NCBI GenBank assembly: GCA_012838545.1
Contig: DUPC01000007.1
Coordinates: forward strand, 1-43,012
Direction: 5' to 3'
DNA from: Acholeplasmataceae bacterium
GTDB taxonomy: Bacteria > Bacillota_I > Bacilli_A > ML615J-28 > CAG-313
Length of the DNA: 43,012 nt
The notes beneath the pieces were generated by a model that saw nothing but the letters and a program-made list of their open reading frames with translations, did no database searches and had not been told where the DNA came from. The position numbers were made by a program, and so were the translations under genes. This document shows, in pieces, positions 1 through 43,012 of this stretch. Position 1 is the stretch's first letter; every line of letters starts with the position of its first letter.

Positions 1-168
1 GTTTTAGGATGCTGTGAAATTTGAGTGTTATAAAGCGATAATTACTCGGTCGGCTTTTCAATCGGCGTTTTAGGATGCTGTGAAATTTGAGTGCTATAAA
101 GCCTGATAAGGAATGCAAATAAATTGGATCTAGTTTCTGGATGCTTTAAAACTTGGTGCTATTTTTAA
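1..168 (+). CRISPR. Leader-distal end of a CRISPR array, likely type II
   Basis: Three repeat units start at 1, 67 and 133, an exact 66-base period: a 36-base repeat plus a 30-base spacer. Repeats 1 (1-36) and 2 (67-102) begin GTTTTAGGATGCTGTG and differ at one base (position 29). Repeat 3 (133-168) is strongly degenerate, as the last repeat of an array usually is. The spacers at 37-66 and 103-132 are unrelated to each other. The 36+30 geometry and GTTTTAG start are typical of type II (Cas9) arrays. The degenerate end on the right implies that the leader, and probably the cas genes, lie left of the window. Orientation and type are inference; no cas gene is visible here. Confidence 0.85.
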
Positions 169-181
169 TAAATGGTACATT
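153..181 (+). promoter_or_regulatory. Possible promoter of the xer-dut-GNAT-MATE group
   Basis: TTGGTG (153-158), a 17-base spacer, then TACATT (176-181) preceded by TGG, an extended -10 arrangement. The -35 lies inside the degenerate last CRISPR repeat. The hexamers are imperfect, so this is tentative. Confidence 0.35.
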
Positions 182-277
182 TAGAGGAAAGGATTAAAAA
201 TCCGTGTGTCGCTTGTAAAAAAGTTTATAATCAAGGGATTTTTCCCTTTTTTAATATTTTTGGGTTATGGTGAAAAG

Positions 278-1201
278 ATGAAAAATGACCGTGATTTAAT
301 TGAACAATATGAAGCCTATCTTCGCGTGGAAAAGAATTATTCCGACCATACAGTTTTAAACTACATTCGGGATATTGAAGACTTTTCGGCATTTTTATCC
401 GAACAGGGATTTGGTTCGCTTTCCTCGATTCAAAAGGGCAATATTCCGCGCTATTATTTATCAAATCTAACCAATCGGGGATACAGCAGATCCAGTATTT
501 CCCGGAAACTTTCCAGTATTCGAAGTTTTTATTTGCACCTGTACCGCAAAGGCCTAATCAAAGAAAATGTTTTTGCAGAAATTGAAGCACCCAAAAGAAA
601 TCGCTCGTTGCCAAAATTTTTGTATCATGCGGAAATTGATAAAATTCTTGCTTCCATTGAAACAAAAACCGCAATCGGTAAACGCGACCTAGCCATTATG
701 GAAATCCTATATGGTTCCGGTATTCGGGTTAGCGAATTATGCAATTTGGAAACTGCGGATATTGATTTCAGCAATCAAATGCTTTTGGTTTTCGGTAAAG
801 GCCATAAGGAACGGTATGTACCGCTATCCACTAAAGCGCTGGAAGCTTTGAAAGCTTACCTTTATTTAGGCAGACCAGAATTGGAACTTAAGAATGAACT
901 GAATAAACCTCAAAAACTGTTTTTGAACCATTTAGGGGGCAACCTTACTCCTCGGGGAGTAAGAGTAATTCTTAACAATATCATGGACAAAGCTTCGGAA
1001 ACTTTGCACATCAGTCCCCATATGTTAAGACATACATTTGCGTCGCATTTGTTGGACGGCGGTGCCGATTTGCGTTCGGTTCAAGAAATGCTTGGACATG
1101 CTCATCTGTCGAGCACGCAAATTTATACCCATGTTTCCAGCGAACAGTTGAAGAAAGCTTATATGCAAAACCATCCAAGACAAAAGAAGGAGAAAAAATA
1201 A
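278..1201 (+). CDS. xerC: Tyrosine recombinase, XerC/XerD type
   Basis: This is a 307-residue site-specific recombinase of the Xer family, which resolves chromosome dimers at dif with a partner Xer protein. The N-terminal SAM-like core-binding domain covers about residues 5-90 and the catalytic domain about 110-295. The catalytic set is complete: R150 (GSGIRVSEL), K174, H248 and R251 (HMLRH), H274 (LGHAH) and nucleophile Y283 (IYTHVS). The ORF track starts at a GTG at 206. I prefer ATG 278 because it follows GGTGA, gives the usual family length and begins directly with the core-binding domain; the extra 24 residues look non-homologous. The next gene starts on the base after the stop, so the two are probably co-transcribed. 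XerC versus XerD cannot be decided from sequence alone. A phage or CRISPR-linked integrase is less likely given its canonical size and housekeeping neighbours. Confidence 0.9.
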   Translation: MKNDRDLIEQYEAYLRVEKNYSDHTVLNYIRDIEDFSAFLSEQGFGSLSSIQKGNIPRYYLSNLTNRGYSRSSISRKLSSIRSFYLHLYRKGLIKENVFAEIEAPKRNRSLPKFLYHAEIDKILASIETKTAIGKRDLAIMEILYGSGIRVSELCNLETADIDFSNQMLLVFGKGHKERYVPLSTKALEALKAYLYLGRPELELKNELNKPQKLFLNHLGGNLTPRGVRVILNNIMDKASETLHISPHMLRHTFASHLLDGGADLRSVQEMLGHAHLSSTQIYTHVSSEQLKKAYMQNHPRQKKEKK

Positions 1202-1708
1202 ATGAGAAGACGCGGATTTGAAAAAATCAGTTTGAAGCAATTTAAAAAGGATTTCCAGGACTATATAACAAACCCAGAAGAAGCCTATCAAGCAATAACC
1301 CTTCCGGTTCGAAAAACGGTAGGAAGCGCGGGGTATGATTTTCATACTTTATTTTCGTTTACTTTAAATTCAGGCGAAAGCATATTGCTCCCCACAGGAA
1401 TTAAGGCTTACATGGAAAAAGATGAATTTTTAGCAATCCTCATCAGAAGCAGTTTAGGAATAAAAAAGAAAATCAAGTTAATGAATCAAGTGGGTATTAT
1501 AGACCACGATTATTATCAAAATATTAGTAATGAAGGACATATCATGGTCGGTTTGATTAATATGGGAGATGCTCCTTGGGTTTGTCAAAAAGGCGAAGCT
1601 ATTGTGCAAGGAATCTTTATGAACTATTTGGTTACCGACAATGAGAAAACAAACGGTTTTATTCGTTTGGGCGGAATCGGTTCCACAGATAAGGAGAAAC
1701 TTAAGTAA
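1202..1708 (+). CDS. dut: Deoxyuridine 5'-triphosphate nucleotidohydrolase (dUTPase)
   Basis: Hydrolyses dUTP to dUMP and pyrophosphate, limiting uracil in DNA and feeding dTMP synthesis; the family is a homotrimer. The five trimeric dUTPase motifs appear in order: GSAGYDF (motif 1), RSSLGIKKKI (2), GIIDHDYYQNI (3), a glycine/QGIF stretch (4) and RLGGIGSTDK near the C-terminus (5). The 168-residue length is slightly above the usual 140-150 because of about 35 extra N-terminal residues. The start is ATG 1202, preceded by GAAGGAG lying in the end of xerC. The next gene overlaps its stop by one base (TAATG), so translational coupling is likely. Motif 5 has Ile where many members have Phe (GGFGST), a mild variation. 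Confidence 0.92.
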   Translation: MRRRGFEKISLKQFKKDFQDYITNPEEAYQAITLPVRKTVGSAGYDFHTLFSFTLNSGESILLPTGIKAYMEKDEFLAILIRSSLGIKKKIKLMNQVGIIDHDYYQNISNEGHIMVGLINMGDAPWVCQKGEAIVQGIFMNYLVTDNEKTNGFIRLGGIGSTDKEKLK

Positions 1709-2208
1709 TGATTCTAATTCGCAAAGCAGAACTAAAGGATGCAAATGAACTTTGGCGCATCCAAACCGAAGTGTTTCAAAAATATATTGCCAAATACGGC
1801 GATTTCCAAAGAAATCCTGCTCATATGACCCTCGAAAGGCTTAAGTTCAATATCAATTATCCGTACGGACAATATTATGTTATTGAAAAAGATGGTAATA
1901 TTATCGGGGGAATGTTTGCGGTGGTGATTGATTCGGAAGATACGATGAATATTGCCCAATTTTATTTGGCAACCGATTTCCAAAAACAAGGGATTGGCAG
2001 TAAAGCCTTATCGTTTTTATTTGCCCAAAACCCGAAAATTATCAAATGGTATGTTGATACCATTTTTGAAGAAAAACAAAATGTCGCTTTTTATTTAAAA
2101 CACGGTTTCGAAATAATCGACGAAGAAGGTTATGAAGCATTTGAAGAAGAACACGAAGGATTAACTTTTGTAATCCTCAAGAAGACGGTGAACAATGAAA
2201 CAAACTAG
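1708..2208 (+). CDS. GNAT-family N-acetyltransferase
   Basis: A 166-residue acetyl-CoA-dependent acetyltransferase with the GNAT fold. The N-terminal IRKAELKDANEL is the usual beta1-alpha1 start. Strand beta4 is followed by the acetyl-CoA pyrophosphate-binding loop QKQGIGS (about residues 91-97). The C-terminal FYLKHGFEI is the conserved beta6/alpha4 segment. The substrate cannot be read from the sequence. Its start overlaps the dut stop by one base, and its end overlaps the MATE exporter by 14 bases, so all three are translated from one message. Pairing with an exporter could mean detoxification, but that is only context. Confidence 0.85.
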   Translation: MILIRKAELKDANELWRIQTEVFQKYIAKYGDFQRNPAHMTLERLKFNINYPYGQYYVIEKDGNIIGGMFAVVIDSEDTMNIAQFYLATDFQKQGIGSKALSFLFAQNPKIIKWYVDTIFEEKQNVAFYLKHGFEIIDEEGYEAFEEEHEGLTFVILKKTVNNETN

Positions 2209-3625
2209 AAAATTTTTCAGTCAAACCGATAAAACTTTTTACAAAAAAGTTATTATACTGGCCTTACCGATTTTGATTCAACAAGCTATCACGGTATCGA
2301 TTAATTTGCTCGACAATATGATGGTGGGCAGTTTTGATTTGCTTGCGGTATCGGGAGTAAGTATTGCCAATCAAATATTCTTTATTGTCAATGTATTGTT
2401 TTTCGGGGGGTATGTAGCCCCCGGCATTTTTGTTTCTCAATATTATGGGGCCAAAGATATTGAAGGGGTACAAAGAGCAATCCGTTTTAAAGTATGGGCG
2501 GGACTAGCGGTTTTAACAGTTGTTTCCGTGGTCCTTTTATTATTTCATCCTTTCTTTATCAGGCAGTTTCTCCATGATACCAACGATCCCAGCAGCATGG
2601 ATGCTATTTTCGCTTACAGTAAAACCTATTTGACATTAATGGTCATCAGTTTGGTTCCTTTTTCGGTAACCTTATTATATACGACAAGTTTTAGGGAAAC
2701 CGGAAAACCGACTTTACCCATGAAAGCGGGGGTTGTGGCTTTAGGTGTTAATTTTGTTTTGAATTTGCTTTTAATTAACGGTTACTTGGGATTTCCAAAA
2801 ATGGGTGTTGTTGGGGCGGCGCTTTCCACCATCATTGCCCGTTTTACGGAAATGTTAATCATCTTGATTGTCTCAAGCAAGCAAAAGAGGAACTATCCCT
2901 TTTTACAGGGATTGTATAAAACCCTTAAAGTACCCCTTGCTTTGGTAAAAGATATCGTGAAAAAAGGTTTACCCCTTTTAACGAACGAATTTATTTGGTC
3001 TTTGGGTATGACGGTGGTGGTTGCTATCTATGCCAAAAGAGGAACGTTGGTGCTTTTGTCGCTCAATATCACCGGAACTATTACCAATTTGTTCTTTATC
3101 ATTTTTGGTGCCATGGCAACCGCAATCTCCATCATTGTCGGTCAATCGCTGGGGGCGGGCAAACTGGACGAAGCAAAGGTAATAGGCAAAAAGTTGATGT
3201 TTTTTTTGGTTTTTGTCTGTGGAATGGTCGGAATTTTCCTGGCGATTATTTCCCCATTTATACCGATTTTATTTAATGCGACACCGGATATAAAGCATTT
3301 AGCAACTTTAATTTTATTGGTTATAGCTGCCTTCTTCCCGGTTTACGCTTTCAATTCCGGGGCGGTTTATACAATCCGTGCGGGGGGAGTTACAACTATA
3401 TTATTCCTGTTTGACGTATTGTTCATTTGGGGAATCTATTTGCCGCTCGCCTACCTATTGGTTTCCAAAACCGCTTGGTCGATTGTATTGGTTTATTTTT
3501 TGATACAAGTTTTGGAAATCATAAAATCAATCTTTTTAACCTTTTTGCTTAAAAAAGGTTATTGGATTAAAAACCTTGCCCAAAAAGAAAAGAAATTTTA
3601 TAAGTTAAATAATTTGTGTATTTAA
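2195..3625 (+). CDS. MATE-family multidrug/cation exporter
   Basis: A 476-residue integral membrane protein with about 12 hydrophobic spans in two similar halves, as in MATE (multi antimicrobial extrusion) transporters. These use a Na+ or H+ gradient to export cationic drugs. The N-terminal [18 protein letters not shown] matches the usual first helix, and the second half restarts near [14 protein letters not shown] (about residue 260). It starts at ATG 2195 with GGTGA upstream, inside the end of the GNAT gene. Its last codons overlap the -35 hexamer of the rpsB promoter, and no terminator separates them. The substrate is unknown. Confidence 0.9.
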
Positions 3626-3642
3626 AACGATTATGGTATAAT
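3614..3642 (+). promoter_or_regulatory. Promoter of rpsB-tsf-pyrH-frr
   Basis: TTGTGT (3614-3619), a 17-base spacer and TATAAT (3637-3642) with a TGG extension (extended -10). The -35 lies in the last codons of the MATE gene. It gives an RNA starting near 3649 and a leader of about 108 bases before rpsB. Confidence 0.8.
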
Positions 3643-3648
3643 AATACA

Positions 3649-3756
3649 GGCAAAAATACACACAAAGGAGGAGTTCGTCGTCGTGTGCAACTTGTGGCGG
3701 TTAACGTTGATTCCTTTGGCGGCCAAAACAAAATAAAAATGGAGGAGAAAAAAATT
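3649..3756 (+). promoter_or_regulatory. rpsB leader with a strong internal ribosome-binding site
   Basis: A leader of about 108 bases between the promoter and rpsB. AAAGGAGG at 3665-3672 is a full anti-SD match but lies about 85 bases before the rpsB start. It is followed by GTG at 3683 opening a 17-codon frame that stops at TAA 3734-3736. rpsB has its own GGAGGAG site at 3741. The upstream site could serve a leader peptide or be part of an autoregulatory structure; neither is shown by sequence alone. Confidence 0.4.
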
Positions 3757-4770
3757 ATGGCTGTAATTACTATGAAGCAATTGCTTGAAGCAGGAGTTCA
3801 CTTCGGTCATCATACTCGCCGTTGGAACCCTAAAATGAAAGAGTATATTTTCGGCGAAAGAAATGGTGTATACATCATTGACTTGCAAAAAACCGCTGAT
3901 AAAATCGAAGAAGCGTATGCAGCGCTTGCAGAAATTGTTCGTAACAACAATAAAGTTATCTTTATCGGAACCAGAAAACAAATTCAAGAGGTTATCCGCG
4001 AAGAAGCCTTAAGATGCGAACAATACTACGTCGATAAACGCTGGTTGGGCGGAACATTAACCAACTTTAAAACCATTCGTAAATCAATCGCCAAACTTTA
4101 TCGCTATGAAGAAATGGAAGCCGACGGCACATTTGAAAAATTGCCTAAAAAAGAAGTAGGTTCCATTAAAAAAGAAATGGCTAAACTTAACGGTTTCTTT
4201 AGCGGTATCCGTGATATGATTACCCTTCCGGGTGCGATGATTGTCGTTGATCCAAAAACGGAACATAATGCGGTTATGGAAGCAAGAAAACTAAACATTC
4301 CGGTATTTGGTCTAGTTGATACCAACTGTGACCCAGACGATGTTGATTATGTTATCCCAGGCAATGACGATGGCGTTAGAGCTGTTCGCTTAATCATGGG
4401 TGTTTTAGCGAATGCGGTCATCGAAGGCAATGGCGGTGCTGTTGAACCTTATACATTACCGGAAGAAGAACCAAGAGAAGAAGACCAAAGACCGCAACAA
4501 TACTCATCACGCCGTCCTAGAGGAAGAAGAACGGATGACAGAGCCCAAAGAAAACCAAGCAAACCTCGTAATGTAGAAACCGAAACTAAAGAAGCAAAAC
4601 CAGAAACAGAAGTACAAGTTGAAGTTGCTCAAGAAGAACCTGTAGCAGTAGAACAAGCTGAAGTTGCTCAAGAAGAACCTGTAGTAGTAGAACAAGCCGA
4701 AGCTACTCAAGAAGAACCAAAAGCGGAAACAGAAACCGAAGCGGTTGCAGAAGAAGTTTCGGAAGAATAA
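3757..4770 (+). CDS. rpsB: 30S ribosomal protein S2
   Basis: Structural protein of the small ribosomal subunit, needed for S1 or mRNA positioning. The core is clear: [20 protein letters not shown] at the N-terminus, then [19 protein letters not shown] and the LPG/VVDP region. The ORF track begins at 3616, but that start lies in the promoter. ATG 3757, with GGAGGAG just upstream, gives [13 protein letters not shown], the normal S2 N-terminus. The protein is 337 residues, well above the usual 230-260, because of a C-terminal tail of about 100 residues. The tail is first Arg-rich ([11 protein letters not shown]) and then very acidic with a 13-residue tandem repeat. tsf follows 18 bases later, the standard S2/EF-Ts pair. 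Confidence 0.97.
4621..4718 (+). repeat. 39-base tandem repeat in the rpsB C-terminal tail
   Basis: Units at 4621-4659 and 4660-4698 differ at only two bases, and a third partial unit covers 4699-4718. Each unit encodes 13 residues of the type [13 protein letters not shown]. The period is a multiple of three, so copy-number change would keep the frame. Confidence 0.9.
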
Positions 4771-4788
4771 GGTAAAGGAGTAATAAGT

Positions 4789-5673
4789 ATGATTAGCGCA
4801 TCATTAGTTAAAGAATTAAGAGATAAAACCGGCGCGGGCATGATGGATTGCAAACGTGCCTTAACCGAAACCAATGGTGATATTGATAAAGCGATTGATT
4901 GGTTAAGAGAAAAAGGAATCTCTAAAGCTGAGAAGAAAGCCGATCGGATTGCTGCCGAAGGCTTAGCCGATATCGTAATTGAAAGCAACAATGCTTATAT
5001 CTATGAAGTCAATTCCGAAACCGACTTCGTTGCCAAAAACGAACAATTTCTACAATTGTTAAAAACACTTGGCGAGATTGCAATTAATGTTCAAGCAAAC
5101 GATGAACAAGATGTATTAAACGGTACCCTAAACGGTCAAACCGGACAAGAATATGTCATTAATGCCACCGCTACAATCGGTGAAAAAATCAGTTTAAGAC
5201 GTTTAACAAAAGTAACCAAGAATGACGATGAAGTCTTTGGAATTTATAAACACATGGGCGGTAAGATTGCGGTATTAAGCATTTTAACCGGAAAGGATGC
5301 GGAACTTGCCAAAGACATTTGCATGCACATCGCTGCAATGAAACCACGGTTCCTTGACCACACTCAAGTTCCGGCAGACGTAATTGAACATGAAAAACAC
5401 ATTTTAACCCAAGAAGCTTTGAATGAAGGCAAACCAATGGCTATCGTGGAAAAAATGGTCATTGGCCGGGTTAATAAATATTTAAAAGAAATTTGCTTAG
5501 TGGATCAACCATTTGTCAAAAACCAAGATGTAACTGTTGGTCAACATGTTAAGAATAACGGAAGCAGTATTCGCTCCTTTATCCGCTATGAAGTAGCAGA
5601 AGGAATGCAAAAACGCGTTGATAATTTTGCTGAAGAAGTTGCAGCTCAAGTTGAAGCAGCGCAAAAGAAATAA
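4789..5673 (+). CDS. tsf: Translation elongation factor Ts
   Basis: Guanine nucleotide exchange factor that recycles EF-Tu from GDP to GTP. The UBA-like N-terminal domain has VKELRDKTGAGMMDCKRAL. It is followed by the conserved KKADRIAAEGL segment and the EF-Tu-contacting TDFVAKNEQF motif (about residues 78-87). At 294 residues it is full length. Start ATG 4789 follows AAAGGAG. It lies 18 bases after rpsB and 29 bases before pyrH, in the same transcription unit. Confidence 0.97.
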   Translation: MISASLVKELRDKTGAGMMDCKRALTETNGDIDKAIDWLREKGISKAEKKADRIAAEGLADIVIESNNAYIYEVNSETDFVAKNEQFLQLLKTLGEIAINVQANDEQDVLNGTLNGQTGQEYVINATATIGEKISLRRLTKVTKNDDEVFGIYKHMGGKIAVLSILTGKDAELAKDICMHIAAMKPRFLDHTQVPADVIEHEKHILTQEALNEGKPMAIVEKMVIGRVNKYLKEICLVDQPFVKNQDVTVGQHVKNNGSSIRSFIRYEVAEGMQKRVDNFAEEVAAQVEAAQKK

Positions 5674-5702
5674 GTAAGCATTTCTGAAGGGAGGAGCGAT
5701 CC

Positions 5703-6407
5703 ATGAAAAGAATCATTCTAAAAATAAGCGGTGAAGCCTTATCAGGCGGGTCACAAATGGGAATATCGGCCGAAAGCGTTAAGCGCGTTGCCAAAGAAAT
5801 CAAGGCCATTCATGAAATCGGTTATCAAATCGGCGTCATTATCGGCGCAGGCAATATCTGGCGCGGACGGGATGCGGCGGACAACGGAATGGAGCGAGCA
5901 AGCGCGGATTATATGGGCATGCTGGGAACCATCCTTAATGCCTTAGCTCTCCAAAACGCTTTGGAAGCGATGAATGTACCGACCAGAACGATGACCTCGT
6001 TATCGATTCCGAGTGTTGCTGAACCTTACATTAGACGCAAAGCCATTTCGCATTTTGAAAAAGGCTATGTGGTTATTTTGGGTGGAGGAACAGGAAATCC
6101 TTTCTTCTCAACCGACACTGCAGCAGCTCTAAGAGCAGCCGAACTTGGTGCCCAAATGATTTTGATGGCGAAAAACGGCGTTGATGGGGTATATAATGCC
6201 AATCCTCACACCGACCTAAATGCTAAGCGCTATCGACACTTGACCTTTGATGAAATGCTTAACAAACACTTGCAAGTCATGGATCTGACTGCTGCAACCC
6301 TTTGTAGTGAAAACAATATCAATATTTTAGTGTTCGATATCAATGTTGAAGGAAATATCCAAAAAGCTCTTGCCGATCCTAGTATCGGAACATTAATTAC
6401 GAATTAG
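5703..6407 (+). CDS. pyrH: Uridylate kinase (UMP kinase)
   Basis: Phosphorylates UMP to UDP in pyrimidine nucleotide synthesis; the family is hexameric, of the amino-acid-kinase fold, and often regulated by GTP and UTP. Diagnostic segments are KISGEAL (phosphate loop), GAGNIWRGR, the ADYMGMLGTILNAL helix and LGGGTGNPFFSTDTAAALRA. The length of 234 residues is normal. Start ATG 5703 follows a strong GGGAGGAG site. frr begins 11 bases after its stop, the usual Bacillota order. Confidence 0.97.
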   Translation: MKRIILKISGEALSGGSQMGISAESVKRVAKEIKAIHEIGYQIGVIIGAGNIWRGRDAADNGMERASADYMGMLGTILNALALQNALEAMNVPTRTMTSLSIPSVAEPYIRRKAISHFEKGYVVILGGGTGNPFFSTDTAAALRAAELGAQMILMAKNGVDGVYNANPHTDLNAKRYRHLTFDEMLNKHLQVMDLTAATLCSENNINILVFDINVEGNIQKALADPSIGTLITN

Positions 6408-6418
6408 GAGGATACAAT

Positions 6419-6976
6419 ATGCCAAAACAAGTTATCAAACAAGGCGAAGACAGGATGTTAAAGACCATTGAAGCTACAAAAAAAGAATTTTCTTTAGTGC
6501 GGACCGGAAAAGCCAACCCCGCAATTCTTAATGTTATTTCCATCGATTACTATGGAGCGCCAATGCCATTAAACCAAATTGCGAGTATTTCCGTTCCAGA
6601 ACCACAAATGCTGATGGTAAAACCATATGACAAAAGCATTCTAAAACAAATTGAAAAAGCGATTCAAGTTGCCAATTTAGGTTTTAACCCTATCAATGAT
6701 GGCGAGGTAATTCGCATACCGATTTCACCGCTGACCGAACAAATTCGGAAAGATTTAGTCAAACAAGTTAAGAAATTAGCGGAAGAAAACAAGGTAGCCA
6801 TCCGTAACATTCGTCGCGATATTATTGATGAACTTAAGAAAATGGAAAAAGACTCTCTTATATCGGAGGATGTTTTGAAAAAGAGCACGGATGAAGTTCA
6901 AAAACTAACCGACAAATACATTGGTCAAATCGATCAATTAGCTAAAGAAAAAGAACAAATTATTTTGTCATTTTAA
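6419..6976 (+). CDS. frr: Ribosome recycling factor
   Basis: Splits post-termination ribosomes together with EF-G. The 185-residue, tRNA-shaped protein has the expected long-helix segments: LVRTGKANPAIL, the small second domain with DYYGAPMPLNQIA, and the C-terminal VRNIRRD-like helix (AIRNIRRDIIDELKK). It starts at ATG 6419 after TTAGGAGG. In most Bacillota uppS follows directly; here a 2-kb gene with its own promoter intervenes. No convincing terminator follows frr, so read-through into the next gene is possible. Confidence 0.97.
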   Translation: MPKQVIKQGEDRMLKTIEATKKEFSLVRTGKANPAILNVISIDYYGAPMPLNQIASISVPEPQMLMVKPYDKSILKQIEKAIQVANLGFNPINDGEVIRIPISPLTEQIRKDLVKQVKKLAEENKVAIRNIRRDIIDELKKMEKDSLISEDVLKKSTDEVQKLTDKYIGQIDQLAKEKEQIILSF

Positions 6977-7034
6977 CTAATGACATATGGGGGAAAACGT
7001 TGTATATGCACAAAGTGTACTGACAATGTTTTTC

Positions 7035-7063
7035 TTGGTTTAAACTAGTTTTTAGCGTATAAT
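7035..7063 (+). promoter_or_regulatory. Promoter of the TIR-like/LRR gene
   Basis: TTGGTT (7035-7040), 17-base spacer, TATAAT (7058-7063). It is 24 bases before the start codon, so the leader is short, with GGGGGTG as ribosome-binding site. Confidence 0.75.
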
Positions 7064-7086
7064 ACAATTGTGCTGGGGGTGAAAGA

Positions 7087-9117
7087 ATGGAAGAAAAAAT
7101 CCTGCACTGCCTAAAATGTGGAGGGGCAATGACTGTGAAAGAAAAACAGTCAATTGCCAATTGTTCTGATTGTGATGCTTTAAACCCGGTACCCCAAGGC
7201 ATTTATCAAGCCAATATCAAGAATGTCGATTGGCTGTTGGAACGATACAAGAAAGCCGTGGAGCATTTGAACTTGTATCAATTCCATAAAGCTTATAATA
7301 TTTATGATAAAATTGCCAAATCCCATTCTGATGGATATGCTTTTTGGGGCAAAGTTTTAGCTCAGTACGGAGCAATTTTTCATATTGACCAAAATCTTGC
7401 CAATCAATTGGTTATTTTAAGAACTCCTTGGGAACGTTTGGTTGATAACGAAAATTATCAAAAAGCTTTGTCGATTTTGGATAGTCAGGCTAGTGCTCTA
7501 ATCAAAAACGAAGCGATTCAAATGGAACGCCTTTGTCAAACAAATCGAGAAATCTTAATGCAAACCGAACCCATGGATGTTACGGTTTTGGTAAATGACG
7601 ATGAAAGTAATTCCAACAATCGCCAGGATTTAATTCAGGCTGAATTAATTAATAACTTTTTAGAAAACAATAATTTGAAAGTTAAATTTTTAAAAGGAAT
7701 TTGGTCAAAACAAACAATCGATCAATTAGAACTCACCATCCTTCCTTGTTTGGAACTATCCCCAGTTTTGATTGTCATAGATTCAAGTCCTGAAGGAAGC
7801 GAAAACCAATTACTTAAGAATACCTGGATTCGCTATCAAGGGCTCATGAAAAACGATACCGTTGAAAAAAGGCTGCTGATAAGCGTGGGAGATCCAAGCA
7901 TAAGCAAATCTTCGCAAGAGAATAGATTATATTTTCCGGAAATCAATGATGCCAACATGGCAGAAATTATCGAGTTGATTCAAGAGGTTTTAGCGCAAAT
8001 AATTAAGAAACCCGAACCTAAAAACGAAATCGTTAAAGGCTTAGGGGAAAAATTAAAAGTGCGTCAATTTGATCAAGCCAAAAATGAAATCAAACAAAAC
8101 ATCAATAAAGAACCTGACAATTATCAGCTTTGGTGGCTTTTCTTTTTGACAAAGCATCATGCATCCTCAGACGAAGAAATCAAACGTCAAGGGTTAAATT
8201 GCGAAAAAGATTATTACTTTCAAAAAGCGTATGAACTTGCGCCGATAGGTGTACGTCGATACTACTATACGATTCTTTCGGAATGCAAATCAAGAATTAC
8301 CCCAAGTCCGGAACAAATTTACGATCTGAAATTGGCCCAGTGCCAAGGGGAACTTTTTAAGTACCACGCGAAACGTTTGTGGAAACCCTTTATTGTTTTT
8401 TGGGTTTTAACGCTCTTTGCCTATTTAACTATATCGCTAAAATGGCTTCCGACCTTCCTTGGTTCCCTTGTCGTCTTTTTTGGTTGTTTTTTCTTCATTG
8501 TTTTGGAGTGCTATAAAGTAAACAAGTTGGGAAAAATTCCTAAAACTATTTCGGGTGAAGTAGCGATCAACAAATATTATCAATACTTAAAAGCCAATTT
8601 AACCCCTAATCAAAGTGCGGGATATTTGCCGTATCAACCATATCAACGCTTGCAAAAACGTTGGAAGGTTCTAATGGTGCTTTCGCTTGTGTTCTTTTTT
8701 GGTTTTGTTATCAAAGAAGTGTTTATTGCCTCCAAACATTGGAACTTACAATATACCTATACCTTTAACAATGTTGTGATAATGGGCGGAACCGGCGAGG
8801 AAATTGTCATACCTTCGACCATCGGAAACCGAAACGTAACGCGAGTGGCTTCCCATGCTTTTTATGGCGACTCCAAAATCAGAGGCGTCTTTATTGGTGA
8901 AGGAGTTCGCGAATTGGGTAATGAAGCCTTTGCCTACTGCAAAAATCTCCGCAGAATCGATCTTCCCGCTACCCTAAGAAAAGTGGGGGAAGATGCTCCG
9001 TTTTATGAATGTAACGATTCCGTTTTACTTTATAATCCAACCGAATTATATTTATCGGAATTATTCGGCGTCGGTTATGACGAATGGATTATCTCAATCG
9101 AAGTAAAGACCGAATAA
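7087..9117 (+). CDS. Membrane protein: zinc ribbon, TPR-like, TIR-like and BspA-type LRR
   Basis: A 676-residue protein of unknown function. Visible order: zinc ribbon (C8, C11, C26, C29); helical-repeat region about 45-150; TIR-like alpha/beta domain about 163-300; a second helical-repeat region about 310-405; a hydrophobic hairpin about 434-476; a basic loop; a third span about 528-548; and a tail (about 555-640) resembling BspA-type LRR_5, with IVIPSTIG, VASHAFYG and LGNEAFAYCKNLRRIDLP. Charge distribution puts the N-terminus and TIR-like part inside and the LRR tail outside. I recall Bacillota proteins with a zinc ribbon, helical repeats and a TIR domain whose helix reads like YEPYIFAAL. 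Here QLELTILPCLEL fits that position, placing E215 where TIR NADases have the catalytic Glu. The usual FICYKE start is replaced by VTVLVNDDES, so activity is uncertain. It has its own promoter and terminator and sits between frr and uppS, normally adjacent genes. Confidence 0.75.
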   Translation: MEEKILHCLKCGGAMTVKEKQSIANCSDCDALNPVPQGIYQANIKNVDWLLERYKKAVEHLNLYQFHKAYNIYDKIAKSHSDGYAFWGKVLAQYGAIFHIDQNLANQLVILRTPWERLVDNENYQKALSILDSQASALIKNEAIQMERLCQTNREILMQTEPMDVTVLVNDDESNSNNRQDLIQAELINNFLENNNLKVKFLKGIWSKQTIDQLELTILPCLELSPVLIVIDSSPEGSENQLLKNTWIRYQGLMKNDTVEKRLLISVGDPSISKSSQENRLYFPEINDANMAEIIELIQEVLAQIIKKPEPKNEIVKGLGEKLKVRQFDQAKNEIKQNINKEPDNYQLWWLFFLTKHHASSDEEIKRQGLNCEKDYYFQKAYELAPIGVRRYYYTILSECKSRITPSPEQIYDLKLAQCQGELFKYHAKRLWKPFIVFWVLTLFAYLTISLKWLPTFLGSLVVFFGCFFFIVLECYKVNKLGKIPKTISGEVAINKYYQYLKANLTPNQSAGYLPYQPYQRLQKRWKVLMVLSLVFFFGFVIKEVFIASKHWNLQYTYTFNNVVIMGGTGEEIVIPSTIGNRNVTRVASHAFYGDSKIRGVFIGEGVRELGNEAFAYCKNLRRIDLPATLRKVGEDAPFYECNDSVLLYNPTELYLSELFGVGYDEWIISIEVKTE

Positions 9118-9120
9118 AGA

Positions 9121-9147
9121 AAAACGTGCTCATCGGGCGCGTTTTTT
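9121..9147 (+). terminator. Rho-independent terminator after the TIR-like/LRR gene
   Basis: Stem AACGTGC/GCGCGTT (7 bp, one G-T), 7-base loop, then six T. It isolates the inserted gene from uppS. Confidence 0.8.
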
Positions 9148-9179
9148 GCTTCTGTTTAAGTCGTTTTATAAATTATTAA

Positions 9180-9209
9180 GTGGCATAATTTTTCAAAATA
9201 TAGTATAAT
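9180..9209 (+). promoter_or_regulatory. Promoter of uppS-cdsA-dxr-rseP-proS
   Basis: TATAAT at 9204-9209 with GTGGCA (four of six matches to TTGACA) 18 bases upstream, in a very AT-rich stretch. It is placed 22 bases before uppS, just after a terminator, so a promoter is needed here. Confidence 0.55.
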
Positions 9210-9230
9210 AGATAACATGAGGTTGATATT

Positions 9231-9980
9231 ATGAGTTTAGACTTAAAAAAGGCGGGTTTGGAACAAGCTAAACTACCCAAGCATATTGCCATTATTATGG
9301 ATGGCAACGGCAGGTGGGCCCAAAAAAGAGGACTACCTCGCTATTTGGGCCATCAACAAGGGATGCGTGCTTTGGGGAAAGTTGTGGAAACCGCATTTGA
9401 TTTACAAATTCCCTGCTTAACGGTTTTTGCTTTCAGCACCGAAAATTGGAATCGACCTCAAGACGAAATTGATTATATAATGACGCAAATCGTTAAACAG
9501 TTTGACCGGTATGCCAAGGAACTTTCAAAAAAGAACATTCGGGTCAAAGTAATTGGCGAACAAGCGCATTTAAGTGCTGATGTTAAAAACGTCATTGAAA
9601 AGGTTCAAGAACTGACCAAAAACAACACTCAAATGACTTTGGTTGTTGCTTTCAATTACGGGAGTAAGCTTGAACTTACGAACGCTTGTCAAAAGATAGC
9701 CTCTCTTGTGCAGGCAAAAAAAATAAAAATTGAGGATATTACGCCAGAAGTGATTGAGGAGAACTTATATACTTTTGCTTTGCCGCCCGTCGATTTATTG
9801 ATTCGTACCAGCGGAGAAATGCGAATAAGCAATTTTCTTTTATGGCAGTTGGCCTATTCGGAACTTTATTTTACCGATACATATTGGCCTGATTTTAATC
9901 AAAATTCTTTAATTGAAGCGTTGAAGGTCTATTCTTTAAGAAAACGGCGCTTCGGGAAAATTGGTGAACAAAATGAATAA
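9231..9980 (+). CDS. uppS: Isoprenyl transferase (undecaprenyl diphosphate synthase)
   Basis: Cis-prenyltransferase that makes C55 undecaprenyl diphosphate, the lipid carrier for cell-wall and surface glycan precursors, from FPP and IPP. Diagnostic motifs: IIMDGNGRWAQKRG with catalytic D24, FAFSTENWNRP, and LLIRTSGEMRISNFLLWQ with the downstream SELYFTD. The length of 249 residues is typical. It starts at ATG 9231 after GAGG. Its stop overlaps the cdsA start by 8 bases (ATGAATAA). Confidence 0.96.
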   Translation: MSLDLKKAGLEQAKLPKHIAIIMDGNGRWAQKRGLPRYLGHQQGMRALGKVVETAFDLQIPCLTVFAFSTENWNRPQDEIDYIMTQIVKQFDRYAKELSKKNIRVKVIGEQAHLSADVKNVIEKVQELTKNNTQMTLVVAFNYGSKLELTNACQKIASLVQAKKIKIEDITPEVIEENLYTFALPPVDLLIRTSGEMRISNFLLWQLAYSELYFTDTYWPDFNQNSLIEALKVYSLRKRRFGKIGEQNE

Positions 9981-10857
9981 AGCAGTGCAAAGAGTAATCA
10001 CGGGGATGATAATGGCCGTGGTATTATTGCCTTTGGTAATAATAGGTTCCTGGCCATTTGCCCTCCTTGCCACAGCCCTTGCTTATATCGGGGGTTTTGA
10101 ATTGGTCCAAGCATATGCTTCCCAAGAACCAAGCGAAGAGGGGGCTTGGCTTAAGTATGTTTTTCCGCTTGCCTTAAGCTTATTGGTTTTCTTGGGCTGG
10201 TTAAATCCATCACTCCTCCTCCCCGCAACCCTCCTATGCACCATGGGTTTAGCTTTATTGATGGTGATTATGCCTTATCAGAGAATGAACCTAGTATTTT
10301 TTCTTGCCTTTGTCATGCAATATGTCGGCTTGGGTCTCGGAGCTTTAGTCTCGCTACGCTATGTTGATTATGCAGGGTTTACCTTGTTTAGCCAAAGCCC
10401 GGGATTATATCTATTTGCTTTTGTTTTGGTTGTAACGTTTTTTTCCGATATGGGTGCATATACTATAGGTAGACACTTCGGCAAAAGAAAACTTGCCCCA
10501 AGCATCAGTCCGAACAAGACCAAAGAAGGTGCCATCGGAGGTTTAATTATAGGGGTCATCGCTGGTTTATTGTATTATTACTTGGTAAGCAATTTGGCGA
10601 AAGCGGAACTATTACCGATACTAAAAGAATTATCCCCGTTGGAAAAATCAATCGCCTTAAGTTTGATTCTGTCAATCTTATCGATAGTATCGGCTTGGGG
10701 AGATTTGGTGACTTCTAAAATCAAGCGCCACTTGGGCTTAAAAGATTTCGGCAAGATCTTTCCCGGACACGGGGGCGTCATGGACCGCTTTGACAGTGTA
10801 ATATTTTCGGGAATGATGTTTTATTTAATCTATTATCTAATGGAGTTAATCGCATGA
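9973..10857 (+). CDS. cdsA: Phosphatidate cytidylyltransferase
   Basis: Makes CDP-diacylglycerol from phosphatidate and CTP, the branch point for anionic phospholipids. This is an integral membrane protein of 294 residues with about eight hydrophobic spans. The family signature is intact near the C-terminus: SKIKRHLGLKDFGKIFPGHGG then DRFDS. The ORF track starts at a TTG (9961). ATG 9973 is preferred because GGTGA sits at the right distance and it fits the overlap with uppS. The stop is TGA and overlaps the dxr start (ATGA), so the two are translationally coupled. Confidence 0.95.
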   Translation: MNKAVQRVITGMIMAVVLLPLVIIGSWPFALLATALAYIGGFELVQAYASQEPSEEGAWLKYVFPLALSLLVFLGWLNPSLLLPATLLCTMGLALLMVIMPYQRMNLVFFLAFVMQYVGLGLGALVSLRYVDYAGFTLFSQSPGLYLFAFVLVVTFFSDMGAYTIGRHFGKRKLAPSISPNKTKEGAIGGLIIGVIAGLLYYYLVSNLAKAELLPILKELSPLEKSIALSLILSILSIVSAWGDLVTSKIKRHLGLKDFGKIFPGHGGVMDRFDSVIFSGMMFYLIYYLMELIA

Positions 10858-12014
10858 AACAAATCTGTTTATTGGGTGCGACCGGTTCCATTGGCACGCA
10901 AGTTTTGGACATAGTTAGGAATAATCCCGCTTCTTATCAAGTCAAGGCAATTTCTTTTAATCAAAACCTTGCCAAGGCTACAGAAATAATCGAAGAATTT
11001 AAACCTGCTTTGGTGGCTTGTGGGGATTCGGTTAATGAAATAGAGCTCAAAAAAATTTTTCCGAATATTGAGTTTGCGAAAGGGATGGAAGGGCTTTTAC
11101 GTGTTGCCACTTACCCTGTTGCCAATCCGGTGGTAATTAACGCTTTGGTTGGTTCGGTGGGTTGCTTGCCGACGGCGGAAGCCTTAAAACAGGGACGAAG
11201 CGTCCTATTAGCCAACAAAGAAACCTTGGTAATGGCCGGGGAAATCATTATGGCTTTGGCTAAGGAAAACAATGCGCAAATTATTCCCATCGATAGCGAA
11301 CATTCGGCGATTGCGCAAATCTTGACGGGCAAAAACCCGCAGGAAATCCAAAGACTGATTCTTACCGCCAGCGGGGGAGCTTTATTTAATAAAACGCGGT
11401 CAGAGTTAAAAACGGTAACCATGGAAGAAGCTTTGAATCATCCTAATTGGCAAATGGGAGCCAAGATTACCATTGACAGCGCTACTTTGATGAATAAAGG
11501 TTTTGAAATCATGGAAGCCGCCCACTTGTTTAGGGTGCCAATCGACAGAATTGATGTGGTTGTTCATCGGGAAAGCATTGTACATTCAATGGTAGAATTC
11601 GTTGACGGTTCGGTACTGGCCCAACTGGCTGTTCCCGATATGCATCTGCCGATTAATTTTGCCTTGAATTATCCTTCGCACAAAGTTTTATCGAAAAAGT
11701 TAGACTTAACAAAAATCGGTCAATTGACCTTTCAACCAGTGGATGAGGAGCGCTTTAAAACGCTTCCGCTTGCCCGCTACGCCTTTTTAAAGGGTGGGTT
11801 TTATCCGGCTGTATTGAATGCGACAAATGAAGCAATGGTGGAATTGTTTTTAAATCGATTAGTCACCATTGACCAAATCGAAGAAGAAATCACTTTGTCA
11901 ATGCATGATGATTGTCTAATGGACAATTATCGCCATTTGCCCTTTAATTTGGAAAACATTATGAAAGTTGACCAAGATGTCAAAAATAAAAAATTTCAGA
12001 AGTTCAAGAGGTAG
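10854..12014 (+). CDS. dxr: 1-deoxy-D-xylulose 5-phosphate reductoisomerase
   Basis: NADPH-dependent second step of the MEP pathway, converting DXP to MEP for isoprenoid synthesis, which supplies precursors to UppS. The 386-residue protein shows LGATGSIGTQVLDIV (Rossmann loop), ANKETLVMAG, PIDSEHSAI (metal-binding D and E) and HPNWQMGAKITIDSATLMNKG (substrate and metal site). Its start overlaps the cdsA stop by four bases. Only three bases separate it from rseP. Its presence shows that the organism uses the MEP and not only the mevalonate route. Confidence 0.97.
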   Translation: MKQICLLGATGSIGTQVLDIVRNNPASYQVKAISFNQNLAKATEIIEEFKPALVACGDSVNEIELKKIFPNIEFAKGMEGLLRVATYPVANPVVINALVGSVGCLPTAEALKQGRSVLLANKETLVMAGEIIMALAKENNAQIIPIDSEHSAIAQILTGKNPQEIQRLILTASGGALFNKTRSELKTVTMEEALNHPNWQMGAKITIDSATLMNKGFEIMEAAHLFRVPIDRIDVVVHRESIVHSMVEFVDGSVLAQLAVPDMHLPINFALNYPSHKVLSKKLDLTKIGQLTFQPVDEERFKTLPLARYAFLKGGFYPAVLNATNEAMVELFLNRLVTIDQIEEEITLSMHDDCLMDNYRHLPFNLENIMKVDQDVKNKKFQKFKR

Positions 12015-12017
12015 ATT

Positions 12018-13640
12018 ATGATAGTATTACAGTTTTTACTAAATTTAATTATATTTGTTTTTGTTTTGGGGTTAATCGTTTTGGTTCATGAAGCAGGACA
12101 CTTTTTCTTCGCCAAACGAGCAGGAATCCTATGTTATGAATTTGCCATCGGGATGGGACCGGTTATTTGGCAAAAGAAAAAAGGCGAAACCGTCTATTCC
12201 ATTCGGGCTATTCCGATTGGCGGTTTTGTGTCGATGTCAGGCGAAGAGGTGGAAGCCAATCCTTTAAATGGCAAAACCCAAATTAAATTGGTTTTGGAAA
12301 ATAATCGCGTAACGCATTTAATTACGGATTTAAATCACCCCAAATATCAACATTTGCCAACCCTTGGCGTAGTCAGTTATGATATTGTTGGTACCAAACA
12401 GGCTTTGGAAAACGAACTGTTTATTGTGGTTCGCAATGACTTGGGCGAAGAAGTAAAATATATCGTCAATCGCGATTGTGTAGCGGTGATGGGCAAAAAG
12501 CAAATGGCGCAAATCGCTCCGCTTGACCGCACCTTTACGCACAAAAAAATCGGCCAACGCTTTATGACCATTTTTGCTGGTCCTTTGATGAACTTCTTGC
12601 TGGCTATTTTACTGTTCTTTATTATCGGCTTTTTTGTCGGTTATCCGAACATGAATTCAACCATGATTGACAAAATGGAAGAAAATACCCCCGCATATAA
12701 TGCAGGGTTAAGGGACGGCGATCAAATCATTGCCATCAACGGCCAAACGGTTGACAAATGGGATGGCATATCCTTGGAATTGGAAAAATTAGCCCAAGGC
12801 AAGGGCTTTGACGGTACCGTAAAAGTCGATTTTAAACGGGATGGGGTAAGTAAAGAAGCGATTGTCCATCCATATGTTATCATTAACATGATCGGAACAA
12901 CTCTGACGCCGGACGGTTCAAATAACCCGGTTGTCGAATCATTCACCCCTCTTGCCAAAAAAACTGATAATGAAGAAAAACTCCTTAAAAAAGGCGATAT
13001 AATTAAACGCATTAGAAGCGAAACGGGCGAATATGTGGAAATCAACAATCGCAGCGATTTGCTGGCGTACTTTAACGAAGTGGCTCCGGAAGGCGGAAAT
13101 TACACAATTGAAGTTTTGCGCGATGGAGCATTAAAAGAATTGGTTGTTTTTGGCCATAGTAAGGAAGTCTTTGAGTCACAAGGTTACGCCGCTACCAAAG
13201 TCCAATTAATGATTTCTCCGGAATATCGGTTTGATATTGTGCAATTGTTGTACCGTCCTTTGTTGGATACCGGCGATGCGACTCTTTGGGTTTTTAGAAC
13301 TCTTGGTCAACTATTCAAGAGAAATTCCACAGTGGGCTTAAGCGATTTATCGGGTCCGGTCGGTATTTTTGTGGCCACAACCAGCATTGCCAAAGGAGGC
13401 ATATTTTCGCTTCTTAATTGGACGGCTATCTTGAGTGTCAATATCGGACTATTCAATATCCTCCCACTTCCAGCCTTAGACGGCGGAAGACTTGCTTTCC
13501 TCGGGTATGAAGCGGTAACTAAGAAAAAACCGAATGCCAAAGTGGAAAATATCATTCATTTGGTCGGCTTTTTCCTCTTTATGGCGCTCTTTGTATTTGT
13601 TACCTTTAATGATGTCTTAAGAAATTGTTTAGGAATGTAA
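12018..13640 (+). CDS. rseP: Site-2 intramembrane zinc metalloprotease (RseP/RasP type)
   Basis: Membrane-embedded protease that cleaves transmembrane substrates such as anti-sigma factors, cell-division proteins and signal-peptide remnants. The first span carries the zinc site HEAGH (24-28) and the last part carries LDGG (487-490) with the third ligand D488. A PDZ domain follows the second span ([21 protein letters not shown]), and a second PDZ-like segment follows it. At 540 residues it is about 120 longer than B. subtilis RasP. The excess is partly an insertion of about 90 residues after SGEEVEANP (about residues 80-170). Neighbours dxr and proS are the normal ones. Confidence 0.94.
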
Positions 13641-13653
13641 TAGGAGTTGCCTT

Positions 13654-14895
13654 ATGTTACAAAGTTTATTATTTGTTCCCACTTTACGCGATATTCCCAA
13701 GGATGCAGAAGTACTGAGTCATCAAATTTTACTTAAAGGCGGTTATGTAAGGATGAATGCGGCGGGGATATACACTTATTTACCCCTAGCCTATCGCGTC
13801 ATTAAAAAAATTGAAAATATCATTCGCGAAGAACTCGATGCCATCGGTTGTTCCGAACTCTTGATGCCGGCTTTGCAGGTTAAAGAATTATGGATGGAAA
13901 GCGGCCGTTGGGATGTTTACGGAAAAGAACTTATGCGTTTGACCGATCGGCATGATCGCGACTTCTGTCTGGGACCAACCCATGAAGAAGTCATCACTTC
14001 GATTGTCCGCGACTGCATTACCAGTTACAAAAAATTGCCGCTTGCCTTGTATCAAATCCAAACCAAATACCGTGACGAATTCCGTCCGCGCTTTGGCTTA
14101 ATGCGGGCCCGCGAATTCATCATGAAGGACTTATATACGTTCCATGCGAGCGAAGCAGACTTGGATGAATGGTATTTGAAAGTAAGAGGTGCTTACATTA
14201 ATATCTTGAATCGATTGGATTTACACTATCGCATCGTCGGTGCCGATAGTGGTCAAATCGGTGGTTCATCAAGCGAAGAATTCATGATTCTTTGTGAAAT
14301 CGGTGAAGACACCATTGCTTATTCCGATCAAAGCGAGTTTGCGATTAATGCGGAGCTTAAGGATTTGCCGGTTGGTTCGCCTTCCCCAGACGGAAAAGGC
14401 ACCATCCGCCATGCCAAAGGGATCGAAGCAGGGCATATCTTTAAACTCGGAACAAAGTATTCCCAAGCCATGAATGCCTTGTTTGTTGACCAAAATCAAG
14501 AAAAGAAACCGATTATTATGGGTTGTTACGGAATCGGTGTCAGCCGCTTATTAATGGCTATCATCGAACAACACGCCACTGACCTAGGCTTGGTTTGGCC
14601 AGAGGAAGTTGCGCCATTTAAAGCGCATATTATTCCGTTAGACAAAAAAGGCAGCGAAACCTATCAAAAAGCTCTTGATGCCTATAATTTCCTTAAACAA
14701 CAAGGAGGGGAAGTTTTGTTTGACGACCGGGAAGAACGTCCGGGGGTTAAGTTTGCGGATGCGGATTTGATAGGGGTAAGAACGAGAATCATCTTTGGCA
14801 AAAAGGTAGCTGAAGGAATTGTCGAGGTAAAAGACACCAAAGAAAACACCGTAAAAGAGGTAGCCATAAACAGCCTGACTGAAGTGTTGAAATAA
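13654..14895 (+). CDS. proS: Prolyl-tRNA synthetase, short form without the editing insertion
   Basis: Class II synthetase charging tRNA-Pro. Motif 2 ([17 protein letters not shown], 139-155), the GPTHEE segment and motif 3 ([11 protein letters not shown], 290-300) are intact, followed by a normal anticodon-binding domain. The length is 413 residues, whereas bacterial-type ProRS is usually about 565-570. The missing part is the INS editing domain: after [14 protein letters not shown] (about 221-234) only about 25 residues precede the return to the catalytic core. This resembles the short type seen in alphaproteobacteria. Cis-editing of Ala-tRNA-Pro should be absent unless a free-standing YbaK/ProX protein exists elsewhere. 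The start follows TAGGAG. polC, usual after proS in Bacillota, is not present here; a terminator follows. Confidence 0.96.
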
Positions 14896-14912
14896 ATAAA
14901 TAGTCCTTTTTT

Positions 14913-14940
14913 CGCTTTGGTTTTGCCAAAGCGTTTTTTT
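14913..14940 (+). terminator. Terminator after proS
   Basis: Stem CGCTTTGG/CCAAAGCG (8 bp), loop TTTTG, then seven T. It closes the core operon. Confidence 0.9.
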
Positions 14941-14964
14941 AAAAAAAATTACTTTATAAATTTT

Positions 14965-14994
14965 TTGCTTCTTTTCTTTTTTTAGTGGTATAAT
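14965..14994 (+). promoter_or_regulatory. Promoter of the small coiled-coil gene
   Basis: TTGCTT (14965-14970), 18-base spacer, TATAAT (14989-14994) with a TGG extension. The -10 overlaps the ATG at 14993 used by the ORF track, which rules that start out. Confidence 0.65.
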
Positions 14995-15019
14995 GAAAAA
15001 AAGAAAGGAAAGAATGGAT

Positions 15020-15181
15020 ATGAGTATTGACGATATTACAGACAAACTTGATGATTTGGAATTGGCAATCAATGAAATCGGCGATAGAGTTGAGGATCAA
15101 AGCGTCAAATTGAACGCAAGACTCGAGGAAATCACGGACTTGTTGCGAAACATTTTGAACATCCTAAGAACAAGTCTGTAA
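15020..15181 (+). CDS. Small acidic coiled-coil protein, unknown function
   Basis: A 53-residue protein (MSIDDITDKLDD...) that is almost entirely predicted amphipathic helix with heptad-spaced Leu, Ile and Val, rich in Asp and Glu. No family recognised. The ORF-track start at 14993 falls inside the -10 box. The choice is between ATG 15014 and ATG 15020 downstream of AAAGGA; 15020 has the more usual spacing. It is a single-gene unit with its own promoter and a terminator directly after the stop, which argues for a real gene despite its size. It could be an oligomeric adaptor or regulator; the sequence does not say. Confidence 0.7.
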   Translation: MSIDDITDKLDDLELAINEIGDRVEDQSVKLNARLEEITDLLRNILNILRTSL

Positions 15182-15186
15182 GGAAA

Positions 15187-15211
15187 AACAGCCCTTTGGG
15201 GTTGTTTTTTT
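15187..15211 (+). terminator. Terminator after the small coiled-coil gene
   Basis: Stem AACAGCCC paired with GGGTTGTT (8 bp, one G-T), short loop, then a run of T. It starts six bases after the stop codon. Confidence 0.8.
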
Positions 15212-15254
15212 ATGCTTTTCAAGGGTCGAATAATGCCCCTTAGCTCCTTCGGTA

Positions 15255-15283
15255 TTGCTTATTTTCAGATTAATTGTTAAAAT
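15255..15283 (+). promoter_or_regulatory. Promoter of the YwaF-like gene
   Basis: TTGCTT (15255-15260), 17-base spacer, TAAAAT (15278-15283) preceded by TGT (extended -10). Confidence 0.6.
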
Positions 15284-15309
15284 AGATTATCTATTGGAGG
15301 TTGGACATC

Positions 15310-16215
15310 ATGTTTTTGACTCAACAAGTAGTCGAAATAGGTAATTTCTATTATTTTTTCTATCTGTGCTTATTTATTGTTCTATCGGTCGGATTATCGT
15401 TAATTCTTCCCAACGCAAGTCCTAAAACGCAAAGAATCGTAATTGCTTCAATCCTAGGGGTCAATTTTGCTTTGCATTTCTTGAAACTGTTATTCCCGCC
15501 TTATTCGGAATATTTTCCGATTTCCATCAAAGAAAGTTCATTCCAAAACATTTGCGCGGTTAACACGATTATTTTTCCTTTCATCTATTGGAAGAAAAAA
15601 GAGGTTTTGTTGGACTACATGGTTTATGTGGGCTTAATCAGCGGTGTAAGTGCCATTTTTCTTCCCACCGAAGCCCTAGGGGAAGCACCGTTTGTTTTTG
15701 ATACGATTCGTTTTTATTATTGTCATATGGCAGTAGCTATAGCTCCATTATTGATGGTGGTCACGAAAATTCACCGGGTAAACTACCACCGCATTTGGAA
15801 AGTGCCGTTTGTTTTGTTGATTGTTTTATGTATCATAATTCTTAATGAAGTCATGATGATGGAACTGGGATTTGTCAGTTTACGGAATGGTGATTTACTC
15901 CATCCCAATTATCGCAATCCTTCCCTTGTTTTTGGTCCGCCTAAGGAAATAGAAGGCACAGCCTTGTTGAAATTTATTCTTATGTGGACCCCGAAAGTGT
16001 TTATGGCAATTCCGGTCGGCGAAATGGCGGGACAAACCAAGTATTGGCCAATTCTCTGGGTAGCATTCCCTCTATATGTATTTTTTTGCTTATTATCCTT
16101 CTTCATTAGTCTTTGGCTTGACCCGATGCATTTTGTCCATGATATGCAAACTGCATTTAATAAGTTGAAGGTTAAATGGCATAAAATGCTTAAAATTGTG
16201 GAACAAGAAGAGTAA
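15310..16215 (+). CDS. YwaF/TMEM164-like integral membrane protein
   Basis: A 301-residue membrane protein with about seven hydrophobic spans. It resembles the YwaF family (TIGR02206-like, related to eukaryotic TMEM164). The conserved features are a polar motif in the third span region (FQNICAVNTIIFPF) and an FYYCHMAVAIAPLLMV span with a central His. It is longer than YwaF (about 235), partly through a loop around residues 190-230. The ORF-track start is a TTG at 15301 that touches the ribosome-binding site; ATG 15310 lies nine bases after GGAGG and is preferred. It is monocistronic. The bacterial role is unknown; TMEM164 has been linked to acyl transfer on phospholipids, which is only a hint. 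Confidence 0.75.
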   Translation: MFLTQQVVEIGNFYYFFYLCLFIVLSVGLSLILPNASPKTQRIVIASILGVNFALHFLKLLFPPYSEYFPISIKESSFQNICAVNTIIFPFIYWKKKEVLLDYMVYVGLISGVSAIFLPTEALGEAPFVFDTIRFYYCHMAVAIAPLLMVVTKIHRVNYHRIWKVPFVLLIVLCIIILNEVMMMELGFVSLRNGDLLHPNYRNPSLVFGPPKEIEGTALLKFILMWTPKVFMAIPVGEMAGQTKYWPILWVAFPLYVFFCLLSFFISLWLDPMHFVHDMQTAFNKLKVKWHKMLKIVEQEE

Positions 16216-16220
16216 TTGTT

Positions 16221-16259
16221 GAACGCTTAAATTGGAAAATCAATTGAAGCGTTCTTTTT
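16221..16259 (+). terminator. Terminator after the YwaF-like gene
   Basis: Long stem GAACGCTT/AAGCGTTC (8 bp) extended inward by AATTG/CAATT, followed by TTTTTG. Confidence 0.85.
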
Positions 16260-16273
16260 GTTAGGTTAATTTA

Positions 16274-16302
16274 TAAACAAAAAAGAAAAAATATGCTATA
16301 AT
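16274..16302 (+). promoter_or_regulatory. Promoter of the nagA run
   Basis: TAAACA (16274-16279), 17-base spacer, TATAAT (16297-16302) with a TGC extension. The leader is about 35 bases with GGAGGA before nagA. I found no cre or NagR-like palindrome. Confidence 0.65.
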
Positions 16303-16345
16303 AAGTTAATCTAAAGAATATTAAAACATTAAGTGGAGGAATATA

Positions 16346-17491
16346 ATGAAAGGATATAATCAGGTAAAAGCATATGTTGAAGGAAAAGGAATTGTAAAAA
16401 CTTCGATAAAAATTGATAAAGGACTGATTTCGGATATTACCGATTCAGATGTATCGGACGGTTTAACACTACCTGAAAATTGGTTGGTTTTGCCGGGTTA
16501 TATTGATCAACACGTTCACGGAGCAGCAGGTTTTGACGCCATGGATGCCAATATTGAAGCCATTTCCATCATGGCCGAAACGCTTGCCCAGGAAGGCGTG
16601 ACTACTTTTTGCCCAACCACAATGACCCAAAGCGTAAATAATATTAATAAAGCCCTCGCCAATGTCAAACAATATATCGAGGAGAACCATCCGGAAGGCG
16701 CAAGAGTACTAGGCGTCCATTTGGAAGGACCGTATATTTCTAAAGATTACATTGGGGCACAACCATTAAGTTATGTTCAAGCACCGGAAGTGGAATCATT
16801 TAAAAAGTACCAAAAAACTTCGGGCAACCACATTCGAATTGTAACTTTGGCCCCGGAAGTTAAAGGAAGCGAAGAATTAATCCCTTACTTGGTTTCAGAA
16901 GGAATAGTTGCTTCCATCGGACACACCGCTTCAAAATTCCAAGATGTTAAAAAAGCGGTGGAACTGGGAGCTCGCAATCTTACCCATACTTATAATGCTA
17001 TGCGGCCGCTTCACCACCGTGAAGTGGGAACCGTCGGTGCAGCCTTTATGCTGGACGATTTGGCTTGCGAAGTAATTTGCGACGGCATTCATGTTTCTGT
17101 ACCTGCCATTCAACTGCTATTAAAAAATAAACCAAAGGATAAAGTTATCTTGGTCAGCGATGCGATGAGGGCGAAAGCCATCGGCGAAGGCGAATCCGAA
17201 CTTGGCGGACAAAAAGTCTTTGTCAAAAACGGCGAAGCAAGACTTGCGGACGGAACTTTGGCGGGAAGTGTGTTGACGATGGACCGCGCCGTACGCAATA
17301 TGATTATGCTGGTTGGCTTGCCGATTGAACAAGCAGTGGATATGGCCACCATCAATCCCGCCAAAAACTTGGGAATTAACAATCAAGAAGGAAGCATTGC
17401 CAAAGGCAAGAAAGCCAACTTCGTGGTTGTCGACGAAAACTTTAGTGTAAAAATGACTATTCGAGAAGGAAGGGTAATTTACCAAGCATAA
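16346..17491 (+). CDS. nagA: N-acetylglucosamine-6-phosphate deacetylase
   Basis: Removes acetate from GlcNAc-6-P to give glucosamine-6-P, for amino-sugar catabolism or wall recycling; cytoplasmic. It is an amidohydrolase-fold protein of 381 residues. Landmarks are LPGYIDQHVHGAAGFD, GVHLEGPYI (metal-binding Glu), IGHTAS, LTHTYNAMRPLHHREVG, ICDGIHV, the catalytic LVSDAM Asp, and LAGSVLTMDRAV. Start ATG 16346 follows GGAGGA. nagB is not adjacent. The next gene, an M20 amidohydrolase, begins only four bases after the stop, suggesting linked use of acetylated amines. Confidence 0.95.
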   Translation: MKGYNQVKAYVEGKGIVKTSIKIDKGLISDITDSDVSDGLTLPENWLVLPGYIDQHVHGAAGFDAMDANIEAISIMAETLAQEGVTTFCPTTMTQSVNNINKALANVKQYIEENHPEGARVLGVHLEGPYISKDYIGAQPLSYVQAPEVESFKKYQKTSGNHIRIVTLAPEVKGSEELIPYLVSEGIVASIGHTASKFQDVKKAVELGARNLTHTYNAMRPLHHREVGTVGAAFMLDDLACEVICDGIHVSVPAIQLLLKNKPKDKVILVSDAMRAKAIGEGESELGGQKVFVKNGEARLADGTLAGSVLTMDRAVRNMIMLVGLPIEQAVDMATINPAKNLGINNQEGSIAKGKKANFVVVDENFSVKMTIREGRVIYQA

Positions 17492-17495
17492 AACC

Positions 17496-18689
17496 ATGGA
17501 GAATAAGATTAAGGAAATTGTTAATCAAAATTTTGAGGAGTTAGTAGCGCTTCGCGAACATTTGCATAGGAATCCTGAGTTAAGCAATCAGGAGTATAAA
17601 ACTCAACAATTGATTATTGATTTTTTAAGCAAATTAACCGGTGTTGAAGTTCATAAAACAGCAGAAACCGGTGTTGTTGCGATTATTAAGGGTAAAAAGG
17701 AATTTTACCCCAACCCTGTGATAGCTTTACGCGCCGATATTGACGCATTAGCCATCCAAGACGAAAAAACCTGCGGGTATCAATCCCTGGTGAAAGGCGT
17801 CATGCATGCCTGCGGCCATGATGTTCATACGGTAATTTTACTTGGAGTTGCCAAAGTATTAAATACCATCCAAAATGATTTCTCCGGTACAGTGAAACTG
17901 TTCTTTCAGCCTGCCGAGGAAACAACCGGAGGAGCGTTACGCATGATTCAAGCCGGTTGGCTTGATAACCCCAAAGTGGAAGCGGTTTTCGGTTTGCATG
18001 TTGACCCATCCATACCTGTGGGCTCGATAAACTATCGCCAAGGTCCCCTTTTTGCCTCCAGCGACCTATTGAAAATATTCGTAAAAGGCAAAGCTTCACA
18101 CGCCGGTTATCCGGAAGAGGGTGTTGATGCGATTGTTGTGGCTAGCGAAATTGTCTTAGGATTGCAAACCATTGTTTCCCGTAAGGTTAGCTTTTCGGAT
18201 GAAGTAGTGTTATCATTCGGGAAAATTACCGGTGGCGAAGTGATCAATGCTTTAGCAAAGGAAGTCATTATCGAAGGAACGCTTAGGACTTTTGATTCAT
18301 CGATTCGAGAAAAAGTCCTTTCGGAAATCAACCATATCGCTTCGCATATTGCTTCAGCTCACCATGCAGAGGCGAAAGTGGAAGTTACCCAAGGCTATCC
18401 GGTTTTAAGCAATGACAAAGCCATGGTAGACCATTTAATAAAGGTTGGTAACCGGGTTTTGGGAGACGAAAAGGTCTTGGAAAGAAAAAAACCGTCTGCC
18501 GGATCGGACGACTTTGCTTATTTCAGTCAAATGGTTTCCAGTTGTTATTACTTATTGGGGGTTGCCAATATAGAAAAAGGCATCAATTATCCCCTTCATA
18601 CACCGTTCTTTGATGTCGACCCCCAAGCCATTTATCTGGGTTGTATAATGCAAACGATGATTACATTATCCTATTTAATGAAAGTATAA
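17496..18689 (+). CDS. M20 family amidohydrolase (N-acyl amino acid / hippurate hydrolase type)
   Basis: A 397-residue metal-dependent amidohydrolase of the M20D group, which cleaves N-acyl groups from amino acids or similar amides; cytoplasmic. It shows LREHLHRNPELSNQEY at the N-terminus, LRADIDALAIQ, the metal-binding MHACGHDVHT, FQPAEETTGGA, a lid domain around residues 180-295 (KGKASHAGYPEEGVDA), and the final AGSDDFAYF. The natural substrate cannot be told. ATG 17496 has no clear Shine-Dalgarno sequence and lies four bases after the nagA stop, so translation is probably coupled to nagA. The next gene's ribosome-binding site begins right after its stop. Confidence 0.92.
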   Translation: MENKIKEIVNQNFEELVALREHLHRNPELSNQEYKTQQLIIDFLSKLTGVEVHKTAETGVVAIIKGKKEFYPNPVIALRADIDALAIQDEKTCGYQSLVKGVMHACGHDVHTVILLGVAKVLNTIQNDFSGTVKLFFQPAEETTGGALRMIQAGWLDNPKVEAVFGLHVDPSIPVGSINYRQGPLFASSDLLKIFVKGKASHAGYPEEGVDAIVVASEIVLGLQTIVSRKVSFSDEVVLSFGKITGGEVINALAKEVIIEGTLRTFDSSIREKVLSEINHIASHIASAHHAEAKVEVTQGYPVLSNDKAMVDHLIKVGNRVLGDEKVLERKKPSAGSDDFAYFSQMVSSCYYLLGVANIEKGINYPLHTPFFDVDPQAIYLGCIMQTMITLSYLMKV

Positions 18690-18703
18690 AAATGGAGGGT
18701 TCA

Positions 18704-19372
18704 ATGAAAAAATTAGGTTTTAAAAAGTTTTTTATTCCGGCAATCATCCTTGTAGCGATTGTCTTCAACGTTGTGGTCTTTTTGGCCACCCAAAAGCATT
18801 CTCCATCCTTCTGGCTGCTTTACGGTTTTTTCATGCTTGGGTTTGTTTGGTTTTTGCTTTCCAGCTTAATTGCCAAAGAAGGAAAAACTGGCATTGCCTT
18901 CATTCATCCGACGGTTACGATTTCCGGACTGTTTTGGATGCTTGCTTTTCTATTTGCGCTTGTTTTTATGTGGTTTCCCAATATTCCTTACAGAGCGATT
19001 TTGATTCCGATGGTAATCATTACCGGGATTTTTGCCATCGTTTATGTCTTTGCTTTGATGAATAAGGCACTTGTGGCCAGAGAAGAAGCAAAAAAACCAT
19101 ATATGCAAAATATTAAAGACGTCCATCAAGTATTGGAATCCTTAAGTACCAAAGCAACCGATGCAGCTGTCAAAAGAGCCTTGGATGAATTGGTTATCTT
19201 AGCAGAGGGAATGGATATTTCCGTAAACCCCGATGTCGTAAAATTGGATGAAAGGATTGCAGAATACGTGCAGTTTGTCCATAAAAACTTGGAACGCAAC
19301 GAAATGAAAAATCTTTTCTATAACATCGATCGCGTAAAAAATCTTTTAACGGAACGTGAAAAAAAAGTTTAA
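18704..19372 (+). CDS. Membrane protein of unknown function, linked to the ABC transporter
   Basis: A 222-residue protein with four hydrophobic spans in the first 130 residues (starting FFIPAIILVAIVFNVVVFLA). A soluble, helix-rich C-terminal part of about 95 residues contains LSTKATDAAVKRALDELVILAEG. No family recognised. The ORF track begins at 18641, inside the previous gene; ATG 18704, six bases after GGAGGG, gives a natural signal-anchor start and is preferred. The ABC ATPase begins 17 bases after its stop, so it may be an accessory subunit or regulator of that transporter; that is inferred from position only. Confidence 0.75.
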   Translation: MKKLGFKKFFIPAIILVAIVFNVVVFLATQKHSPSFWLLYGFFMLGFVWFLLSSLIAKEGKTGIAFIHPTVTISGLFWMLAFLFALVFMWFPNIPYRAILIPMVIITGIFAIVYVFALMNKALVAREEAKKPYMQNIKDVHQVLESLSTKATDAAVKRALDELVILAEGMDISVNPDVVKLDERIAEYVQFVHKNLERNEMKNLFYNIDRVKNLLTEREKKV

Positions 19373-19389
19373 GCAACAAAGGAGAAGTT

Positions 19390-20103
19390 ATGTTAGAAAT
19401 TAAACAATTTTCCAAAGTTTATCGCAACGGCAAACGGGCGGTAAATGATTTAAATTTAACTATCGAAGAAGGCGATTTATTTGCTTTTATCGGCCATAAC
19501 GGGGCCGGAAAAACTACTACCATCAAAGCAATCGTCGGTATATTGGATTTTGAAGAAGGGGATATCATAATCCAAGGAACTTCGGTCAAAAAAGATCCGA
19601 TTTTTTGTAAGAAACAATTAGCTTATATTCCCGACAATCCCGATCTTTATGATAACTTAACGGGAATTCAATATTTGAATTTAATCGCCGATATCTATGA
19701 AGTTCCAAAAGCCCAAAGAGCGGAGATTATAACCAAGTATGCCAATTTGTTCGAATTAACTTTGGAACTCAATAACTTTATATCTTCCTATTCTCATGGG
19801 ATGAAACAAAAGTTGGTTATCATCAGCGCGATGGTTCACAGTCCGAAAATCTTGGTTTTGGATGAACCGTTTGTCGGGTTAGATCCGAGAGCGGCGTTTT
19901 CCGTCAAACAAATGATGAAAGAGTTTTGTGCCAGCGGCGGCGCCATCTTTTTCTCTACGCACATCTTGGAAGTGGCCGAAAAACTATGCAATAAGATTGC
20001 CATCATCAAAAACGGCGAATTGATTGCGATGGGCAACATGGACGATATGACCAAAGATGCTTCGTTGGAAGATGTATTCTTGGAGTTGACGGAGCATGCG
20101 TAA
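19390..20103 (+). CDS. ABC transporter ATP-binding protein
   Basis: A 237-residue ATPase subunit with Walker A GHNGAGKTTT, signature YSHGMKQK (a GM form seen in EcsA/CcmA-like exporters in place of LSGGQ), Walker B ILVLDEPFVGLDP and the H-loop FFSTHIL. It most resembles EcsA-type and ABC-2-type export ATPases. The start follows AAAGGAGAAG. It overlaps the permease gene by eight bases, so the pair forms one transporter. The substrate is unknown; because the family includes exporters, peptide, lipid or drug export are all possible. Confidence 0.93.
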   Translation: MLEIKQFSKVYRNGKRAVNDLNLTIEEGDLFAFIGHNGAGKTTTIKAIVGILDFEEGDIIIQGTSVKKDPIFCKKQLAYIPDNPDLYDNLTGIQYLNLIADIYEVPKAQRAEIITKYANLFELTLELNNFISSYSHGMKQKLVIISAMVHSPKILVLDEPFVGLDPRAAFSVKQMMKEFCASGGAIFFSTHILEVAEKLCNKIAIIKNGELIAMGNMDDMTKDASLEDVFLELTEHA

Positions 20104-21652
20104 TACTTGGCGGTTAGTTTACAATTATTTTCTAACCTTTATCGGAGGTTTCATCAGCAAAAAAAGAAATGCTAGATTTGCGATGGGCGTTTTGTTTGTG
20201 TTGGGTATTGCGACGCTGATGATCGTTTTATTCACCAATACCGCTATTGCCACTACCGTGCAATTTACGCAACTCGGTGTTCCGGAACTAGCCATGTACT
20301 CTAACAGTTTCATGGCTATTCTAATCATGTTGTTTTTAACGGTCATGCGTAGCGCATTACCGGCCAAAACAACCGATGAACAGTTGCTTCTCTCGCTTCC
20401 GATTAAAAAAACCCAAATCATTTTAGCAAAATCGCTTTTCAATTATCTTTTTGATTTTTTGAGTCTTTTGGGAATTTTGTTTCCTTCGTATATTGTTTAT
20501 GCGGTAATCAATCAAACCGGAATCAGTTTGGTATTTCGGGGGCTGTTGATTACATTGTTGTTGCCGTTATTTTCGAATGCGATAGCGACTTTAATCGCTT
20601 TATTGTTCCAAAAAATTGCAACCTTTTTTCGAAACTATTCCATCGTTCAAACAATCTTGATTTTGCTTTTGATTGGCGGCTATGTTTTGATAAGTTATGT
20701 CCTTAACGATTATTTGTTAAAGAACAACAATGTGGATATGGTATTGAACCAATTCAAACCGATGAAGTGGATTCTGACCTTCGTTTTGAACGGCACGTTA
20801 TTATCGTTGCTTTGGATTGCTTTGATTGCGTTCGGAACCTATTCGATAAGTATTCTTTTAAGAGTAGCTGTTTTTGGAAAAGAAGTAAAATCTTACCGTT
20901 CCAAAAAAATCGAGCTGGATTTTACCGAAAGAAAACCGATGTGGAGTTTATACCGAAAAGAAATCAAATATTATTTTTCGGTCCCAATCTATGTGATTAA
21001 TACCATTTTCGGTGCCATCATGTATGTGGGTTTGTCCATTTTATTATTGATGATCAAACAAGAAACCCTTACTCAAATTCTGGCGAGCATTAGGATTGAT
21101 GCCAGCGGTGCGGAAATCGCTTTTATATTGGCGGCGGGTTGTCTGATTATTACCACCGTGTGCACTACCTCAAGCTCCATTTCGTTGGAAGGGAAACATC
21201 TGTGGGTGTTAAAAGCCCACCCGATTAAGGTAAGAGATATTTTTCTTGCAAAAATCTTGGTTAATATGACCTTAACCACCATTCCGATTGTGTTAATGGC
21301 ACCGGTTGTAAGCATTAAGTTTGGGTTTGCCAATCTTTGGATGTTCATGCTTATTCCGTTTTTGGCTTCATTGGTAATGGCGATTTTGGGCTTATACTTT
21401 AATTTGCTTTTCCCAAAATTAGAGTGGGAAAGCGAAGTGCAACCGGTTAAACAAGGTTTAAGCACCATGGTCACCCTTTTCTTCGGTTTTGCCTTTGTAA
21501 TCTTGCCTTTCGTGTTTTATTTTGCCTTTTTCGTCACCCTAGTTAATTACGTGTTGTTTGGTTTGTTGTTGGTGGCTTATTTCGTTCTTTGGATTGTATT
21601 CAGTTATACTCTCTTGCATAAAAGCGGTAAAACCCACTTCGAGCGTTTATAG
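20096..21652 (+). CDS. ABC transporter permease
   Basis: A 518-residue integral membrane protein with about 12 hydrophobic spans, partner of the ATPase that it overlaps. It contains the cytoplasmic stretch KTTDEQLLLSLPIKKTQIILAK followed by a span, and later SLEGKHLWVLKAHPIKVRDIFLAK. These two similar coupling-helix-like segments suggest a duplicated ABC-2-type half-permease fused into one chain. It is longer than EcsB (about 400 residues), so I do not call it ecsB. The following FAH gene starts 11 bases after its stop. Confidence 0.88.
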   Translation: MRNTWRLVYNYFLTFIGGFISKKRNARFAMGVLFVLGIATLMIVLFTNTAIATTVQFTQLGVPELAMYSNSFMAILIMLFLTVMRSALPAKTTDEQLLLSLPIKKTQIILAKSLFNYLFDFLSLLGILFPSYIVYAVINQTGISLVFRGLLITLLLPLFSNAIATLIALLFQKIATFFRNYSIVQTILILLLIGGYVLISYVLNDYLLKNNNVDMVLNQFKPMKWILTFVLNGTLLSLLWIALIAFGTYSISILLRVAVFGKEVKSYRSKKIELDFTERKPMWSLYRKEIKYYFSVPIYVINTIFGAIMYVGLSILLLMIKQETLTQILASIRIDASGAEIAFILAAGCLIITTVCTTSSSISLEGKHLWVLKAHPIKVRDIFLAKILVNMTLTTIPIVLMAPVVSIKFGFANLWMFMLIPFLASLVMAILGLYFNLLFPKLEWESEVQPVKQGLSTMVTLFFGFAFVILPFVFYFAFFVTLVNYVLFGLLLVAYFVLWIVFSYTLLHKSGKTHFERL

Positions 21653-21663
21653 GGGTTTAACAT

Positions 21664-22494
21664 ATGAAATTTTGTTATTTTGAACATAATGCTCAAATAT
21701 TTCTTGGGGTAAAAACAGAAAAAGGGTTGGTTAAACATGCCTTAGTCTCCTTGGAAAACCTTTGGCAAGGTGAAGTTAACCTTACCACCCTCGTCAACGA
21801 AAACACCGAAATAATTGATGAAAATGATGTAAAATTTTTGCCGCCGGTGTTACATCCCCCTAAAATCCTCTGCGTCGGGCTAAATTATGCCAGGCATATT
21901 GAGGAAACAAAATTGACAAAACCTTTGGAACCGTTATTTTTTGCCAAATTGCCCAATGCTTTGGCAGGTCATAAGGGAAAATTCACTATCACCGATATTA
22001 CTCCTCAAGTCGACTACGAAGGCGAACTTGTGGTGGTAATCGGTCAGAAAGGCAAAAACATTCCCAAAGAAAAAGCCCTCGACTATGTATTGGGCTATAC
22101 AATCGGAAACGATATCACGGATCGCATTTTGCAATTTTCTTCCAGCCAATGGTTGAGAGGCAAATCACTTGATGCTTCTGCTCCGGTTGGTCCGTATTTG
22201 GTAACCAAGGATGAAGTGGATTTAACCAAAGTAGAAATCATTACCCAAAGAAACGGAAATATAGTTCAAAAAGCCAAATTAACGGAAATGCTTTTTGACA
22301 TTTCGGAAATCATCAGCCATATTTCGCAAACTATGACTTTGGAAATAGGCGACTTGATTTTTACGGGTTCCCCAAGCGGGACAATCATTGGAACGGCTGA
22401 ACAAAAGCGCAAGTGGTTAACTGCCGGCGATATCGTCAGCGTAACGATTGAACTAATCGGCACCTTGACAACTTATTTTGAAAAAGCGAAATAA
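21664..22494 (+). CDS. Fumarylacetoacetate hydrolase-family protein
   Basis: A 276-residue FAH-fold enzyme; family members hydrolyse or decarboxylate 2-keto-acid compounds (acylpyruvase, oxaloacetate decarboxylase, 5-carboxymethyl-2-hydroxymuconate isomerase and similar). Visible features are KILCVGLNYARHIEE, PLFFAKLPNALAG, the metal-binding DYEGELVVVIG (two acidic ligands), GNDITDR and GKSLDASAPVGP. The usual GTPxGVG loop appears here as GSPSGTIIG, and the substrate is not assignable. It ends the run begun at nagA, with a terminator just after its stop. Confidence 0.9.
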   Translation: MKFCYFEHNAQIFLGVKTEKGLVKHALVSLENLWQGEVNLTTLVNENTEIIDENDVKFLPPVLHPPKILCVGLNYARHIEETKLTKPLEPLFFAKLPNALAGHKGKFTITDITPQVDYEGELVVVIGQKGKNIPKEKALDYVLGYTIGNDITDRILQFSSSQWLRGKSLDASAPVGPYLVTKDEVDLTKVEIITQRNGNIVQKAKLTEMLFDISEIISHISQTMTLEIGDLIFTGSPSGTIIGTAEQKRKWLTAGDIVSVTIELIGTLTTYFEKAK

Positions 22495-22531
22495 AAGGGT
22501 ACCTGCTACCCAAGCAGTACTACCCTTTTTT
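22493..22531 (+). terminator. Terminator after the FAH-family gene
   Basis: Stem AAAGGGTA/TACCCTTT with an inner CTGCT/AGCAG stem, then TTTTTT; it overlaps the stop codon. Confidence 0.85.
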
Positions 22532-22565
22532 CATATATCCTATAATTAGCAAAGGACTGATAAAA

Positions 22566-24704
22566 ATGAAACTGGTAATAGCGGAAAAGCCATCCGTCGG
22601 AAAAGAACTGGCCAGGATTTTAAATGCCAAAACCAAAGTCCAAGGGGCACTTATGGGAAGCGGTTATGTCGTAACCTGGGCCCTGGGACATTTGGTGACT
22701 TTGGCGTCACCTGAACAATACAATAAAGCCTGGGAAAATTGGACGCTTGAAGCGCTTCCCATGCTTCCCAATCCCTTTAAAACCACGGTAATTAAAGAAA
22801 CCTACAGACAATTCAATGTGGTAAAAACTTGGCTAAGGAATAAAGACCTAAAAGAAATTATTATTGCGACGGATGCCGGAAGAGAAGGAGAACTGGTTGC
22901 GCGTTGGATTATCAAAGAAGCAAATGTTCAAAAACCGATGTACCGGTTATGGATTTCTTCGATGACTGATTCTGCCATCAGAAGCGGTTTTCAAAATCTC
23001 AAGAAAGCTTCCCTTTACGATAACTTATACTATAGCGCGGAAGCTAGGGCGATTGCAGATTGGTTGATTGGCATCAATGTGACAAGAGCTTTAACGTGCA
23101 AATACAATGCGCAGCTTTCGGCAGGACGCGTCCAAACGCCTACCTTGGCGATGATTGTGGATAGAGAAAAAGAAATCCGTGCTTTTATTCCCAAGACTTT
23201 TTATCAAATCGTTTTGCTTGCCAAAGGTGTGCGTTTTCAATGGGAAGAAAAGGGCCAAACCAAGCGCTTTTTTGCTGAAACTGCAGCCAAAGATTTATTG
23301 CAACAACTTACCCCTCTCCAAGCAAAAGTTGCCAATGTGGAAAGCATACGAAAAAAAGAAATTCCCCCTTTACTGTATGATTTAACGGAACTTCAACGCG
23401 ATGCCAATCGGTTTTATGGCATGAGTCCCAAAGAAACGCTTGACGTGATGCAAAGACTATATGAATACCATAAAGTATTGACTTATCCAAGAACCGATTC
23501 CCGGTATTTGACTACCGATATATACGATAGTTTGAAATCCCGTTTTTTGCCTATGCAAAATGGTCCCTACGGAAAAAACGTTAAAGAATTGTTGGCAAAA
23601 CCTTTCCGACAATCCAAACGCATCTTTAATAATCAGGAAGTTAGCGACCATCATGCGATAATCCCGACGGAAATGGTCCCTAGATATCATGATTTTTCTT
23701 CAAAGGAAGAAAAAATCTATGCATTGGTCTGCAAAAGGTTTATTTCGGCCTTTTTGGATGATGTTGAATATATGCAAACCACGGTTACGATTTCCGCGGG
23801 AAAATATTCGTTTGTTGCCAGAGGGAAAAGCATCATTCATTGGGGATGGAAAGCCATCAATCAAACGGAAGATGCGCCGGAACCTAGTTTACCGGACTTT
23901 AAAATTGGCGAAATACTAAATAACCCAAAATTCGAAATGATTACCGGAAAAACCGAATCACCCGCCAGGTACACCGAGGCTACTCTATTGAGTGCGATGG
24001 AGGATGCTGGGAAGTTTGTTGACAATAAAGCCTTGAAAGAAGCTCTAACCAAGGTTAGCGGTATCGGCACTCCGGCAACCCGGGCGGAAATCATCGAACG
24101 GCTCTATGAAGTCGGCTACATGGAATTAAAAGGAAAAAGCATTTATCCGACTTCCAAAGGGGAACAATTGATTTCTCTTGTTCCGAATCTTTTGACTTCA
24201 CCGGCCTTAACGGCTGCCTGGGAGTTAAGACTAGAAAAAATTGCTTCCGGTAAGGAAAAGAAAGATGACTTTGTTAAAAGCATGGTCCAAAATGCGAAGG
24301 AGCTGGTCTCCCAAGTTATTTCTCAAGATAAAACCTATCGCCACGACAATATGACCAAAGCCAAGTGCCCGGATTGTGGTAAACCCCTATTGGAAATCAA
24401 TAAACCAAAGGTGCAATTATTGGTATGTAGCGATAGATCATGCAAATACCGAAAGACCCTTTCCGTGGTTACCGAGATCAGATGCCCCAATTGTAAGAAG
24501 AAACTGAAAATGGTGGGCAGTTCGGATAAGAAGTTTTACGTCTGCGTTTGTGGTTATAAAGTAAATACCGATACCTTCCACGAAAAACAAAAAGAAAACA
24601 AGGATAACATGAATAAACGGGAAGTGGAAAAATATATCCGCAGCCAAAAAGCGCCAACCAACCAACCTTTTTCGGATATTTGGGATAAATATAAAAATTC
24701 ATAA
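22566..24704 (+). CDS. topB: DNA topoisomerase III
   Basis: Type IA topoisomerase that decatenates DNA and resolves recombination intermediates. The TOPRIM domain has LVIAEKPSVGKELA with the catalytic Glu, and ATDAGREGELVARWI. The active-site Tyr is in the LTYPRTDSRYL segment. Other landmarks are SAGRVQTPTLAMI, VSDHHAIIPTE and GTPATRAEIIERL. The C-terminal region (about 600-690) carries two zinc-ribbon-like motifs (CPDCGK...CSDRSC and CPNCKK...CVCGYK). At 712 residues it is full length. AAAGGA lies about 10 bases before ATG 22566. A TATAAT at 22541-22546 could be its -10, but the -35 is poor. Confidence 0.95.
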   Translation: MKLVIAEKPSVGKELARILNAKTKVQGALMGSGYVVTWALGHLVTLASPEQYNKAWENWTLEALPMLPNPFKTTVIKETYRQFNVVKTWLRNKDLKEIIIATDAGREGELVARWIIKEANVQKPMYRLWISSMTDSAIRSGFQNLKKASLYDNLYYSAEARAIADWLIGINVTRALTCKYNAQLSAGRVQTPTLAMIVDREKEIRAFIPKTFYQIVLLAKGVRFQWEEKGQTKRFFAETAAKDLLQQLTPLQAKVANVESIRKKEIPPLLYDLTELQRDANRFYGMSPKETLDVMQRLYEYHKVLTYPRTDSRYLTTDIYDSLKSRFLPMQNGPYGKNVKELLAKPFRQSKRIFNNQEVSDHHAIIPTEMVPRYHDFSSKEEKIYALVCKRFISAFLDDVEYMQTTVTISAGKYSFVARGKSIIHWGWKAINQTEDAPEPSLPDFKIGEILNNPKFEMITGKTESPARYTEATLLSAMEDAGKFVDNKALKEALTKVSGIGTPATRAEIIERLYEVGYMELKGKSIYPTSKGEQLISLVPNLLTSPALTAAWELRLEKIASGKEKKDDFVKSMVQNAKELVSQVISQDKTYRHDNMTKAKCPDCGKPLLEINKPKVQLLVCSDRSCKYRKTLSVVTEIRCPNCKKKLKMVGSSDKKFYVCVCGYKVNTDTFHEKQKENKDNMNKREVEKYIRSQKAPTNQPFSDIWDKYKNS

Positions 24705-24733
24705 AAAAAGGAAAAAAATATTGTTGTTTTTTC

Positions 24734-24762
24734 TTGCATTTTTTCAGGAAAAATGGTATACT
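24734..24762 (+). promoter_or_regulatory. Promoter of the small zinc-ribbon gene
   Basis: TTGCAT (24734-24739), 17-base spacer, TATACT (24757-24762) with a TGG extension. It is among the best promoters in the window and leaves a leader of about 95 bases. Confidence 0.78.
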
Positions 24763-24787
24763 ATTAGCGTAGTCATTTTCATTCAAC

Positions 24788-24823
24788 TTTTTTCCACCTG
24801 AAAATTACTTGTGATGGAAAAAA
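24788..24823 (+). promoter_or_regulatory. Stable hairpin in the leader of the small zinc-ribbon gene
   Basis: TTTTTTCCA (24788-24796) pairs with TGGAAAAAA (24815-24823), nine base pairs with an 18-base loop. TTTCA upstream and TGAAA downstream can extend it. It lies between the promoter and a GGGAGG ribbon-gene ribosome-binding site. No known riboswitch recognised. Confidence 0.45.
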
Positions 24824-24862
24824 TGAAATCGAAAATCGCAAATAAATTTTAGGGAGGAAAAA

Positions 24863-25021
24863 ATGGATAAAAAAATCGTTTGCAAAGATTGCGGACAAGA
24901 ATTTGTTTTTACTAAAGGTGAACAAGAGTTCTACTTAAGCAGACAATTCAGCGAACCAGTTCGTTGCAAAGCTTGCCGCGATGCGCGCAAGAATCAAAAA
25001 AACAAAGAAAAAACTTACTAA
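24863..25021 (+). CDS. Small zinc-ribbon protein (probable zinc-binding domain)
   Basis: A 52-residue protein below the size cut-off of the ORF track: MDKKIVCKDCGQEFVF... It has CKDC (C7, C10) and CKAC (C35, C38), forming one zinc site. Between them is the FTKGEQEFYLSRQF core typical of a small zinc-binding family common in Bacillota (zf-trcl-like), and a Lys-rich tail follows. The function of the family is not established, but the basic tail would suit nucleic acid or ribosome binding. It starts after AGGGAGG and has a strong promoter, a structured leader and a perfect terminator, so it is probably well expressed. Confidence 0.88.
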   Translation: MDKKIVCKDCGQEFVFTKGEQEFYLSRQFSEPVRCKACRDARKNQKNKEKTY

Positions 25022-25033
25022 TCATATGTTTTT

Positions 25034-25063
25034 ATCACTTAGGAATCTAAGTGATTTTTTTTT
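25034..25063 (+). terminator. Terminator after the small zinc-ribbon gene
   Basis: Perfect stem ATCACTTAG/CTAAGTGAT (9 bp), loop GAAT, then a long T run. Confidence 0.92.
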
Positions 25064-25111
25064 ATAGTTTTGGTTTATTTTTATTGGCAATAATAAAAGC
25101 GAGGGATTGTG

Positions 25112-25894
25112 ATGATTCAAAAAATAAAAACTTTTTTAAAAACCTATCATTCTTTGACAAAAACCTATCATCCCGCATTGCTTGCGAGCGCGATTGTGTT
25201 TTACATTTTAATGGTTATTTTGCCATTGGGAGGACTGGTTTTATACATTTTGGGTTCGCTTTCGATTGAAGTCGACGGTTACCCTGACTTATTCGGCGCC
25301 ATCGGAAATCCAAGGGTCAGTATCGTCTCCAGCATCATTTTGTTTTTTAACTTGTTGTGGGTTTCTTCGCAACTGACCGATACCTTAAATATTGTTTCCG
25401 ATGTGGTGTACACCGATGTCAAAAAACGTATCTTTTGGAAGCGGCGAATCTATTCGTTTTTGATTACTTTGCTTTTGGTCTTCATTATTGTTGTGGAAAT
25501 TATTGCCTTTTTAGTAGTTTCTTTTTTAATAAAACGTCTTGCCAACAACCAAATTTTTTACCAATATCCGCTTTTGCTTTCCGCTATCCATATCCTGCAA
25601 ATTCTCATTCAATTTGTGGGGATTTGGATTCTTACCAGTTTTGTTTATAAGTATGTGATTCCCGTAAAAGTGAAATTAAGCGCGGTATTGAAATCCTGTT
25701 TGGGTGTGACAATCGTTTGGTTTACCATGACATTTTTATACCAAAGTTTTTTTGTCAGTTTCCAACAGGAAGCATATACGGTTTTGTACGGAGCACTTGC
25801 CAATATTTTTTTGTTTTTGCTTTGGTTGTATGCGATAAGCTATGTGTTTATTGCTGGATTAATTTTCAATTATTATCTTTATCGAAAACAGTAA
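25112..25894 (+). CDS. YihY/BrkB-family membrane protein
   Basis: A 260-residue membrane protein with about six hydrophobic spans. It matches the YihY/virulence factor BrkB family: an N-terminal HPALLASAIVFYILMVILPL segment, LWVSSQLTDTLNIVSDVVY, and the C-terminal YGALANIFLFLLWLYAISYVFIAGLIFNYYL. The molecular function of the family is unsettled; it was once mislabelled ribonuclease BN. GTG 25109 and ATG 25112 are both possible; ATG 25112 is better spaced from GAGGGA. The next gene follows after 40 bases with no clear promoter or terminator between them, so they are probably co-transcribed. Confidence 0.85.
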   Translation: MIQKIKTFLKTYHSLTKTYHPALLASAIVFYILMVILPLGGLVLYILGSLSIEVDGYPDLFGAIGNPRVSIVSSIILFFNLLWVSSQLTDTLNIVSDVVYTDVKKRIFWKRRIYSFLITLLLVFIIVVEIIAFLVVSFLIKRLANNQIFYQYPLLLSAIHILQILIQFVGIWILTSFVYKYVIPVKVKLSAVLKSCLGVTIVWFTMTFLYQSFFVSFQQEAYTVLYGALANIFLFLLWLYAISYVFIAGLIFNYYLYRKQ

Positions 25895-25934
25895 ATAATA
25901 TATTCGGACACAAGAAAGCGCGAGGTGATAAGTC

Positions 25935-26696
25935 ATGCGTTTTGTTACAAAAGCACTTTTCATTGTGTTCATAGCCTTCTTTTCCTTTTGCTTGATTAGT
26001 TTAGGAAAAACGGAGTCCTTTGCTTATGGTTGGGGTTTTAAAAGAAATAACCAACACCAAGTGCCTGATATCGGCAAATACGCTACAGTAATAGAAGGAA
26101 CCAATTCCTATTATGTCGGCGACACTTCCCAAAAGGAAGTTTATTTGACTTTTGATGCGGGGTATGACAACGGTGAATTGGATAACATTTTAACCATCCT
26201 ACGCGAAAAGAAAGTGAAGGCGACCTTTTTCATAACGGGCGACTTCGTAAACCGTTTTCCTGATCTTTGTAAAAGAATTGTGCATGACGGCCATTTGGTC
26301 GGCAATCACACGAATTCCCACAAACCGATTACCAGCCTAACCGAAACTGAACTTGCTTCCGATTTAGCAAGCCTTGAGGAAAAATTTCTCGCTGTCACTG
26401 GGACGGTTATGTCAAATTGTTTCCGGCCCCCAAGCGGCGTCTTTGACCGAGAAAGTTTGTTGCGTTTGCAAAAACTGGGTTATAAGACTTGCTTTTGGTC
26501 GATAGCTTTTAAAGACTGGGTAACCGATAGCCAAAGGGGGGCGGATTATAGCTACGAAAGTGTCATCAATAATCTCCATAATGGAGCGATTATTTTGATA
26601 CATTCCGTATCCAAGTCCAACCGGGAAGCTTTGGGAAAAATTATTGACGAGATTAGGAATCAAGGGTTTATTTTCCGGACCGTTGATGAACTGTAG
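25935..26696 (+). CDS. pdaA: Polysaccharide deacetylase, PdaA type (muramic delta-lactam)
   Basis: A secreted or membrane-anchored NodB-fold deacetylase of 253 residues. The N-terminal signal or anchor is about residues 1-30 (ALFIVFIAFFSFCLISLG). The NodB motifs are LTFDAGYDNG (motif 1, with the catalytic Asp), HTNSH (motif 2) and RPPSGVF (motif 3), then FWSIAFKDW and IILIHSVS. WGFKRN, the YYVGDT entry and the DSQRGADY segment match B. subtilis PdaA, which deacetylates N-acetylmuramic acid for spore-cortex delta-lactam. GAGGTGAT precedes ATG 25935. Other peptidoglycan deacetylases remain possible, but the PdaA resemblance extends over the whole length. Confidence 0.87.
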   Translation: MRFVTKALFIVFIAFFSFCLISLGKTESFAYGWGFKRNNQHQVPDIGKYATVIEGTNSYYVGDTSQKEVYLTFDAGYDNGELDNILTILREKKVKATFFITGDFVNRFPDLCKRIVHDGHLVGNHTNSHKPITSLTETELASDLASLEEKFLAVTGTVMSNCFRPPSGVFDRESLLRLQKLGYKTCFWSIAFKDWVTDSQRGADYSYESVINNLHNGAIILIHSVSKSNREALGKIIDEIRNQGFIFRTVDEL

Positions 26697-26700
26697 GAAT

Positions 26701-26746
26701 GAAAAGGGCCAATAAATTGCAGGGCAATTTAAGCCCTTTTCTTCCT
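26701..26746 (+). terminator. Terminator after pdaA
   Basis: Stem GAAAAGGGC/GCCCTTTTC (9 bp) with an inner AAATTGC/GCAATTT stem. The T tract is short and mixed, so efficiency is uncertain. Confidence 0.65.
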
Positions 26747-26780
26747 TCAATGTAATTTTTAAGTCGAAAATCCTTAAATG

Positions 26781-26789
26781 TGTTATACT
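26781..26789 (+). promoter_or_regulatory. Extended -10 promoter of the rRNA methyltransferase gene
   Basis: TGTTATACT, a TGn plus TATACT extended -10, 20 bases before the start codon; the -35 is poor. It lies between a terminator and the gene. Confidence 0.55.
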
Positions 26790-26809
26790 AGTAGATGTGA
26801 GGAAAAATT

Positions 26810-28174
26810 ATGAATATCTTAAATAAAAATCAAGAAATCTTATTATCAATTAAACGCATCGGTATCAATGGCGAAGGAATTGGTTATTATAAACGTTTAG
26901 CTGTTTTTGTTCCAGGAGCAATTCCGGGCGAAGAAGTAGTGGTTCGCATCACCGAAGTTTTTGAAAAATATGCAAACGCTCAGATGCTTCGTTTCAAAAA
27001 GGAACCGTCTCCTCAGCGTATTACCCCTCCTTGCCCTTATTATGATAAGTGCGGGGGCTGCCAGATGCAACATATCAGTTATGACGAACAACTCCGAATC
27101 AAAAAAGATTTGGTGATGGCTGCATTCGAACGTTATTATAACAAAGAATTAAATCCGAAAATCTTTAAAGACACCATAGGTATGGCTAACCCTTGGCGTT
27201 ATCGCAACAAAGCCAAGCTGCCGGTTCGTTATGACGGTAAAAAACTAGTGACGGGTTTATATGCTTTTGATTCCAATAGGTTAGTTTTTATCGATGATTG
27301 TATCGTGGAAAAAGAATTGGTCAGAGAAACAGTATCAAAAATCTGCGATTATTTAACCAAATCCGAAATCATCGCCTACGAACCACGCGCTAAAGATGGG
27401 GTTTTGCGACACCTTGTGGTAAGGGAATCCCAAGATTCCGGCGAAGTACAAGTTACTTTGATTCTTTTCAAAGAGGATGCAAGAACCATTAAGATTGCCA
27501 AAGAGTTAATCAATTTGCCTAATGTCGCTTCGGTTTATATCAGTATCAATGATGACCCCGATGCTTTAGAAAACTTTGGTGAAAAAACCACCCTATTGGC
27601 GGGAAAACCGGAAATTACCGAAAAATTGGGCGAATATTATTTCGACCTTTTACCTACCGCTTTCTTCCAATTGAATGTTGAACAAACGCAAAAACTATAT
27701 GAACAAGTGGCCAAAGTCGCTAAACTTACCGGCAACGAAATGGTAGTTGACGGCTATTGTGGAGTGGGCACGATTGCCTTATGGCTTTCGGGCCAAGCCA
27801 AAGAAGTCCGGGGAATTGATTTGAATCCGGAAGCGATAAAAAATGCCAAAGAAAACGCTATAAAAAATAAGGTAACCAACGCCTCGTTTTATGTGGGAAA
27901 TGTTTCGGGAAATTTGCAACAATTTGAAAGAGAGGGTTTTGTTCCTGATTTATTGGTAGTTGATCCTCCGCGAACAGGAATGGATGCCAAACTCCTAAAC
28001 TACTTGCAAAACAATCCGGTTCCGCGCATTATTTATGTTTCGTGCAATCCTTCCACCTTGGCGAAAAACTGCAGCCACCTGCAAAGCAAATATCAGATTT
28101 TATCCGTCCAGCCTTTGGACATGTTCCCGCAAACCGCCGCGGTGGAATCAGTTGTATTATTGCAAAGAAGATAA
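26810..28174 (+). CDS. rlmD: 23S rRNA (uracil-C5)-methyltransferase, RlmD/RlmCD type
   Basis: SAM-dependent RNA m5U methyltransferase of 454 residues. An N-terminal TRAM domain (about 8-62) is followed by the iron-sulfur ligands C75, C81, C84 and C164. The SAM-binding motif is VVDGYCGVGTIAL, then VVDPPRTGMD, and the catalytic nucleophile C412 lies in YVSCNPSTLAKN. Bacillota often have one enzyme (RlmCD) that modifies both U747 and U1939, so RlmCD is equally likely; TrmA is excluded by the iron-sulfur and TRAM parts. It has its own extended -10 promoter and ends at a bidirectional terminator. Confidence 0.93.
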   Translation: MNILNKNQEILLSIKRIGINGEGIGYYKRLAVFVPGAIPGEEVVVRITEVFEKYANAQMLRFKKEPSPQRITPPCPYYDKCGGCQMQHISYDEQLRIKKDLVMAAFERYYNKELNPKIFKDTIGMANPWRYRNKAKLPVRYDGKKLVTGLYAFDSNRLVFIDDCIVEKELVRETVSKICDYLTKSEIIAYEPRAKDGVLRHLVVRESQDSGEVQVTLILFKEDARTIKIAKELINLPNVASVYISINDDPDALENFGEKTTLLAGKPEITEKLGEYYFDLLPTAFFQLNVEQTQKLYEQVAKVAKLTGNEMVVDGYCGVGTIALWLSGQAKEVRGIDLNPEAIKNAKENAIKNKVTNASFYVGNVSGNLQQFEREGFVPDLLVVDPPRTGMDAKLLNYLQNNPVPRIIYVSCNPSTLAKNCSHLQSKYQILSVQPLDMFPQTAAVESVVLLQRR

Positions 28175-28191
28175 ACAAAAAAAAGAAAAAT

Positions 28192-28218
28192 GCTATTGGA
28201 GGACCAATAGCGTTTTTT
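28192..28218. terminator. Bidirectional terminator between rlmD and the SGNH hydrolase
   Basis: Stem GCTATTGG/CCAATAGC (8 bp), loop AGGA. T run on the plus side, and an A-rich run upstream gives T's for the minus strand, serving both convergent genes. Confidence 0.88.
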
Positions 28219-28831
28219 ATTGGGTGATGGTGATTTTCTTAAGAATTTCCTTGGCGATAAACTTATGTCCTTCCGTTGTGGGATGAATACCGTCTTCCGA
28301 CCAGTAAACCGGTGGTTTTGTTACGCTTGCTTCTCTGAAGCGGCCGTCCAAAGTAAGATACTCATGGTTGAATTTGTAGGCGAGACGTCTTAAAATGATA
28401 AATTTGGAATATAAGTCTTGGTAAAAAAGATTCTTTTGGGGATCAGTATCGATAATAAACGGTTCGATTAATAAGACCGGAATATTTAAGTCCTGCTTAA
28501 TTTGATTCAACAAGGTTTCCAAATTATTTTGAAAATCTTCATCGGTAACATTTTTTCCTAACGAATACTTATGCCATACATCATTGATGCCGATTAGGAT
28601 GATAATATAATCGGGATTCTCGGACAATACATCCTTTTCGAAGCGGTTTAGCAAGTCGATGGTGCGGTCACCGCTGATTCCCCGATTGATAATCGTGGCT
28701 TTTCCTGCTAAGGCTTCTTGTAAGTATAGACAATATCCATTTCCCAAATCGTTTTTGTCTTGATAGGATCGTCCTGCGGAAGTGATACTGTCCCCGTAGA
28801 TTAAAATCTTGTTTCCTTTTTTAATGTTCAT
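28217..28831 (-). CDS. SGNH/GDSL-family hydrolase
   Basis: A 204-residue esterase or acyl hydrolase with the four SGNH blocks: GDSIT (nucleophile Ser), GISGDRT (Gly), IGINDVW (Asn) and DGIHPTTEGH (Asp and His). No signal peptide is visible, so it probably acts in the cytoplasm. Substrates in this group include acetylated sugars, lysophospholipids and xylan acetyl groups; none can be chosen here. On the minus strand the start has GGAG upstream. It shares its upstream region, divergently, with csoR. Confidence 0.9.
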   Translation of the reverse strand: MNIKKGNKILIYGDSITSAGRSYQDKNDLGNGYCLYLQEALAGKATIINRGISGDRTIDLLNRFEKDVLSENPDYIIILIGINDVWHKYSLGKNVTDEDFQNNLETLLNQIKQDLNIPVLLIEPFIIDTDPQKNLFYQDLYSKFIILRRLAYKFNHEYLTLDGRFREASVTKPPVYWSEDGIHPTTEGHKFIAKEILKKITITQ

Positions 28832-28857
28832 GGTAACAACTCCTTTACTTGTAAATA

Positions 28858-28886
28858 ATTATACTTTATTTATCCAAATTTGTCTT
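28858..28886 (-). promoter_or_regulatory. Promoter of the SGNH hydrolase gene
   Basis: Minus-strand AAGACA (28881-28886), 17-base spacer, TATAAT (28858-28863). It is divergent from the csoR promoter 30 bases away. Confidence 0.55.
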
Positions 28887-28915
28887 GTGGATTAAGCTTT
28901 TTTAATGCATCTTTT

Positions 28916-28944
28916 TTGACTATTGGGTTAAAAAAGGTTATAAT
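28916..28944 (+). promoter_or_regulatory. Promoter of csoR-copA
   Basis: TTGACT (28916-28921), 17-base spacer, TATAAT (28939-28944): the closest to consensus in the window. Transcription should start near 28951, at the edge of the operator. Confidence 0.82.
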
Positions 28945-28950
28945 TAATCA

Positions 28951-28972
28951 TACCCTCCCCATGGGGGGTGAG
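28951..28972 (+). promoter_or_regulatory. Probable CsoR operator
   Basis: TACCCTCCCCATGGGGGGTG is a GC-rich inverted repeat (CCCC-AT-GGGG core) in AT-rich DNA, directly after the -10 of csoR. CsoR operators are known as C-tract/G-tract pseudo-palindromes, so autoregulation relieved by Cu(I) is expected. Confidence 0.65.
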
Positions 28973-28979
28973 GTGAAAT

Positions 28980-29240
28980 ATGAATGAACAAAGAAAAAAA
29001 GCCAAACTTTTAATCCAAACCGCAAAAGGCCAAACCGAAGCGATTATCAACATGATTGACGACAATCGCTATTGCATCGATATTTCCAATCAGATACTTG
29101 CGGTAGCAGCCTTATTGAAAAAAGCCAATATGTTGATTTTGGAACAACATATCCAACATTGCGTCAAAGAAGCGATGCAAGAAAATAAGGAAAAAGAAAA
29201 GTTGGAAGAAATAATGAATATTTTAAATCGTTTAATGTAG
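28980..29240 (+). CDS. csoR: Copper-sensing repressor CsoR
   Basis: An 86-residue all-helical CsoR/FrmR-family repressor that releases DNA when Cu(I) binds. The Cu(I) ligand set is visible: C32 (RYCIDIS), H57 and C61 (HIQHC). This Cys-His-Cys pattern marks the copper branch, as distinct from the formaldehyde (FrmR) or nickel/cobalt (RcnR) branches. It starts at ATG 28980 after GAGGTG, immediately downstream of a likely operator. copA begins 12 bases after the stop, giving the common csoR-copA copper unit, here without a separate copZ chaperone. Confidence 0.93.
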   Translation: MNEQRKKAKLLIQTAKGQTEAIINMIDDNRYCIDISNQILAVAALLKKANMLILEQHIQHCVKEAMQENKEKEKLEEIMNILNRLM

Positions 29241-29252
29241 AAAGGATTATCC

Positions 29253-31700
29253 ATGAAAAAAGAAACAGTTAAAATTGAAGGCATGCATTGCGCATCCTGT
29301 GCCAGATATGTTGAGAACGCAAGTTCCGTGGTAGAAGGAGTCAAAAGCTCCAATGTCAATTTGGCAACCGAAAAAATGACCGTTGTATATGACGAGAAGG
29401 TTGTTTCGATGGCTGATATTGCCTTAGCGGTAAAAAAAGCGGGATATGAGGTTGTGCAAGATTTAGAAGTTGAAAAGAAATTGTTGCAAATTGAGGGAAT
29501 GACTTGCGCGTCTTGTGCCAAAGCCGTGGAAAAAGTTACAACTCGGCTTAATGGCGTCAAAGAAGCAACTGTCAATCTGGCCCAAGAAACGTTAAATGTC
29601 AGTTACGATTCAAGCAAGATAGCGTTAAACGATATCATCAATGCGATTCAAAAAGCCGGTTATGGTGCCCAACAAAAAACACTGGACGAACAAGCGCAAA
29701 AACAAAACTTAGCTACTTTAAAACTTAGAAAGCGGTTTTTGTTTTCGTTAATTTTTACCGTTCCCCTATTATACATTTCCATGGGCAGCATGATTGGATT
29801 ACCGCTACCCAAATTTTTGTCATTAGAACAAAATCCTTTAAATTTTGCTTTAATTCAACTATTGTTAACCTTACCGGTTGTCGGGGTAGGTTATCGGTTT
29901 TATTCGGTGGGATTTAAAGCCTTGTTCAGAAGGCAACCTAATATGGATTCTTTGATTGCGATTGGAACAAGTTCGGCTTTTTTGTACGGGGTTTTCTCGG
30001 TAATCATGATTATTCTCGGAAAACACGAAAATGCCCATAACCTGTACTTCGAATCGGCAGCGGTGATTTTAACCTTGATTACTTTAGGAAAGTATTTAGA
30101 AACTGTTTCCAAAGGTAAAACTTCCGAAGCGATTAAGAAGTTGATGGGACTTTCCCCCAAACAAGCAACGATTATGGTGGATGAGAAAGAAGTAGTAGTC
30201 GATATCGACCAAGTGAAAGTCGGACAAACGATTGTGGTAAAACCCGGCGAACGCTTGCCGGTGGATGGAATCGTCACCAAAGGCCATACCGCAATCGATG
30301 AATCGATGTTGACCGGAGAAAGTATTCCGGTGGAAAAAAGCAAGGGCGATACCGTTATCGGCGCCAGCATCAACACGAGCGGACGAATCGAATATCAAGC
30401 CACCAAAGTAGGAAAAGATACGGTTTTAGCTCAAATTATTCGGTTGGTGGAAGAAGCTCAGGGTTCAAAAGCGCCGATTGCCAAACTGGCGGATAAAATT
30501 TCGGGAATCTTTGTTCCGGTAGTCATGGCTTTAGCCATAATATCCGGCCTTGCTTGGGGAATTTATGAAAAAGATTTTGTTTTTGCCTTAACCATTTTTA
30601 TTTCGGTTTTGGTCATTGCTTGTCCTTGCGCCTTAGGGCTTGCAACCCCTACCGCCATCATGGTCGGAACCGGGAAAGGTGCGGAACTAGGGATTTTAAT
30701 TAAGAGCGCGGAAAGTTTGGAAATCGCCCATCATATCGATACAATCGTTTTTGATAAAACGGGTACTTTAACCGAAGGTAAACCTGTGGTTACGAATGTG
30801 ATAAAAAGCGAAAGAACCCAGATAAATGATTTGTTGAGACTGGCAGGGTCGATTGAACAAGGTTCCGAACATCCATTGGGTAAAGCGATTGTAAATTATG
30901 TTGTTAGCCAAAACATCCCTCTGGCCAAAATCGATGAATTTCAAGCCATCCCCGGCCAAGGAGTAAAAGGCGTGGTGGAAAGAACCAAAGTAATCCTCGG
31001 AAACCAAAAACTGATGGAACAGTTTTCGATTGACACTAAGGATTTTGACGAAGTTGTAAGCGAGATGCAAGCAAAGGGCCAAACCCCGATGTTTGTGGCA
31101 ATTGATGGACATTTGGAAGGCGTAATTAGTGTCAGCGATCCTTTAAAGCAAACGACTAAAGAAGCGATTAATAAACTAAAAGCCTTAGGCTTGGAAGTCA
31201 TCATGATTACCGGTGATAACAAAAAAACCGCCCTTGCAATTGCCTCGGAAGCGGGAATCGCAAAGATAAAAGCCGAAGTATTGCCGGACCAAAAAAGAAA
31301 AATTGTTAAGAGTTTGCAAGCAGAAGGAAGAAGGATTGCCATGGTTGGCGATGGAATTAATGATGCGCCTTCGCTTGCGCAAGCGGATGTCGGAATTGCT
31401 ATTGGCAGCGGTACGGATGTGGCGATGGAATCGGCGGATATCGTGCTGATGAAAAACGATTTATTGGATGTGGTTGCAGCACTTGAATTAAGCCATCGAA
31501 CAATCAAAAACATCAAGCAGAACCTCTTTTGGGCTTTCGGTTACAATGTGCTGGGAATACCGATTGCGATGGGAGTATTGCATCTGTTTGGCGGGCCGCT
31601 CCTTAGCCCGATGATTGCGGCGGGAGCTATGTCGTTTAGTTCCGTATCGGTTGTTTTAAACGCCTTAAGGTTGAAACGCTTTAAGCCGAGCACCAAATAA
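29253..31700 (+). CDS. copA: Copper-exporting P-type ATPase (P1B-1)
   Basis: An 815-residue Cu(I) exporter. Two N-terminal heavy-metal-associated domains have GMHCASC and GMTCASC. The actuator TGES motif, the membrane ACPCALGLATP (CPC), the phosphorylation site DKTGTLTEG, nucleotide-binding SEHPLG and hinge GDGINDAP are all present. The N-M-x(2)-S-S-type last spans (AGAMSFSSVSVVLNALRL) fit Cu(I) specificity, group P1B-1. It starts after GAAAGGA. It is regulated with csoR by the upstream operator. Confidence 0.96.
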   Translation: MKKETVKIEGMHCASCARYVENASSVVEGVKSSNVNLATEKMTVVYDEKVVSMADIALAVKKAGYEVVQDLEVEKKLLQIEGMTCASCAKAVEKVTTRLNGVKEATVNLAQETLNVSYDSSKIALNDIINAIQKAGYGAQQKTLDEQAQKQNLATLKLRKRFLFSLIFTVPLLYISMGSMIGLPLPKFLSLEQNPLNFALIQLLLTLPVVGVGYRFYSVGFKALFRRQPNMDSLIAIGTSSAFLYGVFSVIMIILGKHENAHNLYFESAAVILTLITLGKYLETVSKGKTSEAIKKLMGLSPKQATIMVDEKEVVVDIDQVKVGQTIVVKPGERLPVDGIVTKGHTAIDESMLTGESIPVEKSKGDTVIGASINTSGRIEYQATKVGKDTVLAQIIRLVEEAQGSKAPIAKLADKISGIFVPVVMALAIISGLAWGIYEKDFVFALTIFISVLVIACPCALGLATPTAIMVGTGKGAELGILIKSAESLEIAHHIDTIVFDKTGTLTEGKPVVTNVIKSERTQINDLLRLAGSIEQGSEHPLGKAIVNYVVSQNIPLAKIDEFQAIPGQGVKGVVERTKVILGNQKLMEQFSIDTKDFDEVVSEMQAKGQTPMFVAIDGHLEGVISVSDPLKQTTKEAINKLKALGLEVIMITGDNKKTALAIASEAGIAKIKAEVLPDQKRKIVKSLQAEGRRIAMVGDGINDAPSLAQADVGIAIGSGTDVAMESADIVLMKNDLLDVVAALELSHRTIKNIKQNLFWAFGYNVLGIPIAMGVLHLFGGPLLSPMIAAGAMSFSSVSVVLNALRLKRFKPSTK

Positions 31701-31772
31701 GTTTTCTCAATTTAACCACTTGCTTTTTCGTCAAATAAACCAAATATTTGAAAACTCACTGCTTTACAAAGT

Positions 31773-31796
31773 ACTGCTTTATAAAGTAGTTTTTTC
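31773..31796 (+). terminator. Probable terminator after copA
   Basis: ACTGCTT/AAGTAGT stem (7 bp, one G-T) with TATA loop, followed by six T. AT-rich and therefore weak. A related ACTGCTTTACAAAGTACT lies just upstream. Confidence 0.55.
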
Positions 31797-31822
31797 TTTG
31801 GAAAATTCCTTATAATAATTCC

Positions 31823-31850
31823 TTTAAAAACGAAGGAGTTATAGTATAAT
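31823..31850 (+). promoter_or_regulatory. Promoter of ptb-buk
   Basis: TTTAAA (31823-31828), 16-base spacer, TATAAT (31845-31850). The ORF-track start at 31849 falls inside this -10. Confidence 0.55.
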
Positions 31851-31854
31851 GTTA

Positions 31855-31869
31855 ATGCAAACGTTTTCT
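31855..31869 (+). promoter_or_regulatory. CcpA catabolite-responsive element (cre) of ptb-buk
   Basis: ATGCAAACGTTTTCT matches the cre consensus WTGNAANCGNWNNCW at every fixed position. It overlaps the expected transcription start, a position where bound CcpA represses. CcpA itself is not in the window. Confidence 0.75.
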
Positions 31870-31893
31870 AAATTTAGAAAAATGGAGGTTAAT

Positions 31894-32790
31894 ATGAAGT
31901 CGCTAAAAGAACTTCTAAATTTTAAGACGAATAAAAAGGTTAGGATTGCGGTGGCGTGTCCGGAAGACTATGAGGTGTTAAGCGCCATTTTTGAAGCTTA
32001 TGAACTAGACATGGGTTTATTTTCGCTTTTCGGCAATGTCAGTAAAATCAAAAGTATCGCCCAAGAAATAGGAAAAGATATTCCGAGTGATTTTTTATTG
32101 GTTGATGCAACGGATGGTCAACTTGCTTGCCAATTGGCGGTAAAAGCCGTGTCCCAAGGGGAAGCGCAAATTCTCATGAAAGGTTTAATTGACACAAGCG
32201 TGATTTTGAAAGAAGCCCTGAACAAAGAGTATGGGATTCGCACCGATAAAATCCTGAGCCATGTCATGGTTTGCGAACTGCCTTTCTTAAACCGCTTGGT
32301 TTTATTGAGCGATGGGGCCATGATTATCGATCCAAGTGTTCCTCAACTGAAAGAAATAACGATGAATGCGGTGGAACTGGCGAAAGCATTGGGATTTGCC
32401 CGTCCCAAGGTCGCAGTTTTAAGTGCCGTGGAAAAAATCAATCCGAAAATGCCTTCAACCTTAAAAGCCCAAGAATTAAGGGAACTATGGGAAAAAGGCG
32501 AAATCCCTGATTGTGAATTATACGGACCGCTTGCGGTGGACGGGGCCTTGAGTTTGGAAGCTGCACGCATCAAAAAAATTGAAAGTCCCGTAGCGGGCAG
32601 AGCAGATATTTTAATTGTGCCGTTCATTGAAGTGGGCAATGCCTTATATAAGGGCTGGATGTTTGGCTGTTCGGGACCAAAAAGCGCGGGAATCATCATG
32701 GGTGCCAAAGCTCCGATTGTTTTAACATCCCGTGCCGATTCGCATGAAGCCAAATTGTATTCGATTGCCTTAGCAATAAAATGTTTATAA
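31894..32790 (+). CDS. ptb: Phosphate butyryltransferase (branched/short-chain acyl-CoA)
   Basis: Transfers the acyl group of butyryl-CoA, or of branched-chain acyl-CoAs, to phosphate. It is a PTA/PTB-fold protein of 298 residues. Features are the QILMKGLIDTSVILKEALN segment (binding site), LSDGAMIIDP, the VAVLSAVEKINPKMPST segment, the DGALSLEAA segment and the C-terminal PIVLTSRADSHEAKLYSIALA. The ORF-track start (31849) overlaps the -10; ATG 31894 with TGGAGG upstream is right. The gene is followed 24 bases later by buk, and a cre box controls the pair. Confidence 0.93.
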   Translation: MKSLKELLNFKTNKKVRIAVACPEDYEVLSAIFEAYELDMGLFSLFGNVSKIKSIAQEIGKDIPSDFLLVDATDGQLACQLAVKAVSQGEAQILMKGLIDTSVILKEALNKEYGIRTDKILSHVMVCELPFLNRLVLLSDGAMIIDPSVPQLKEITMNAVELAKALGFARPKVAVLSAVEKINPKMPSTLKAQELRELWEKGEIPDCELYGPLAVDGALSLEAARIKKIESPVAGRADILIVPFIEVGNALYKGWMFGCSGPKSAGIIMGAKAPIVLTSRADSHEAKLYSIALAIKCL

Positions 32791-32814
32791 TACCAAAAAA
32801 AAAAGGAGAACAAT

Positions 32815-33891
32815 ATGTCATATCGCATCTTAGTCATCAATCCCGGTTCAACTTCCACAAAAACCGCAGTTTATGAAGATGAAGAATTAATCTGGGAAAG
32901 CAAAATTAGTCATAATGTGGACGAGATTATCCCTTTCCCCACCGTTTATAGTCAAAAAGACTTTCGAATGAACCTAATCATTTCCGAATTGGAAAATGCA
33001 GGTATTAGTTTAACCAGTCTTGATGCCATAACCGCTCGGGGCGGAATGTTAAAACCACTCGAAAGCGGAACATATTCCGTCAACCAAGAAATGGCGGATT
33101 ACTTGAAAGAAGCCAGAAGAGGAGAACATGCCTCAAACCTGGGGGCGGTAATAGCCTTTGATTTGGGAAATGAATTAGGTATCCCGGCGTTTATAGTCGA
33201 TCCTGTTTCCGTTGATGAAATGGAAACTATTGCGAGAATTTCCGGCATGGCCGACATTGAACGAACTTGTATTTTCCATGCTTTAAACCATAAAGCGATT
33301 GGCAGGCAGGTGGCACTGGATAAAAACAGCGAATATGAAAAGCTTAACTTGATAGTCGCTCATTTAGGTGGGGGCATCAGTGTGGCTTGTCATAAAAAGG
33401 GTCGCGTAATCGATGTCAATAATGCTTTGGACGGCGACGGTCCGATGTCAACAGAAAGAAGCGGAACTGTTCCGCTAGGACCATTGTACCGGATGTGTTT
33501 TTCGGGTAAATATACTTTGGAAGAAATCAAACGGAAAAATTACGGAAAAGGAGGGATAGTATCCTATTTAGGTACTAACGATGCGAGAGTAATCGTTAAA
33601 ATGATAGCATCGGGCGATGAGGATGCCAAATTGATTTTTGATGCGATGATTTACCAAATTGCCAAAGAAATCGGTGCTTGCGCAACCGTCTTTAAAGGCG
33701 ATGTCGATTACATTGTTCTAACCGGCGGTTTAGCGTATCGGGAGTATTTGGTTAAAGAATTAACCGAACGGGTGGAGTTTATTGCACCGGTTTTGGTATA
33801 TCCGGGCGAAAACGAAATGCTTGCTTTGGTTAAAGGTGCGCTTCGCGTCTTGAAAGGCGAAGAAAACGCGAAAGTTTTTAGTGTGGATTAG
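32815..33891 (+). CDS. buk: Butyrate kinase (acyl phosphate kinase)
   Basis: Converts butyryl- or branched-chain acyl phosphate plus ADP to the acid plus ATP. ASKHA-fold acetate/butyrate kinase of 358 residues: LVINPGSTSTKTAVYED (phosphate 1), the DPVSVDE region, RTCIFHALNHKAIG, AHLGGGISVACHKKGRVIDVNNALDGDGPMSTERSG and TGGLAY. It starts at ATG 32815 after AAAGGAG. With ptb it forms an ATP-yielding step. Whether the substrate is butyrate or isobutyrate/isovalerate is not certain; the next gene (leucine dehydrogenase) favours branched chains. Confidence 0.95.
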   Translation: MSYRILVINPGSTSTKTAVYEDEELIWESKISHNVDEIIPFPTVYSQKDFRMNLIISELENAGISLTSLDAITARGGMLKPLESGTYSVNQEMADYLKEARRGEHASNLGAVIAFDLGNELGIPAFIVDPVSVDEMETIARISGMADIERTCIFHALNHKAIGRQVALDKNSEYEKLNLIVAHLGGGISVACHKKGRVIDVNNALDGDGPMSTERSGTVPLGPLYRMCFSGKYTLEEIKRKNYGKGGIVSYLGTNDARVIVKMIASGDEDAKLIFDAMIYQIAKEIGACATVFKGDVDYIVLTGGLAYREYLVKELTERVEFIAPVLVYPGENEMLALVKGALRVLKGEENAKVFSVD

Positions 33892-33913
33892 TCTTTTGTT
33901 TTAAAATTTTGAC

Positions 33914-33971
33914 AGATAGCCTTCTTGTTTTCCATAGCATATTCTTAGGTTATCTATCTTTTATTTTCTTT
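33914..33971 (+). terminator. Possible weak terminator between buk and bcd
   Basis: AGATAGCC (33914-33921) pairs with GGTTATCT (33948-33955), with a 26-base loop, followed by ATCTTTTATTTTC. A TTGACA at 33909-33914 has no good -10 downstream. Confidence 0.35.
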
Positions 33972-34005
33972 AAAATAAAAAATTAATAAATTTAGGGAGG
34001 AAAAA

Positions 34006-35085
34006 ATGAAAGTTTTTAATTACATGGAGAAATACGGGCATGAACAAGTGATTTTCTTCTATGATAAAACAACCAAATTAAAAGGCATTACTGCCATCCA
34101 CGATACAACTTTAGGTCCTGCGCTGGGCGGAACAAGGCTTTTCAATTATCAAAACGAAGAAGATGCATTATTTGACGTTATACGCTTATCCCGGGGCATG
34201 ACCTACAAATGCTCCGCTGCAGCTTGTAATTGTGGGGGTGGAAAAACTGTTTTAATCGGTAATCCCAACAAAGTAAAAAATGAGAGTTATTTACGGGCTT
34301 ATGGCCGTTTTATACAATCGCTCAATGGTCGTTTTTATACCGGAGAAGATATGAATATTAATGAAAACGATGTCGATTTCATGATGATGGAAACCAATTT
34401 CGTCAATGGAAGAGCCAATATGTCGGGCAACCCTTCTCCGGTTACGGCTTATGGAACCTATTGGGGAATAAAAGCTTGCGCAAAATTTCTTTGGGGCAAC
34501 GACGATTTAAAGGATAAGAGGATTGCGGTGCAAGGAGTAGGAGCGGTCGGGTATAACCTTTGCAGGTATTTAGCCCAGGAAGGAGCGAAACTAATCGTTA
34601 CCGATATTTGCAAAGATAAAGCGCAAAAAGCTGTAAAAGACTTTAACGCATCCTTGGTGGAAAAAGATAGCATTTATGATGTCGATTGCGATATCTTCTC
34701 GCCTAATTGCATCGGCGCCATTTTGAATGACAATACGATTCCGCGGTTGAAGGCTAAGATTGTTGCTGGGGCGGCGAACAATGTGTTGCTTGATGAAGAA
34801 AAGCACGGGAATATGTTAATGGAAAGAGGAATTCTCTATGCCCCTGATTATGTGATTAATGCTGGGGGAGTAATCAATGTTTATCAAGAATTCTATCCAC
34901 CGTATGACCGGGAAAAAACTTTGCAAATAGTGGCCAAAATCTATGATCGTCTACTCGAAATCTTTAAATATGCCAAAGAGATGAAAATGAATACCCAGAT
35001 GGTGGCGAATCGGTTTGCGGAAGAAAGAATTAGGTTGATGCGGGCGATTCATGCCAATTACCTTCCTAATCAAAAAAGTTTATAA
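34006..35085 (+). CDS. bcd: Leucine/branched-chain amino acid dehydrogenase
   Basis: NAD-dependent oxidative deamination of Leu, Ile and Val to 2-oxo acids; Glu/Leu/Phe/Val dehydrogenase family of 359 residues, the usual leucine dehydrogenase length. The N-terminal catalytic domain has LGGTRLFNY, SRGMTYKCSAAACNCGGGKTV (two active-site Lys and a Gly-rich segment) and GRFYTGEDMN. The Rossmann domain begins near VQGVGAVGYNLCRYL (GxGxxG). The catalytic stretch has Cys residues (CSAAACNC) where Bacillus enzymes usually have Asn/Ala/Gly/Leu, a mild oddity. It starts after AGGGAGG. Together with ptb and buk it recalls the Bacillus bkd operon, but the 2-oxo acid dehydrogenase genes are absent here. 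Confidence 0.92.
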   Translation: MKVFNYMEKYGHEQVIFFYDKTTKLKGITAIHDTTLGPALGGTRLFNYQNEEDALFDVIRLSRGMTYKCSAAACNCGGGKTVLIGNPNKVKNESYLRAYGRFIQSLNGRFYTGEDMNINENDVDFMMMETNFVNGRANMSGNPSPVTAYGTYWGIKACAKFLWGNDDLKDKRIAVQGVGAVGYNLCRYLAQEGAKLIVTDICKDKAQKAVKDFNASLVEKDSIYDVDCDIFSPNCIGAILNDNTIPRLKAKIVAGAANNVLLDEEKHGNMLMERGILYAPDYVINAGGVINVYQEFYPPYDREKTLQIVAKIYDRLLEIFKYAKEMKMNTQMVANRFAEERIRLMRAIHANYLPNQKSL

Positions 35086-35089
35086 CTAG

Positions 35090-35123
35090 AAAAAACGAGC
35101 GGTAAATAAACTGCTCGTTTTTT
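35090..35123. terminator. Bidirectional terminator between bcd and tnaA
   Basis: AAAAAACGAGC/GCTCGTTTTTT, an 11-bp stem with a 12-base loop, with T run on one side and A run on the other. It serves both convergent genes. Confidence 0.93.
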
Positions 35124-35154
35124 AATAATGGTGTCGAAGGGACTTTTTACACCT

Positions 35155-36540
35155 TTATTCATCGATTCGTTTTAGTTTGGCTTGGAAGTGGCGTAGCACT
35201 GCCGGTTCCCAAGTGATTTGGAAACCCTTAATGGAACTAGCTCGTTTTTTGATATCCGCTAGGGCCTCTGCTACTACATCCAAATGAGCTTGGGTATAAA
35301 CTCTTCTAGGGATTGCAAGGCGCATAAATTCAAATTCGGCTTTTCGCTGTTTTCCGGTTTCGGGGTCATTTCCCAGCATGAAGGAACCGATATCGCAACC
35401 TCTGATTCCCGCTTCAATGTATAATTCAACCGCCAAAGTATGGGCTGGGAATTGGTTATATGGAATATGAGGAAACAAGCTGGATGTATCAATGAAAAGA
35501 CCATGTCCCCCCGGAGGAGTTTGGTAAGCAATGCCTGCTTCATCTAGTTTGTTGGCAAGGTAGGCAATTTGACCGATTCGGTAAGTTAAATAGTCCTCAT
35601 CGACGACTTCCGTCAACCCGATGGCCATTGCTTCCAAATCCCTACCTGCAAGCCCTCCATATGTAATAAAACCTTCATAGTTGATGGTATTGCTTTTGAC
35701 TTGTTGGATTAGGGTTTCATTGTTTTTAATCCCGATTAGTCCGCCGATGTTGACGATGGCATCTTTTTTGGCACTCATGATAAACATATCGGCAAAACTA
35801 TAAAACTTTTTTGTGATATCTTTGATAGATGCCTGTTGGTAGCCAGGCTCTCTTTTTTTGATAAAATAAGCATTTTCCGAAAATCTTGCTCCGTCGATGC
35901 AAAGTGGGATTTTGAATTTTTGACAAATAGCAGCAGTTTCCGCCATGTTGGCAATAGATACAGGTTGACCGCCCGCGGAGTTATTGGTAATGGTCATAAC
36001 GACGACACCGATTTTTTCTTTGCCAAGTTCCAAAATAGTTTTTTCCAATCGCTCAGTATTCATATTTCCCTTAAAAGGATAAGGGACGCTCGGGGTTAGA
36101 GCTTCCGGAGTAACTAAGTCCAAAGCTTTGGCGCCGGTTAGTTCGACATGTGCCCGTGTGGTATCAAAGAACATGTTGGATAAAGCGATTTTTCCTTTGT
36201 CAAGCAAAAGCGGAAACAAAACTTTTTCAGCGGCTCTGCCTTGATGCACGGGTTGAATGTAGGTATAGCCGAACAAATCCTGGGCGGTTTCGATTACCCT
36301 AAAATAACTTTTCCCCCCTGCATATGCTTCGTCGCCGACCATGAGCCCTGCCCATTGGTGGGCGCTCATCGCATTGGTGCCGCTGTCGGTCAATAAATCG
36401 ATGTACACATCATCGGATTTTAAATTAAACAAATTGTAGTTTGCTGCTTTTATCTTCTGAACTCTTTCTTCTTTGGACAACATTTTGATGGTTTCGACCA
36501 TTTTTATGCGAAAGGGTTCAGGGATGTATTTAGTAGCCAT
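35155..36540 (-). CDS. tnaA: Tryptophanase
   Basis: PLP-dependent cleavage of L-tryptophan to indole, pyruvate and ammonia. The 461-residue protein of the beta-eliminating lyase family shows [23 protein letters not shown], the [10 protein letters not shown] segment, [25 protein letters not shown] (Schiff-base Lys) and [15 protein letters not shown]. Tyrosine phenol-lyase was considered. At the discriminating sites this protein has [10 protein letters not shown], where TPL has the SMERG Arg, and LRHFQAKL, where tryptophanase has a His and TPL a Phe. So tryptophanase is favoured. The ORF-track start (36576) is too early; ATG at 36540 has AGGAGG upstream and gives [11 protein letters not shown]. 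The leader is only about 40 bases, too short for a TnaC-type regulatory peptide. Confidence 0.92.
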
Positions 36541-36580
36541 TCTTTTCCTCCTGTAAGAATTTCGCATAGTAAGCATTATT

Positions 36581-36611
36581 AGTATAACACAAAAAAACCC
36601 CTTTTGAACAA
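36581..36611 (-). promoter_or_regulatory. Promoter of tnaA
   Basis: On the minus strand TATACT (36581-36586) with a TGT extension, and TTGTTC (36606-36611) 19 bases upstream. The spacing is long, so the extended -10 probably matters most. Confidence 0.5.
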
Positions 36612-36635
36612 AAAAACGATATCTTTTGCGTTAAT

Positions 36636-36667
36636 TTGCGAAAAAAAACAAGGTTTTATGGTATACT
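36636..36667 (+). promoter_or_regulatory. Promoter of the acyltransferase/DUF6320 pair
   Basis: TATACT (36662-36667) with a TGG extension; TTGCGA (36636-36641) 20 bases upstream is a loose -35. It is divergent from the tnaA promoter, about 50 bases apart. Confidence 0.5.
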
Positions 36668-36714
36668 ATTATAAACAAATATAATTATATATTATTGCCT
36701 TTAAAGGAGCTATT

Positions 36715-37998
36715 ATGGATAATTTCATTGATCAATCACGTAAATGGTATCGTTTGGATAATGCGGCGAAAATCTACCCGGTTGTTACCACAATTAAAGA
36801 AAGCCATGTTTTCCGCGTCTCCATGACTTTAAAAGAAGAAGTTAATCCGGAAATATTGCAAAAAGCAGTGGAGATGTGTCAAACGCGTTTTCCCACTTTT
36901 TATGTCAAAATGAAACATGGTTTGTTTTGGTATTATTATGAACCCAATGAAAAGAAACCGATTGTAAAACCGGAACCGGCCCGTATTTGCAAACCGATTG
37001 ATTTGCACGAAAACAACAATTACTTTTTCACCATTTATTATTATCAAAAACGAATTAGTTTGGAAGTGTTCCACGGTTTATGTGACGGAAGCGGTGCGAT
37101 GGAATTCTTAAAGGCCATCTGCTATCAGTATTTATTGCTTCAAGGACACAACCTTTCTGCGGAAGGTTTGGTTAGAACCATTGAGGAAGTTCCGACCTTT
37201 AGCGAAACAGAAGACAGCTATTTGCGCTATTATACCAAGGAAAAAGGCAAACCGCTTCCCACCGACAAGTCGTTTAAAATTCAGGGAACAAAATTTGCTG
37301 TTTACGGTAGCGCTGTTGTAAAGGGAAAAATCGATTCCCATGCTATTTATAAATTAGCCAAATCCAAGAATGTCACGGTTACGGAATTTTTGGTGGCACT
37401 CCTTACCTATAGCGTCATTCAATTTAACGATTCGGTGGAAATGGAAAAACGCCCGATAAATATTTGCATTCCCGTTAACATGCGCCGTCATTTCCCTTCG
37501 GAAACCATTCGCAACTTTGCTTTGTTTTTCCATACAATTTATCACTTTAAATCTAAGGATATCACCTTTGACGAAGTGTTGCAAGACATCAAGCAATCTT
37601 TCAAAGAACGGTTAACCAAAGACGATTTGCAAAAGAAACTAAATTTGAATGTCGGCATCGAAAAGAAATTTATTGTAAGGATTTTGCCCTTATTCATAAA
37701 GAAAATTTTGTTAAAAGCCGGTTATCATTTCTTTGGCAGCCGTCCAACTACCGTTACGATTTCCAATTTAGGAGTTGTTCGGCTTCCAGAATCAATGAAA
37801 CCATTTGTGGAAGAAGTGGAATTTAATTTAGGTTCCGGGGGAATCCCAAGTGTTGCGGTGGCAACCTATGAAGATTACACGATTCTATCCTTTTCCCGGG
37901 GATACTACGAAACCGACTTGGAGTATCATTTCTTTAAATTTTTAACCGACCAAGGATTGGAAGTAGAAATTTCATCCAATCTTTGGGAACAAAACTAA
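36715..37998 (+). CDS. Condensation-domain-like acyltransferase
   Basis: A 427-residue protein of the CoA-dependent/condensation (chloramphenicol acetyltransferase, WES/PapA) fold. The catalytic HxxxDG motif is intact at FHGLCDGSG (about residues 123-131). Later features are NICIPVNMRRHFPSETIRNF and TVTISNLGVV, which match the conserved scaffold strands of the fold. Similar stand-alone proteins in Clostridia and Bacilli are often annotated alcohol acetyltransferase-like, and their substrate is unknown. It starts at ATG 36715 after AAAGGAG. The next gene starts 12 bases after the stop and encodes a zinc-ribbon membrane protein; the pair recurs in Bacillota to my knowledge, suggesting a shared job. 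Confidence 0.8.
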   Translation: MDNFIDQSRKWYRLDNAAKIYPVVTTIKESHVFRVSMTLKEEVNPEILQKAVEMCQTRFPTFYVKMKHGLFWYYYEPNEKKPIVKPEPARICKPIDLHENNNYFFTIYYYQKRISLEVFHGLCDGSGAMEFLKAICYQYLLLQGHNLSAEGLVRTIEEVPTFSETEDSYLRYYTKEKGKPLPTDKSFKIQGTKFAVYGSAVVKGKIDSHAIYKLAKSKNVTVTEFLVALLTYSVIQFNDSVEMEKRPINICIPVNMRRHFPSETIRNFALFFHTIYHFKSKDITFDEVLQDIKQSFKERLTKDDLQKKLNLNVGIEKKFIVRILPLFIKKILLKAGYHFFGSRPTTVTISNLGVVRLPESMKPFVEEVEFNLGSGGIPSVAVATYEDYTILSFSRGYYETDLEYHFFKFLTDQGLEVEISSNLWEQN

Positions 37999-38010
37999 AA
38001 GGTGATGAAT

Positions 38011-38697
38011 ATGTTATATTGCCAAAAATGCAAAGTTAAAGTAGCGACTTTAACCTCTAGGTGCCCATTGTGTTCGGGACCTTTGGAAAAGCAGGACGAT
38101 AGTCCCTTAACTTTATCCTATCCCCAATACCGAAACACGAAGTACCGAATTGTGACCTGGTTTCGCATTCTTAGTTTTGTGGTAATGCTTGCCATCTTTA
38201 TTGCGACTATGGTAAACCTTCTAATCAAAAGCAAGGTTTATTGGTTTATCATTGTCGATAGCTGTTTGGTTTATATTTGGCTTACCTGCCTGATTACTTT
38301 TAAAATCAGAAATCGCTGGGGGTTAAAACTTTTCCTTCATGCTTTGATGATTATCGCTTTATTAATAGCGATAAATGCGGTGATGGAACCGGCGGAATCC
38401 AGCAGTCCGATTACTTGGGCTTTGTCTTACGGGATGCCGATTATTTCAATGACCTTTATTGCCCTTATAATAATTATCATGTTTATTAAACGCCAAACTC
38501 GGCGCGAATTCTTGATTCACTTGCTTTTGCTTTGCATAATCGGTTTTGTACCGTTAATCTTGGTTTTGTTTGATTTGGTTCAACCGATTATTCTTAGCAT
38601 TGTTTCTGCAAGCCTTTCTTATGCGACGCTTTTGGGGTTAGTAATCTTTGCCAATCGCATTGTCGAAACAGAGATAAAACGGAAATTTCACATTTAA
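38011..38697 (+). CDS. Zinc-ribbon membrane protein, DUF6320-like
   Basis: A 228-residue protein. The N-terminal zinc ribbon MLYCQKCKVKVA...CPLCSG has CxxC pairs at about residues 4-7 and 19-22. About six hydrophobic spans follow a short linker (PLTLSYPQYRNTKYR). This matches DUF6320 proteins as I remember them, which occur next to condensation-like acyltransferases. The ORF-track start (GTG 38002) lies within the AAAGGTGAT ribosome-binding site, so ATG 38011 is used. No biochemical function is known to me. Possibly it anchors the upstream acyltransferase or supplies it with a lipid substrate; that is speculation. A G-tract/C-tract terminator follows six bases after the stop. Confidence 0.78.
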   Translation: MLYCQKCKVKVATLTSRCPLCSGPLEKQDDSPLTLSYPQYRNTKYRIVTWFRILSFVVMLAIFIATMVNLLIKSKVYWFIIVDSCLVYIWLTCLITFKIRNRWGLKLFLHALMIIALLIAINAVMEPAESSSPITWALSYGMPIISMTFIALIIIIMFIKRQTRREFLIHLLLLCIIGFVPLILVLFDLVQPIILSIVSASLSYATLLGLVIFANRIVETEIKRKFHI

Positions 38698-38702
38698 ATT
38701 TA

Positions 38703-38736
38703 GGGGGGGATACAGTTTTTTGCCCCCCTTTTTATT
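38703..38736 (+). terminator. Terminator after the DUF6320-like gene
   Basis: GGGGGG/CCCCCC stem with a 13-base loop, followed by TTTTTTATTTT. Confidence 0.88.
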
Positions 38737-38758
38737 TTGTTAATTTGAAAGGAAAAAT

Positions 38759-40363
38759 ATGAGAAAGATTGAAGTTGTTGATTATTCTTCGGAGTGGAAA
38801 AAGCAATTTGAACAAATAAAAACCTTTTTAGGTAGCTATTTTCCCGAATATGAAATGGTACATGTCGGTTCGACAGCCATTGAAAAGGCAAGCGCAAAAC
38901 CGATTATCGATATCGATATGGTGATTCCTGATTTGAATTTGCTTCCTGAAATCAATAATAAATTGGCACAAATCGGTTTTCGGTTTCGAGGAGATTTGAC
39001 GATAGAGGGTCGTTATGCCTATTATTGCGATAATGCAGAACTCCCTCCTTGTCACTTTTATGTGTGCCTTGATGATGGTCAAGGATATGTGGAACACATG
39101 GTGTTGAAAAAACATCTCTTGAAACATCATGAACAAGTTAAAAAGTACAGTAAACTCAAGAAAAAGTTAGCACATAAATATCCTTATGATATTGAAAAAT
39201 ACATCGATGGGAAAACCTCTTTTATCATGGCTGCTATGAAGAAGGAAGGATACCATAGACCACAATACCGTGTTGTCAGACCCGACTTTTCCCACAGTTT
39301 GCTCAATGTGGTAAGTTCTGTTCAACATCATTTCAATTCGGTTTCGCCTTTTTCAACCTTGCCTAGTGTCGATAAAGCTTTAAAAGGGGCCAAACATGTC
39401 GTGCTGATGGTTTTGGATGGACTGGGAAAAAACATTTTGGAATACCATTTGACAAAAAAACACTTTATCAGGCAAAAGGTAATCGATTACGTGACATCGA
39501 TTTACCCTTCGACTACAGTGGCTGCCACTACCGCTTTACGAACCGGAAAAACCCCGGGGGAAACCGGTTGGATAGGCTGGTATCAATATTTTAATCAATT
39601 TGACCAGTATATTGTCATGTTTCAAAGCCTTAATTATTTTGACAACAAAAAAGTGGATGTTCCTTACTTAAAAGAAGTACCGATTACTCCTTTCCATCAA
39701 GAATTCTCGGGCGTTAAGACGCAAGAGTTGTATCCTGCTTTTATGCCCGGCGGTTGTCATAGTTTAAAAGAGATGATGGATCGGATTGTTAATATTACCA
39801 ATACAAGCAATCAAGCAACCTTTACTTATGCTTATTGGGATTATCCGGATTCTTCAATTCACTTTGAAGGATGTTGTTCGGATACGGTTAAAGCTTGTTT
39901 AATCGACATCAACGAACAAGCAAAATATTTAGCGAAACATTTGAATGAAGATACCGTTGTGTTGATTGTAGCAGATCACGGTTTGGTTGATATTAAGACG
40001 CTATACATAAACAAATTTCCGGAAATTACAAAATATTTTGTTCATAAGCCGACCCTGGAAAGTCGGTTTACCGCTTTTTATGTCAATGATCCAATTGGTT
40101 TTGAAGAAACGTTTACCCGATATTTTAGCTCTTATTTTGAACTTTACAAAACAGAAGATTTGGCAAAATTAGGTTTATTGGGAAATGTTTCCCCAAAATC
40201 CCAAGAATTTCTAGGTGATTTTATCGCAATAGCCAAACACAAGTATGCTTTTTCGGCAATAGATGAACCAATGCTTTTTAAGGCTACGCATGCAGGGGGA
40301 CTGGAAGAAGAGATGATGGTTCCCGTGATTGTTGTAAAAAGCGTCAAGAAGAAAAAAGAATGA
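38759..40363 (+). CDS. GrpB domain fused to a type I phosphodiesterase/alkaline phosphatase domain
   Basis: A 534-residue two-domain protein. Residues 1-165 are a GrpB (UPF0157) domain, a nucleotidyltransferase-like fold: HVGSTAIEKASAKPIIDIDM with GS at 37-38 and D51/D53. Residues about 190-530 are an alkaline-phosphatase-superfamily phosphodiesterase: VLMVLDGLGKN with metal ligand D220, nucleophile region YPSTTVAATTALRTG (Thr near 252), a YWDYPDSSIH metal segment, VADHGLVD and ATHAGG. Both active-site sets look complete. No signal peptide, so it is cytoplasmic. GrpB normally stands alone or is joined to CoaE; the joined phosphodiesterase is unusual. A nucleotide or phosphonate-type ester substrate is possible but not shown. 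It starts at ATG 38759 after GAAAGGA. It stops with TGA. Confidence 0.85.
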   Translation: MRKIEVVDYSSEWKKQFEQIKTFLGSYFPEYEMVHVGSTAIEKASAKPIIDIDMVIPDLNLLPEINNKLAQIGFRFRGDLTIEGRYAYYCDNAELPPCHFYVCLDDGQGYVEHMVLKKHLLKHHEQVKKYSKLKKKLAHKYPYDIEKYIDGKTSFIMAAMKKEGYHRPQYRVVRPDFSHSLLNVVSSVQHHFNSVSPFSTLPSVDKALKGAKHVVLMVLDGLGKNILEYHLTKKHFIRQKVIDYVTSIYPSTTVAATTALRTGKTPGETGWIGWYQYFNQFDQYIVMFQSLNYFDNKKVDVPYLKEVPITPFHQEFSGVKTQELYPAFMPGGCHSLKEMMDRIVNITNTSNQATFTYAYWDYPDSSIHFEGCCSDTVKACLIDINEQAKYLAKHLNEDTVVLIVADHGLVDIKTLYINKFPEITKYFVHKPTLESRFTAFYVNDPIGFEETFTRYFSSYFELYKTEDLAKLGLLGNVSPKSQEFLGDFIAIAKHKYAFSAIDEPMLFKATHAGGLEEEMMVPVIVVKSVKKKKE

Positions 40364-40374
40364 TGTTTCTTCTT
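40346..40374 (+). terminator. Possible terminator at the end of the GrpB fusion gene
   Basis: AAGAAGAAA/TTTCTTCTT, 9-bp stem with an 11-base loop containing the stop codon, then GTTTAAA. The T tract is short; it also overlaps the next -35. Confidence 0.4.
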
Positions 40375-40401
40375 GTTTAAAATACCTAATTATGTTACAA
40401 T
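40373..40401 (+). promoter_or_regulatory. Promoter of the GHL10 lipoprotein gene
   Basis: TTGTTT (40373-40378), 17-base spacer, TACAAT (40396-40401) with a TGT extension. Confidence 0.72.
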
Positions 40402-40443
40402 TAAGTCGATTTTTTTTACGTTGCGAAGGAGAGTGGATGTTGT

Positions 40444-42885
40444 ATGAAAAAGATAGTAAAATTAGTCGCCCTTTGTTCGCTAGTGCTTATATTTGGCACT
40501 TTGCTTTCTTGTCAACAAACCGGTCAATTTTTTACGGTTAAATTTTTTGACGGCGATAATAATTTAATCGATACCCAACGCGTCAAAAAGGGCAGTAGCG
40601 CCCAAGCACCCCAAGATCCGATTAAAGAAGGGTATACCTTTATTGGATGGAGCGAAGACTTTAGTTCGGTAACGAAGAACCTGGATCTTTATCCGATGTT
40701 CGATGAAATAAAAGAATTTTTTGATGTTTTCTTTTTGGATGAAGCAGAAAACGTTTTGCGTAGAGAAATTGTTTTAAAAGGCAATGGCGCCACAGCGCCG
40801 ATCCCCCCGGAAAAACGGGGTTATAAGTTTGTCGGCTGGGATACAGACTTTTCCTATGTTACGGAAAACACTTATGTCAGACCACTTTACGAAAAAGAAA
40901 ACATCGATATTGAATTGGGTGATTATGTGAAGTATGTTGAAAGCATCAGCCATAACGATATTACTGATTCAAATGTTTTGCTTGCTTCTTTGGATTTAAC
41001 GCATTCCCTTTATACCTTCACCAATATTTTTATTGGCGGTTTTAGAAATGCGAATCAGATGCATTATTACGATGCCCAAAGCTATCAAGGTCGCAACGCT
41101 TACGGATATGAAGTGGGGGTTGCGTCAAACGGTATTGTAGTATCCGCCGGAACGCTTGTGGATTTACCGGAAGGCGGGTTTATCCTTTCTGGACACTCCT
41201 CAACCGCAACCCTCCTTCAATCCAAAGTGCAAATCGGCGACTATGTCGTTTTCCATCGGGATAGTTTGACGGTAAAAGGACATCGGGATACGGTTCTTTC
41301 GAAGTTGATAGGTTTAAACGTTAAGATAAACGAAACCATTTTGAAAACCCAAAATGCTTATTATTCCGAATTCCGAGCCCTCAACTACGAAAAGATTTTG
41401 GAAAAAATCAATTCCGCCATTGATACTTATAACGATTTGGTTGCTAACCCGAATGAATATTCTGCCAGCATTGCAAAAGAAGTAGAAAATACTTTATTGC
41501 TTGTTGACTTCTTGCTTGTGGAAACGAACCCTATTGAAACCAAGGCTTTCTGGCATTATCCGCTTCGTTCGGGCGATTATGAGGAAAGAAATCTTTCAGA
41601 AGTTGAGGAACTCTTAGATGACGTAAAAGCACTGGGCTTTAACAAGGTATATCTCAACGTCACCTTTGGCGGCCATGCGATTTACCCTTCGGATTATTTG
41701 CCACAGCGCCATTCGGACGGAAAAGTATATACCGGCTATAAAGATTATCTTGAATGCTTTGTGGAAGAAGCGCATAAACGGGGTATTGAAGTATCCGCTT
41801 GGACCAATACCTTAATCTGCGGGGACGGTTGGTTGCCTGCTGTTTATAAAGACAGAGGTTGGGTTTTAACCGGTTTTAACGGCGAAGACAATTTCAACGG
41901 AATGTACTTCTTGGATATTTCCCGTTCGGATGTTCAGGAATTCTTGATTAATGTCTTTACCGAATTGGTTGCCAATTATAATTTGGATGGTGTAGAGTTT
42001 GATTTTATCCGTTTCCCAGGGGGAAATCTATACAGTTATGATGGCGTAATCGCCAATCCGGCAGGGATTAAAGACGGCGGTTATACCGACAGTTTCATTA
42101 ATTTATTCAAAACCACCACGGGTTTTTCTGGTGACGTCAAACAATCGCTCATTCAATCCAAAACTTTTCGAAATCAGTGGTTGCAATTTAAGGGAGATTT
42201 GTTAAATGGTTTAGTGGAAAACTTGGTTACCGAAATGCGTAAAATAAAACCAAATATCTCTTTTTCCGGAGCTATTATGCCTAGCATATCTTCCGCAATC
42301 AATGTATATCAACAAAATTGGGATTTATGGCTCGACAATGGTTGGCTGGATACCCTTGAACCGATGATTTATAGCGGCGATACTGGGTCCGTCATGTCAA
42401 CTTTAGCATCATTTTACCAAAAGGTAAACGGTCGGGCGGATATTGTTGTCGGTTTGTTCCCAGAGGGTAACGGAGGGTTGCCGGGGTTGAATGCGGAGCA
42501 GATTTACAGCGTAATTTCTGCTTATCCGGTCGGTTGGTGCAAGTTCTCCGCAAAAACCATATTTTCCAACCGTGGGTTAATGGATGGTTTCAGCGTCATG
42601 AAGCGCGACTATACGGTTTCTATGACCTCCTCAAAACAAGACAAATTATTGGCTTATATTTTGCAATTGAGGGAAAATGTTAAAGAATTCTATCAATATG
42701 TTGATACCGGCACAGATTATTCGGCAATGATAGCTTATTTGGAAAGCATAACCGAAATTACCGAGGAAACCTATATTACAGGTGTGCTGGAGCAAATTTT
42801 ACTTTATATTGATCAAATCAATCATCTGGGTATAAAAGAGAAATTATACGACAAACATCAAATAATTGCGGCATTAATGAAGTAG
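40444..42885 (+). CDS. Surface lipoprotein with InlB-type B repeats and a GHL10 glycosidase-like domain
   Basis: An 813-residue secreted lipoprotein. The signal peptide ends at the lipobox GTLLSC with lipidated C23. Two Listeria-Bacteroides (InlB B, Flg_new) repeats follow at about 30-88 and 93-150 (EGYTFIGWSEDF, RGYKFVGWDTDF). A middle domain (about 160-300) contains GYEVGVASNGIVVSAG and LSGHSSTATLL. The GHL10/DUF187-type TIM-barrel (about 365-720) has GFNKVYLNVTFGGHAIYPS, EAHKRGIEVSAWTNT, FLDISRSDVQEF and NLDGVEFDFIRFPGG, in which the D/E-rich strand is the likely catalytic face. A helical C-terminal tail follows. Role: probably surface glycan processing; the substrate is unknown. Start ATG 40444 is about 10 bases after AAGGAGAG. 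It is transcribed alone from its own promoter. Confidence 0.87.
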   Translation: MKKIVKLVALCSLVLIFGTLLSCQQTGQFFTVKFFDGDNNLIDTQRVKKGSSAQAPQDPIKEGYTFIGWSEDFSSVTKNLDLYPMFDEIKEFFDVFFLDEAENVLRREIVLKGNGATAPIPPEKRGYKFVGWDTDFSYVTENTYVRPLYEKENIDIELGDYVKYVESISHNDITDSNVLLASLDLTHSLYTFTNIFIGGFRNANQMHYYDAQSYQGRNAYGYEVGVASNGIVVSAGTLVDLPEGGFILSGHSSTATLLQSKVQIGDYVVFHRDSLTVKGHRDTVLSKLIGLNVKINETILKTQNAYYSEFRALNYEKILEKINSAIDTYNDLVANPNEYSASIAKEVENTLLLVDFLLVETNPIETKAFWHYPLRSGDYEERNLSEVEELLDDVKALGFNKVYLNVTFGGHAIYPSDYLPQRHSDGKVYTGYKDYLECFVEEAHKRGIEVSAWTNTLICGDGWLPAVYKDRGWVLTGFNGEDNFNGMYFLDISRSDVQEFLINVFTELVANYNLDGVEFDFIRFPGGNLYSYDGVIANPAGIKDGGYTDSFINLFKTTTGFSGDVKQSLIQSKTFRNQWLQFKGDLLNGLVENLVTEMRKIKPNISFSGAIMPSISSAINVYQQNWDLWLDNGWLDTLEPMIYSGDTGSVMSTLASFYQKVNGRADIVVGLFPEGNGGLPGLNAEQIYSVISAYPVGWCKFSAKTIFSNRGLMDGFSVMKRDYTVSMTSSKQDKLLAYILQLRENVKEFYQYVDTGTDYSAMIAYLESITEITEETYITGVLEQILLYIDQINHLGIKEKLYDKHQIIAALMK

Positions 42886-42904
42886 TATTAGCTGTAAAGG
42901 AATG

Positions 42905-42938
42905 AAAAAGGGGCCGTTTTCACGCGACCTCCTTTTTT
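42905..42938 (+). terminator. Terminator after the GHL10 lipoprotein gene
   Basis: AAAAAGGGG pairs with CCTCCTTTTT (one G-T) around a loop of about 13 bases, ending in six T. The remaining bases to 43012 hold no gene that I can see. Confidence 0.75.
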
Positions 42939-43012
42939 ATGGCTTTTTGGGGGCAGTGGCATTATTTTTTAAAAACCCCATACAATTAACTGAAGGGAAA
43001 CCGGAAATCCCA

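Follow-up and report, generated by a model that had tools for sequence, protein, structure and literature searches.

Organization of the gene X locus

The ORF studied here (hereafter named gene X) is located on the forward strand of the window, that is, the whole stretch of 43,012 nucleotides that was analysed, and is flanked by frr on one side and uppS on the other, with pyrH upstream (Table 1). Its ATG start codon is preceded by the ribosome-binding site GGGGGTGA. The exact TTGGTT/TATAAT pair recognized upstream of the gene was not listed by the promoter scanner because its -35 box matches the consensus at three of six positions. As for the hairpin found at the 3' end, terminator-like sites were overall not rarer in shuffled sequence, and both the promoter-like and the terminator-like signals are consensus matches rather than proof of function. 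Since the gene has its own ribosome-binding site together with these two signals, it appears to form a one-gene transcription unit, and it looks like a solo gene set into a housekeeping cluster. The GC content and codon usage of gene X are ordinary compared with those of the window. Elsewhere in the window, one ORF (15301-16215) matched Pfam TMEM164 (2.1e-9), and another (40444-42885) encodes a protein resembling glycosyl hydrolases (GHL10), in which an InlB-type (Flg_new) repeat lies close to the N-terminus.

Table 1. Position of gene X, its flanking elements and encoded domains, and of one related gene
Feature	Position	Strand	Description or evidence
frr	6419-6976		flanking gene
Promoter-like element	7035..7063	+	TTGGTT-N17-TATAAT, upstream of X; read by eye, consensus match
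Gene X	7087..9117	+	ORF call; 676-aa zinc ribbon-TPR-pseudoTIR-helical-TM-LRR protein
Zinc ribbon	7099..7188	+	residues 5-34; C8, C11, C26, C29 (CxxC..CxxC)
TPR-like helices	7198..7563	+	residues 38-159; AF2 helices; Pfam TPR in relatives at the same place
Degenerate TIR domain	7567..7995	+	residues 161-303; alignment, profile-profile match, AlphaFold model, Foldseek
Second helical (TPR-like) domain	8026..8298	+	residues 314-404; AF2 helices; L041 BLAST alignment reaches residue 413
Membrane spans 1 and 2, close together	8377..8511	+	residues 431-475; hydropathy; both orthologs alike
Membrane span 3	8671..8727	+	residues 529-547; hydropathy
Three BspA-type LRRs, predicted extracytoplasmic	8797..9021	+	residues 571-645; LRR_5, Foldseek; repeats counted by eye
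Intrinsic-terminator-like hairpin	9119..9147	+	directly after the X stop codon; 13 pairs, then T-rich tail
uppS	9231-9980		flanking gene
L044 TIR protein	5018-7645 (locus L044)		example of the SPFH-linked zinc ribbon-TPR-TIR-TM family

Domain architecture and predicted topology of protein X

A preliminary description of this DNA had read a zinc ribbon, a TIR-like domain, membrane spans and an LRR tail, in this order, into the ORF. This order was borne out by a Pfam LRR_5 match, by the zinc-ribbon cysteines, which are invariant among the aligned relatives, by the homology of the TIR-like part and by hydropathy. The ribbon itself gave a weak Pfam match (A2L_zn_ribbon, 0.023). The AF2 models of the protein, built with 5 sequences, were moderate (pLDDT 73-75).

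The tail of X belongs to the BspA-type LRR proteins according to Pfam, with LRR_5 at residues 583-642 (1.6e-8; 35 bits, the gathering score being 27.7). Foldseek superimposed it on the Treponema pallidum protein TpLRR (6mlx) with a probability of 1.0 and an rmsd of 1.5 Å over about 80 columns. Whether this segment is long enough to form a solenoid had been left in doubt: the model matches the LRR fold, and with about three repeats the segment is a short cap, not a long solenoid. Positive residues flank the membrane spans, and the loop joining spans 2 and 3 is rich in K/R, as expected of an N-in, loop-in, LRR-out arrangement. From hydropathy and charge (positive-inside rule), the N-terminus and the TIR-like part are predicted to lie inside and the LRR outside, as had been proposed, and the predicted topology, along with the domain order, supports the reading of X as a receptor-like chain.

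The central region is related to TIR domains

One important question is whether residues 161-303 are a TIR domain. No TIR match was obtained for X itself by direct Pfam scan, and the NCBIfam and PADLOC scans of X returned no TIR or defence family (PADLOC, 0 families). However, residues 6-413 of X aligned by BLAST (E 4e-23) with the protein of locus L041, which contains Pfam TIR_2 (6e-12), and this homology extends over the ribbon, the TPR-like helices, the TIR and the second helical domain. Profile-profile comparison (hhalign) of the three X-type TIR regions with ten related TIRs gave a probability of 96.6 and an E-value of 5.5e-10, and the related TIRs in turn match solved TIR structures, including those of TLR, TIR-STING and AbTIR.

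Foldseek searches with the full-length model were diluted, the LRR matches being dominant. Hence, the TIR part was modelled alone, which gave a pLDDT of 73, a pTM of 0.73 and strands and helices alternating as in TIR. With this model TIRs appeared among the top matches, in keeping with the fold that had been anticipated, although the E-values were weak and other flavodoxin-like folds were mixed in. Fold comparison by itself is not decisive for this reason, and the decision falls to sequence kinship. The top match was a response-regulator receiver domain (2b4a), an identity that was rejected in favour of TIR on sequence homology. On this kinship, the region is assigned to the TIR domain superfamily.

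Orthologs and selection

A single other genus of the family (g5) yielded orthologs of X, in the metagenome-assembled genomes L016 (goat colon) and L017 (sheep colon), and both copies also sit directly behind frr. The ORF is intact in the three species, whose frr genes are 66-68% identical to that of the window. The orthologs are about 30% identical to X, whereas tsf, pyrH and frr reach 60-71%. No copy behind frr and no full-length X elsewhere was present in the other 12 family genomes searched, 3 of which encode one of the related TIR proteins. In a tree of tsf-pyrH-frr, the X-less genera g3 and g4 fall among the X-bearing ones, so that one gain followed by two losses is the simplest history, and X was apparently lost twice. 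On the basis of this tree, the idea that X was gained once, within a clade of g1 and g5, was rejected, and two insertions at the same site fit less well than one gain and two losses. In the tree of the N-terminal half, the three X proteins group together on long branches and the source relative is not indicated.

The dN/dS ratio of the whole gene between L016 and L017 was 0.31, a value that, like those of the separate regions, is approximate because dS is near 1. By region, it was about 0.13-0.14 in the ribbon and TPR-like helices, the best conserved parts of X (lowest dN), and rose to 0.39-0.48 across the TIR, the second helical domain and the membrane region. Together with the low identity of the X proteins, these ratios indicate that X evolves fast yet under purifying selection, as a selected and functional gene, and that its TIR-like part is only loosely constrained. 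The ratios also bear on the idea that X chiefly serves for adhesion at the surface or for binding the cell wall, with the LRR tail as the working part and the cytoplasmic half as no more than an anchor. BspA-type LRRs are common among bacterial surface proteins, and X matches TpLRR and other surface LRR proteins; however, the ectodomain holds just three repeats in about 125 amino acids, and constraint is strongest on the cytoplasmic ribbon and TPR-like helices, which makes such a role very unlikely.

Loss of the NADase motif

The catalytic glutamate of TIR NADases is carried by the WxxxE motif of helix C. All 15 of the other TIRs in the alignment keep this motif. The three X proteins have lost it, its position being occupied by L242-LKN-T246 in X and by V-FRH-I and L-FRH-A in the orthologs. 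No acidic residue of that helix is conserved across the three proteins, and erosion extends to the motifs of the first strand and the BB loop. Since the motif is missing from X and both orthologs and all 15 other TIRs retain it, NADase activity of X is not expected, and the suggestion that X might be an NAD-consuming effector is not supported. Judged from the alignment, X lacks the catalytic glutamate that defines TIR NADase effectors, and probably serves instead as a scaffold or receptor with a pseudo-TIR.

The TIR of X could in principle employ other catalytic residues. X would then still act as an effector in defence, with TIR NADase or cyclase activity triggered via its LRR tail, as might be expected from its kinship with TIR proteins that have an intact WxxxE and from the common use of bacterial TIRs as defence effectors (e.g. 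SpbK). This is improbable: both the W and the E are replaced in all three orthologous proteins with no acidic residue conserved nearby in the helix, the other two motifs are eroded, the TIR region is far less constrained than the ribbon and TPR-like helices, and the gene lies outside any defence neighbourhood.

Motif loss, the absence of X from two related genera and its fast evolution (30% identity in a setting of 60-71%) would also be expected of a decaying, functionless relic of an immune gene. We regard this as the least credible explanation, being largely refuted by the dN/dS of 0.31 and by the full-length ORF conserved in three species across a deep divergence; in addition, all zinc ligands are kept and the gene has its own ribosome-binding site and promoter-like and terminator-like signals.

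A wider family of SPFH-linked TIR proteins

Relatives of X were collected through class and phylum searches and a scan of viral contigs. Thirteen relatives with a zinc ribbon-TPR-TIR N-terminus (L018 and L041-L052) were read in their genomic context, and hydropathy revealed membrane spans after the TIR part in every one of them. The tails are swappable: some relatives have none, others several membrane spans, an LRR (L044), InlB-type repeats plus LRR (L042, L047) or DUF6273 (L018). X had been described as a chain of a kind not seen elsewhere; L042, L044 and L047 display the same zinc ribbon-TPR-TIR-TM-LRR order; their TIR motifs are intact and their ectodomains longer, so the claim of an unseen architecture can be upheld only by including the wider family in the discovery. 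No dedicated family for these SPFH-linked proteins was found in Pfam, NCBIfam or PADLOC. PADLOC and NCBIfam had no family for the TIR proteins of the relatives, apart from one weak Thoeris type III match (PADLOC, 0 families for the L044 protein), and no published description was found in the open-access literature.

An SPFH gene, recognized by shared BLAST similarity, lies nearby in 12 of the 13 relatives, with Pfam Band_7_1 confirmed for those of L044 (3.5e-39) and L018, and in most main-group relatives it is accompanied by a gene for a membrane protein of about 235 amino acids. In L042-L048 and L018, the arrangement is operon-like: an SPFH gene (Band_7_1 type), usually the ~235-aa membrane protein, and a zinc ribbon-TPR-TIR-TM protein with WxxxE and a variable ectodomain. 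In L049-L052, a divergent f7 TIR protein ending in several membrane spans occurs with an SPFH gene, and small charged coiled-coil-like ORFs were seen by eye between both genes in L049, L051 and L052. Thus, the relatives are normally encoded with SPFH and further membrane or coiled-coil-like proteins, and not as the single sensor/effector chain that had been taken as the unit of the system.

The viral-contig scans returned only two relatives, L018/L121 (one contig) and the partial L112, and the TIR protein of the relatives was not found in the phage and plasmid collections (E 1e-10). In L018 (IMGVR_UViG_3300031555_010668, a viral-class contig), the SPFH-TM-TIR operon follows lysozyme-like and recombinase-like ORFs identified by eye, and may lie at the edge of a prophage.

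By its sequence, X has the order of this family (zinc ribbon, TPR-like helices, TIR, TM). The nearby SPFH gene is missing: the neighbours of X are frr and uppS. The single SPFH and zinc-ribbon gene pair of the window genome is on another contig, and a search of this genome for the ~235-aa partner, run without a positive control, gave no match. X is a degenerate, relocated member of a patchy family of zinc ribbon-TPR-TIR-TM proteins of Bacilli, and the wider family, rather than X, is the most interesting object.

The SPFH protein YdjI of Bacillus subtilis joins PspA to the membrane with YdjG/H in a membrane-stress complex (PMC8581546). This role of YdjI makes envelope sensing the readiest guess as to what the family does. 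Like the SPFH partner of the family, YdjI belongs to the Band_7_1 type and has zinc ribbons, and YdjG, too, is a membrane protein with a zinc ribbon, whereas the YdjFGHI system (PspA, YdjG, YdjH and YdjI) has no TIR and X has no linked SPFH. It could be argued that X is an accessory regulator of a YdjI/YdjG-type SPFH stress complex of its genome, replacing the adjacent SPFH of the relatives. The genomic tie of the relatives to SPFH proteins, the pair retained elsewhere in the window genome and the joint action of YdjI, YdjG/H and PspA in B. subtilis (PMC8581546) speak for it; but the SPFH gene is also present in the X-less relatives G006 and G007, so that there is no co-occurrence, and the pair is not linked to X. 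We consider this role unlikely, though the least so of the alternatives to a scaffold or receptor, and the pair, which lies on another contig and whose SPFH gene is found also where X is missing, is a candidate partner.

Proposed role of X and comparison with known systems

The explanation that we favour, and hold to be fairly likely, is that X is a membrane-anchored pseudo-TIR scaffold or receptor derived from the SPFH-associated TIR family, which would report the state of the envelope by assembly. The zinc ribbon, TPR-like helices and TIR-like domain would form a cytoplasmic protein-interaction platform, tethered by the three membrane spans, with the small LRR cap facing the cell wall. The ancestral SPFH-associated, membrane-tethered TIR proteins, which keep the NADase motif, may be triggered via a membrane complex. 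In the lineage of X the catalytic motif would have disappeared from the TIR, and the gene would have come to lie behind frr as a separate transcription unit; X would now most likely sense or report the envelope state through regulated assembly with some partner, and not by consuming NAD.

The closest systems are the SPFH-linked proteins of Bacilli, such as L042, L044 and L047. Like X, they start with a zinc ribbon, followed by TPR-like helices, the TIR, further helices and TM, and several of them have LRR ectodomains. These relatives keep WxxxE and a nearby SPFH gene, whereas X lacks the motif and has three membrane spans, a very short LRR and a solo locus. The TIRs of AbTir, SpbK and Thoeris ThsB, which are bacterial TIR NADase effectors, are homologous to those of the X family; X differs from them in lacking the catalytic glutamate, in being membrane-bound and in having an ectodomain. 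As in the Toll-like receptors of animals, the TIR of X would be inside and the LRR outside, with the membrane between. However, Toll-like receptors have an N-terminal LRR, one membrane span and a C-terminal TIR, whereas X has three spans and the reversed order, a reversal already pointed out in the preliminary description. X also differs in its BspA-type LRR and in the extra zinc ribbon and TPR-like helices, and there is no sign of common descent of the architecture.

More tentatively, and with odds somewhat against it, X could have branched off from a bacterial receptor system not yet described, an analogue of the Toll-like receptors with the domain order reversed. At the core of that system would be a zinc ribbon-TPR-TIR enzyme that is tethered to the membrane and acts together with a small membrane protein and an SPFH scaffold; its ectodomain could be exchanged for another (LRR, InlB-type stalk plus LRR, DUF6273) or be absent. 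In the lineage of X it would have been domesticated as an envelope receptor devoid of enzyme activity. Should the family function in the way its domain layout implies, there are transmembrane TIR receptors in bacteria whose LRR ectodomains can be swapped and which are coupled to SPFH membrane scaffolds, and the TIR-LRR membrane logic would then have arisen more than once. X, as a natural loss-of-catalysis variant, would make it possible to ask whether the zinc ribbon-TPR-TIR platform serves a purpose independent of NAD cleavage.

A partial resemblance to X was observed in L055 (944-8913), where four tandem ORFs combine a short helical start, similar to residues ~326-393 of X, with long BspA LRR arrays. 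No membrane spans were seen by eye in these proteins, and a large helicase-like ORF follows them, in what is possibly a defence-type island.
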